Below are positions 1 through 47,541 of a stretch of DNA of 47,541 nucleotides, one piece after another. The notes beneath the pieces were generated by a model that was not told the origin of the DNA, did not search any database, and saw nothing but the letters and a program-made list of their open reading frames with translations. The stretch is from Acidobacteriota bacterium (GTDB taxonomy: Bacteria > Acidobacteriota > Vicinamibacteria > Vicinamibacterales > 2-12-FULL-66-21), in the NCBI GenBank assembly GCA_003222675.1, contig QHWT01000089.1, positions 1 through 47,541 on the forward strand, in the 5' to 3' direction. The number at the start of each line of letters is the position of its first letter. Positions within the stretch are counted from its first letter, which is position 1. The translations under genes and the position numbers were made by a program.

Positions 1-887
1 AGATATTCGCGATTCCGTGCAGCGCTCTCCGCGGGCGTGCCCGTCGACGGCAACACGTCCTGCTCGACGACGAGCCACCCGTCGTACCCCGACGACTTGA
101 GCAAGCCGAGCACGGCGCGGAAATCCACCGATCCGCGCCCCAGCTCGCAGAACACCCCGTGGCGAACCGACTCCTGGTAATCCCACGCGTCGCGCGCCGC
201 CCGGAACTTCACGTCGGGATCGCAGTCCTTCAGGTGCATGTGCCACACGCGATCGCGCCAGCGTTCGAGCATCGTGACGGGGTTGCCGCCGCCAAACGCG
301 CAGTGCCCCGTGTCGAGGCAGAGGCCGACCAGCGACGGATCGGTCCGCGACATCAACTCGTCGATCTCGCGCGGCGTTTCGACGAAGGTCGCGCAGTGAT
401 GATGGAACACCGTGCGGAGTCCCGTCGCATCGCGCACGTCGCGCGCGATGCGGTCGGCGCCGCGCGCGAGCGTCGTCCAGCCGCGCTCGTCGAGACCCTG
501 GTCCGGCGTGATCCGCCCGGCGAGCCTGGTACGTTCCGGGTTTCTCGCGGTGTCATCGGACAGTACGACGAACGGCGAATCCCCCGCCGCGGCGAGCAGG
601 CGCGCGACACGGACGGCCGCTCGACTGCCCGCCGCGTGGTCCGTCTCGACACTCAAGCGCACGGGCACGAACGCACCGATCAGCGCGAGACTGCGGCGCG
701 CGACTTCTGCGCGCAGCGCGTCCGGCTCGGTCGGCATGAAGCCCCAGTCACCGAGCTCGGTGCCAAGGTACCCGGTCGCCGACATTTCATCGAGCACCTG
801 CGCGTAAGTGGGCGCGGGCCCGGCCCAGTCGAATTCCAGGGCGCCCCAGGAGCAGGGCGCATTCGCGATACGGACGGTCGATAGCAT
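1..887 (-). CDS. iolE: Inosose dehydratase (IolE), C-terminus beyond the window
   Basis: Partial gene read leftward from ATG at 887; about 295 residues are visible and the frame stays open at base 1. It is a xylose-isomerase-like TIM-barrel protein. Seen: NAPCSWG at residues 9-15, then FHHHCATFVETP, LCLDTGHCAFGGG, HMHLKDC, GRGSVDF and WLVVEQD, the ordered metal- and substrate-site motifs of the IolE/MocC family. The family dehydrates scyllo-inosose to 3D-trihydroxycyclohexane-1,2-dione in the cytoplasm, the second step of myo-inositol catabolism. It lies downstream of iolD on the same strand, with a 120-base gap holding two hairpins. The enzyme following IolG chemically is IolE, and its product is the IolD substrate, so the context agrees. 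Confidence in the family is high; only the end of the gene is unknown. Confidence 0.9.
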   Translation of the reverse strand, partial: MLSTVRIANAPCSWGALEFDWAGPAPTYAQVLDEMSATGYLGTELGDWGFMPTEPDALRAEVARRSLALIGAFVPVRLSVETDHAAGSRAAVRVARLLAAAGDSPFVVLSDDTARNPERTRLAGRITPDQGLDERGWTTLARGADRIARDVRDATGLRTVFHHHCATFVETPREIDELMSRTDPSLVGLCLDTGHCAFGGGNPVTMLERWRDRVWHMHLKDCDPDVKFRAARDAWDYQESVRHGVFCELGRGSVDFRAVLGLLKSSGYDGWLVVEQDVLPSTGTPAESAARNREY

Positions 888-905
888 GTCTGTGATGAAC
901 GGCTC

Positions 906-966
906 AGGGCGCCGGGTCTAAAGACCCGGCCTACGGTTGCAGTGCAGTTGTAGGGCCGACCTTCAG
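906..966. repeat. Dispersed hairpin element between iolD and iolE
   Basis: A perfect 8-base stem (GCCGGGTC, loop TAAA, GACCCGGC, 911-930) is followed by an imperfect second hairpin around GGCCGACCTTCAGGTCCGCC (about 944-963). The same GGGTC..GACCC hairpin recurs at 8503-8522, 35074-35087 and 44312-44329. Here it lies inside a same-strand gene pair, so it may attenuate iolE relative to iolD. That effect is inference. Confidence 0.7.
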
Positions 967-1007
967 GTCCGCCGCTATGAGCCGCCCTGAGTTCTGAGTC
1001 ATGAGCC

Positions 1008-2873
1008 TTACAGATAATCACGCACGCGGCGCCGCGCGTCTTCGTACGTTTCGCGGGCGGTTTGAACATTGGACAGCGGGGACACTTCGGCGACCGGAAC
1101 GTCCCACCACGAGTCGTATCCGGCGACGCGCTGCTCGCGGTCGACGGGGATCACGATGACGCTCACGCCCGCACGCTGCTTCGCGGACGCGAGCGCCCGT
1201 GTGATCTCGTCACGGCTCGTCGCACGTTCCGCGTGCGCTCCCATGGATGCGGCATTGGCGGCGAAATCGATCTCGACGGTCGATCCATCGAGCTCGCCCG
1301 ATGCGCTGCGGCGCCGGTAGCGGGTGCCGAAGCCGTCGCAGCCGACCGACTGCGAGAGGCCGCCGATGCTGGAGAACCCATGATTGTCGAGCAGCAGGAT
1401 CGTCAGCGTCAGCCCTTCCTGCACGGCTGTCGCGATCTCCTGCGCCATCATCAGGTACGATCCGTCGCCGACCATCACGTACACGTGGCGTTCGGGCTGC
1501 GCCATTTTCACGCCGAGCCCGCCCGCGATCTCGTATCCCATGCACGAGTAGCCGTATTCGAGGTGATACCCGCCCGGCGTGCGCGTCCGCCATAACTTGT
1601 GCAGGTCTCCGGGCAGACTCCCTGCCGCGCAGAGGACCACCGCGTTCGCATCGGCCGCCTCGTTGAGGAGCCCGATCACTTCACCCTGGCTGATCACAGG
1701 ACTGTGGTTCAGGTGATAGATGCGATCGACTTCCTGCTCCCACTGTCGCTTCTCGGAACACATCTCGGATGCATACGAAGCGCTGACGCGCCAGCCCGCG
1801 AGCGCCGCCTGCAGTTCCTCGAGCGAGACGCGCGCGTCGCCCACGAGCGGCAGGGCCGAGTGCTTCAACGCGTCGAGCTCCGTGACATTGATGGCGATGA
1901 ACCGGACGCGCTCGGCCGCAAATGCGCTCTTGGACGCGGTCGTGAAATCACTGAGCCGCGTGCCGACGACAATCACGACGTCGGCGTCGCGGGCGAGGCG
2001 ATTCGCCGCAGACGTGCCCGTCACGCCAACCGCGCCCACCGCCTGCGGGTGATCGAAGGGCAACGCGCCCTTGCCGGCCTGTGTCTCGCCCACCGGAACG
2101 CCCGTGGCTTCCGCGAAGGCACGCAACGCGCCGGTTGCTTCGCTGTAGAGCACGCCGCCGCCCGCGACGATGAACGGCCGCGAGGACTGGCGGATCGCCG
2201 CGGCAGCCGCGCCGACCGCGGCGCCGTCGGGACGATTGCGCCCGATCGTCCACGTGCGCGGCTCGAACAGGTTGGGGGCGAAGTCGAACGCCTCCGCCTG
2301 CACGTCCTGCGGAAACGCGAGCGTGACAGCGCCGGTGTCGGCCGGCGACGTCAGCACGCGCATCGCTTCGAGAAGCGCCGAGGGCAGCTGTTCGGGACGG
2401 TTGATTCGATCCCAGTAGCGCGAGATCGGCTTGAAGCAGTCGTTGACCGACGCGTCGCGCGACGCGGCGTACTCGAGCTGCTGCAGCACCGGGTCGGGAC
2501 GCCGGGTTGCAAAGATGTCACCCGGCAGCAGCAGGACCGGCAGCCGATTGATCGTCGCGCCGGCGGCGGCCGTAATCATGTTCGTCGCGCCCGGTCCGAT
2601 TGAGGTCGTACATGCCAGGGCCCGCATGCGGTTGCTCGCCTTCGCGAACGCGGCCGCGGTGTGCACCATCGCCTGTTCGTTACGCGGTACGAAAAACGGC
2701 AGGGGGGCGGGCCGATGCAGCAAGGCTTCGCCAATGCCGGCCACGTTGCCGTGCCCGAAAATCCCGAACACACCGGCGAAGAACGGATGCTCCCGTCCAT
2801 CACGGCGGACGTGCTGCGCGGCGAGGAACCGGAAGAGAGCCTGAGCGACGGTGAACCGGGGAGTTGCAGCCAT
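1008..2873 (-). CDS. iolD: 3D-(3,5/4)-trihydroxycyclohexane-1,2-dione hydrolase (IolD)
   Basis: A 621-residue thiamine-diphosphate enzyme of the acetolactate synthase superfamily, close to the usual IolD length. It opens the cyclic dione to 5-deoxy-D-glucuronate, the third step of inositol catabolism. Visible: an N-terminal PYR domain, a central domain (about 200-340), and a C-terminal TPP domain with GDGSYLMMAQEI followed about 30 residues on by DNHGFSSIGGLSQ (the GDG..N cofactor motif) and GFGTRYR, which is typical of IolD rather than acetolactate synthase. The ATG at 2873 fits the start MAATPRFTVAQALF. A promoter-like TTGCCC-N18-TAGACT lies 26-55 bases upstream. It is divergent from the ABC transporter, with iolE downstream. 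Confidence 0.93.
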   Translation of the reverse strand: MAATPRFTVAQALFRFLAAQHVRRDGREHPFFAGVFGIFGHGNVAGIGEALLHRPAPLPFFVPRNEQAMVHTAAAFAKASNRMRALACTTSIGPGATNMITAAAGATINRLPVLLLPGDIFATRRPDPVLQQLEYAASRDASVNDCFKPISRYWDRINRPEQLPSALLEAMRVLTSPADTGAVTLAFPQDVQAEAFDFAPNLFEPRTWTIGRNRPDGAAVGAAAAAIRQSSRPFIVAGGGVLYSEATGALRAFAEATGVPVGETQAGKGALPFDHPQAVGAVGVTGTSAANRLARDADVVIVVGTRLSDFTTASKSAFAAERVRFIAINVTELDALKHSALPLVGDARVSLEELQAALAGWRVSASYASEMCSEKRQWEQEVDRIYHLNHSPVISQGEVIGLLNEAADANAVVLCAAGSLPGDLHKLWRTRTPGGYHLEYGYSCMGYEIAGGLGVKMAQPERHVYVMVGDGSYLMMAQEIATAVQEGLTLTILLLDNHGFSSIGGLSQSVGCDGFGTRYRRRSASGELDGSTVEIDFAANAASMGAHAERATSRDEITRALASAKQRAGVSVIVIPVDREQRVAGYDSWWDVPVAEVSPLSNVQTARETYEDARRRVRDYL

Positions 2874-2898
2874 ACAAAAATCAGACGCGCGAACGCGG

Positions 2899-2928
2899 AG
2901 TCTAGCAGATCGCCCGAGCAGCGGGCAA
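2899..2928 (-). promoter_or_regulatory. Predicted sigma-70-type promoter of iolD-iolE
   Basis: On the minus strand, TTGCCC (2923-2928) and TAGACT (2899-2904) are separated by 18 bases. The predicted start of transcription near 2891 would give a leader of about 18 bases before the iolD ATG. Sequence match only. Confidence 0.5.
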
Positions 2929-2957
2929 AGGCCCGGCCGCCCTCGGCGGCCGGCCTA

Positions 2958-3025
2958 GTAACGAAGCTTCCGCGCGCACAGGACAATTCCGATCAATTTT
3001 CGATTTTCGGGCGAAGCTTCGTTAC
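2958..3025. promoter_or_regulatory. Paired palindromic operator candidate between iolD and the ABC transporter
   Basis: GTAACGAAGCTTC at 2958-2970 and its exact reverse complement GAAGCTTCGTTAC at 3013-3025 form a perfect 13-base inverted repeat with a 42-base interior. Each arm is most of the palindrome GTAACGAAGCTTCGTTAC, so these look like two regulator half-plus sites with centres 50 bases apart. The right copy overlaps a -10-like TACACT at 3023-3028 facing the transporter. The layout suits a repressor acting on both inositol arms, possibly by looping. No regulator gene is in view. Confidence 0.6.
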
Positions 3026-3043
3026 ACTGACCGCCTGCTTCGC

Positions 3044-4549
3044 ATGACGGATATGTCCCAGCCCGCACCGCTGCTGCAAATGCGAGGCATCTGCAAACAG
3101 TTTCCCGGCGTCCGCGCCCTGGACGAGGTGGCGTTCGAGCTGCAGCGTGGAGAGGTCCACGTGCTGCTCGGCGAGAACGGCGCGGGCAAGTCGACGCTGA
3201 TGCGCGTGCTCAGCGGCGCGTGCGCGCGCGATGCGGGCGAGATCCTGATCGATGGCCGTCCCGTCGCGCTGCACTCGCCGCGCGACGCGCAGGCGCTCGG
3301 CATCAGCACGATCTATCAGGAGTTCAATCTCGTTCCGCACCTCTCCGCCGCCGCGAATATCTTTCTCGGCCGCGAGCCGCTCGTCGGCGCCGGCATCATC
3401 AATCGGGGAAAGCTGCTCGCCGACGCCACGTCGCTGCTCCGCGGCCTCGGCACGACGATCGATCCCGGCGTCCGCGTGAAGCACCTCAGCGTCGCGGAGC
3501 AGCAGATGGTCGAGGTGGCGAAGGCGCTGTCGCTCGATGCACGCATCCTGATCATGGACGAGCCGACCTCCGCGCTGACCGAATCGGAGATCGACGAGCT
3601 GTTCAGCGCGATCGGAAGGCTGACGAAGCGCGGCGTCGCGGTGATCTACATCTCGCATCGCATGGAGGAGCTCGCGCGTGTCGGCCACCGCGCGACCGTG
3701 ATGCGCGACGGCCGGTATATCGCGACGCGCCCGCTGCCCTGCCCCATCCCGACCCTCGTGCGACTGATGGCGAACCGCGACATCACGCAGCACTTTCCCA
3801 CGCCGACTCGGAGACGCGGCGCGCCGCTGCTCCACGTCGAGGGCATCTCGCACCCGCCGCGGCTGCATGATGTGAGCTTCACGCTTCACCGCGGCGAGAT
3901 CCTCGGAGTGGCAGGGCTCCTCGGCGCGGGCCGCACGGAGCTCGCGCGCGCGATCGCCGGGGCCGACGTGCCCACCGCGGGACGCGTCGTGCTCGAAGGC
4001 CGTCCGCTGCGGGTGCGGGCTCCTTCCGATGCGATCCGCGCCGGCATCGGGCTCGTTCCCGAAGATCGCAAGCGCCACGGCTTCGTGCCGGGACAGAGCG
4101 TCGCGGCGAACCTCGCGCTGCCGCAGTTGCGCCGGCTCGCCCGCGCCGGAGTCGTCGATCGGCGCCGCGAGCGCGCGCTCGCGACGCGGTGGATCGAGGA
4201 GCTCAGGATCAAGACGCCCGATGCCTCAGCGCGCGTGCTGACGCTCAGCGGCGGCAACCAGCAGAAGGTCGTTCTCGGCAAATGGCTTGCGGCGGGGTCG
4301 GACGTTCTGATCGTCGACGAGCCGACGCGCGGCATCGACGTCGCGGCCAAGATGGAAATCTACCAGCTCCTCGATCGCCTTGCCGCTGACGGCGCGGGCA
4401 TCCTCATGATCTCGTCCGAGCTGCCCGAGATCCTCGGCATGAGCGATCGCGTGCTCGTCATGCACCAGGGACGCGTGCAGGCGGTGCTCGATGCACACGA
4501 AGCGACGCAAGAGCGCGTGCTCCAGGCGGCACTGGGGCTGGCCTCCTGA
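3044..4549 (+). CDS. Sugar ABC transporter ATPase (RbsA/IatA-like), probably for inositol
   Basis: A 501-residue protein with two ABC ATPase domains in tandem, the standard RbsA/XylG/MglA architecture. Domain 1 has Walker A GENGAGKST at 43-51, a signature-like LSVAEQQMVEVAKAL and Walker B LIMDEPTSAL. Domain 2 has the degenerate Walker A GLLGAGRTE usual for this family, a full LSGGNQQKVVLGKWL signature and VDEPTRGIDV. It energises uptake of a monosaccharide or polyol across the inner membrane. The start is ATG 3044, with ATG 3053 also possible. The stop overlaps the permease start (TGATG). Because iolG and iolB follow, inositol is the likely substrate; that is inferred from context. Confidence 0.92.
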   Translation: MTDMSQPAPLLQMRGICKQFPGVRALDEVAFELQRGEVHVLLGENGAGKSTLMRVLSGACARDAGEILIDGRPVALHSPRDAQALGISTIYQEFNLVPHLSAAANIFLGREPLVGAGIINRGKLLADATSLLRGLGTTIDPGVRVKHLSVAEQQMVEVAKALSLDARILIMDEPTSALTESEIDELFSAIGRLTKRGVAVIYISHRMEELARVGHRATVMRDGRYIATRPLPCPIPTLVRLMANRDITQHFPTPTRRRGAPLLHVEGISHPPRLHDVSFTLHRGEILGVAGLLGAGRTELARAIAGADVPTAGRVVLEGRPLRVRAPSDAIRAGIGLVPEDRKRHGFVPGQSVAANLALPQLRRLARAGVVDRRRERALATRWIEELRIKTPDASARVLTLSGGNQQKVVLGKWLAAGSDVLIVDEPTRGIDVAAKMEIYQLLDRLAADGAGILMISSELPEILGMSDRVLVMHQGRVQAVLDAHEATQERVLQAALGLAS

Positions 4550-5490
4550 TGCGGCATCGACTCTCCGCCTCAGGGCGCAGGCTCGGCACGCTTGCCGGCC
4601 TGTTCGGCCTCGGCGTGCTGCTGTGGGCGTTGACGCCGCATTTCCTCACCGTCTCGAACCTGCTCAACGTGCTCGAGCAGACCTCCATCAACGCGGTCAT
4701 TGCGGCCGGCATGACGTTCGTCATCATCTCGGCCGGGATCGATCTGTCAGTTGGCTCGCTGGTCGCGGTGGCCGGCGTCGTGCTCGCGAGCACGCTGCAT
4801 GCCGGCATGCCGATCACGATCGCGCTCGCGGCATCGCTGGCGGTAGGCTTCGCCTTCGGCCTGCTCAATGGCCTCGCCATCACCTGGGGACGGCTGCCGC
4901 CGTTCATCGCAACGCTTGGCATGATGAGCATCGCGCGCGGCTGCGCGCTGCTCTTCACGGAAGGACGGCCCGTCTCCGGATTCGATCCCGCGTTTCGGAG
5001 CATCGCAACCGCACGGCTCCTGGGCATCCCGGCACCCGTGTTCGTTACGATTGCCGTTTACCTGATGGCGCATTTCGTGCTGGCGGAAACGCGGTTCGGC
5101 CGATACGTCTATTCGATGGGGGGCAACGAGGAGGCGACGCGGTTGTCGGGCGTCAACGTGCGGCTGCACAAGACGCTCGTCTACGGCGTGTCGGGGCTCG
5201 CCAGCGCGGTCGCGGCGGTGCTGCTGACGGCGCGGCTCAACTCCGCGCAGCCGATCGCGGGCATTATGTACGAACTGGACGCGATTGCCGCGACGGTGAT
5301 CGGCGGCACCAGCCTGATGGGCGGCGAAGGCGGGCTCGGCGGTACTATCATCGGCGCGCTGATCATGGGCGTGCTGCGGAACGGACTGAACCTGCTCGGC
5401 GTCTCCTCCTTCGTCCAGCAGATCGTCATCGGCCTGGTCATCGTGTTCGCGGTATTGATTGACACAGTATTGAAAGCTCGAAAAGGCTGA
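4549..5490 (+). CDS. Sugar ABC transporter permease (RbsC-like)
   Basis: A 313-residue hydrophobic inner-membrane protein with about eight to ten predicted helices, of usual RbsC length. The family signature region is visible as AAGMTFVIISAGIDLSVGSLVAVAGV near residues 53-78, with NGLAITWGRLPPFIATLGM and VIGGTSLMGGEGGLGGTIIGALIMGVLRNGLNLL further on. It forms the translocation channel with the upstream ATPase and receives substrate from the downstream binding lipoprotein. Its ATG shares a base with the ATPase stop, implying translational coupling. The binding-protein gene starts 18 bases after its stop. Confidence 0.93.
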   Translation: MRHRLSASGRRLGTLAGLFGLGVLLWALTPHFLTVSNLLNVLEQTSINAVIAAGMTFVIISAGIDLSVGSLVAVAGVVLASTLHAGMPITIALAASLAVGFAFGLLNGLAITWGRLPPFIATLGMMSIARGCALLFTEGRPVSGFDPAFRSIATARLLGIPAPVFVTIAVYLMAHFVLAETRFGRYVYSMGGNEEATRLSGVNVRLHKTLVYGVSGLASAVAAVLLTARLNSAQPIAGIMYELDAIAATVIGGTSLMGGEGGLGGTIIGALIMGVLRNGLNLLGVSSFVQQIVIGLVIVFAVLIDTVLKARKG

Positions 5491-5508
5491 TACCGCAGGG
5501 AGCGATAC

Positions 5509-6483
5509 ATGCGCGCACTTCATCGTTCGATCCTTTACCCCGCTGTCGCCACGCTGGTTGCGCTGGCCGGCGGGTGCAACCGCGCCGCCGGAACCGGTAC
5601 CACCGGCCGGCCGCGGGTCGCGCTCGTCATGAAGACGTTGAACAACCCGTTCTTCATCGACATGCAGCGCGGCGCCGAAAAGGCCGCGAAGGATCTCGAC
5701 GTCGACCTCGTCGTGCAGGCGGCGGACCGTGAGACGGACGTCGAGCGGCAGATGCAGATCGTCGAGAACCTGATCCAGGCGCACGTCGGCGCCCTGGCGC
5801 TGACGCCATCCGGCTCGCGCGAGGTTGTCCCCGTCGTCGGCAAGGCGAACGCCGCAAAGATTCCGGTGGTCATCGTCGACACGCGCCTCGATCAGAAGGC
5901 GGCGACCGACGCCGGCGTGAAGACCGCGAGCTTCGTCGGTTCCGACAACTATCGCGGCGGACAGATCATCGGAGAGTACCTGGTGAAGGTTGCGAACGGG
6001 CGCGCGAAGGTCGCGATTCTCGAAGGCATCCCCGGGCACGAGACCGGCGATTCGCGCGTGCGCGGCTTCAAGGACGCGATCAAGGGTTCGCCCGGCGTCA
6101 CGATCGTCGCGTCGCAACCGGCCAACTGGGAACGCGACCAGGGGTTCAACGTGTTCCAGAACATTCTGCAGGCGCACGCCGATATCGACACCGTGTTCGC
6201 CTGCAATGACATCATGGCGCTCGGGGCGATCGAGGCCATCTCCGCGGCGGGCAAGGCAGGCCAGATTCGCGTGCTCGGCTTTGACGCGATCGACGACGCC
6301 AGGCGAGCGATCACCGACGGCAAGATGACGGCGACGGTGGCGCAGTATCCCGATGAAATGGGCCGCGCGGCGATCGAAGCCGCCGTGAAGGCGATGAAGG
6401 GCGAAGCGGTCCCTGCCGACATCGGCGTGCGCATCGGCTTGATTACGAAGGAGAACGCCGCCAGGGACAGCGACAAGAAATGA
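5509..6483 (+). CDS. Sugar-binding lipoprotein of ABC transporter (RbsB-like)
   Basis: 324 residues. A signal peptide ends in a lipobox with Cys23 (LVALAGGC), so the mature protein should be lipid-anchored at the periplasmic face. The rest is a type-1 periplasmic binding fold: RVALVMKTLNNPFFIDMQRGAEKAAKDL at the start of lobe 1, then SFVGSDNYRGGQIIGEYL, and FACNDIMALGAIEAI in lobe 2. The family captures ribose, xylose, galactose or inositol and hands it to the permease. GGGAG about nine bases upstream is a plausible ribosome binding site. Its stop overlaps the iolG start (ATGA), which ties uptake directly to inositol oxidation. Confidence 0.92.
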   Translation: MRALHRSILYPAVATLVALAGGCNRAAGTGTTGRPRVALVMKTLNNPFFIDMQRGAEKAAKDLDVDLVVQAADRETDVERQMQIVENLIQAHVGALALTPSGSREVVPVVGKANAAKIPVVIVDTRLDQKAATDAGVKTASFVGSDNYRGGQIIGEYLVKVANGRAKVAILEGIPGHETGDSRVRGFKDAIKGSPGVTIVASQPANWERDQGFNVFQNILQAHADIDTVFACNDIMALGAIEAISAAGKAGQIRVLGFDAIDDARRAITDGKMTATVAQYPDEMGRAAIEAAVKAMKGEAVPADIGVRIGLITKENAARDSDKK

Positions 6484-7493
6484 AGCTGAAGGTTGGATTG
6501 ATTGGTCTCGGGCGACTCGGGCGTGTCTACGCGCGCGACTTGTCGTCGCGCCTGGCTGAAACCGAGCTCGCGGCGGTAGCGGATACCGATGCGGAACTGG
6601 CGCGCACTATTGCCGCGGAATTCGAGGTGCCTCGATCGTATGGGCATCCGGAGGAACTGCTTGGCGACCGCGATGTCGACGCGGTCGTGATCGTCAGCCC
6701 CACGCACACGCACAAAGACGTGGTGATTGCCGCGGTGAAGGCGCGGAAGCCGACGTTCTGCGAAAAGCCGCTCGCGCTCTCGCTCGACGAATGTCGCGCG
6801 ATGGACTCGGCCGTCACAACGAGCGGCACGTTCTTCCAGATGGGATTCATGCGGCGGTTCGATCCCGGTTACGCGGCGGCGAAGAAGCAGATCCACGACG
6901 GACGGATCGGCCGGCCCGTCGTGTTCAAGTCCACTTCGCGCGATCCCTACAGGCCGAGTCTGGAATACGCAAATCCGGCGAGCAGCGGCGGCATCCTCGT
7001 CGATATGGGGATCCACGATTTCGATCTCGCGCGATGGTTCATGGGAGACGTGAGGACCGTCTCCGCAATCGGCGGCGTGCTGGCGTATCCGGAGATGGCG
7101 TCGATCGGCGACATCGACAACGCGATTGCCACGCTGATCTTCGCCGACGGGCGTCTCGGGGTCATCGATCTCACGCGCAACGGGATCTATGGGTACGACA
7201 TCACGACGGAGCTCCTGGGAACGGAGGGGACCGTGCGCGTCGGGTATCTGCGGGAAACGCCGTTGCTCACGATGACGAAGAACCACGTCGCGCACGACAC
7301 GGTGCCGTACTTCATGGAGCGGTTCGAACGCGCCTACACGCTGCAGCTGCAGAATTTCGCGCAGAATGTCCTCCACGATCGCGAGCCGCCGATAACGATC
7401 CGCGACGGTGTGGAAGCGCTGCGCGTCGCCCTCGCGGCCACCAAGGCGTACAAATCCGGGCAGGCGGTTGCGGTGGACTCAATCACGCGTTAG
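6480..7493 (+). CDS. iolG: myo-Inositol 2-dehydrogenase (IolG)
   Basis: A 337-residue GFO/IDH/MocA-family NAD-dependent oxidoreductase. Seen: a Rossmann motif GLIGLGRLGRVYARDL at the N-terminus, CEKPLALSLDECRAMD with the conserved EKP, and DMGIHDFDLARWFMG with the Asp/His pair used in catalysis. IolG oxidises myo-inositol to scyllo-inosose, the first step of the pathway. The ATG overlaps the stop of the binding protein by four bases. The family is certain; the substrate assignment rests on similarity to IolG and on the flanking transporter, iolB, iolD and iolE. Confidence 0.88.
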   Translation: MKLKVGLIGLGRLGRVYARDLSSRLAETELAAVADTDAELARTIAAEFEVPRSYGHPEELLGDRDVDAVVIVSPTHTHKDVVIAAVKARKPTFCEKPLALSLDECRAMDSAVTTSGTFFQMGFMRRFDPGYAAAKKQIHDGRIGRPVVFKSTSRDPYRPSLEYANPASSGGILVDMGIHDFDLARWFMGDVRTVSAIGGVLAYPEMASIGDIDNAIATLIFADGRLGVIDLTRNGIYGYDITTELLGTEGTVRVGYLRETPLLTMTKNHVAHDTVPYFMERFERAYTLQLQNFAQNVLHDREPPITIRDGVEALRVALAATKAYKSGQAVAVDSITR

Positions 7494-7571
7494 CCAGTTA
7501 TGCGGCGCACAACGAGAATTTTGTACTCGCACCCGAGCCGCATAATGGCCTTAGGCGCGCACGGCGCGCCT

Positions 7572-7639
7572 GCGAGGAGCGGAGCGTGGTGCAGGGGCCC
7601 CGCGAGCGACCAGCCGGGGTGTGGGGCGGCGCCCCACGT
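7572..7639 (-). repeat. Solitary inverted copy of the 77-base repeat
   Basis: This 68-base segment between iolG and iolB is the reverse-complement relative of the 77-base unit repeated three times at 25174-25403. Shared blocks are GCGAG(G)GAGCGG, CCCCGCGAGCGACC, and the hairpin GTGGGGC-3-GCCCCAC; the loop differs (GGC here, reading the same strand, versus GGA in the array). The hairpin at 7621-7637 ends just before the iolB ribosome binding site. Confidence 0.8.
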
Positions 7640-7651
7640 CAGTGAGGAGTC

Positions 7652-8515
7652 ATGGCGCGCACAGTGAAGCTTCGATCGCGCATCGCGGGACCGCGTGAGT
7701 CACGCGTGCTCGTCAGCATCACGCCGCAGCAGGCGGGCTGGCGCTACGTGCGGTTCAGCGTGCGGCAGATCGCCGCGCAGGACTCGTGGAGGGGAAGCAC
7801 GACCACCGAGGAGCTCTGCCTCGTGCTCCTCGAAGGACGCTGCCGTGTCTCGTGGGACGGCGTCGAGACGGACATCGGCCCACGCCGCGACGTCTTCAGC
7901 GGGTATCCGCACGCGGTCTACCTGCCGAAGAAGACGCCGTTCACCGTCGACGCGATCGAGCGAACGGTGATTGCCGACTGCCGCGCGCCGTCCACCGCCG
8001 CGCACCCGGCGCGCGTAATCACGCCGGAGGACTGCGGCTTCGAGATTCGCGGCGGCGGCAACGCGACACGTCAGATCGTCGACATCCTGCCCCCCGCGTT
8101 TCCTGCCGGCCGTTTGATGATCTGCGAGGTCTTCACGCCGAGCGGCAACTGGTCCAGCTATCCGCCGCACAAACACGACAAGCATACGCCGCCGTCGGAG
8201 GTCGATCTCGACGAGGTCTACTACTACCGCTTCAAGGACCCCGACGCGTATGGCATCCAGCGCTTGTATGGCCCGGGCGATCGCGGCGATCAGGCGGTGA
8301 CGGTACGCGGCGGGGATCTCGTCCTCGTGCGCGAGGGCTATCATCCGTTCGTCGCGGCGCACGGTTACGATGCGTACTACTTGAACGTGCTCGCCGGCAG
8401 CGCGCGCAGCATGGCCGCGAGTGACGACCCGAGATATGCGGGCTTCCGGGCACGATGGCCTGAGCCGGATCCGAGAGTGCCGGTGGTGCAGCCGCCCCGT
8501 AGGGCGGGTCTTTAG
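7652..8515 (+). CDS. iolB: 5-Deoxy-glucuronate isomerase (IolB)
   Basis: A 287-residue bicupin of the KduI/IolB family, near the usual length. It isomerises 5-deoxy-D-glucuronate to 2-deoxy-5-keto-D-gluconate, the step after IolD. Seen: QQAGWRYVRFSVRQI in the first cupin, then the metal-site stretch WSSYPPHKHDKHTPPSEVDLDEVYYYRF, which holds the conserved His/His/Glu ligands. GAGGAG lies just before the ATG. A 158-base gap after iolG carries a dispersed repeat. The last residues (PRRAGL) and the TAG stop are encoded by a dispersed GGGTCT..AGACCC hairpin, so the native C-terminus was probably slightly different before the element arrived. Confidence 0.92.
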   Translation: MARTVKLRSRIAGPRESRVLVSITPQQAGWRYVRFSVRQIAAQDSWRGSTTTEELCLVLLEGRCRVSWDGVETDIGPRRDVFSGYPHAVYLPKKTPFTVDAIERTVIADCRAPSTAAHPARVITPEDCGFEIRGGGNATRQIVDILPPAFPAGRLMICEVFTPSGNWSSYPPHKHDKHTPPSEVDLDEVYYYRFKDPDAYGIQRLYGPGDRGDQAVTVRGGDLVLVREGYHPFVAAHGYDAYYLNVLAGSARSMAASDDPRYAGFRARWPEPDPRVPVVQPPRRAGL

Positions 8516-8590
8516 ACCCGCCTCGTGCACGCCGGTCTGAAGACCGCTCCACGCCGGGTCCAAAGACCCGGCCTACATTCAGGCGGAAGA
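8497..8590. repeat. Hairpin repeat cluster between convergent iolB and PfkB kinase
   Basis: Three hairpins lie side by side: GGCGGGTC-TTTA-GACCCGCC (8503-8522), a CGGTCTGAAGACCG type (about 8533-8546), and CCGGGTCCAAAGACCCGG (8553-8572). They end in TTCAGGCGGAA. They occupy the whole gap between two convergent genes and overlap both stop codons. They probably act as a bidirectional terminator; no U-tract is evident, so the mechanism is uncertain. Confidence 0.75.
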
Positions 8591-9516
8591 AGCTGCTTGC
8601 TGCATCAGGTGCATCGTTTCTTCCAGCGTCGGTACGCCGTTGATGGCACCGAGCCGCGTGCAACTCACGCCGGCCGCGGCATTCGCGAAGCGCAGCATGT
8701 CCTCAGGCCCGTCGCCTCGCAGCAACGCGACAATCATCGCGCCGCGGAAGACGTCGCCCGCGCCGGTGGTGTCGACGGCCTCGATTTGAAACGCCGGCTC
8801 CCGGTAGACGCGATCGCCATCGAGCAGAATCGCGCCGCGCGGGCCGAGCGTCACGCACATCCGCCCTGCGTTCAACCGGCGCAGCTTGCGCAGCGCGCGC
8901 TCGAAGTCCGCTTCACCCGTCAGCGCCTTCGGCACGTGCTCGGCGAACACAGGCATCGTCACCGCTGAGACCAGTTCTTCCGTCCGCGGCGTCAGCCGGT
9001 CGATGTCGCTCGTGACGATGACGCCCGCATCGCGTGCCATCCGCGCCGCGCGGATGGCCGCATCCTGATCCACATCGTCCACGTGGACGACGTGCGCGGC
9101 CATCAGGATCTCGGGAGGCAGCTCGCGCGGGCGCAGCGTGAGCCCTTCGTGACGGTCCCAGAGGACGATGCGCTCCCCCGCCTGCTCGTCCACCATGATC
9201 ACGGCGAACTGGTTGGTGACATCGCGGATGACCGCATCGCTCATGTCGACGTCGCGCCGTGCGAGCTCGTCGCGGAGACGGCGGCCGTTGTCGTCGGTGC
9301 CGGTCGCGCCGATGTACTTCGTGCGCAGCCCCATCGCGGTGCAGGTGCAGAGCGCCGTCGCCACCTGCCCTCCGCACGAGAGCGAGTGGCTGCTGATCCG
9401 CATCTTCGCGTTCGGGCCGTCGCGCTCGGGATACGCGGGAAGCTGGTAGACGTAGTCGACGGAATTCGCGCCGATGCCGACGACATCGAAGACCGGACCA
9501 ATCTGCGCAGGGTCCA

Positions 9517-9520
<4 letters not shown>
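8579..9520 (-). CDS. PfkB-family carbohydrate kinase, substrate unknown
   Basis: 313 residues with the ribokinase fold: N-terminal [33 protein letters not shown] at 48-59 (PfkB signature 1 region) and [12 protein letters not shown] at 250-261 (signature 2), with catalytic Asp256. It phosphorylates a sugar or nucleoside-like alcohol with ATP. It is not a convincing IolC: there is no IolC-type N-terminal region and it sits at the far end of the carAB operon. Its ATGATG overlaps the carB stop by four bases, so it is translated with carB. The stop TGA and the preceding Ser-Ala come from a TTCCGCCTGA repeat. The link to pyrimidine or arginine precursors is unexplained. Confidence 0.85.
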
Positions 9521-12804
<3,284 letters not shown>

Positions 12805-12815
12805 GTATCAAGGGC

Positions 12816-12862
12816 AGCTTCCAGCTTCCAGCTTCCAGCTCCCAGCTGGTGGCTGGTGGCTG
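12816..12862. repeat. AGCTTCC micro-repeat in the carA-carB gap
   Basis: The 7-base phrase AGCTTCC occurs three times in a row, then AGCTCCC, then GGTGGCT repeats up to the carA stop codon. It fills almost the whole carA-carB gap and leaves no clear ribosome binding site for carB. Confidence 0.75.
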
Positions 12863-13987
12863 CTACGCGCGTTTGTCCATCTCTTCGACGAACTGCTTGA
12901 ACAGGTAATCCGCGTCGTGCGGCCCGGGCGACGCTTCCGGATGGTATTGCACGCAGAACACCGGTTTCGTCTTGTGACGCAGACCCTCGACGGTGCCGTC
13001 GTACAGATTGACGTGCGTGACGGCGACATCCGGTGGCAGCGATTGCGGGTCGACCGCGAAGCCGTGATTCTGCGAGGTGATCTCGACCTTGCGCGATTCC
13101 AGCTCCTTCACCGGGTGGTTTGCGCCCCGATGACCGAACTTCAACTTGTAGGTCTGGCCGCCCAACGCCAGCGAAAGGATCTGATGCCCGAGACAGATGC
13201 CGAATGTCGGCACGTCGGCGCCGACGAGCTGCTTCGCGTGACCGATCGCGTACGACAGCGCCGCGGGATCGCCGGGGCCGTTACTCAAGAAAACGCCGTC
13301 AGGCTTCGTCGCGAGGAGGTCGGACGCCGACGCGGTGGCCGGAAAGACCGTGACGTCACAGCCATAGGCGCTGAAGCGGCGCAGGATGTTCCACTTCATG
13401 CCGAAATCGTACGCCGTCACGCGCAGATTGCGCCGCGAGCGCCGCTCCGGCGCCGGACGGAACTCGTCGTCCATTCCCGTGGGCGTCCATTCGAACGGCC
13501 GCTCGCATGTAACACCGAGGACGAGATCCGATCCCTCCATCTGCGGCAACGCCTGCGCGCGATCGACGAGCTCGCGCGGGTCGACCTCGCCCGTCGCGAT
13601 GATGCCGCGCATGACGCCGGCCGAGCGCAGCACGCGCGTGAGCGCACGCGTGTCAACGTCGGCAATCGCGACGATGTTGTTTGCGACGAGGTACTCGCGC
13701 AACGTGGCGTCCGCGCGCCAGTTGCTGGCGATGGGCGATTGGTCGCGGATGATGAAACCGGCGACCTGCGGCGCGCGGGATTCCTGGTCGTCGGGCGCGA
13801 CGCCGTAGTTACCCATCTCCGGCGCCGTCATCGCGACGATCTGCCCGGCATACGAGGGATCGGTGAGCACTTCCTGGTAGCCCGTCATGCTGGTGTTGAA
13901 CACCACTTCGCCGCCGGTCTCACCGGTGGCTCCTGCCGCCTCACCTTCGTACCAGATGCCGTTTTCGAGCGCGAGTATCGCTTTCAT
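12863..13987 (-). CDS. carA: Carbamoyl-phosphate synthase small subunit (CarA)
   Basis: 374 residues from ATG 13987 ([15 protein letters not shown]). This is the glutamine amidotransferase subunit that hydrolyses glutamine and passes ammonia to CarB. Seen: the N-terminal CarA domain with [26 protein letters not shown]; the class I GATase domain with the nucleophile in [26 protein letters not shown]; and the His-Glu pair in [15 protein letters not shown] longer reading from further upstream is possible but would overlap the preceding gene heavily. The chosen ATG overlaps the stop of the PEGA pseudokinase gene by four bases, so the two are probably translationally coupled. Confidence 0.96.
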
Positions 13988-16068
13988 TGAAATCGTTCGA
14001 GTGAGCCGGTCACCCGGCGGACCTCTCCCGCCGTGACCGTGGCCGTGGAGAACCACGGTTTATGTGCCGCGAGTTCGATCCGCACCACGTGCGTGCCGAT
14101 GGGCACCGCCGGAAGATCGAGCGGTGTCTTGCCGACGACCCGGCCGTCGAGCAGCACGTTGGCGCCCTGCGGTCGTGAATCGACGAACAGCTCGCCGGTG
14201 AAGCCAACCTGGCTAGTGGTGGCGGCCGGCGGTCGCGCGGATGCGGGCGGCCGGGCGGATACGGCCGGCGGCTCGGCGGCGGCGCGATTCGCGCGCTGCA
14301 GCCGCACGTCGACGGTGCGCGCGGTGGATCGCGAGGTCAGTGCCACCTCTTCACGCGCGACCTGATAGCCCTCATGCACGATGCGCACGACGTAGGCGCC
14401 GAGCGGAAGATCCTCGAGCGTGAGCGGCGTGCGGCCGCGCCACCGACCGTTGATGGTAACGGCCGCGCGTGCCGGCGCCGATCGCACGACGAGCTGGCCC
14501 AGTTTGACGGCAGGAGACACTGGTGATGCCGGCGCTTCGGTCGGTGGCGCCGCGGCTGGCGATCGTGACACCGCCTGCTCGCTCCATTGACGCGGATCGG
14601 CCTTCGAGGACCCAGCGGTCGGCGACGCCGCGTCTCGAGCGAGCCCGGCTGCCGTGGTTTCGGGCGCGACACGATCGCGGCTTCGAACGAAGTAGCCTGC
14701 GGCAAATCCGGCGAGCAATCCAATCACGAGCGTGACGGCGAGCGGCAACACCGCCGGTCGCGATCGTTCGGGCTCGTCGCTCAGTTCCGGTGGGTACTCG
14801 GGCGCCGGTGCCACGTATTCGGGCTCCGCCGGCGTGTAGATCGGCGCGTGTTCTGCGAGGGTTTCGTATGAGGCTTCGAGCGGACGGCGGGCGTCCGCAT
14901 CCGCCTGCTGCGCCTCGACGAAATCGTCGGCAAACCGCGCGGCATCGTCATCGCGCGCGAGCGGCTCGCCGTGGTCGCCTGTCGTGGGAACTTCCTCGAA
15001 GTTCAGCAGTGCGGGCTCGGCGATCGCCTCGCCCTCGATCGCGGCGTGCAACGGATCGAGCTGCTCCTCGATCGCGAACTCGCCAGGGCTCCGGGGTGCG
15101 GGATCCGGGGCGCGGGGTGCGGGATCCGGCCTGAGCGAATCGGGACTCGCGACGCGAGACTCAGGACTCGCGACCCGCGACTCGGGACTTACCGCGGCAA
15201 TCACCGCAACCGTCGCGACGGCATCTGTGATGGATTGTCCGCGCGCGGCGGACTCCAAGGCGCTGGCGAAGGCAAGCGCGCTGCCGTAGCGCCGGGCCGG
15301 ATCATCATTCATGGCGCGCGCGAGAACGACGAGCATCGCATCGGCGTGCTCCCCCGCGTCCGTCGGCAGCGATCCGATCTGCGCGCCGGTGCCCGCGGGC
15401 CGCCGTCCGGTCAGCAACTCGAACGAAATTGCCGCGAGCGCAAACACATCCGCGGGCGTGCTCCACTCGGCGCCGGCAATCCGCTCGGGCGCGCTGTAGG
15501 GCCGACGCACAGGTGCGCGGATACCGACACGCTCCAGCGCCTCGACCACGCCGAATCCCGTCGCCCGTGCCTCGTCGGGCGTGACGAAGACGTCTCTCGG
15601 ATGCAGGGCGCCATGGCCCACTCCCGCGGCGCGCGCGAAGTCGATGGCCCCGGCGAGTTGCGTGATGAACGGCAGCGCCTTCTCGATCGAAGCGGGCGCA
15701 TAGTGCCGCATCGCCACGTCGAGCGACTCGGCCGCGACGTACTCTTCAGCGCGATACGCAACGGTCCCTTCGACACCTGCGGCGATTGGCTCGACGATCG
15801 ATGGATGAAACAGTCCGGCTTCTGTCGCGCGGCTCAACTCATCCGCGAGCGCCTGGGCCTGCTCCGGGACGATGTCGAGACGAAAGACCTTCACGCCGAC
15901 CAGTCGGTCGCGCGTCGGCTCATACGTACGAAAAACGGGACCAAGCGCGCCAACACCAATCTGGTGCAGCACCCGGAAGGGGCCGTACGCAGGCGGCGGC
16001 GAGTATGAGGTGTGGTCCTCTCGGGTCAGTGGATGGATCTCCTCGGCAGGATCGTCAGAATGTAACAT
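13984..16068 (-). CDS. PEGA-domain membrane pseudokinase of the Ser/Thr kinase family
   Basis: 694 residues. A kinase-like domain covers about 29-275, then comes an acidic/proline-rich linker, one membrane helix (about 439-461) and two PEGA domains (about 522-590 and 620-694) expected in the periplasm. The glycine loop ([10 protein letters not shown], 37-46) and Lys60 (VGVK) remain, and the activation segment end is SAPERI. The catalytic HRD is HGA (152-154), the loop Lys is His156, the loop Asn is Asp159, and DFG is GFG (171-173). Three essential residues are therefore gone, so catalysis is unlikely. It may bind ATP or a partner. It is the first gene of a unit with carA and carB. The linker at 294-329 is built from a G-rich nucleotide repeat. 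Confidence 0.85.
15082..15189. repeat. In-frame G-rich and GACTCGCG repeats inside the pseudokinase linker
   Basis: The plus strand reads GGGGTGCGGGATCCGG twice with variations, then several near copies of GACTCGCGAC. The minus strand translates these as [14 protein letters not shown] and [16 protein letters not shown] (residues 294-329). The same GGGGTGCGGGATCCGG phrase fills the spacer at 22147-22195. Confidence 0.75.
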
Positions 16069-16089
16069 GAATTTGCTGTAGTGGTCCGT

Positions 16090-16125
16090 CTCCAGGCGGA
16101 ACGTGCGGTCCGGCTGAAGCCGGAC
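16090..16125. repeat. CCGGCTgaAGCCGG dispersed palindrome upstream of bshC
   Basis: CAGGCGGAACGTGCGGT is followed by CCGGCTGAAGCCGG, the same palindrome type found inside the PIG-L/NEW3 coding sequence at 20437-20450. It lies in the gap between the divergent pseudokinase and bshC genes, which argues against starting bshC as early as 16081. Confidence 0.6.
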
Positions 16126-16176
16126 TCCGAAAGCGCGGGATCCGCGGGATGCGCGAAGGCGTCACAGGCGGATGAG

Positions 16177-17901
16177 ATGTCGCGCCGCCTTGACAGTTTT
16201 CTGAAGCCTCTGAGAGAGTACGGCACCGTGTCCGCGGAACCTGCCACTCCCCTTCCCGGCACTCAATCCGCCGGTCGTCTGCGTGCCAGTGCCGTCGACG
16301 TGCGCCGCTTTCCGTGGGTGCGTCCGCTCGCCGGAGAATACGCGTTCAACTACGGGCGCGTCGATGGGCTGTATGCGGGCGACCCCAACGATCCCGCAGC
16401 GTGGCGTACGGCGATCGCGCGGGTGCAGCAGCACAACCGCAACCGCGACGGGATTGCGCGCGTCATCCGGACACAACAGGAGCAACGCGGCGCTCCGCCG
16501 GCCGCGCGCGACGCTGCCGCGCGGCTCGCGGATCGGTCGACGGTGGCCGTCGTCACTGGCCAGCAAGCGGGCGCGTTCGGCGGACCGCTGTTCACGCTGC
16601 TCAAGGCGGTGACGGCGCTGCAGCTCGCGGGTCGCACCGCGCGCGATCACGATGTTCCCGCGATCGCGATCTTCTGGGTCGATGCCGAAGATCACGATTG
16701 GGACGAAGTGCAGAGCTGTACGGTGCTCGACGCGGAGTTCCAGCCCCGCACCGTCACGCTCCCGCCGCCAGAGGGCGCGGGCGATCTGTCGGTCGCGGCA
16801 CTCACTCTGGATCAGCGCGTCGAGCAGGCCATCTCGGAGCTCGAGGCCGCACTCCCTAAAACGGAATTCACCACAGGCGTCATCGATTCGCTGACCCACG
16901 CGTGGCGCCCTGGGAGTGGCATGGGGCGCGCGTTCGCCACGTGGCTCGAACACCTGCTCGGTCCTTACGGGCTGATCGTGTTCGAGTCGTCGGATCCCGC
17001 AGCCAAGCCGCTCGTCGGCGAGGTCTTTACACGCGAGCTTGCAATGGCCGGACGCACCGCGGCGCTCGCCGCGGAAGCGGGCGACGCGCTGGCGTCGTGC
17101 GGGCACGCGCCGCAGGTGGTGCCGCAACCCGACTCCTTGTCGTTGTTCCGGCTGGATCACGGCCGGCGTCCTATTCGACGGCAGGGCGCTGACTTCGTCG
17201 CAGGCGACGAGGTGTTTTCAGCGGACGCGCTCGCGCGCGAAGCGGCGGCGCATCCCGACGGATTCAGTCCGAACGTGCTCCTGCGGCCGATCGTGCAGGA
17301 CACGCTGTTCCCGACGATCTGCTACGTGCCAGGCCCGAGCGAGCTCGCGTACCTCGGACAGCTCCGCGGCGTCTACGAACAGTTTGGCGTGCCGATGCCG
17401 CTGATGTACCCGCGTGCCACCGTGACGCTGCTCGATTCCGGCGCGTCACGATTCATGTCGAAGTACGGATTGCCGCTCGAGGATCTGCAGCCGCCGGATG
17501 AATCGGCGCTGAACCGCCTGCTCACATCGCAATTGCCGGCGGAAGTCGAACAGGCGCTGCGCGACGCCGGGTCGCAGATTCAGCAGTCGATGAAGCGGAT
17601 CGTCGACGTGCTCCCCTCCCTCGATCCGACTCTGGCCGGCGCAGCGAAGACGACGCTGGGCAAGATGGAACACGAGCTGCGGGCGCTTCAGACGAAAGTG
17701 ATCCACGCGGCGAAACGCCGCGATGAGACGCTCCGTCGCCAGTTCACGCGCGCGCAGGCGCAGGCGTTCCCACACGGCCATCCGCAGGAACGCACGCTCG
17801 GCGTGGTCTACTTCCTGGACAAGTTCGGACCGGGGCTCGTCGATCTGCTCCTGACACAGCTTCCGCTCGAAATGGGCAAACACTGGGTGATCACGCTGTG
17901 A
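16177..17901 (+). CDS. bshC: Putative cysteine ligase BshC (bacillithiol synthesis family)
   Basis: 574 residues from ATG 16177; an upstream GTG at 16081 stays open but would read through a dispersed repeat. Motifs of the BshC family: DVRRFPWVRPLAGEYAFNY, AVVTGQQAGAFGGPLFTLLKA (a Rossmann-like nucleotide-binding region), FWVDAEDHDWDEVQSC, YVPGPSELAYLGQLRGVYEQFGVPMPLMYPR, a coiled-coil stretch near 490-530, and the C-terminal HPQERTLGVVYFLDKFGPGLVDLL. In Firmicutes BshC adds cysteine to glucosaminyl-malate to finish bacillithiol. No bshA or bshB is adjacent, so whether this organism makes bacillithiol or a variant thiol is unknown. It is convergent with argH. Confidence 0.88.
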   Translation: MSRRLDSFLKPLREYGTVSAEPATPLPGTQSAGRLRASAVDVRRFPWVRPLAGEYAFNYGRVDGLYAGDPNDPAAWRTAIARVQQHNRNRDGIARVIRTQQEQRGAPPAARDAAARLADRSTVAVVTGQQAGAFGGPLFTLLKAVTALQLAGRTARDHDVPAIAIFWVDAEDHDWDEVQSCTVLDAEFQPRTVTLPPPEGAGDLSVAALTLDQRVEQAISELEAALPKTEFTTGVIDSLTHAWRPGSGMGRAFATWLEHLLGPYGLIVFESSDPAAKPLVGEVFTRELAMAGRTAALAAEAGDALASCGHAPQVVPQPDSLSLFRLDHGRRPIRRQGADFVAGDEVFSADALAREAAAHPDGFSPNVLLRPIVQDTLFPTICYVPGPSELAYLGQLRGVYEQFGVPMPLMYPRATVTLLDSGASRFMSKYGLPLEDLQPPDESALNRLLTSQLPAEVEQALRDAGSQIQQSMKRIVDVLPSLDPTLAGAAKTTLGKMEHELRALQTKVIHAAKRRDETLRRQFTRAQAQAFPHGHPQERTLGVVYFLDKFGPGLVDLLLTQLPLEMGKHWVITL

Positions 17902-17907
17902 TCACCT

Positions 17908-17970
17908 GACGTAGCGCAACCCTTCAGGGCTGCGCGTGTCACGAGCAGGGCTAAAGCCCTGCGCTACGGG
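17908..17970. repeat. Hairpin pair between convergent bshC and argH
   Basis: GTAGCGCAACCCTTCAGGGCTGCGC is followed by AGGGCTAAAGCCCTGCGCTAC (17946-17966). Each contains an AGGGCT/AGCCCT or CCCT/AGGG stem, and the outer GTAGCGCA..TGCGCTAC blocks can pair with each other. It fills the 79-base convergent gap and probably serves as a two-way terminator. Confidence 0.7.
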
Positions 17971-17980
17971 AATCGGTGCA

Positions 17981-19435
17981 TCAGAGCGCCGCGCTGATCT
18001 CTTTCAGCTGCTTCTCGGCGCGCTCGAGTCGCGCGCGCACATCCTTCAGCCACTCGTCATCACCGCGAAGCAACCCCTGCGACACTCCAATTGCCCGCAA
18101 CGTCTCCGACGGCGCGGGACCGCCATACGTCTTCCGCACGTCGACGAAATGGCGCGGGCTGAGAATCTCCGCGAGCGCCGCTTCATCGTAGACGATCTCG
18201 GTGCCCGTCACGTCCTTTGAAACGTCTCGCAGTGCCAGCGACAGCGGGCGCTCCGGCGCCGTCCTTGCGCTCGCGATGAGGCGCGACGCGATCGCGTGGC
18301 CTGCCTTGAACGGCAGCCGATGCTCGCGCGCGAGCGTGTCCGCAAGCTCGGTGACGGTGATCCATCCCTGCTCGGCGCGCGCGGCGAGCCTGGCGACGTC
18401 GAACTCCGCGTGCTCCATGGCCGCCGCGACCAGCATTACGGCGCGTGCCGCATCCTTGAACATCACCGTCACGAGCGGCTGCAGATCGTCTTCCGTGTCG
18501 ACGATGTCACCGAACGGAGTGTTGTGGATGGCGAGCATGATCGCGGACGCCTGGCCGAGCGCCTTGCTGCCAATGGCGCGCGCGTGCTCGAGCGCAACCG
18601 GGTTGCGCTTCTGCGGCATGATGCTGCTGCACTGGACGAAACCGTCGGACAGGCGCAGGTAGCCGAACTCGCTCGTGCACCACAGGAGCAGGTCCTGCAC
18701 GACGCGTCCGAGGCCCGCCACCAACACCGCGGCCGCGCTGATGCTCTCGAGCAGGTAATCAACCGTGGCAATGCTGCCGTACGTGTTGCCGGTCACCTCG
18801 TCGAAGCCGAGCAGCGTCGTCGTGCGTGTTCGATCGATTGGAAAGCCGGTGCCGGTGATCGCGCACGCGCCGAGCGGATTGCGATTCGTGCTCGCGTAGG
18901 CCGCGCGCAGGCGGACGGTATCTCGCTCCAACTGCTCGATGACGGCGAGCAGATAATGCGCAATCGTCGACGGCTGCGCCGGCTGCGTGTGCGTGTGGGC
19001 CGCGAACACGTGCTCGCGATGCGTGGCCGCGAGCGCCAGCAGCACGCGCCGCAGCGAGAGCGTCCCCTCGACGATCGTCAGGATCATCTCCCGCTGGTGC
19101 ATGCGGTACATCGTCATGTCGATGTCGTTGCGGGATCGCGCCGTGTGAAGCCGCCCCGCGGCGTCCTCGCCGCAGCGCTCCACGATCAATCGATCCAGGT
19201 AGAAGAACAGGTCCTCGTAGGTGCCGTCGTACGAGGCCTTGCGCACGTCATCGAGTGAAATGGTGTCGAGCGCCGCGCGGATCCTGTGGGCCTCGTCGCG
19301 CGCCACAATCCCCTGCTCCGCCAGCATCGCCAGGTGCGCGTAATTGATCGCCATCAGCGGCGCGAGGAACCGGGCTTTTGCGTCTTCGAAATTCTCGTTG
19401 AGAACGAGACGCACGTACTCGGGAGAGAAGCGCAC
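17981..19435 (-). CDS. argH: Argininosuccinate lyase family protein (ArgH)
   Basis: 484 residues of the fumarase/aspartase superfamily. ArgH splits argininosuccinate to arginine and fumarate. Seen: TARSRNDIDM at 98-107, AAHTHTQPAQPS at 145-156, the signature SSIMPQKRNPVALEHARAIG at 270-289, and an ASL-type C-terminal region LPFKAGHAIASRLI. The usual N-terminal WGGRF segment is missing: the protein begins MRFSPEYVRLVLNENF from a GTG one base after the stop of the upstream NEW3 gene. No other arginine gene is near. A related lyase with another substrate is possible, but the TxRSRND and HTHTQPAQP motifs favour ArgH. Confidence 0.82.
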   Translation of the reverse strand: MRFSPEYVRLVLNENFEDAKARFLAPLMAINYAHLAMLAEQGIVARDEAHRIRAALDTISLDDVRKASYDGTYEDLFFYLDRLIVERCGEDAAGRLHTARSRNDIDMTMYRMHQREMILTIVEGTLSLRRVLLALAATHREHVFAAHTHTQPAQPSTIAHYLLAVIEQLERDTVRLRAAYASTNRNPLGACAITGTGFPIDRTRTTTLLGFDEVTGNTYGSIATVDYLLESISAAAVLVAGLGRVVQDLLLWCTSEFGYLRLSDGFVQCSSIMPQKRNPVALEHARAIGSKALGQASAIMLAIHNTPFGDIVDTEDDLQPLVTVMFKDAARAVMLVAAAMEHAEFDVARLAARAEQGWITVTELADTLAREHRLPFKAGHAIASRLIASARTAPERPLSLALRDVSKDVTGTEIVYDEAALAEILSPRHFVDVRKTYGGPAPSETLRAIGVSQGLLRGDDEWLKDVRARLERAEKQLKEISAAL

Positions 19436-19436
19436 G

Positions 19437-21317
19437 CTACCGCTTTCCTGAAGACAGGAGATTGGCCATCAGCCGATACGCGCCGTCGACTCCGGCCGGA
19501 AGCTGACGCCACAGTCCGAGACCGACGTAGATCCATCGTCCTTTGCCGGTCCGCGCTTCGACGAGCGCGCCGGTTTTCGGACCCGCATTGTACGGGAACG
19601 GATCCTGCGATCGCACGAGATCGACATAACGTGGATCTTTCTGTCCGAGGAAGTAGGTGCCGCGCTCCTGCACCCAGCTCTGCCAGGACTCAGCGCCGAT
19701 GCGATTCGGAGTGGTGAACACGGGATTGTCGGGCACGAGCACTTCGATCGGCGCCTTCTCGTCCGTCACCCGATCCGACGTCGTCTTCGCCGGGTACGGG
19801 CCGTATTGCGCTTCGTTGAACTCGTTGCGCTGATACTGGACGATGACGGTGCCGCCATTTTCCGCATACTGGAGCAGCCGCTGGTTGTTCGCGCGCAGAT
19901 CCGGGCGTCGCTCGTACGCGCGCACGCCGACGACGATGTCATCGAGCTGCGAGAGATCGCCGGACGCGAGCGTGTCGGGATCGATGAGGCGCACGGCCGC
20001 CCCGAGCTGCTCGATCGCTTCCGGCACGCGGTCTCCTACCCCCATGATGTAGCCGACGTGCAGGCCGGGCGTGATTTTCACGTCCATTACCTTGGCGCGC
20101 GTCTCCGCCTTCTCCAGGACATGACGTCGATGGATGTGCGGGTATTCGACCACCTCGTACCCGAGATCGGATTGCGTTCCGCCCGCCGTAGCGACCCCCT
20201 TCAGGACGAACTCAGCGGGATGCGCGCCGGCGGGCGGACGCACCTTGAACGTGACGGTGGTCTCTTCATCTTCTCGACCGAAGTGGAGGGGCGCCGATGC
20301 CGGTTCGATCTGCCAGCCCGCAGGCGCGGACAGCGTGACCGTCGCGTCTGACGTTCCTTTCTGGTTGTTGCCGACGGTGACGCGGATGTCCTTCCACCTG
20401 AAGGCGGAAGCCACGTGAGTGGGATGCTCGTGGCTTCCGGCTTCAGCCGGAAGCTCCGCTTCAGGCGGAAGATCCGCCGCAGGAAAGACCGCGATGTCGG
20501 GATCCACGCGCACGTTGAACGGCGGCACGACTTGCAGCTCCGATCGCTTCTCTCCCGCGATCACGTTGGAGTAGCGGAACTGCACGGAGCGCTCGACGTC
20601 GACGCGCTCCCCGCGGATCGTCAGGTGAAACGTCGCAACGAACGGCGATGGACGGAACGGCAGGCCGAACGGCACATCCGGATCGAAGTCATAGCGTGCC
20701 GCATCGCTCCTCGGTGTCCAGTACGGCGTCGACAGACGGGTGTGCGGCGGAATCATCAAATTCGCCTTGCACGTCACGTTCTTGCCCGCGACCAGCGCAC
20801 CGGCGCAGGCGGTGGGAGGCGCACCGGCGAATCCCGCGAGCGTGACGGACTCGAGCCGAGACTCCTCCGTTGAGTTCACGGCCGCATAGACCGATACGTT
20901 CAGCTGCTGTCCCGGAACGACGATGCCGTCGTCGCCCAGCGCATCAAGGCGGATGGCCGATGCGATGACGAGCGCGTCCTGGAACTGCCGTTCTTTGTGC
21001 GCGAGGCGCAGATCGATTTCGTACCGGGCGTCGGCGCTCAGAACGCTGGGAAGATTCGCGCGCAGCGCTCGGACGGCGTGCAGTCCCGCGGCGAGCGGAG
21101 TCACCGCAGCAGACGGACGACTCATTGCCAGAGCCTTCCGAGCAGCGCTCACCGCGTCGGCAATCGTCTGCAGCGGCGTCAGAACTTCCGGCGGCCTCGA
21201 TCCGGTAAAGCGAACAAGGCCAAGGAGCGAGGTGTCGATGCCATCAAAGAACTGTGCTGGCGCCACGTGACCCGTCTCGAGCTTCGAGTCCAGCAGCTTG
21301 TAGGTTCTGTTCTGCAC
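19437..21317 (-). CDS. Downstream part of PIG-L/NEW3 secreted protein, cut off by an in-frame TAA
   Basis: 626 residues if started at GTG 21317. This frame is continuous with the PIG-L gene above: only the TAA at 21330-21332 separates them, and the four codons in between (Leu-Pro-Gly-Gln) read smoothly. It holds Ig/NEW3-like beta domains (for example VTVGNNQKGTSDATVTLSAPAGWQIEP) and a C-terminal amidotransferase-like or ThuA-like domain (GYIMGVGDRVPEAIEQL, DDIVVGVRAYERRPDLRANNQRLLQYAENGG). It has no signal peptide, so alone it would stay cytoplasmic, which is odd for such domains. A palindromic repeat encodes residues PPEAELPAEAGSHEHPTHVA within it. The gene ends one base before argH. Confidence 0.75.
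   Translation of the reverse strand: MQNRTYKLLDSKLETGHVAPAQFFDGIDTSLLGLVRFTGSRPPEVLTPLQTIADAVSAARKALAMSRPSAAVTPLAAGLHAVRALRANLPSVLSADARYEIDLRLAHKERQFQDALVIASAIRLDALGDDGIVVPGQQLNVSVYAAVNSTEESRLESVTLAGFAGAPPTACAGALVAGKNVTCKANLMIPPHTRLSTPYWTPRSDAARYDFDPDVPFGLPFRPSPFVATFHLTIRGERVDVERSVQFRYSNVIAGEKRSELQVVPPFNVRVDPDIAVFPAADLPPEAELPAEAGSHEHPTHVASAFRWKDIRVTVGNNQKGTSDATVTLSAPAGWQIEPASAPLHFGREDEETTVTFKVRPPAGAHPAEFVLKGVATAGGTQSDLGYEVVEYPHIHRRHVLEKAETRAKVMDVKITPGLHVGYIMGVGDRVPEAIEQLGAAVRLIDPDTLASGDLSQLDDIVVGVRAYERRPDLRANNQRLLQYAENGGTVIVQYQRNEFNEAQYGPYPAKTTSDRVTDEKAPIEVLVPDNPVFTTPNRIGAESWQSWVQERGTYFLGQKDPRYVDLVRSQDPFPYNAGPKTGALVEARTGKGRWIYVGLGLWRQLPAGVDGAYRLMANLLSSGKR
20395..20475. repeat. Dispersed palindromic element inserted within a coding frame
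   Basis: Three stems in a row: GGAAGCCACG (20406-20415) with CGTGGCTTCC (20429-20438), CCGGCTtcAGCCGG (20437-20450), and TCCGCttcaGGCGGA (about 20454-20468). Translated leftward it gives PPEAELPAEAGSHEHPTHVASAFR, a low-complexity insert between beta domains. GGCGGAAG and CCGGCT..AGCCGG parts recur in spacers elsewhere in the window. Confidence 0.75.
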
Positions 21318-21329
21318 TTGACCGGGCAG

Positions 21330-22142
21330 TTACAGCAATTGCGACGTGCCCTGGCACTTGTGCATCGAGCGTGCTTCGAGCCCGAGCTCCGCATACGTGC
21401 GGCCGAGTAGCGGATCGAAACCCGACACGTCGACCCTGAGCAAATCCGCAGTCGAAGGAGGCGGATTCGGCATGAAAGCCGATACGTCAGTGCAGAACAC
21501 GCGCATCGCCTGCCAGGGATGCAACCCGGCTTGAATCTGCTCCGGGTATTTGTTTGGATCGGCGGCCGCGGTAAACGCTTCCAGCGTCAGGCGCGCGGAC
21601 GCCTGGTGGTGCTGGCCGCCTCCCTCGCCGCCACAGAGGAATCCCACGATCACGTCCGGCCTGATTGCCCGGATGTGCCGAACGTAGTCGCCGACGATCT
21701 CGTCGTGCCCCCACTTCTGAATCGACTCTTCGACGCTGAACGAGTAGCCGAAATCGACCGCGCGGGTGAAGTACTGCTCGGCGCCGTCGAACCGATGGAC
21801 GGCGAGGAGTTCCTCCGTGCGCAACACGCCGAGCGCCTGGGACAGCTCCGGGCCGATCTCGTTCTGTCCGCCGTCGCCGCGCGTCGCCGTCACGAGCGTC
21901 GTGCGCACGCCCTGCCCTTCACCGACCATCGCGAGCAGCGCGTTGTCCTCGTCGTCGGGGTGCGCGTCCGTCTGCATGAACGTACCGCTCGATGACAGCT
22001 TGCGCAGGATTAACTCGAGCGCTGCCGCGTCGGGATGTTCGGCGACGGGAGCGACGCGGAGCTGAGCTGAAGGCGCCGACGTGACGGTGAGAAGAGCTGC
22101 GCAGAAAACAATGACGCAGCTGGGTGTCGTGCGTATGAACAT
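21330..22142 (-). CDS. Secreted PIG-L family deacetylase domain, terminated by a premature TAA
   Basis: 270 residues from ATG 22142 (MFIRTTPSCVIVFCAALLTVTSAPSAQ, an export signal). The PIG-L/LmbE zinc site is visible as TDAHPDDEDN and later GGEGGGQHHQAS, with TRGDGGQNEIG between. The family removes N-acetyl groups from glucosamine-like sugars. The frame stops at TAA (21330-21332) right after MHKCQGTSQLL, then continues in the same frame into the NEW3/amidotransferase part. Large secreted PIG-L proteins of about 850-900 residues with this domain order fit a single 901-codon reading frame. A recent nonsense mutation, a sequencing error or stop readthrough would each explain it. Longer upstream starts lie in G-rich repeats. 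Confidence 0.75.
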   Translation of the reverse strand: MFIRTTPSCVIVFCAALLTVTSAPSAQLRVAPVAEHPDAAALELILRKLSSSGTFMQTDAHPDDEDNALLAMVGEGQGVRTTLVTATRGDGGQNEIGPELSQALGVLRTEELLAVHRFDGAEQYFTRAVDFGYSFSVEESIQKWGHDEIVGDYVRHIRAIRPDVIVGFLCGGEGGGQHHQASARLTLEAFTAAADPNKYPEQIQAGLHPWQAMRVFCTDVSAFMPNPPPSTADLLRVDVSGFDPLLGRTYAELGLEARSMHKCQGTSQLL

Positions 22143-22146
22143 ATCG

Positions 22147-22298
22147 GGGTGCGGGATCCGGGATCCGGGGTGCGGGGTCCGGGGTGCGGGGTGCGGGTAC
22201 GGAGGTTCGGTGCAGGAAACGGCCGCGGTTACCAAATCCGCCGCTCGCCCCCGCACCCCGCGCCTCGCGCCCCGCGCCCCGCGCCCCGCGCCCCGAGC
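22147..22298. repeat. GGGGTGCGGG-type simple repeats flanking a short spacer
   Basis: Immediately upstream of the PIG-L start, GGGTGCGGGATCC and GGGGTGCGGG phrases repeat five or more times (22147-22195). A C-rich counterpart of CCCCGCGCC repeats follows at about 22250-22296. The two blocks are roughly complementary and could pair across the spacer or form G-quadruplexes. No gene lies between them. Confidence 0.7.
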
Positions 22299-22299
22299 C

Positions 22300-25158
22300 T
22301 CAGAACGCGAATTTTAGCCCGAGCTGCATCAAGCGCTGATCGTAGCCGCTCTTGCCCGACGTTGGATACTGCGAACCGTTCAGTGGGATGCTGCCGGTGA
22401 CGTTCCCGAGCGCGTCGGTCGTGATCACGCGGTTGACGCCCGCGATGTTCACCGTGTTGAACAGGTTCTTCGCTTCCACGAACAGCTCGATGCGCTGGCC
22501 CGTGCGGACAGGCACGAAGCGCGAGTACCGCAGATCGAAGTTCAGCACGCGACCGAGCCGGCCGCGATTGCGCTCGAGAGCGTTCGGCCGATCGTTCAGG
22601 ACCCCATCGCCGTTCAGGTCCACGTTCGAGCGGATGTTGAACGGCAGGCCGCTGTTGGCCTGCACGATGATCCCGAGCTGGTTGTTGTTGAGGATCGCTG
22701 CTCCTGCCGTCGACGACGACGCCTCGGGCGCAATCACCGTCGACAGCGAGAACGTGTGCGCCTGGTTGAACGGCGTCACACCCTTGTCGCGATCGAGGTT
22801 CGATACATCAGAGACCCGGTCGTCATTGCTGCCGACGACATAGGTCCCGGTGAGCGGGGCATTGTCCTCGCCCCGCGCCAGCGTGTAGGTCGCCTGGGCC
22901 TGCCACCCGTGGGTCATCCGCTTCGTCATCGTCGCGGTGAACGCGTTATACGTGGACTCGCCGATCGACTTGAACACGTTGACGTGATCGAAGGTGGGAT
23001 CCACACGGGTCGCGGCGCTGACTTGCGTCGAATAGACCGGCCGTCCATCCGGTAAGGTCTGTACCGTCGGGATCAGATTCGTGTCGATCAGCACGGGCAG
23101 GTTGCGTCCGATCGAGTTCACGTATCCCACCGAGACGGCAAGGTCGTCACCAAGGGCACGCTCGACCTGGACGTTGCTGAGCCAGGCGGACTGTGTGCGG
23201 AAGCCCGTGTCGACGGCAGTGATGCTCTGCCGCGGCAGAACGAATGTCGATGGCACGTTGGCAAGGCTCGCGGGAAACGCCGGCGCGCCGGCGCTGGTGC
23301 CGGAGACCGAGACCGTAAAGTTCGCCGGATCGCCGTTGTTCAGGATCGCGTTGTCGTAGAAGTCGATGAGCGGCGGCTCGTACATCAGACCGACCGATGC
23401 GCGGACCACCGTGTGCGCCGACTGATCGACTGCCCACGACAGACCCGCCCGGGGCCCGACGTTGTTCTTGTCGACGGTGAACTCCCGCGACAGCGGGTTC
23501 CCCGCGAAAGGCCGCGATGCCGGAATGTCGAAGAGGTCGTACCGGATCCCATAGAGCACCTTCAGCTGCGGCGTAACCTGCCAGTCGTCCTGCGCGAAGA
23601 GTCCATAGAATCCGGAGTCGTACGACGCCTCGCGATTGCCGAACACCTGCTGCAGCGTCGAGTAGCCGAGCGCGTTGACGCCGCTTTTCGCATCGAGGTA
23701 TGCGGCCGTCGAGGGGAAGGTATATACGAACTGCTCGCCGCGGACGCGTCTGTCCGCGATGAACTGCGCGTCGATGCCGGCCTTCAATGCATGCCTGCCG
23801 CGAATCCAGCTGACGTTGTCGATCGCCTGCGTAATGCCCTGATTGTGCGCGACGCCCGACACGGTAACCGCTGGACCGTCAACCGATACGCCCTGCGTGC
23901 GGAACTGGTGGCGACGCGCGTATTGCACGCGCAGCTCGTTCAGCATGCTCTGCCCCACCATCGACACCAACTGACCCGACGCCGAGTCCATCCGGTCGGT
24001 GAAGTCCGTGGCGCGCTCCAGGGTCGTCAACCCACCGCCGATGTTGGACGCGGAGAAGTTCTTGAAGAGGAAGTACCGCAACGACAGGTGGTTCGCGTTG
24101 TTGATCTGATAATCGGTCTTGCCGAAGCCGAAATTGACCTTCTGATGCGCGGGGATCACGCCGTCAGCCGGGAGCGGAATGCCGAGCGCCTGCGCGTTGG
24201 CCTGCGTGACGGTGATGACCTGCCCACCCGTCACCAGGCTGCGGTCGACGAACTCGTACGCGCCGTAATACTGCCAGCGATCCCGCTGCAGCGGGCCGCC
24301 GAGCGTTCCGGTGAAGTCGTTCGCCTCGGTGTCCGGCTTGCGGGCGTTCGACGCGAGGAAAAAAGGCCTCGCCGAAAACGGATTGCGCTTGAAGCGGAAG
24401 CTCGCGGACCCGTGCACGTCATTCGTTCCCGACGGCGTGATCGCGTTGTAGACCATCCCCGTCGTCTGGCCGAACTCGGGCGCGAACCCGTTCGTGATCA
24501 CTTTCACCTCGCGCACGAGCACTTCGGATACCGGGAGGAGCCGAAGTCCCGCGCGATCCTTCTCGGTATTCGTGTTGCCATCGAGCTGATAGTTCGTGTG
24601 CATCTGGCTGCCGTTGGCGTTGATGCGCGGCACGCCGAACTCGTTGTTCTCGTAGCCCGTCACGTTGGCCTGGAGAAACGCGAAGTTGTACGGGTTCCGC
24701 GACACGAGCGGCAGGTTCTTCACCTCGGCTTCGCCAATCGTGCGGCCGAGATCGATCTTGCCCGGCTGCGCGACCGGAGATTCTCCCGTGACGGTGATAG
24801 TCTCCGACACGTTGCCGACGTTGAGCGTCATGTTGGTAAGCGCCGTTTGTCCTGCGGAGAGGCTGATCCCCTGCTGTTCGAATTTCTTGAACCCTTGTAG
24901 TTCAGCCGTCACCTGATACGTGCCCAACGGCAGAAGCGGCGCACGATAGACGCCCTCTTCGTTGGTGACCACAACGCGCTGCGCGCCAGTGTCGGTGTTC
25001 GTCAGGGTAACGGTCACGCCCGGAAGAATCGCGCCGCTGTTGTCCCGGACCGTGCCCTCGATGCTGCCGTTCATCGCCTGCGACTGCGCCGCAGCCGGGA
25101 GCGCCGCTGCCAGCAGCGCTACAGCAACGAACATCCGTCGGAGCCAAACGCGAATCAT
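22300..25158 (-). CDS. TonB-dependent receptor with N-terminal regulatory-like domain (Oar-like)
   Basis: 952 residues from ATG 25158, preceded by a strong GGGAGGT at 25166-25172; a GTG at 25167 would overlap that site. A signal peptide (to about AAAQSQA) is followed by a carboxypeptidase-regulatory-like beta domain (GSIEGTVRDNSGAILPGVTVTLTNTDTG), then a plug region (LPLVSRNPYNFAFLQ) and a long beta-barrel ending in LGLKFAF, with the terminal Phe typical of outer-membrane proteins. Such receptors are numerous in Acidobacteriota and are thought to import oligosaccharides or other large substrates; the substrate here is unknown. Its promoter must lie within or beyond the 77-base repeat array. 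Confidence 0.92.
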   Translation of the reverse strand: MIRVWLRRMFVAVALLAAALPAAAQSQAMNGSIEGTVRDNSGAILPGVTVTLTNTDTGAQRVVVTNEEGVYRAPLLPLGTYQVTAELQGFKKFEQQGISLSAGQTALTNMTLNVGNVSETITVTGESPVAQPGKIDLGRTIGEAEVKNLPLVSRNPYNFAFLQANVTGYENNEFGVPRINANGSQMHTNYQLDGNTNTEKDRAGLRLLPVSEVLVREVKVITNGFAPEFGQTTGMVYNAITPSGTNDVHGSASFRFKRNPFSARPFFLASNARKPDTEANDFTGTLGGPLQRDRWQYYGAYEFVDRSLVTGGQVITVTQANAQALGIPLPADGVIPAHQKVNFGFGKTDYQINNANHLSLRYFLFKNFSASNIGGGLTTLERATDFTDRMDSASGQLVSMVGQSMLNELRVQYARRHQFRTQGVSVDGPAVTVSGVAHNQGITQAIDNVSWIRGRHALKAGIDAQFIADRRVRGEQFVYTFPSTAAYLDAKSGVNALGYSTLQQVFGNREASYDSGFYGLFAQDDWQVTPQLKVLYGIRYDLFDIPASRPFAGNPLSREFTVDKNNVGPRAGLSWAVDQSAHTVVRASVGLMYEPPLIDFYDNAILNNGDPANFTVSVSGTSAGAPAFPASLANVPSTFVLPRQSITAVDTGFRTQSAWLSNVQVERALGDDLAVSVGYVNSIGRNLPVLIDTNLIPTVQTLPDGRPVYSTQVSAATRVDPTFDHVNVFKSIGESTYNAFTATMTKRMTHGWQAQATYTLARGEDNAPLTGTYVVGSNDDRVSDVSNLDRDKGVTPFNQAHTFSLSTVIAPEASSSTAGAAILNNNQLGIIVQANSGLPFNIRSNVDLNGDGVLNDRPNALERNRGRLGRVLNFDLRYSRFVPVRTGQRIELFVEAKNLFNTVNIAGVNRVITTDALGNVTGSIPLNGSQYPTSGKSGYDQRLMQLGLKFAF

Positions 25159-25173
25159 GAAATGCACCTCCCT

Positions 25174-25403
25174 AACGTGGGGCTCCGCCCCACACCCCGG
25201 GTCGGTCGCTCGCGGGGACCCCTACGCCCCGCGCCGCTCCCTCGCAAACTAACGTGGGGCTCCGCCCCACACTCCGGCTCGGTCGCTCGCGGGGACTCCT
25301 ACGCCCCGCGCCGCTCCCTCGCAAACTAACGTGGGGCTCCGCCCCACACTCCGGCTCGGTCGCTCGCGGGGACTCCTACGCCCCGCGCCGCTCCCCCGCA
25401 AAA
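25174..25403. repeat. Three tandem copies of a 77-base repeat
   Basis: Units start at 25174, 25251 and 25328 with exactly 77-base spacing; the third is slightly shortened and diverges after CCCCCGCAAAA. Each holds the hairpin GTGGGGCtccGCCCCAC, then CGGTCGCTCGCGGGGA, then CTACGCCCCGCGCCGCTCC. Copies 2 and 3 are nearly identical; copy 1 differs at a few bases. The array separates two divergent genes and touches the receptor ribosome binding site. A single inverted relative lies at 7572-7639. Confidence 0.92.
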
Positions 25404-25432
25404 TGGCTGAGAACTAAGACGCTTGATGTAGA

Positions 25433-27784
25433 ATGTGGGTTGCAGCCGTCCCCGGGTTGCCATTAATCCCAGTGTCCACGGCCCCGACCTCGCCCGCCGC
25501 GGCGAAGCCCACCGCACGTCCGCGCGCCGCGAAGATCCGCCTGCGCGGCTGGAGGTCCTACGTCCTGCTGGGCGTCGCCACCCTGTTGGTGCTCTTCAGC
25601 GGCACGGTCGGATACTTTTACATCACTTTCTCGCGCATGATCGATGCGCGGATGCACGGTGAGTTCCAGCGGGCCGATCCCCGCATCTTCGCACGGCCGT
25701 TTGCGCTTCGGCGCGGCCAGCGCATCACCCAGCAGCAGACAATCGATCGGCTCAACGAGCTCGGCTACGCCCAGCGGGCGCGCGCCCAGATGCCGGGAGA
25801 ATTCGCGATCGGCCGTGACGCGCTTGCGGTGGTGCCGCGCGCGGGCGACCGGCGCGGGCAGACCGTACGCCTGGTCTACGCCGCGTCAAAAACGGGCAGC
25901 GGCGGCCTCATCAATATCGAGCTCTTTACGAAGAAGCAGTCCGTCGACTCGCTGGCCTTCGACGCGCCCCTCATCACGGCGCTCATCAGCGAAGGACGCG
26001 AGAAGCGCCGCGACGTGCCGCTTGCGGCGATTCCGTCACACATGGTGCGCGCGGTCGTCGCGATCGAGGACCGCCGCTTTTACGACCACCCCGGCATTGA
26101 CATCATCGGGACGACACGGGCCGTGCTGACGAACATCTTCGGCACCAGAAAGTATCTCAGCGGCGGCAGCACGATTACGCAGCAGCTCGTGAGGAACACA
26201 TTCCTCACGCAGGAGAAATCTCTCAAGCGCAAGTTCACCGAATGGTTCATGTCGGTGGCCCTCGAGCGGCGCTTGACGAAGGATCAGATTCTCGAGCTCT
26301 ATCTGAATGACGTCTGGCTAGGGCAGCGCGGGTCATTCGCAATCCACGGCGTGCCGGAAGCCGCGCGGCTGTTCTTTGCCAAGGACGTCAGCAACCTGAC
26401 CCTCGTGGAAGCCGCGACGATCGCCGGCGTCATTCAGGCGCCGCCCCGCTACTCCCCTTTCACCAATCCTGATCGCACCAAAGAGCGGCGCAACGTCGTC
26501 CTGCACGCGATGCAGGAAACGGGGTTCATCAGCCCCGATGCCGAGGAGCGCGCGGCGCGGGAGCCGGTGCAAATCGTGGCGCGCGCGCTCGAGTCCGAAG
26601 CGCCGTACTTTGTCGATTACGTCAGCCAGGAGCTGCAGGAGCGCACGAAGGCCATCGGCGCGGTGGACGTCTACACCACGCTCGACCTGCAGCTGCAGCG
26701 CATCGCGCAGGACGCCATGCGCGACGGCCTGACGCGCGTCGACGAGATCCTCGCACGACGCAAGCGCCGCAATCCTCAGGCGGCGCTGATCGCCGTCGAC
26801 CCGCGCACCGGCGAGATTCTCGCGATGGTCGGCGGCCGGTCGTACAACCAGTCTCAGTACAACCGCGCCGTCAACGCCCGCCGGCAGCCGGGCTCGGTGT
26901 TCAAGCCGTTCGTGTATCTCGCGGCATTCGAGCGGGCGCAGGCGGACGGCCGCGCCGACATCACACCCGCTACCGTCGTTCTCGACGAACCGACCGCGTT
27001 CACGTTCAACCAGCAGACCTGGTCGCCGAGCAACTACGACAACGAATACGACGGGCCGATCACGCTGCGCCGCGCGCTCGCGCTGTCGCGCAACATCGCG
27101 ACGATCAAGGTCGCCGAATCCACGGGGTACGACACGGTTGCGGCGCTGTGGCGTCGCGTCGGCATCGGCACGCCGCCGCGTCCCTACCCGTCGATCGCGC
27201 TTGGCGTGTTCGAAGCCTCGCCCTACGAAATCGCATCGGCCTACACGATCTTTCCCAACGGCGGCACGCTGCGTCCGCTTCGCGCGATCTCGCGCATCGT
27301 GAACAGTGGCAAGGACGTCCCGATCGAGGTGCCGGCGCCGAAAGCGGTCGCGCGCCGCGATACGACGTTTCTCGTCACGAACATGATGCGCAGCGTGCTC
27401 AACGAGGGCACCGGGGCCGCCGCGCGGGCCAACGGCTTCACCGTCGACGGCGCCGGCAAGTCGGGCACGACGAACGACCTGCGCGATGCGTGGTTCGTCG
27501 GCTTCACGCCCGAGCTCCTCACGGTGGTGTGGGTGGGACTCGACGACAATCAGGCGCTCGGCCTGAGCGGCAGTCGGGCGGCGCTCCCGATCTGGACGCA
27601 GTTCATGACGCGCGCGCTCGCGGGTCGCGGCAACGTTTCGTTCGAAACGCCAGAGGGCATCAGCTTCGTCGAGATCGATCGCGACACGGGCAAGCTCGCG
27701 ACGCCGTTCTGTCCACGTACCTATAAAGAAGCATTTCTCGTCGGGACCGAACCGACGGAAACCTGCACCGTCCACCAGTTTTAG
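25433..27784 (+). CDS. Bifunctional class A penicillin-binding protein (PBP1)
   Basis: 783 residues from ATG 25433. A -10-like TAGAAT overlaps that ATG, so GTG 25472 is an alternative start. A basic N-terminal tail and one membrane helix (43-65) are followed by a small domain (about 80-150) and a GT51 glycosyltransferase with AIEDRRFYDHPGID (catalytic Glu212), GGSTITQQLVRN and ERRLTKDQILELYLN. The transpeptidase has Ser488 in SVFKPF, SRN at 552-554 and KSGTT at 676-680. It polymerises and cross-links peptidoglycan at the inner membrane. The segment before GT51 recalls the PBP1B linker domain. All catalytic motifs are intact. Confidence 0.94.
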   Translation: MWVAAVPGLPLIPVSTAPTSPAAAKPTARPRAAKIRLRGWRSYVLLGVATLLVLFSGTVGYFYITFSRMIDARMHGEFQRADPRIFARPFALRRGQRITQQQTIDRLNELGYAQRARAQMPGEFAIGRDALAVVPRAGDRRGQTVRLVYAASKTGSGGLINIELFTKKQSVDSLAFDAPLITALISEGREKRRDVPLAAIPSHMVRAVVAIEDRRFYDHPGIDIIGTTRAVLTNIFGTRKYLSGGSTITQQLVRNTFLTQEKSLKRKFTEWFMSVALERRLTKDQILELYLNDVWLGQRGSFAIHGVPEAARLFFAKDVSNLTLVEAATIAGVIQAPPRYSPFTNPDRTKERRNVVLHAMQETGFISPDAEERAAREPVQIVARALESEAPYFVDYVSQELQERTKAIGAVDVYTTLDLQLQRIAQDAMRDGLTRVDEILARRKRRNPQAALIAVDPRTGEILAMVGGRSYNQSQYNRAVNARRQPGSVFKPFVYLAAFERAQADGRADITPATVVLDEPTAFTFNQQTWSPSNYDNEYDGPITLRRALALSRNIATIKVAESTGYDTVAALWRRVGIGTPPRPYPSIALGVFEASPYEIASAYTIFPNGGTLRPLRAISRIVNSGKDVPIEVPAPKAVARRDTTFLVTNMMRSVLNEGTGAAARANGFTVDGAGKSGTTNDLRDAWFVGFTPELLTVVWVGLDDNQALGLSGSRAALPIWTQFMTRALAGRGNVSFETPEGISFVEIDRDTGKLATPFCPRTYKEAFLVGTEPTETCTVHQF

Positions 27785-27789
27785 TTCTT

Positions 27790-27860
27790 CCGCCTGACCA
27801 GCCTCCGCCAAGGCTACGGCGGTCCGGCGAAGCGCTTCGCGCGAAGGCGGAAGGCGGAAG
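27790..27860. repeat. 71-base dispersed repeat, copy 1
   Basis: CCGCCTGACCAGCCTCCGCC through AAGGCGGAAG, identical to 31242-31312 except one base (CCGGCG here, CCGCCG there), in the same orientation. The ends are inverted (CCGCCT..AGGCGG) and the middle contains GAAGCGCTTC. It lies directly after the PBP stop and ends about 12 bases before a -10-like TACAAT (27873-27878) for the next gene. Confidence 0.9.
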
Positions 27861-27872
27861 TCGCCGAACTGT

Positions 27873-27878
27873 TACAAT
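27873..27878 (+). promoter_or_regulatory. Possible -10 element for the parvulin lipoprotein gene
   Basis: TACAAT, 29 bases before the TTG start at 27907. No recognisable -35; the expected position falls in the 71-base repeat. Confidence 0.3.
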
Positions 27879-27906
27879 TAACTGCTTCCCCTACTCCGAG
27901 GTGTTC

Positions 27907-28962
27907 TTGAAGCTCAAGTTTGTTGCGTGTGTTCTGATTGGTGCGGCGTGCGTCATCGCGTGCCGCAAGGCGCCTGCCGCCAGCGCGCAGGCCGTGTCAA
28001 CCGCCGCGACCACTGGACAGGTGGGTGCAGGCGCTTCAGGCAAGCCAGCGCCAGCGCCGCCCCCCAAGCCCGTCCCCACGCAGCTCCCTGATGTGGTGGC
28101 GCGCGTGAATGGCGAGAACCTCAAGAAGGCCGACTTCGAGCGGATGGTTCACACCCTGGAGCAGCGCGCGGGTCAGCAGATTCCGGCCGAACGCCGCGAC
28201 GAGATCCTGCGCGGCGCGCTCGACCAGCTGGTGGTCTACACCCTGCTCTCGCAGGAGAGTCGCAACCGTGGAATCAAGGTCGAAGAAACGGAGATCGATC
28301 AGAAGGTCGAGCAGCTCCGCGCGAAGTTTCCAAATCAGGAAGCCTTCGCGAAAGCGCTTACCGAGCGCGGCATGACGATGGACCGTTTGAAGCACGACGC
28401 GCGCGTCGACATCAGCGTAACGAAGCTGATGGACGCGGAGATGGCGACCGAGCCCGGCCCGAGCGATGAGGACGCGAAGAACTTCTACGACAAAAATCCC
28501 GATCGCTTCAAGCAGGGAGAAAAGGTCCGCGCGAGCCACATCCTGATCAAAGTCGATCAGAAGGCCCCGCCCGCCGCGAAGCAGAAGGCGCGCGCGGAAA
28601 TCGACGCCGTGCTGAAACAGGCGAAGGCCGGCGGCGACTTCGCCAAGCTGGCCCAGGAGCGCTCGCAGGACGGGAGCGCCGCACAGGGGGGCGACCTCAA
28701 TTACTTCACACGCGAACAGATGGTCCCCGAATTCACGAAGGTCGCCTTCGAGCTCAAGCCGGGCCAGATCAGCGACGTGGTGGAGACGCAGTTCGGATAC
28801 CACATCATCAAAGTCGTCGATCATCAGGAGGCGCGCACCATGCCGTACGAGCAGGTGAGCCCCCAGATCAAGCAGTACCTCGGCAACCAGAAGAAACAGC
28901 AGCACGCCGATGCCTTCGTCGACGGCCTCAAGAAAAAATCGAAGATCGAGGTCCTCATCTGA
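27907..28962 (+). CDS. Peptidyl-prolyl isomerase lipoprotein (SurA/PrsA-like parvulin)
   Basis: 351 residues if TTG 27907 is the start, five bases after GAGG; GTG 27901 also stays in frame but overlaps that ribosome binding site. The N-terminus KLKFVACVLIGAACVIAC is a lipoprotein signal with the lipid-modified Cys in VIAC. After a Pro/Ala linker comes a SurA-like helical domain (VARVNGENLKKADFERMV) and a rotamase domain (VRASHILIKVD, GGDFAKLAQERSQDGSAAQGGDLNYF, GQISDVVETQFGYHIIKV). It should help fold proteins outside the inner membrane, possibly outer-membrane barrels. It follows the PBP gene after a repeat-filled gap and is nine bases from xdhC. Confidence 0.9.
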   Translation: MKLKFVACVLIGAACVIACRKAPAASAQAVSTAATTGQVGAGASGKPAPAPPPKPVPTQLPDVVARVNGENLKKADFERMVHTLEQRAGQQIPAERRDEILRGALDQLVVYTLLSQESRNRGIKVEETEIDQKVEQLRAKFPNQEAFAKALTERGMTMDRLKHDARVDISVTKLMDAEMATEPGPSDEDAKNFYDKNPDRFKQGEKVRASHILIKVDQKAPPAAKQKARAEIDAVLKQAKAGGDFAKLAQERSQDGSAAQGGDLNYFTREQMVPEFTKVAFELKPGQISDVVETQFGYHIIKVVDHQEARTMPYEQVSPQIKQYLGNQKKQQHADAFVDGLKKKSKIEVLI

Positions 28963-28970
28963 ACGACGAA

Positions 28971-29828
28971 GTGCTGCCGGCCGCCGCGTCCGCGCTCGAG
29001 CGCGGCGAGCCCGCCGCGCTGATGACCATCGTGCGCGCCAGCGGCTCGACGCCGCAGCGCACAGGTGCCAAGATGCTCGTCTACGCCGACGGACGCACCG
29101 TCGGCACGATCGGCGGCGGATGTTACGAGAACGACGCGCTCGGCAAGGCCCGTGAGGCGATCGCCACCGGCAGGCCGGTTCTCGTGCGTTACGATCTCAA
29201 CGATGATTTCGCTCAGGAATCGGGCCTGATCTGCGGCGGACAGATGGAGGTTTACATCGATCCCATCGCACCGGCCCCGCGTCTCTACATCATTGGCGCG
29301 GGGCACGTCGGCTTCCATCTCGCGCGCGTGGCCGCCGACAGCGGTTTCCGCGTTCACGTCGTGGACGACCGCGAGAAGTTCGCCAACACTGAACGCTTCC
29401 CCTCCGCTGACGCCATCATCGTCGAAGACATCGCCGACTGGTTGCACAGAGCCGAGCTTCCTGCGAATGCGTACGTGGTGGTCGTGACGCGTGGGCACAC
29501 GCACGACTTCGACGCGCTGCGCGCGCTGGCCGCGCGCGACCTGCGATACCTCGGGTTGATCGGCAGCCGCGCGAAAGTGGCGCGGGTCTTTGACGCGCTC
29601 GCCGCCGAAGGCATGCCTGCAGAGTGCCTCTCGCGGGTGCACGCCCCGATCGGTCTCGACATTGGCGCGATCACGCCAGCCGAGATCGCCGTCAGCATCC
29701 TCGCAGAGCTGATCGCGGTTCGACACGGGAAAGACGTGTCGGCGGTATCGTTGAAATGGCACCGCGCCCCCGGTTCACGGGTTCACCGGTTCACCGGTTC
29801 ACAGGTTCAGGACGCGGAGAACCGCTGA
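28971..29828 (+). CDS. XdhC-family protein (molybdenum hydroxylase maturation)
   Basis: 285 residues from GTG 28971, nine bases after the parvulin stop. XdhC/CoxI proteins bind and sulfurate the molybdenum cofactor for xanthine-dehydrogenase-type enzymes. Seen: IVRASGSTPQRTGAKMLVY and GTIGGGCYENDAL (XdhC N-terminal domain), ESGLICGGQMEVYID, and a Rossmann domain starting LYIIGAGHVGFHLARVAADSGF, with RDLRYLGLIGSRAK and IGLDIGAITPAEIAVSILAE near the end. The last 20 or so residues are encoded by GGTTCACCG repeats and look like an acquired tail. No molybdenum hydroxylase gene is adjacent, but a purine-type deaminase follows. Confidence 0.9.
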   Translation: MLPAAASALERGEPAALMTIVRASGSTPQRTGAKMLVYADGRTVGTIGGGCYENDALGKAREAIATGRPVLVRYDLNDDFAQESGLICGGQMEVYIDPIAPAPRLYIIGAGHVGFHLARVAADSGFRVHVVDDREKFANTERFPSADAIIVEDIADWLHRAELPANAYVVVVTRGHTHDFDALRALAARDLRYLGLIGSRAKVARVFDALAAEGMPAECLSRVHAPIGLDIGAITPAEIAVSILAELIAVRHGKDVSAVSLKWHRAPGSRVHRFTGSQVQDAENR

Positions 29829-29853
29829 ACCGTGAACGTTGAACCGTGAACCG
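29770..29853. repeat. GGTTCACCG / GAACCGTGAACC micro-repeats over the xdhC end
   Basis: Four GGTTCAC copies (29770-29808), then an inverted set CTGAACCGTGAACGTTGAACCGTGAACC up to the next ATG. The two sets can pair. The repeat codes for the xdhC tail and fills the gap before the amidohydrolase. Confidence 0.75.
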
Positions 29854-31176
29854 ATGTCCACGCTGATTCGCAACGCGACAATCGTCACGATGAACGACGC
29901 GCTCGACATCATCGAAGGCGCGGTGTCGATTCGTGACGGTCGCATCTTCTCGCTCGGCCCCGAGCCGGACGCCGCGCACGAGACCGTCATCGACGCGCAC
30001 GGCGACTACCTGCTGCCCGGCTTCATTCAGACCCACGTTCATCTGTGTCAGACGCTCTTTCGCGGGTACGCCGACGACATGCCGCTGCTCGACTGGCTGC
30101 GACGGCGTGTCTGGCCGATGGAAGCGGCGCACACGGCGGACACGCTGCGCGCCTCCACGCGTCTCGCGGCGAGCGAACTGCTCCTCACCGGCACCACGAC
30201 CGTGCTGACGATGGAGACGGTGCACGATACGGACGTCGTGTTCGAGACCCTCGATCGCATGGGGCTGCGCGCGGTCGTCGGCAAGTGCATGATGGATTCC
30301 GATCGCGACGTCCCGCGGCGCCTGCAGGAAGCGACGCGCGAGTCGATCGACGAGAGCGTCGCGCTGCGGAAACGTTGGGATGGCAAGGGAGGCGGACGGC
30401 TGCGTGCGGCGTTCGCGCCGCGCTTCGCCGTCTCGTGCTCGCGGGAACTGCTCGAGGCGGTCGCCGAGCTGTCGGCGCGCGAGCATGTCATCGTTCACAC
30501 GCACGCGGCGGAAAATCGCGATGAAGTCGAGATGGTGCGCCGCATCTCCGGCGGAATGAGCAATGTCGAGTACCTCGCCGACACCGGCCTGGCGACGCCG
30601 CACGTCTGCACGGCGCACTGCGTGTGGGTCACTGACGCGGAGCAGGCGCTGCTGGCGGAGCGCGACGTCAAGGTCCTGCATTGCCCGAGCTCGAACCTGA
30701 AGCTCGGCTCCGGGCTCGCCCCCGTCACCGAGATGCGCGCGCGCGGTATTTCCGTGTCGCTCGGCGCCGACGGCGCCGCGTGCAACAACCGGCTGGACAT
30801 GTTCGACGAGATGCGGCTCGCCGCAACGCTGCAGGCGGTCCGCGCGCGTCCCGGCTTGCTGACCGCCCGAGATGCGCTGTGGATGGCCACCCGCGAAGGG
30901 GCGCGGGCACTTGGCGTTCAAGCCGAGGTGGGCTCCATCGAGCTGCGAAAGCGTGCTGACCTCATCCTTATTAATCGCAACCGGCTCCACGTCGCGCCCG
31001 ACCACGACCCTTGGTCCACCCTGGTCTACGCCGCGCGAGGCACGGATGTGCGGTTGACGATCGTCGACGGCGAGATCCTCGTCCGCGACTTCACGCTCGT
31101 CCGCGAGGATGCCGCCGGGATCGCCGCTGAAGCTCGTCAGGCGGCGGGACGTCTTGCCGCCCGCGCCGGTGTGTAA
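29854..31176 (+). CDS. Amidohydrolase, cytosine/guanine or 5-deoxyadenosine deaminase type
   Basis: 440 residues from ATG 29854; an in-frame TTG at 29839 lies within repeats. It is a metal-dependent TIM-barrel hydrolase of the ATZ/TRZ-MtaD group: GFIQTHVHLCQTLFRG (HxH ligands), VIVHTHAAEN, CTAHCVWV, LHCPSSNLKLGSGLAPV and LGADGAACNNRLDMFDEM. Members deaminate guanine, S-adenosylhomocysteine, 5-deoxyadenosine or triazines. The substrate cannot be fixed from sequence alone. The preceding xdhC hints at purine breakdown, since guanine deamination gives xanthine for a molybdenum dehydrogenase; that is inference. Confidence 0.87.
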   Translation: MSTLIRNATIVTMNDALDIIEGAVSIRDGRIFSLGPEPDAAHETVIDAHGDYLLPGFIQTHVHLCQTLFRGYADDMPLLDWLRRRVWPMEAAHTADTLRASTRLAASELLLTGTTTVLTMETVHDTDVVFETLDRMGLRAVVGKCMMDSDRDVPRRLQEATRESIDESVALRKRWDGKGGGRLRAAFAPRFAVSCSRELLEAVAELSAREHVIVHTHAAENRDEVEMVRRISGGMSNVEYLADTGLATPHVCTAHCVWVTDAEQALLAERDVKVLHCPSSNLKLGSGLAPVTEMRARGISVSLGADGAACNNRLDMFDEMRLAATLQAVRARPGLLTARDALWMATREGARALGVQAEVGSIELRKRADLILINRNRLHVAPDHDPWSTLVYAARGTDVRLTIVDGEILVRDFTLVREDAAGIAAEARQAAGRLAARAGV

Positions 31177-31186
31177 TCGAACGCCC

Positions 31187-31199
31187 GGGGTCTGACCCC
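31187..31199 (+). terminator. GGGGTCTGACCCC hairpin after the amidohydrolase
   Basis: A compact GC stem 11 bases past the stop codon, followed by further GGACCC/GGGTCC-like segments. There is no U-tract, so rho-independent action is uncertain. Confidence 0.4.
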
Positions 31200-31241
31200 A
31201 GGCGCGGACCCAGCCGGTGTCGGACCCCGATGGTCGAACGT

Positions 31242-31312
31242 CCGCCTGACCAGCCTCCGCCAAGGCTACGGCGGTCCGCCGAAGCGCTTCGCGCGAAGGC
31301 GGAAGGCGGAAG
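31242..31312. repeat. 71-base dispersed repeat, copy 2
   Basis: Direct copy of 27790-27860 with a single difference. It lies between the amidohydrolase and the hrcA promoter. Together the copies bracket a 3.4 kb block with three genes. Confidence 0.9.
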
Positions 31313-31377
31313 CCACAAGAACTAAGGCGATTCGCGCCTCACCGTTGCCCATCGCGCCTCGGATCGGCGACCTCGGT

Positions 31378-31383
31378 TATAAT
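31378..31383 (+). promoter_or_regulatory. -10 element of the hrcA operon
   Basis: A consensus TATAAT four bases before CIRCE; transcription should begin inside CIRCE, near 31390. No good -35 is seen at 16-18 bases upstream. Confidence 0.6.
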
Positions 31384-31386
31384 CTT

Positions 31387-31413
31387 TTAGCACTCCCTTC
31401 CGTCGAGTGCTAA
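31387..31413. promoter_or_regulatory. CIRCE operator (HrcA binding site)
   Basis: TTAGCACTC-N9-GAGTGCTAA, an exact match to the CIRCE consensus, six bases before the hrcA ATG. HrcA dimers bind this inverted repeat and repress heat-shock genes; HrcA is stabilised by GroEL in known systems. The operon is therefore probably autoregulated and induced by heat or misfolded protein. Confidence 0.97.
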
Positions 31414-31419
31414 ACACTC

Positions 31420-32460
31420 ATGACGCGACATCCTGAGCTACCCGAACGAGATAGACGAATTCTCGCGGCGCTGGTCCAGGCCTACATCGAGCACGGCGAG
31501 CCGATCTCGTCCCTTTGGCTCGCCAGCCGCGGGTTCGGCGTGTCCTCGGCAACGCTCCGGAATGTGATGGCCCGGCTCGAAGAGCAGGGCTACGTGCGTC
31601 AGCCGCATACGTCGGCCGGCCGCGTCCCGACCGACATGGGGTATCGGAGCTACGTCGATCAGCTGATGGCCGAGCGGCGGATCGCGCGTCTCGCGCCGGA
31701 TGTCGAGCAGCGGCTGCGCCGCGCTGGCACCGTTGAAGACGTCCTGTCGCACGCCTCACAGGAAATTTCGCGCGCATCACAGCAGATCGGTTTCGCAATC
31801 GCTCCAGCCACGGATGTGACGTTCGAGCACCTCGACTTCGTGCCGCTCGAGGCCGGTAAGATCCTCGTGGTTCTCGTCTCGGCGGGTGGCCAGATCTCGC
31901 ACAAAGTGATCGAACCAAGCGAACCCTACCTGCGCGAGGAACTGCAACAGGCTGCCAACTACATCAATACCGAGTTCACAGGTCAGACGCTCAGCGATAT
32001 GCGGCAAAGCGTCATGGATCTGCTGAGAGAAGAACGCACCTTGTATGACCAGTTGATGGCACGAGCCCTGCGTCTCGCCAGCACGACGTTCGAGGGGCTC
32101 GAGCCGCAGCCCTCGATTTACATTAACGGCACATCGCTGCTGCTCGACGTCGCCGGATCGGACGATCCGGAGACGACGGTCACGACCATGCGCACGCTGC
32201 TGCGCATGATGGAAGAGAAAACGCGGCTGGTGCAGTTGATCGATGCGTGCATGGACGGAGCGGGTTTGACGGTCGTCATCGGATCCGAGCATCCCGATCC
32301 GGACCTGCAATGCTTCAGTGTCGTCACATCGAGGTATACCGACGGGCGGCGCACCGGCACGGTCGGCGTGATCGGGCGGACGCGGATGCGCTACTCGCGG
32401 ACGATTAACGTTGTCGACAGCCTGTCGCGCGCGATCAACAAGGTTCTGGACAAGTCGTAG
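31420..32460 (+). CDS. hrcA: Heat-inducible transcription repressor HrcA
   Basis: 346 residues, usual family length. The N-terminal winged helix covers about 1-80: RDRRILAALVQAYIEHGEPISS, then the recognition region GFGVSSATLRNVMARLEEQGYVRQPHTSAGRVPTDMGYRSYVD, which is highly characteristic. A GAF-like and dimerisation region follows, ending VVTSRYTDGRRTGTVGVIGRTRMRYSRTINVVDSLSRAINKVL. It represses genes with CIRCE, including its own operon. It is first in hrcA-grpE-dnaJ-prmA; grpE starts five bases after its stop. Confidence 0.97.
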   Translation: MTRHPELPERDRRILAALVQAYIEHGEPISSLWLASRGFGVSSATLRNVMARLEEQGYVRQPHTSAGRVPTDMGYRSYVDQLMAERRIARLAPDVEQRLRRAGTVEDVLSHASQEISRASQQIGFAIAPATDVTFEHLDFVPLEAGKILVVLVSAGGQISHKVIEPSEPYLREELQQAANYINTEFTGQTLSDMRQSVMDLLREERTLYDQLMARALRLASTTFEGLEPQPSIYINGTSLLLDVAGSDDPETTVTTMRTLLRMMEEKTRLVQLIDACMDGAGLTVVIGSEHPDPDLQCFSVVTSRYTDGRRTGTVGVIGRTRMRYSRTINVVDSLSRAINKVLDKS

Positions 32461-32465
32461 ATGCC

Positions 32466-32984
32466 ATGGACGATGAACTGAACGAGTCATCCGAACAAAC
32501 CGCGGCGGCAACGGAAAACGCTCCGCGCGAGTCCGCGGAGGTGAGCGAGCTTCAGCGGCAGCGCGACGATTACTACGATCGCCTGCTGCGGAAGACCGCC
32601 GAGTTCGACAACTACCGCAAGCGCGTGGACCGCGAGCGCGTCCAGCTTGCCGAAGCCGCAGCCTCAGACCTGCTCGAGGAACTGCTGCCGCTCGTCGACG
32701 ATCTCGAGCGTGCGCTCAAGGCCGACACGGGATCCGAAGGGGCCGACGCCTACCGGCGCGGAGTGGAATTAATCCATCGGCAGCTGGCCGAACTGTTGCG
32801 CAAGCGCGGCGTGCGCCCGATCGACACGTTGGGGACGGATTTCGATCCGCATTTTCACCAGGCGGTCGCGCACGAAATGGCAGAGGGTCGCCGCGAGGGT
32901 GAAGTGATCGAGGAATTCCGTCGGGGCTACATGCTGGGCGACCGGCTGCTGCGTCCCGCAATGGTGAAGGTGGCGAAAGGGTGA
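32466..32984 (+). CDS. grpE: Nucleotide exchange factor GrpE
   Basis: 172 residues. It releases ADP from DnaK during the chaperone cycle. Seen: an acidic, poorly conserved N-terminus, a coiled coil (EVSELQRQRDDYYDRLLRKTAEFDNYRKRVDRERVQL) and the C-terminal beta region with the family signature around FHQAVAHEMAEGRREGEVIEEFRRGYMLGDRLLRPAMVKVAKG. The ATG at 32466 sits five bases after hrcA, and its last bases overlap the dnaJ GTG (GTGA). Its partner gene dnaK is not between it and dnaJ, unlike the common order. Confidence 0.95.
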   Translation: MDDELNESSEQTAAATENAPRESAEVSELQRQRDDYYDRLLRKTAEFDNYRKRVDRERVQLAEAAASDLLEELLPLVDDLERALKADTGSEGADAYRRGVELIHRQLAELLRKRGVRPIDTLGTDFDPHFHQAVAHEMAEGRREGEVIEEFRRGYMLGDRLLRPAMVKVAKG

Positions 32985-34126
32985 GCAAGCGCGATTACTA
33001 CGAAGTGCTCGGCATAGGCCGGGACTCGACGGACCAGCAGATCAAGAGCGCCTATCGCAAGCTCGCGCTCAAGTACCATCCGGACCGGAATCCCGGAGAC
33101 CACACAGCCGAGGAGCGCTTCAAGGAAGCGGCGGAGGCATACGCCGTCCTTGCCGACGCGCAGAAGCGCGAGCTGTACAACCGCTTCGGACACGCGGGCG
33201 TCAGCGGCGCGGGCCCGGGGGCTGGAGGATTCGATCCGACCGTCTTCGCCGGGTTCGAGGATATCTTCGGCAGCCTCGGGGATCTCTTCGGCTTTGGCGA
33301 CGTGTTCGGCGGCCGACGGCGGCGCGGCGGCCCGCAGCGCGGTGCCGACCTTCGGTACGATCTCGAGATCTCGTTCGAGGAATCGTACGAAGGCGCGGAG
33401 ACCGCGATCCAGATTCCGCGCGAAGAATCGTGCGAGACGTGCAGCGGGTCTGGCGCGGCGCCGGGAAGCACGCCGGAAGTGTGCAGCCAGTGCCGGGGAT
33501 CCGGCCAGCTCCGGTTCCAGCAGGGATTTCTCACCGTCGCGCGGCCGTGCACGAATTGCCGCGGGACGGGCCGCGTCATCAGCAAACCGTGCCAGGCGTG
33601 CCGTGGCGCCGGACGCGTGGGGCGCGAGCGAAAGATCACCGTCAAGATTCCGCCGGGCATCGCAACCGGGCAGCGCCTGCGTCTCTACGGCGAGGGGGAG
33701 CACGGATCGGCCGGCGGTCCGGCCGGCGATCTCTACGTCGTCGTCCACGTGCAGGAACATTCGTTTTTCCATCGCGAGGGGGACGATCTCTATTGCGAGC
33801 TGCCGCTGACGTTCCCGACGCTGGCGCTCGGCGGCGATGTGCGTGTGCCCACGATGAAGGCGGAAGAGGAGCTCAAGATTCCGGCTGGCACGCAGCCCGG
33901 CGCGCGGTTCAAGCTGCGCGGTAAGGGCATGCCCAACGTTTCCGGCCGCGGGCACGGCGATCTCTACGCAATCGCGCGCGCGCTCGTCCCGCGGAAGCTG
34001 ACGCGCGAGCAGAAGCACCTGCTCGAGGAACTGGCGAAGACGATGCCGCAGGAGATCGTGGACCCCGAGACGGCGGAATCGTCGGAGAAGCCGTTCTTCG
34101 AAAAGGTGAAGGATATCTTTGGCTGA
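32981..34126 (+). CDS. dnaJ: Chaperone DnaJ
   Basis: 381 residues from GTG 32981, overlapping the grpE stop by four bases. The J domain has HPD at 33-35 (KYHPDRNPGD), followed by a Gly/Phe-rich region (GAGPGAGGFDPTVFAGFEDIFGSLGDLFGFGDVFGG). Four zinc motifs start at residue 151: CETCSGSG, CSQCRGSG, CTNCRGTG and CQACRGAG. The C-terminal substrate domain and dimer segment complete a class I DnaJ. It delivers unfolded proteins to DnaK and triggers its ATPase. Confidence 0.97.
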   Translation: MSKRDYYEVLGIGRDSTDQQIKSAYRKLALKYHPDRNPGDHTAEERFKEAAEAYAVLADAQKRELYNRFGHAGVSGAGPGAGGFDPTVFAGFEDIFGSLGDLFGFGDVFGGRRRRGGPQRGADLRYDLEISFEESYEGAETAIQIPREESCETCSGSGAAPGSTPEVCSQCRGSGQLRFQQGFLTVARPCTNCRGTGRVISKPCQACRGAGRVGRERKITVKIPPGIATGQRLRLYGEGEHGSAGGPAGDLYVVVHVQEHSFFHREGDDLYCELPLTFPTLALGGDVRVPTMKAEEELKIPAGTQPGARFKLRGKGMPNVSGRGHGDLYAIARALVPRKLTREQKHLLEELAKTMPQEIVDPETAESSEKPFFEKVKDIFG

Positions 34127-35039
34127 TTCGCCGGCGCTCGAGGTCACGTTCCTCGCAGCGCCCGGCGCGCTTTCGCCTTCGGCTTCGACGGGGCGCCATG
34201 AAGCGACCGGTGCTCAACCAGGTTGCGCAGTCGGCGGCGACCCGTTCCTTCGCGAACGCCTTTACGCGCTGCTCGACGACTTCAATCCGGTCGCAATCCA
34301 CGAAGACGACGTCGGCGATACGTGGCGCGTGTTCTTTCCGTCCGCCGCACAACGAGATGCCGCCGCGGCCCGCGTGAGCGCGGCTGTGGCGCGGCAGCTG
34401 CTCCACACACGCGCAATCGATGTGCCTGACGAGGATTGGGCGCGGCGCTCCCAGCAGAACCTCCATGCGGTTGACGTCGGCGGCCTCGTCATCGCGCCGC
34501 CGTGGGACGTACCACGCGGCGTCTCGAAGCCGGTCATCATCATCGAGCCGTCGATGGGATTCGGGACCGGCCATCACGCCACGACGAGGCTGTGCCTCCG
34601 GCTGCTGCAGCGACTCGAACTGCGCGGCGCACGCGTTATCGATATCGGCACCGGTTCCGGCGTGCTCGCGCTCGCGGCCTGGAAGCTCGGGGCGAACGAC
34701 GTGGTCGCGATCGACAACGATCCGGACGCGCTCGACAACGCACGCGACAACATCGCACGGAACGGCGGCGCCGGGGCCATCGACGTCATCTGCGACGATC
34801 TGACTACGTTGAAGGTGCAGCCGGCGGATGTCGTCCTCGCGAATCTCACGGCCGCGGTGCTGGTGCGGGATGCAGCGGCACTCCGCAGGGTCGCGCGCAG
34901 TGGGGCCTGCATGATCCTCAGTGGCTTTGCCTCCGATTATCTCGTCGACATACTGCCGTCATTCGACGGGACGAGCATGATCGACCAGATGAGTGAGGGA
35001 GACTGGGCGGCAATCGCCCTGCAACTGACTTCCGCCTGA
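34119..35039 (+). CDS. prmA: Ribosomal protein L11 methyltransferase (PrmA)
   Basis: 306 residues from a TTG at 34119 that overlaps the dnaJ end by eight bases; no in-frame ATG gives a better start. PrmA methylates ribosomal protein L11 with S-adenosylmethionine. Seen: an N-terminal substrate domain with PPWDVPRGVSKPVIIIEPSMGFGTGHHATTRLCL, then the SAM site VIDIGTGSGVLALAAWKLG, AIDNDPDALDNARDNIARNGG and DVVLANLTAAVL. The dnaJ-prmA neighbourhood is common in bacteria. The last two codons and stop (TCC GCC TGA) are part of a TTCCGC..GCGGAA hairpin repeat. Confidence 0.94.
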   Translation: MADSPALEVTFLAAPGALSPSASTGRHEATGAQPGCAVGGDPFLRERLYALLDDFNPVAIHEDDVGDTWRVFFPSAAQRDAAAARVSAAVARQLLHTRAIDVPDEDWARRSQQNLHAVDVGGLVIAPPWDVPRGVSKPVIIIEPSMGFGTGHHATTRLCLRLLQRLELRGARVIDIGTGSGVLALAAWKLGANDVVAIDNDPDALDNARDNIARNGGAGAIDVICDDLTTLKVQPADVVLANLTAAVLVRDAAALRRVARSGACMILSGFASDYLVDILPSFDGTSMIDQMSEGDWAAIALQLTSA

Positions 35040-35114
35040 ACGCGGAAGCCACAAGAGTGTCGTGTTTGGAGCGGGGTCTTTGGACCCGGCGCAAAGGCGG
35101 TACTAAGAGCCGCC
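35029..35114. repeat. Hairpin elements between convergent prmA and rsmE
   Basis: TTCCGCctgaacGCGGAA (about 35031-35048) spans the prmA stop. GGGTC-TTTG-GACCC (35074-35087) and a GGCGGtactaagaGCCGCC stem (about 35096-35112) follow. They occupy the whole gap and probably terminate both genes. Confidence 0.7.
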
Positions 35115-35855
35115 CTACAGATCCGCCCACAGAAACTGCAGGACGCCGATCGCGATGATCGCGACGGCATCGGCCCGCAGTGTCCGGCGGCCGAGCGTAA
35201 TCGGCATCCATCCGGCCCGCACCGCGATCTCAATCTCTTCCGGCGCCCAGCCTCCCTCGGGTCCAACCGTCAGCGTGGCGGAGCCGGGCCGTTGCCCCTG
35301 CACTATCGCGACAGGATGGCCTTCGACGCTCACCGTCGGCTCGACGAGCATCAAACGCATCTCGGCGGTATCCTGGACGACCCACTCATCGAATGGCGTG
35401 CCGTTGCCAATCACAGGGAGAACGGCGCGTCGACACTGCTTCGCCGAGGCGACGGCGATCCGCCGCCATCGATCCGCGGCCTGTCCCTCCGTCAGCGCCT
35501 TCATGCGGACGGTCGTGTGCGCGGTGACTATCGGCTCGATCGCCGCGACGCCCATCATGGTCGCGTCCCGGACGACGTCCTCCATCTTGTCCCCCTTGAG
35601 CACCGCCTGCGCCAGCGTGAGACGCACCACCGGTTCCGGCGCGGCGCCGATCTCTTCGAGCAGGTGCACGTGTACGCCGTCACGGTTGACGCGCTCGATG
35701 CGCGCGCGATACTCGCGGCCGTTGCCGTCAAAGACGGCAATCTCGTCGCCGAAGCGGAGACGCAGGACGTGCGTGAGGTGGTGGGCTTCTTCCGCGGAGA
35801 GCGACGCCGTGTTCGAGGCAGGATCCAGATCGTTCGCGAGAAACCGCGGGAGCAT
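35115..35855 (-). CDS. rsmE: 16S rRNA m3U1498 methyltransferase (RsmE)
   Basis: 246 residues from ATG 35855 (MLPRFLANDLDPASN). It is a SPOUT-class enzyme that methylates N3 of U1498 in 16S rRNA. An N-terminal PUA-like domain holds HHLTHVLRLRFGDEIAVFDGNGREYRA. The knotted C-terminal domain shows KQCRRAVLPVIG, LTVGPEGGWAPEEIEIAVRAG and ITLGRRTLRADAVAIIAIGVLQFLW, the classic RsmE signature. It is convergent with prmA and divergent from the kinase gene. Confidence 0.95.
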   Translation of the reverse strand: MLPRFLANDLDPASNTASLSAEEAHHLTHVLRLRFGDEIAVFDGNGREYRARIERVNRDGVHVHLLEEIGAAPEPVVRLTLAQAVLKGDKMEDVVRDATMMGVAAIEPIVTAHTTVRMKALTEGQAADRWRRIAVASAKQCRRAVLPVIGNGTPFDEWVVQDTAEMRLMLVEPTVSVEGHPVAIVQGQRPGSATLTVGPEGGWAPEEIEIAVRAGWMPITLGRRTLRADAVAIIAIGVLQFLWADL

Positions 35856-35885
35856 CGCGGTCGCATTATATAAACTAAGAATCCG

Positions 35886-35891
35886 CTATAC
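35886..35891 (+). promoter_or_regulatory. Possible -10 element for the zinc-ribbon kinase
   Basis: TATACT, only 11 bases before the TTG start, implying a very short or absent leader. No Shine-Dalgarno sequence is visible before the TTG. Confidence 0.35.
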
Positions 35892-35902
35892 TCACGTCAC
35901 AC

Positions 35903-36889
35903 TTGCTCTTCAAGGGACAGACGCTAGGTAAGTACAAGATCATCGCGCCGCTCGGCAGCGGCGGCTTTGGTACCGTCTACCTCGCACAGGACACCTGGAT
36001 CGACAAGAAGGTCGCGATCAAGGTTCCGCACCGGCAGGGGCTCGACTTCGGCGAGCTGTTGCGCGAGCCTCGGCTGCTCGCCTCCGTCAGTCATCCCAAC
36101 ATCGTCGCCATAACCACCGCGGAGAAGCAGGACAACATTTTCTTCATCGTGATGGAGTACGTGCACGGTGAAACGCTCGAGAGCATCATCGCCACGCGCG
36201 GCGCGCTCGAGCTGAACCGCGCGCTCGACTTCACCTGCCAGATCTGCAATGCGGTCGATCACGCGCACCGGCAGGGAGTGATCCATCGCGACCTGCGCCC
36301 GGCGAACGTGCTCGTCACCGAGCACGACATGTTGAAGGTCGCCGATTTCGGCACGTCCCGTTTCCTCGAGATCGCAGCGCACGGAACGACAGTCATCGGC
36401 AGCCCACCCTACATGGCGCCGGAGCAGTTCCACGGCAAGGCCGTGTTCGCGTCGGATCTGTATTCGCTGGGCGTGACGATGTACCAGATGCTCACGGGGA
36501 TCCTGCCGTACGATGCACCGGCCCCCGCGGAGCTCGACAAGTTGATGTCGGGGGAGCTCGTCTCGCCGCCGCGCCTCAAGAACCCATCAATCCCGAAGCA
36601 GATCAGCGACATCGTCATGAGGGCGATGGCACCGGATCCGGCGCATCGCTACCAGCGTGCGGCCGACCTGATGGAAGACGTCCTCGCCGCGCGCAACGCC
36701 ACGCGGACTCCCCCGGCGGGCGCGCTCCCCCGCGCGGCCGGCGGCGGACGCGCAGGGCGCGACGACGCGCAGAGCATCCAGAGCCGCTTGCGCGCCCGAG
36801 AGGCCCCCGCCGCCCGGTTCTGCTGGCACTGCCGTAAGCCGCTGCACGCGCGCACCGACCGCTGCCCGTTCTGCGGCGAAACCCAGTAG
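35903..36889 (+). CDS. Ser/Thr protein kinase with C-terminal zinc ribbon
   Basis: 328 residues from TTG 35903. A complete Hanks-type kinase domain: glycine loop GSGGFGTV (18-25), Lys40 in VAIK, catalytic HRDLRPANV with Asp130, DFG at 148-150, and the APE-type MAPEQ near 171-175. The loop Lys of HRDLKP is Arg. After about residue 265 comes an Ala/Arg/Gly-rich linker and a C-terminal ribbon CWHC..CPFC (last 20 residues) likely to bind zinc. There is no membrane helix, so it is cytoplasmic. It is probably active, in contrast to the pseudokinase at 13984. Targets are unknown; neighbours (rsmE, ilvE) give no clue. Confidence 0.9.
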   Translation: MLFKGQTLGKYKIIAPLGSGGFGTVYLAQDTWIDKKVAIKVPHRQGLDFGELLREPRLLASVSHPNIVAITTAEKQDNIFFIVMEYVHGETLESIIATRGALELNRALDFTCQICNAVDHAHRQGVIHRDLRPANVLVTEHDMLKVADFGTSRFLEIAAHGTTVIGSPPYMAPEQFHGKAVFASDLYSLGVTMYQMLTGILPYDAPAPAELDKLMSGELVSPPRLKNPSIPKQISDIVMRAMAPDPAHRYQRAADLMEDVLAARNATRTPPAGALPRAAGGGRAGRDDAQSIQSRLRAREAPAARFCWHCRKPLHARTDRCPFCGETQ

Positions 36890-36962
36890 GAACATTAGAA
36901 TGACTAGCGGGTTCAGGCCGGACCGGACCGCTGTGCTAACATCCGGCAATCCCGTAAATAGA

Positions 36963-36967
36963 AGGAG
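36963..36967 (+). promoter_or_regulatory. Strong ribosome binding site of ilvE
   Basis: AGGAG seven bases before the ATG at 36975, one of the clearest Shine-Dalgarno sites in the window; it fixes the ilvE start. Confidence 0.8.
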
Positions 36968-36974
36968 TGGGTAG

Positions 36975-37955
36975 ATGGCGTTTCCCGGCACCGGAAAAGT
37001 GTGGATGAACGGTTCGCTGGTCGAATGGGCCGATGCGAAGATTCACGTCGCGTCGCACGTGGTCCATTACGGCAGCGGCGTATTCGAAGGGGCGCGCTGC
37101 TATAGCACGCCTCGCGGCACCGCGTGCTTCCGGCTCGACGCGCACCTCCGCCGGCTGTTCGACTCCGCAAAGATTTATCGGATGGAACCGACCATCACTT
37201 ACTCCGAACTGCACGAGGCCGTTCTCGCGACGATCCGGACCAATGAATTCAAGGCGTGCTACCTGCGCCCGATCGTTTATCGCGGCTATCACACACTCGG
37301 CGTGAACCCCTTTCCGTGCCCGGTCGATATCGCGATCCTCGCCTGGGAATGGGGCGCGTATCTCGGGCAGGACGCGCTCACGAACGGCGTCGACGTCTGC
37401 GTGAGCTCGTGGGCGCGCGCCGCCCCCAATACCTTTCCCACGCTCGCCAAATCATCGGCGAACTACGCCAACTCGCAGTTGATCAAGATGGAAGCGCTCG
37501 CCGAGGGGTACAGCGAGGGCATCGCGCTCGACAGCTTTGGATACCTGAGCGAAGGCAGCGGCCAGAATCTTTTCATCGCACGCGACAACACGCTGTACAC
37601 GCCGCCGCTCACCGCTTCAATTCTGCCGGGCATCACGCGCAATTCCGTGATCACCCTCGCGAAGGACCTCGGATTCCACGTGCGTGAAGAGATGCTGCCG
37701 CGCGAGCTGCTCTACATCGCTGACGAGGCGTTCTTTGCCGGAACCGCCGTCGAGATCACGCCGATCCGATCGGTCGACAAGATCGCCATCGGCAACGGGC
37801 GCCGCGGACCGATGACCGAATCGATCCAGCAGGCGTTTTTCGATGTCATCAACGGCGAAGTCGCCGACCGTCATGGCTGGCTCGAATACGTCTATCCGGG
37901 CGAGCCCCATCAGGCCGTCGCCGCGACCGCCAGGACGGCCACTGCCCAGAAATAG
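36975..37955 (+). CDS. ilvE: Branched-chain amino acid aminotransferase (IlvE)
   Basis: 326 residues, a class IV PLP aminotransferase that transaminates the keto acids of leucine, isoleucine and valine with glutamate. Seen: the N-terminal GKVWMNGSLVEWADAKIHVASHVVHYGSGVFEGARCY, the substrate region CYLRPIVYRGYHTLGVNP, the PLP-lysine area AKSSANYANSQLIKMEALAEGYSEGIALD, LSEGSGQNLFIARDN, and EITPIRSVDKIAIGNGRRGPMTESIQQAFFDVINGE at the C-terminus. It stands alone, with its own ribosome binding site and a hairpin-rich spacer downstream. Confidence 0.94.
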   Translation: MAFPGTGKVWMNGSLVEWADAKIHVASHVVHYGSGVFEGARCYSTPRGTACFRLDAHLRRLFDSAKIYRMEPTITYSELHEAVLATIRTNEFKACYLRPIVYRGYHTLGVNPFPCPVDIAILAWEWGAYLGQDALTNGVDVCVSSWARAAPNTFPTLAKSSANYANSQLIKMEALAEGYSEGIALDSFGYLSEGSGQNLFIARDNTLYTPPLTASILPGITRNSVITLAKDLGFHVREEMLPRELLYIADEAFFAGTAVEITPIRSVDKIAIGNGRRGPMTESIQQAFFDVINGEVADRHGWLEYVYPGEPHQAVAATARTATAQK

Positions 37956-38014
37956 CGCTCACCTGTTACACTAGGGCACCCCAGCAAAGGCCACAGAAGC
38001 CGGCCACGGAAAAA

Positions 38015-38170
38015 CACAGAAGAACACAGACTTTCTGTGTTTCTTCTGTGGAACGCGTGTGCCTGGGTGTGCTTCGGCGTCTCTTTTGTGTCTTCCTGTT
38101 CTGGTGTCTTTCGGTGTTTTTGTGTCTTCGTGTGGTTGTCTGTGTTTTCTGTGTTTTCTGTGGCTGTCTG
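38015..38170. repeat. Long AACACAGA/TCTGTGTT hairpin and TGTGTTTTC simple repeat
   Basis: CACAGAAGAACACAGA (38015-38030), loop CTT, then TCTGTGTTTCTTCTGTG (38034-38050): a 16-pair stem with one bulged base. It is followed by T/G-rich phrases (TGTCTTC, GTGTTTTTGTGTC, CTGTGTTTTCTGTGTTTTC) to 38170. It lies between ilvE and the PilT gene. The composition is far less GC-rich than the surroundings. The hairpin could terminate ilvE. Confidence 0.75.
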
Positions 38171-38193
38171 AGGCGATCGGTTGCGTGGCACCT

Positions 38194-39348
38194 ATGCACA
38201 TTAACGATCTGTTGAAAACCGCGGTAGCCAGCGGCGCATCCGACCTGCACCTGAAAGTGGGCAGCTATCCGATGATGCGCGTGAACGGCACGCTCGTGGT
38301 GGCATCCGAAGCGAAGCGGCTGGATCGTCCCGATACCGAGGCGATGGCCCAGGGCATCTTCACGCCGGACCACCTGGAGAAGTTCCGCCGCAACCAGGAC
38401 GTCGATCTCGCGTACAGCGTGGCGGGGCTCGGACGCTTCCGGTGCAATGTGTTCCAGCAGCGCGGCACCGTCGGCCTCGTGCTGCGCGTGATTCCGACGC
38501 GCATCAAGTCGGTCGCCGAGCTCGGCCTGCCGCCGGTGCTCAAGAAAATCGCGCAGGAGGAACGTGGCCTCGTGCTCGTCACGGGCACGACGGGGAGCGG
38601 CAAGTCGACGACGCTCGCGGCAATGATCGATTACATCAACTCGATTCGCTCTGCGCACATCATGACCGTCGAGGATCCGATCGAGTACCTGCACCGCGAT
38701 CACATGTCGCTGGTGAATCAACGCGAAATCTCCGTGGACGCGCTGTCGTTCGCGCACGCCCTTCGCGCCGCGCTCCGCCAGGATCCGGATGTCATTCTCG
38801 TCGGCGAAATGCGCGATTACGAGACGATCGAGACGGCGCTGCACGCGGCGGAGACGGGCCATCTGGTCCTGTCGACGCTGCACACGCTCGATGCCACCGA
38901 GACGATCAACCGCATCATCTCGGTGTTCCCGCCGCACCAGCAGCGGCAGGTCCGCATTCAGCTCGCGAGCGTGTTGAAAGCCGTCATCTCGCAGAGGCTC
39001 ATGCCACGCGCGGATGCAGTCGGCCGCGCTGCCGCCGTCGAGGTGATGGTGACCACCGCCTATATCCGCGATTGCATTGTTGACAAAGACAAGACCGCGC
39101 ATATCTATGGCGCGATCACTGCGGGCGGATCCCAATACGGCATGCAGACCTTCGATCAGTCGATCTTCGGCCTCTATCAGGCAGGCTACGTGTCGCTCGA
39201 AGAAGCGCTGCGCTGGACGTCGAATGTCGACGACTTCAAGCTGAAGGTCCAGGGCATTTCGTCTTCCACGGAGATGTCGCGCGCAACGCCGCCAGCTGTC
39301 GAACCCACCAGAGCAGGCATGCCGGAGATCACGCGATTCGGGGGATAA
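38194..39348 (+). CDS. pilT: PilT-family type IV pilus retraction ATPase
   Basis: 384 residues from ATG 38194 (MHINDLLKTAVASGASDLHLKVG, the conventional start); an open frame extends upstream only through simple repeats. It is a hexameric secretion-type ATPase that drives pilus disassembly and twitching. Seen: Walker A GTTGSGKSTT at 131-140, the Asp box MTVEDPIEYLHRDHMSLVNQRE, Walker B DVILVGEMRD, the His box TGHLVLSTLHTLDATETINRI, and the PilT-like C-terminal region ISQRLMPRADAVGRAAAVEVMVTT. No pilin or other pil gene is adjacent. PilT and PilU are hard to separate by eye. Confidence 0.92.
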   Translation: MHINDLLKTAVASGASDLHLKVGSYPMMRVNGTLVVASEAKRLDRPDTEAMAQGIFTPDHLEKFRRNQDVDLAYSVAGLGRFRCNVFQQRGTVGLVLRVIPTRIKSVAELGLPPVLKKIAQEERGLVLVTGTTGSGKSTTLAAMIDYINSIRSAHIMTVEDPIEYLHRDHMSLVNQREISVDALSFAHALRAALRQDPDVILVGEMRDYETIETALHAAETGHLVLSTLHTLDATETINRIISVFPPHQQRQVRIQLASVLKAVISQRLMPRADAVGRAAAVEVMVTTAYIRDCIVDKDKTAHIYGAITAGGSQYGMQTFDQSIFGLYQAGYVSLEEALRWTSNVDDFKLKVQGISSSTEMSRATPPAVEPTRAGMPEITRFGG

Positions 39349-39351
39349 AAC

Positions 39352-39435
39352 GGCTCAGAGCTCATGCCACAGGGCTTATGCTGGCTCAAGGCCGAACCCG
39401 GTCGTCAGCCATGGGCCCGCCTCGAGCCATGAGTC
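39352..39435. repeat. Degenerate CATGAGT / GAGCTCATG phrases before recX
   Basis: The spacer between the pilT homologue and recX holds GGCTCAGAGCTCATG, GGCTCAAGG and GAGCCATGAGTCATGAGTCACGAG. The recX ATG lies within the last phrase, and no standard ribosome binding site precedes it. Confidence 0.55.
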
Positions 39436-39915
39436 ATGAGTCACGAGCCCTCCGCCTACGCTGACGGCGTGCGGATGCTGGCGCGGCGCGAACTGTCGGC
39501 GGCGCAGCTCAAGGCACGGTTGCTCGAACGCGAACACGCCGCGAAGGACGTCGACGCGGCAATCGAGCAGTTGCGCGAGAGCGGGGCGCTCGACGACGCA
39601 CGCGTCGCGCGCGCGTATACGGAGACCGCGCTCAAAGTGAAAGGGCGCGGCCGGCTGCGCATCCAGCGCGAGCTGAACGAGATGGGTATTCCGCGCGAGA
39701 TCGCGGCTGCCGCCCTGGCGGACGCGTTCGGCGAGGTCGACGAGCGCGGGTTGATCGCGAAAGCGCTCAAGAAAAAACTGCGCGGACCGCAGAAGATCGA
39801 CACGCCTCAGGAATACGGGCGCGTTTACCAGTTCCTCATCCGCCAAGGTTTCTCCCCTGCTGCAGTGTCCGCGGCGCTGCGCGCCTTCCGCAAACGGGGC
39901 GATCCGCTAGAATAA
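39436..39915 (+). CDS. recX: Regulatory protein RecX
   Basis: 159 residues, usual size. RecX binds RecA filaments and limits recombinase activity. Seen: YADGVRMLARRELSAAQLKARLLEREHAAKDVDAAIEQLRESGALDDARVARAYTE, the typical first helical repeat; GRGRLRIQRELNEMGIPREIAAAAL in the second; and a third helical repeat near the end. ATG 39436 overlaps another ATG in a different frame within a short repeat. recA is not upstream here; the neighbour is a pilT homologue. alaS follows five bases later, as in many bacteria. Confidence 0.9.
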   Translation: MSHEPSAYADGVRMLARRELSAAQLKARLLEREHAAKDVDAAIEQLRESGALDDARVARAYTETALKVKGRGRLRIQRELNEMGIPREIAAAALADAFGEVDERGLIAKALKKKLRGPQKIDTPQEYGRVYQFLIRQGFSPAAVSAALRAFRKRGDPLE

Positions 39916-39919
39916 CCGG

Positions 39920-42628
39920 ATGGATTCCCGCGAAATCCGCAGCAGTTTCCTCAAGTATTTCGAGAAGAACGCACACACGATCGTGTCCAGCTCCTCGCTC
40001 GTACCCGCAGACGATCCCACCCTGCTCTTCACCAACGCCGGGATGAACCAGTTCAAGGACGTGTTCCTCGGGCGCGAGAAACGGCCGTACAAACGTGCGA
40101 CCACGTCGCAGAAGTGCATGCGCGTCAGCGGGAAGCACAATGACCTCGACAACGTGGGCCCGTCGCTGCGGCATCACACCTTTTTCGAGATGCTCGGGAA
40201 CTTCTCGTTCGGCGACTATTTCAAGAACGACGCGATCCCGTTCGCGTGGACGTTGCTCACCGAGGTGTGGAACCTGCCCGCAGATCGTCTGTTCCCCACG
40301 ATGTTCAAAGGCGAATCCGGGATCCCGCGCGACGACGAGGCTTTCTGGATCTGGCAGAAGCTGGTGCCCCCGACGCGCATCACCGAGCTTGGCCTGGCGG
40401 AGAACTTCTGGCAGATGGGAGACACCGGCCCCTGCGGCCGCTGCTCGGAGATCCATTACTTCCGAGGCAACCACTATCCCTGCGAAGAGGAACAGCGCGG
40501 CAACCTCTGCGGGGGCCTCGACTGCAGCTGCGACCGCTACGTCGAGATCTGGAACAACGTGTTCATGGAGTTCGATCGACAGCCGGACGGCACGCTGCAG
40601 CCGCTCCCGGCGCCGTCGATCGACACGGGCATGGGCCTCGAGCGGATCACCGCGGTGATACAGGGCAAGCTCTCGAATTACGACACCGACCTCTTCACAC
40701 CCATCCTCGCGGCTATCGGCGCGCGCGCGGGACGCACGTACGGCGCGACGCTCGATGGTCCCGCGGACATCTCGGTACGGGTAATTGCCGATCACCTGCG
40801 CGCGATGACGTTCCTCATCGGCGACGGCGTGGTGCCCTCCAACGAATGGCGCGGCTACGTGCTTCGCAAGATCATGCGGCGCGCGATGCGCCACGGGAAG
40901 AAGCTCGGCATCGCTGAGCCCTTTCTGCATTCGCTGGTCGACGTCATCGTCGCCGAGATGGGCGCCGCGTATCCCGAGTTGCGCATCGGCCGCGACGCCA
41001 TCGTGCAGGTCGTCCGCAGCGAAGAGGAGCGATTCGATGCCGTCCTCACGGCCGGTTTGCCGCGACTGGAAGACGTACTCGATCGCGCCGCGGCCGGCTC
41101 GAAGATTGTTCCGGGCGACGAAGCGTTTCGCCTGTACGACTCGCTGGGCGTGCCGCTCGATTTCATCGAGGACCTCTCCACCCAGCGAGGATTGACGATC
41201 GATCGCGCCGGGTACGAACGCGCGATGGAGGGGCAGCGGGAACGCGCGCGCGCCGGCAGCGCCTTCGAGACGAAGAAGACGCAGGAATTCGTGTATGCGT
41301 CTGACGAGGCGCGCAAGTCCGCGCTTGCGCCCGGCGATCAGTTCGACGGCTATACGTCGACGACCGTCACGGGCGTGCCCGTGATCGCGGTGTTCGATGC
41401 GGACCGTAAGCAGGTGTCGTCGCTCACGGAAGGGCAGAACGGTTTCATCGTGCTCGAGCGCACGCCGTTTTATGTCGAATCGGGTGGGCAGGTCTCCGAC
41501 AGCGGCCGCATCGCGAACGAGGCCAACGGCTCCATCGCCACCGTGTCGGCGCTCGTGCGGCTGACGCCCGGCGGACCGCGCGCGCACCGCGTCGCCGTCA
41601 CGCGCGGAACGTTCAAGCCGCGCGATCTCGTCACCGCGGTGGTCGACGCCGAGGTGCGCGATGCGACGCGCCGGAACCACACCGCGACGCACCTGCTCCA
41701 TGCAGCGCTCCGCCAGGTGCTCGGCACTCACGTGAAGCAGGCCGGCTCGCTCGTGGCGCCGGACCGGCTGCGCTTCGACTTCGTGCACTTCGCCGCGATT
41801 CCGCGCGACGAGCTCGATCGGATCGAACGCATCGTCAACGAGCAGATCTTTCGTAACACGCCGGTGCAGACCGACGTGCGGTCGACGGAGGATGCCATCG
41901 CGGCGGGCGCGATGGCGCTCTTCGGCGAGAAGTACGGCGATCGCGTCCGCGTTGTGTCGGTGCCGGGGTTCAGCCTCGAGTTGTGCGGTGGGACGCACGT
42001 CCGCGCGACGGGAGACATCGGTCCGTTCGTCATCACGCAGGAAGGAGGCGTCGCGGCCGGCGTGCGCCGCATCGAGGCGCTCACCGGCGCTGGCGCCGTC
42101 GCGTTCCATCAGCAGCAGCGCGCTGCGCTCGAACGCATCCTCGCCGCGCTGAACACCACCGCGAGTCAGAGCCTTGAGACCGTGCAGCGCCTGCAGGCCG
42201 ACTCGCGTCGTCTCGCGCGAGAGGTGGAGCAGCTGAAGATGAAGGTGGCGCTCGGCGGAGCCGCGCCCGGCGATGCCGCGCCGGACGACATGCACGACGT
42301 CAACGGCGTGAACGTGATCGCGCGTCGAGTGACTGGTCTCGAGAAGAGTGCGCTGCGCGGCCTCTCCGATTCGCTGCGCGATCGTCTCGGCAGCGGGATC
42401 GTCGTCATCGCGTCGGAGAACGACGGCAAGGTCGCCTTGGTCGTCTCAGTCACGAAAGATCTGACCAGCCGCATCCAGGCCGGACGCATCGTGAAGGAAA
42501 TCGCGCCCATCGTCGGAGGCGGCGGCGGAGGGCGGCCGGAGTTTGCGGAAGCGGGGGGCAAGGATCCGACGAAAATCGACGACCTGATCCGACGCGCTCC
42601 CGGCGCGATCGCTGCCCTGCTCGGCTGA
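39920..42628 (+). CDS. alaS: Alanyl-tRNA synthetase
   Basis: 902 residues, full length. It charges tRNA-Ala. The class II catalytic core starts DSREIRSSFLKYFEKNAHTIVSSSSLVPADDPTLLFTNAGMNQFKDVFLG; GDTGPCGRCSEIHY and the tRNA-recognition domain follow. The editing domain has the HxxxH zinc motif HTATHLLHAALRQVLG and CGGTHVRATGDIG. The C-terminal C-Ala domain ends GGGGGGRPEFAEAGGKDPTKIDDLIRRAPGAI. The start at ATG 39920 is five bases after recX, suggesting cotranscription. A TGTGCCGT..ACGGCACA hairpin follows the stop. Confidence 0.97.
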   Translation: MDSREIRSSFLKYFEKNAHTIVSSSSLVPADDPTLLFTNAGMNQFKDVFLGREKRPYKRATTSQKCMRVSGKHNDLDNVGPSLRHHTFFEMLGNFSFGDYFKNDAIPFAWTLLTEVWNLPADRLFPTMFKGESGIPRDDEAFWIWQKLVPPTRITELGLAENFWQMGDTGPCGRCSEIHYFRGNHYPCEEEQRGNLCGGLDCSCDRYVEIWNNVFMEFDRQPDGTLQPLPAPSIDTGMGLERITAVIQGKLSNYDTDLFTPILAAIGARAGRTYGATLDGPADISVRVIADHLRAMTFLIGDGVVPSNEWRGYVLRKIMRRAMRHGKKLGIAEPFLHSLVDVIVAEMGAAYPELRIGRDAIVQVVRSEEERFDAVLTAGLPRLEDVLDRAAAGSKIVPGDEAFRLYDSLGVPLDFIEDLSTQRGLTIDRAGYERAMEGQRERARAGSAFETKKTQEFVYASDEARKSALAPGDQFDGYTSTTVTGVPVIAVFDADRKQVSSLTEGQNGFIVLERTPFYVESGGQVSDSGRIANEANGSIATVSALVRLTPGGPRAHRVAVTRGTFKPRDLVTAVVDAEVRDATRRNHTATHLLHAALRQVLGTHVKQAGSLVAPDRLRFDFVHFAAIPRDELDRIERIVNEQIFRNTPVQTDVRSTEDAIAAGAMALFGEKYGDRVRVVSVPGFSLELCGGTHVRATGDIGPFVITQEGGVAAGVRRIEALTGAGAVAFHQQQRAALERILAALNTTASQSLETVQRLQADSRRLAREVEQLKMKVALGGAAPGDAAPDDMHDVNGVNVIARRVTGLEKSALRGLSDSLRDRLGSGIVVIASENDGKVALVVSVTKDLTSRIQAGRIVKEIAPIVGGGGGGRPEFAEAGGKDPTKIDDLIRRAPGAIAALLG

Positions 42629-42643
42629 TCACATCTTTGCGGG

Positions 42644-42665
42644 TGTGCCGTGCAGAAACGGCACA
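42644..42665 (+). terminator. TGTGCCGT-6-ACGGCACA hairpin after alaS
   Basis: A perfect 8-base stem with a six-base loop, 16 bases beyond the alaS stop. It is not followed by a U-tract, so the termination mode is uncertain. Confidence 0.5.
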
Positions 42666-42720
42666 TCCGGCCCGATAAATCCTCCGTAAGTCATTGAAAT
42701 CCTACGGCAAGACGCTTGCC

Positions 42721-42749
42721 TTGAGACAGAGGTCGAGCTCGGCTAAACT
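42721..42749 (+). promoter_or_regulatory. Predicted promoter of the lytic transglycosylase gene
   Basis: TTGAGA (42721-42726), a 17-base spacer and TAAACT (42744-42749); the expected start point near 42756 precedes the ATG at 42769. This spacing supports the shorter start over one at 42694, which would lie upstream of the promoter. Confidence 0.55.
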
Positions 42750-42768
42750 GTTGAGCTCAAACCAACTC

Positions 42769-43482
42769 ATGGTCCGAAGACTGCTCCTCGCCGCCGCGCT
42801 TTGCGCGCTGACGCCCTCGGTGGCGCATGCCCAGATTTATGCGTGGAGGGACACCGCCGGCAACCTGGTGCTGTCCGACACCCCCAAGGATCCGTCGGCG
42901 AAGACCTACGCTGTCACGCCGGCGGCCGGGACTCCATCGGGCGGCATCCGCACGACGAAAGTCGCGTTCAGCCGCCGGGCCGCCGAGTACAACGATCTCA
43001 TCGTGGAGCACTCGACGCGGCACGCGCTGAGCCCCGATTTCGTCCGCGCCGTCATCCAGGCGGAGTCGGCTTTCAACCCGCGCGCACGATCGCTGAAGGG
43101 CGCGATGGGGCTCATGCAGTTGATGCCGCAGACCGCGCGCGCGTACGGTGTGTTCGATCCTTTCAACGCCGCGGAGAACATCCGCGCCGGCGTCGCGTAT
43201 CTGAGGAGCCTTCTCGACCGATTCAATCAGGACGAATCGCTCGCGCTGGCTGCCTACAACGCCGGACCAGCCGCCGTAGAGAAATACGGGCGCAGCGTGC
43301 CGCCCTACAAAGAGACACGCAGCTACGTCGCGAAGATTCGCGGCGCCGCATCGCAGCCTGCCGCACCGCCCGCGACGCGGGTCTTCAAGACCATCGACAT
43401 CATCGATGGCCGCCCCGTGATCCGTTACACGAACAAGCCCGCGGAAGGGGCGAATGTCGTGACAGCGGCCGATCGGCGGTAG
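42769..43482 (+). CDS. Secreted lytic transglycosylase (Slt/MltE-like) with DUF4124
   Basis: 237 residues from ATG 42769; an earlier ATG at 42694 would bury the signal peptide. Signal peptide MVRRLLLAAALCALTPSVAHA, then a DUF4124-like module QIYAWRDTAGNLVLSDTPKD, then a goose-lysozyme-like SLT domain with catalytic Glu99 (VIQAESAFNPRARSLKGAMGLMQLMPQTARAYGV) and SLALAAYNAGPAAVEKYG. It cleaves peptidoglycan glycan strands in the periplasm with 1,6-anhydro product formation. It stands alone between alaS and an S4-domain gene. Confidence 0.92.
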   Translation: MVRRLLLAAALCALTPSVAHAQIYAWRDTAGNLVLSDTPKDPSAKTYAVTPAAGTPSGGIRTTKVAFSRRAAEYNDLIVEHSTRHALSPDFVRAVIQAESAFNPRARSLKGAMGLMQLMPQTARAYGVFDPFNAAENIRAGVAYLRSLLDRFNQDESLALAAYNAGPAAVEKYGRSVPPYKETRSYVAKIRGAASQPAAPPATRVFKTIDIIDGRPVIRYTNKPAEGANVVTAADRR

Positions 43483-43511
43483 GGCTTCGGGCTTCAGGCT
43501 TCAGGGTTCAG
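43483..43511. repeat. GGCTTCAGG micro-repeat after the transglycosylase
   Basis: GGCTTCGGGCTTCAGGCTTCAGGGTTCAG: four near copies of a 7-8 base phrase starting right at the stop codon. Confidence 0.65.
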
Positions 43512-43550
43512 AGCTGTATCTGTGTTTGCGTGTGGCGATAACATCTGGAG

Positions 43551-43931
43551 ATGCGGCTGGACCTGTGGCTCGATGTCAGTTGCCTCTTCAAGACCCGCAG
43601 CGAAGCGCAGAAGGCCTGCCGCGGCGGCAAGGTAGATATCAACGGACAGGCGGCCAAGCCACACCGCGAGATCAAACCTGGCGATGAAGTCGAGATCACG
43701 AGGCGATTCGGCAGACGTCAGAAAGTCGTGGTGAAGGGGATGTCGGATCAGCACATCCCCAAGGCGGACGCGCGGCTACTTTACGACGACCTGACGCCAA
43801 AGCCTACGTCAGAAGAGGTCGAGATGCGTCGTATCGCGCGTATGGCGGCCCCGTTCACGCGTCCGGCCTCAGCCGGCGCGCCGGATCGCCGTGAGCGACG
43901 CGCCCTGCGCCGCCTCAAAGGGCGCGGCTGA
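43551..43931 (+). CDS. S4-domain RNA-binding protein, Hsp15-like
   Basis: 126 residues. The N-terminal S4 domain (MRLDLWLDVSCLFKTRSEAQKACRGGKVDINGQAAKPHREIKPGDEVEI) matches the Hsp15/HslR group, which binds stalled 50S subunits carrying peptidyl-tRNA. The C-terminus is basic and contains RPASAGAPDRRERRALRRL, partly encoded by a CCGGCctcaGCCGG palindrome. GGAG directly touches the ATG, an unusually short spacing. It lies between the transglycosylase and the rpsT leader. The family is reasonably clear; the Hsp15 role is by analogy. Confidence 0.82.
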   Translation: MRLDLWLDVSCLFKTRSEAQKACRGGKVDINGQAAKPHREIKPGDEVEITRRFGRRQKVVVKGMSDQHIPKADARLLYDDLTPKPTSEEVEMRRIARMAAPFTRPASAGAPDRRERRALRRLKGRG

Positions 43932-43943
43932 CCTGCGCTGTGG

Positions 43944-43949
43944 TAGAAT
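43944..43949 (+). promoter_or_regulatory. Possible -10 element of rpsT
   Basis: TAGAAT upstream of the structured rpsT leader. No clear -35. Confidence 0.35.
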
Positions 43950-43960
43950 CAGGAGTTTGT

Positions 43961-44002
43961 GACGGAGCGGTAAGGCCGTTCCGGGGCGCTCACGCTCCTG
44001 TC
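43961..44002 (+). promoter_or_regulatory. Hairpin leader of rpsT, possible S20 autoregulatory site
   Basis: GACGGAGCG (43961-43969) pairs with CGCTCCtGTC (43993-44002), enclosing an internal CGG..CCG stem. It lies 35 bases before the rpsT ATG. Autoregulation of S20 is known in enterobacteria, but this fold is not known to be conserved, so the role is inference. A terminator for the upstream S4 gene is the alternative. Confidence 0.35.
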
Positions 44003-44011
44003 AGCAGTTCG

Positions 44012-44032
44012 GCATTCAGCATTCAGCATTTG
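44012..44032. repeat. GCATTCA micro-repeat before rpsT
   Basis: GCATTCAGCATTCAGCATT, 2.7 copies of a 7-base phrase, in the place where the rpsT ribosome binding site would be expected. Confidence 0.7.
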
Positions 44033-44036
44033 ACCT

Positions 44037-44309
44037 ATGGCCAGCCACGCTTCAGCACTCAAGGCTCACCGGCAGAATATTGTCCGTCGGGAGGCGAACC
44101 GCCAGCTCCGTAGCCGCCTGCGAGGCGCGCTCCGGACGATCCGCGCCGCCATCGACGCGGGCGATCCCTCGCAGGTGAAGGATGCGCTCCGCAGCACCAT
44201 TTCGCTCGTCGACAAGATGGCAGGCAAGGGCGTGATTCATCGCAACGCCGCCGCACGTTACAAGTCGCGTCTCTCGAAGCGGGTCACGAAGAAGACGGCC
44301 TCGGCCTAA
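44037..44309 (+). CDS. rpsT: 30S ribosomal protein S20
   Basis: 90 residues, usual length. It binds 16S rRNA early in small-subunit assembly. Three-helix S20 pattern: MASHASALKAHRQNIVRREANRQLRSRLRGALRTIRAAIDAGD, then KDALRSTISLVDKMAGKGVIHRNAAARYKSRLSKRV. The KGVIHRNAAARYKSRL motif is diagnostic. The ATG at 44037 has no recognisable Shine-Dalgarno sequence because a short repeat occupies that place. It is convergent with holA, with only eight bases between the two genes. Confidence 0.97.
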   Translation: MASHASALKAHRQNIVRREANRQLRSRLRGALRTIRAAIDAGDPSQVKDALRSTISLVDKMAGKGVIHRNAAARYKSRLSKRVTKKTASA

Positions 44310-44310
44310 C

Positions 44311-44362
44311 GGCGGGTCTAGAGACCCGCTCCACGCCTGGTCTGAAGACCCGGCCTGCACAG
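44311..44362. repeat. GGGTCT..AGACCC hairpins at the rpsT/holA convergence
   Basis: GCGGGTC-TAGA-GACCCGC (44312-44329) and a second imperfect GGTCTGAAGACC stem (44342-44353). The holA stop (TAG on the minus strand) lies inside the first hairpin, and the last 14 residues of HolA are encoded by the element. It is a likely two-way terminator. Confidence 0.75.
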
Positions 44363-45349
44363 TTCGACGACGAGCCGTTCAAGCAGAACGCGCGGATCCC
44401 CCGCGGAGCTCTTGAGGTCGAGGTCAGTGCGGAACAGCGCGTCGACTGCCGCAGGAACGCGCCGCGGATCGCTTGCGGACAGGCGCTCGCGGACAAACCA
44501 TCCGAGCTGCCCGAGGATCTGGTACGGCACGCCACCGCCGTCGAGCGCGAGACCGATCTGCCGCAGCGCTTCCGCCGTGTTCCCCTGTTGAATCGCATTG
44601 GTAACGGCCCAGTCGTCGTGTGACGCTTCCGCGCTCACGACTTCCCGCACATCGGCCAGGGTGATCTTCGGACGGCCCGCCGTATAGAGCAAAAGCCGCT
44701 CGAGGTCGCCGCGCAGCCGCACGATCTCCGCGCCGGCGCGTTCCGCGATCAACCGCACCGCCGGCGGTTCGATCTGCTGTCCGGCCTCGGCGACAGCTTT
44801 CCTCACCATCTGCTCCGCCATCCTTGCTGCCTGGCGAAGGTCGACGCGCTCACCCTTACCGGGCTTCAGCCCCCAGCACTCGACGACCGTCGCATGTTTG
44901 TAGAGCGCCTTTCCAATGCGGCGCGACTTATCCACGTCTGCCGCCGCAATGACCAATACGGTCGTCGGCTCCGGACGCTGGACGTATTCAGTCAGCGCAT
45001 CGAGGTCCGTCGCCGGCTCATCATCGTCGCCCTCGGAATCGGCATCCGCGGCGCGGCCGCGCCGCTTCGGCTTCAGCAGCCGTTCTCCACGCAGCACGAC
45101 CACGACGCGGCGATCGCTCATCATCGGCAGCAGGCGCGCGGACTCGACGATGCTGACGGGCGTCGCCCCTTTTTCACCGGCATAGAATCGATCGACGTTG
45201 AACGCACGCAGCTCGTCCTCGACGATAACGGCAATATCTGCGGCGAGGTGCGAGATCTCCGCGTCGTCGTCGCCGACCAGCAGGTAGATTGGCGCGGGCG
45301 ATCGCTTCGCGATTGCCGCTCTGACGGCGGCTGTGGTTGTTATGGCCAT
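44318..45349 (-). CDS. holA: DNA polymerase III delta subunit (HolA)
   Basis: 343 residues from ATG 45349 (MAITTTAAVRAAIAKRSPAPIYLLVGDDD). It is the clamp-loader subunit that opens the beta sliding clamp. An AAA-like N-terminal domain with the partner of delta-prime, DLDALTEYVQRPEPTTVLVIAAADVDKSRRIGKALYK, is followed by RLIAERAGAEIVRLRGDLERLLLYTAGRPKITLADVREVV and the C-terminal GGGVPYQILGQLGWFVRERL, all typical of the family. An Asp/Glu-rich insert (AADADSEGDDDEPATD) sits near residues 100-115. The final residues and stop come from a dispersed hairpin. The order leuS-lptE-holA-(rpsT) is common in bacteria. Confidence 0.93.
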   Translation of the reverse strand: MAITTTAAVRAAIAKRSPAPIYLLVGDDDAEISHLAADIAVIVEDELRAFNVDRFYAGEKGATPVSIVESARLLPMMSDRRVVVVLRGERLLKPKRRGRAADADSEGDDDEPATDLDALTEYVQRPEPTTVLVIAAADVDKSRRIGKALYKHATVVECWGLKPGKGERVDLRQAARMAEQMVRKAVAEAGQQIEPPAVRLIAERAGAEIVRLRGDLERLLLYTAGRPKITLADVREVVSAEASHDDWAVTNAIQQGNTAEALRQIGLALDGGGVPYQILGQLGWFVRERLSASDPRRVPAAVDALFRTDLDLKSSAGDPRVLLERLVVELCRPGLQTRRGAGL

Positions 45350-45352
45350 TCC

Positions 45353-45480
45353 GATCCGTGTGATCCGTGTGATCCGTGGCTTGACCTGGCCGTGTGATCC
45401 GTGGCTCGACCTGGCCGTGTGATCCGTGGCTCGACCTGGCCGTGTGATCCGTGGCTCGACCTGGCCGTGTGATCCGTGGC
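45353..45480. repeat. Tandem repeat array in the lptE-holA gap
   Basis: Two 9-base units GATCCGTGT (45353-45370), then four 25-base units beginning GATCCGTGGCTCGACC (45371, 45396, 45421, 45446; the first has TTGACC), then a partial unit ending at the lptE stop codon. The array fills the whole gap and replaces any clear holA ribosome binding site. Confidence 0.93.
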
Positions 45481-46098
45481 TCAGAACGCTTCGAGGATGG
45501 CGCTGACGACCGCGCGTGCGAATTCCGAGGCCATGCGGTCCAGCGCGTTGACGTCCTGACCGAAGAACGCGGTCGGGTCGAGCGTGCCGGCGCCCGACGA
45601 GACGTCGAACTCCTCGCGATACTGCATCCCCGGGTTCGCCCACAGCACCTTGTTCGTCTTCAGATCTTTGAACTCCACAGCCGCGGTCAGCGTGAGGACG
45701 TAGCGCGTCGCCTGCTGCTGCTCGTTGAACGCGGCAGGGGCAATCGTGATTGAGGAGATCGCGCCGGTGAGCACTGCGTCCACGCCGGTCGCCTCGGTCT
45801 CGATGGTGTACTTGCCGCGGCCGATGAACTCGCTCCGAACGCGCTCGGTGACGCGGCGTTCCACATCGAACACCGCCGTCTGGTTCGTGAACTGCGGTAT
45901 ACCGATCCGATGAATATATGCCGGCAGGAACGACCCGCGCCCCGCGAGCGAATAGCCACATCCGCCCTGCCCAAGCAGGGCGGCTGCGGCTATGAGGAAA
46001 TAGGTCCGATTCTTCGCGAGCCTCAAGGTCGCGTTGAGCCACGCCGAAGGCCGACTCTCGGGTCTGGCGTGATCGCATTGCCCGGTTGTCGACATCAT
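45481..46098 (-). CDS. lptE: LPS assembly lipoprotein LptE
   Basis: 205 residues. LptE plugs the LptD barrel and delivers lipopolysaccharide to the outer surface. A long N-terminus ends in a lipoprotein signal ([14 protein letters not shown], Cys47), followed by [45 protein letters not shown], characteristic of LptE/RlpB, and a C-terminal helix [24 protein letters not shown] at 46098 overlaps the leuS stop by four bases. The stretch coding for the lipobox is a perfect palindrome (CCGCCCTGC..GCAGGGCGG). Its presence shows the organism has an LPS-type outer membrane. Confidence 0.88.
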
Positions 46099-47541
46099 GT
46101 CACCACGATGCTCACGAGACGTCCGTTCGCCACAACCACCTTCTTCACCGTCCGTCCTTCCAGGTGCGGGCGGATGTGAGGATCGCCGAGCGCGATCTCG
46201 CGCAGCCGATCCTCCGGCGTGTCAGCCGGCACGGTGACGCGCCCGCGCAGCTTTCCATTGATCTGAACCGGCACGACGACCTCCTCGGCTTTCGCGACCG
46301 CCTCATCGAACTCAGGCCAGCCGGCGGCCGTGACGCTCCCCTGGTGTCCGAGCGCTTCCCACAGTTCTTCCGCCATATGGGGCGCAAACGGTGAAATCAT
46401 TCGCACCAGCGCCTCAATCGCTTCCTTCAGCACCGCGATAGTGGCGGGCCGCTCGATCACGCCGACGTTGTCGGCGTCCTCCCCAACGGGCCCGCACCGC
46501 GAGCGGTTGCAGAATGCATACAGCTCGTTGACGAGCTCCATCATGGCCGACACTGCGGTATTCAAATGGACGCGCGGATCCAGATCGAGCGTGACGCGCT
46601 TGATCGTCTGGTGCGTCTTGCGGCGCACGGCCCGTTCCGCGTCGTTCAGTTCGACCTGCGACGGCATCGGGATCCCTTCGCCGCCGACGGTCTCGCAGAG
46701 CGAATCGGCCAGGCGCCAGACGCGCGCAAGGAAGCGGAAGCTCCCCTCGAGGCCCGCGTCGGTCCACTCGATCTCCTTCTCCGGCGGCGCAACGAACATC
46801 ACGTAGAGCCGCAGCGCATCCACGCCGTACTTCTGAATCATGTCGTCGGGATCGACCACGTTCCCCTTCGACTTCGACATGACCTGCCCGTTCTTGAGCA
46901 CCATGCCCTGCGTCAGCAGCCGCGCGAACGGCTCGCTCAGATGCGTCATCCCCAGATCGCGGAACACTCGCGTGAAGAAACGCGAGTAGATGAGGTGCAG
47001 GATCGCGTGCTCGACGCCACCGCTGTAAAAGTCGATTGGTCCCCAGTACCCGACTTTTTCCGGATCGAAGGGCAACTCATTGTTCTTCGGATCGCAGAAG
47101 CGGAAGAAGTACCACGAGGAGTCGACGAATGTGTCCATCGTGTCCGTCTCACGACGCGCGGGTCCGCCGCACTCGGGACACCTGGTGTTCCGGCCGGAGA
47201 ATTCCGCCGTCTTCGGCAGCGCCACCGGCAGGTCATGATAAGGAACGCCGACCATCCCGTCCTTTTCGCAGTAGACCACGGGGATGGGAGTTCCCCAGTA
47301 ACGCTGACGCGAAATGCCCCAGTCCTTCAACCGATACTGGGTGGTTCCCTGTCCGATGCCGCGCTGCTCCGCCGCTGCCGTCATGCGGCGGCTTGCTTCT
47401 TCCCAGTCCAACCCGCTGAACTCACCGGAGGCGACGAGCCTTCCTGCGCCCGGTTTCGCTTCGATCATCGTCTCGGCCGACAGCGGTTCCCCTTCGGGCT
47501 GCACGACCACCGTGATTGGCAGGCCGTATTTCTTTGCGAAC
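46095..47541 (-). CDS. leuS: Leucyl-tRNA synthetase, N-terminus beyond the window
   Basis: Partial: about 481 residues of the C-terminal half are visible and the frame is open at the right edge ([17 protein letters not shown] is the first readable stretch). It charges tRNA-Leu. Seen: the end of the editing domain, the catalytic [26 protein letters not shown], a zinc ribbon [31 protein letters not shown], the KMSKS-equivalent [16 protein letters not shown] and the anticodon-binding helices, ending [24 protein letters not shown] at 47510 is not a real start. Its stop overlaps the lptE start. Confidence 0.96.

Follow-up and report, generated by a model that had tools for sequence, protein, structure and literature searches.

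Many of the internal-stop pseudogenes present in public assemblies are reported in PMC11017572 to be assembly errors. In-frame stops in constrained genes are described in PMC7918605 as widespread and often short-lived, the informative ones being those shared between species. Here we analyze a TAA codon lying within a gene for a secreted protein of the PIG-L type. The window (the whole stretch of DNA analyzed, 47,541 nucleotides) corresponds to contig C115 in a 152-contig genome of 7.16 Mb, the assembly of which is 99.9% complete. This TAA is very probably a private premature stop in an otherwise single secreted multi-domain gene, produced either by a very recent nonsense mutation or by an error in the consensus or the assembly.

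Results

The interrupted gene lies on the minus strand, a point on which the preliminary description was silent, and the plus-strand TTA at 21330-21332 is thus read as TAA (Table 1). The upstream frame ends in QGTSQLL-stop and counts 308 codons when measured from a GTG at 22256, but translation more likely begins at the ATG at 22142, since a stretch that by eye resembles a signal peptide starts there. After the TAA the same frame restarts with LPGQVQNR and continues without stops until a TAG at 19437, giving residues 310-939 of the read-through protein (P0001). Both the strand letters and the translation of the frame therefore agree with the preliminary description, which had proposed that a TAA splits a secreted PIG-L/NEW3 protein and that the frame resumes unshifted for more than 620 residues; the actual figure is 630 codons. 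The stop is located in the middle of the contig, with 21 kb to the nearer end, and the adjacent genes are intact frames.

Table 1. Position of the in-frame TAA and of the features surrounding it in the window
Feature	Position	Strand	Basis
Upstream open frame with signal-peptide-like start and PIG-L	21330..22142	(-)	start and signal peptide by eye
PIG-L match, P0001 residues 98-227	21576..21965	(-)	Pfam profile, 48.9 bits
TAA in frame, codon 309 of P0001	21330..21332	(-)	sequence and translation
GTG, earliest in-frame restart codon after the TAA	21315..21317	(-)	ribosome-binding site judged by eye
Continuation of the frame, 630 codons and TAG, with NEW3 and a C-terminal region with sub-threshold Glyco_hydro_42M	19437..21329	(-)	translation, profiles
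REP-like palindromic repeat, in frame, P0001 residues about 594-622	20391..20477	(-)	genome repeat search, alignment
NEW3 domain, P0001 residues 632-690	about 20187..20363	(-)	Pfam
Argininosuccinate-lyase-like gene, immediately downstream	17981..19435	(-)	profile match

The upstream part belongs to the PIG-L family (PF02585), scoring 48.9 to 53.3 bits where the cut-off is 28.2, and carries an AHPDDE-type motif. Since the match finishes at residue 227, 82 codons ahead of the TAA, the truncated product would keep the whole Pfam domain. Scores for the mycothiol equivalogs Mca and MshB (35.8 and 27.9 bits) were far under the respective cut-offs of 277.15 and 224.35. In the continuation, NEW3 is supported by Pfam as had been proposed, but the amidotransferase-like label given to the same protein was not sustained, its sole basis being a Glyco_hydro_42M match below cut-off at the C-terminal end (E 0.13 in the window; E 0.0012 and 18.8 bits in the relative L011, the cut-off being 25.8). 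The intact protein would thus be ordered as signal peptide, PIG-L deacetylase-type domain, long middle region, NEW3 and C-terminal region.

We searched for this protein in 60 related genomes, with a match in 55, and then across the order in 162 genomes, with a match in 132; the order-wide counts given here rest on the 150 best rows listed. Among these, 133 rows, taken from 115 other genomes, extend across the TAA site and none of them has a stop there, while 104 rows, from 91 other genomes, are full-length in a single piece (from residue 100 or earlier to residue 930 or later). As the latter align across both halves in one piece, the two halves make up one protein and are not a chance juxtaposition, and the two sets of rows together show that this is naturally one gene and has no conserved recoding. 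In a codon alignment, the position of the stop was occupied by sense codons in all 29 other distinct orthologues (L039, identical in sequence to L012, was left out of this tally and of that of conserved columns below). The preliminary description had proposed to align orthologues for a full-length protein and for the residue at this codon; a full-length protein and a sense codon were found. The residue at this position varies across the order and is hydrophobic in the five highest-scoring relatives. The codon alignment was ungapped near the site against the nearest relatives, and a frameshift or compensated indel was accordingly rejected.

Eleven of the 150 best rows listed contain a stop, namely the window's own and ten others, which are among the 133 spanning rows and all of which we read. 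In nine of the ten the stop precedes the signal peptide (eight have an ATG after the stop and one, in G098, has a possible GTG only), and the tenth (L103, G146:C35:22240-25476) has an internal TAG at residue 664, that is, elsewhere than residue 309. Consequently, these rows were rejected as parallels to the TAA. A separate irregularity was noticed in the orthologue L043 (G006:C299:10081-14499), whose frame changes between residues 592 and 693, away from the TAA site. The genus search comprised two genomes, the source genome and its sole congener, G001. In the congener the gene is broken across two contig ends, the piece bearing the site is open, and the codon at the site would need two substitutions to become TAA. 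The viral contigs searched contained no exact copy of a 27-base piece, and two named public records that resemble the query closely were Acidobacteria metagenome-assembled genomes.

These data also bear on the idea that the halves are naturally two genes, the second being started from the GTG that lies four codons past the TAA. Such an in-frame GTG does exist, but the protein of the relatives is continuous (at least 104 full-length rows in 91 other genomes), and by eye we saw no purine-rich ribosome-binding site ahead of the GTG and no signal peptide in the product restarted from it, which would therefore stay in the cytoplasm. The preliminary description had likewise reported both elements to be missing from the downstream part, and had set its reading against orthologues encoded as two genes; this arrangement was looked for and not found, relatives encoding one continuous protein, and we regard it as highly improbable.

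We then examined whether the part beyond the TAA has decayed. At the 161 downstream columns conserved in at least 93% of sequences, the window departs from the consensus in five, the number in the 29 other orthologues ranging from 1 to 17. Private amino acid changes counted with three outgroups were 24, 33 and 32 in the window versus 38, 40 and 44 in the congener; the window is therefore not faster (one-sided p 0.83 to 0.97), and the upper 95% limits of the window/congener ratio were 1.08, 1.34 and 1.17. Pairwise dN/dS to the congener was 0.22 downstream and 0.11 upstream, the latter over only 97 codons, and the comparison with L011 went in the same direction (0.31 versus 0.20); dS to the congener was 0.8 to 1.3, so that synonymous sites are near saturation. 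In summary, the 630 downstream codons displayed no further stop or frameshift and no evolution faster than in the congener, and an old pseudogene is unsupported. If branches are taken as equal and the amino acid rate is assumed to rise about 4.5-fold (the inverse of the dN/dS of 0.22) once constraint is lost, the stop would, as a rough estimate, have been present for no more than about one tenth of the branch. The absence of decay fits a young mutation or an error, and is equally to be expected under real readthrough.

Programmed or tolerated readthrough, which would yield a short and a long secreted form, is indeed compatible with a downstream frame that is open and constrained. However, none of the 133 spanning rows among the 150 best listed has a stop at the site. 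Moreover, 48 of the 49 tRNA matches in the genome were typed and none of these has a stop-reading anticodon; the remaining one (L097, 30.9 bits) received no ARAGORN call and has a Cys-like loop by eye. The 121 nt around the TAA gave no sign of a stimulating RNA structure, since 194 of 200 shuffled sequences folded at least as well (z-score +1.74), and TAA is known as the tightest of the bacterial stops. Even though PMC7918605 makes the case that stops lying in frame, with constraint maintained, are widespread among prokaryotes, we consider readthrough very unlikely here. Conserved recoding was rejected on the same grounds of the spanning rows and the lack of a fold, and a leaky TAA specific to this species, by which most of the secreted product would be a short PIG-L deacetylase and a small share would be full-length, with the NEW3 and C-terminal domains, seems extremely unlikely.

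To place the TAA in context, we scored internal stops in domain matches of four families in the source genome. They were present in 2 of 342 matches (PIG-L, 0/10; MacB_PCD, 1/150; Pkinase, 0/33; CarboxypepD_reg, 1/149), both being TGA and none TAA; 150 of 301 candidates were scored for MacB_PCD and 150 of 198 for CarboxypepD_reg. On such a low frequency, the assembly is not visibly error-ridden. The 342 matches represent about 50,000 codons (a rough sum of match lengths) and the long frames of the window 14,341, some of these frames being possibly spurious. A window this large would be expected to contain about one such stop or considerably less, and finding one is ordinary.

The surroundings of the gene were also inspected. 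The argininosuccinate-lyase-like gene (TIGR00838, 316 bits; cut-off, 279.5) adjoins the PIG-L gene in six other genomes (G001, G003, G005, G006, G008 and G013). Beyond it, on the opposite strand, there is a BshC gene (TIGR03998, 418.8 bits), so that these two genes face each other beside the PIG-L gene (16081-19435), upstream of which lies an outer-membrane receptor-like gene. PIG-L relatives include deacetylases of thiol pathways, so that a link is conceivable.

The gene carries in frame a REP-like palindrome, GTGGCTTCCGGCTTNAGCCGGAAG, which adds about 28 residues. This sequence was found at 142 places in the genome with at most three mismatches, versus one for a control with the reversed pattern. 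A similar stretch occupies the same position in the congener, and by eye the other 28 aligned orthologues lack that sequence, a few having other insertions. The pattern suggests that a palindromic repeat inserted in frame into the coding sequence. In-frame coding insertions of repeats are known from the Rickettsia palindromic elements. Other repeats in the window were a 77-base unit repeated three times in tandem, with 95-96% similarity, in the space separating two divergent genes (25172-25402), two 72-base copies, 99% alike and separated by 3.4 kb (27789-27860 and 31241-31312), and a 25-base tandem repeat (45365-45489).

Discussion

A TAA that is private to one genome and followed by an undecayed frame can be explained in few ways. 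The preliminary description had offered three, two of which stand, namely a fresh nonsense mutation and an error of assembly. Programmed readthrough, the third, is not supported, the stop being private, no stop-reading anticodon having been detected among the 48 typed tRNAs and the RNA folding poorly. We favor a real recent nonsense mutation, polymorphic or fixed in the strain, as on balance the probable origin. The location of the TAA in mid-contig between intact genes and the rarity of internal stops in an assembly that is not visibly error-ridden are in keeping with it, and the two substitutions that separate the codon from that of the congener suit a somewhat aged stop better than a single miscall. 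On the other hand, the lack of relaxed selection downstream implies that such a mutation must be young, and for a very fresh and single event the same two-substitution distance is mildly awkward, though synonymous sites are near saturation.

An assembly, polishing or strain-mixing error, with the gene unbroken in living cells, is a reasonable alternative that falls short of being probable. It would account for the unbroken gene of the relatives and for the intact evolution of the downstream part, and agrees with the frequency of such errors noted at the outset for internal-stop pseudogenes. The completeness of the assembly and the scarcity of internal stops weigh a little against it. In addition, a single miscall needs a codon one step from TAA, and a leucine codon of this kind accounts for only 7 of the 1240 leucine codons in the long frames of the window; the congener codon, two substitutions off, is also mildly awkward for a single miscall.

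If the stop is real, as under the nonsense mutation that we favor, translation would halt after PIG-L to give a secreted deacetylase-type protein of roughly 270 residues without the NEW3 and C-terminal parts, and the remainder would be translated little or not at all; we infer that termination would be efficient and the event recent. This short form may fold and work as a secreted deacetylase, because its PIG-L domain is complete, its length after the motif is like that of standalone proteins and a solved structure covers much of it. Indeed, 210 residues separate the HPDD motif from the TAA, and in the six standalone PIG-L frames compared from this genome the stretch from HPD to the end measures 209 to 264 (209 in one, 231 to 264 in the other five). 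The only solved-structure match was LnmX (5bmo), which aligned with residues 56-216 of the short form (270 residues in all; E 8.9e-5).

A single private stop is of little importance beyond a caveat for annotation. Automatic annotation would cut one conserved protein in two or label it as pseudogenic, with the loss of the signal peptide from the downstream half. The stop would gain in importance only if a full-length product were demonstrated, since readthrough of TAA is not to be expected of a high-GC bacterium that has no suppressor tRNA.

With respect to the described systems, the locus resembles the single-stop pseudogenes and nonsense alleles treated in PMC11017572 in having one internal stop, in one genome, within a frame that is otherwise open and conserved, but differs in that an entire catalytic-type domain is retained ahead of the stop, which makes partial function plausible. 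It shares with the constrained in-frame stops of PMC7918605 a stop inside the frame and a downstream part under constraint; however, that work reportedly focuses on stops at the same place in two or more species, whereas the present TAA is unshared. At the protein level, the upstream part is like the PIG-L/LmbE family deacetylases in its above-cut-off score and its motif, and differs in scoring far under the cut-offs of the Mca and MshB models (NCBIfam) and in that the protein is secreted and fused to long C-terminal domains.
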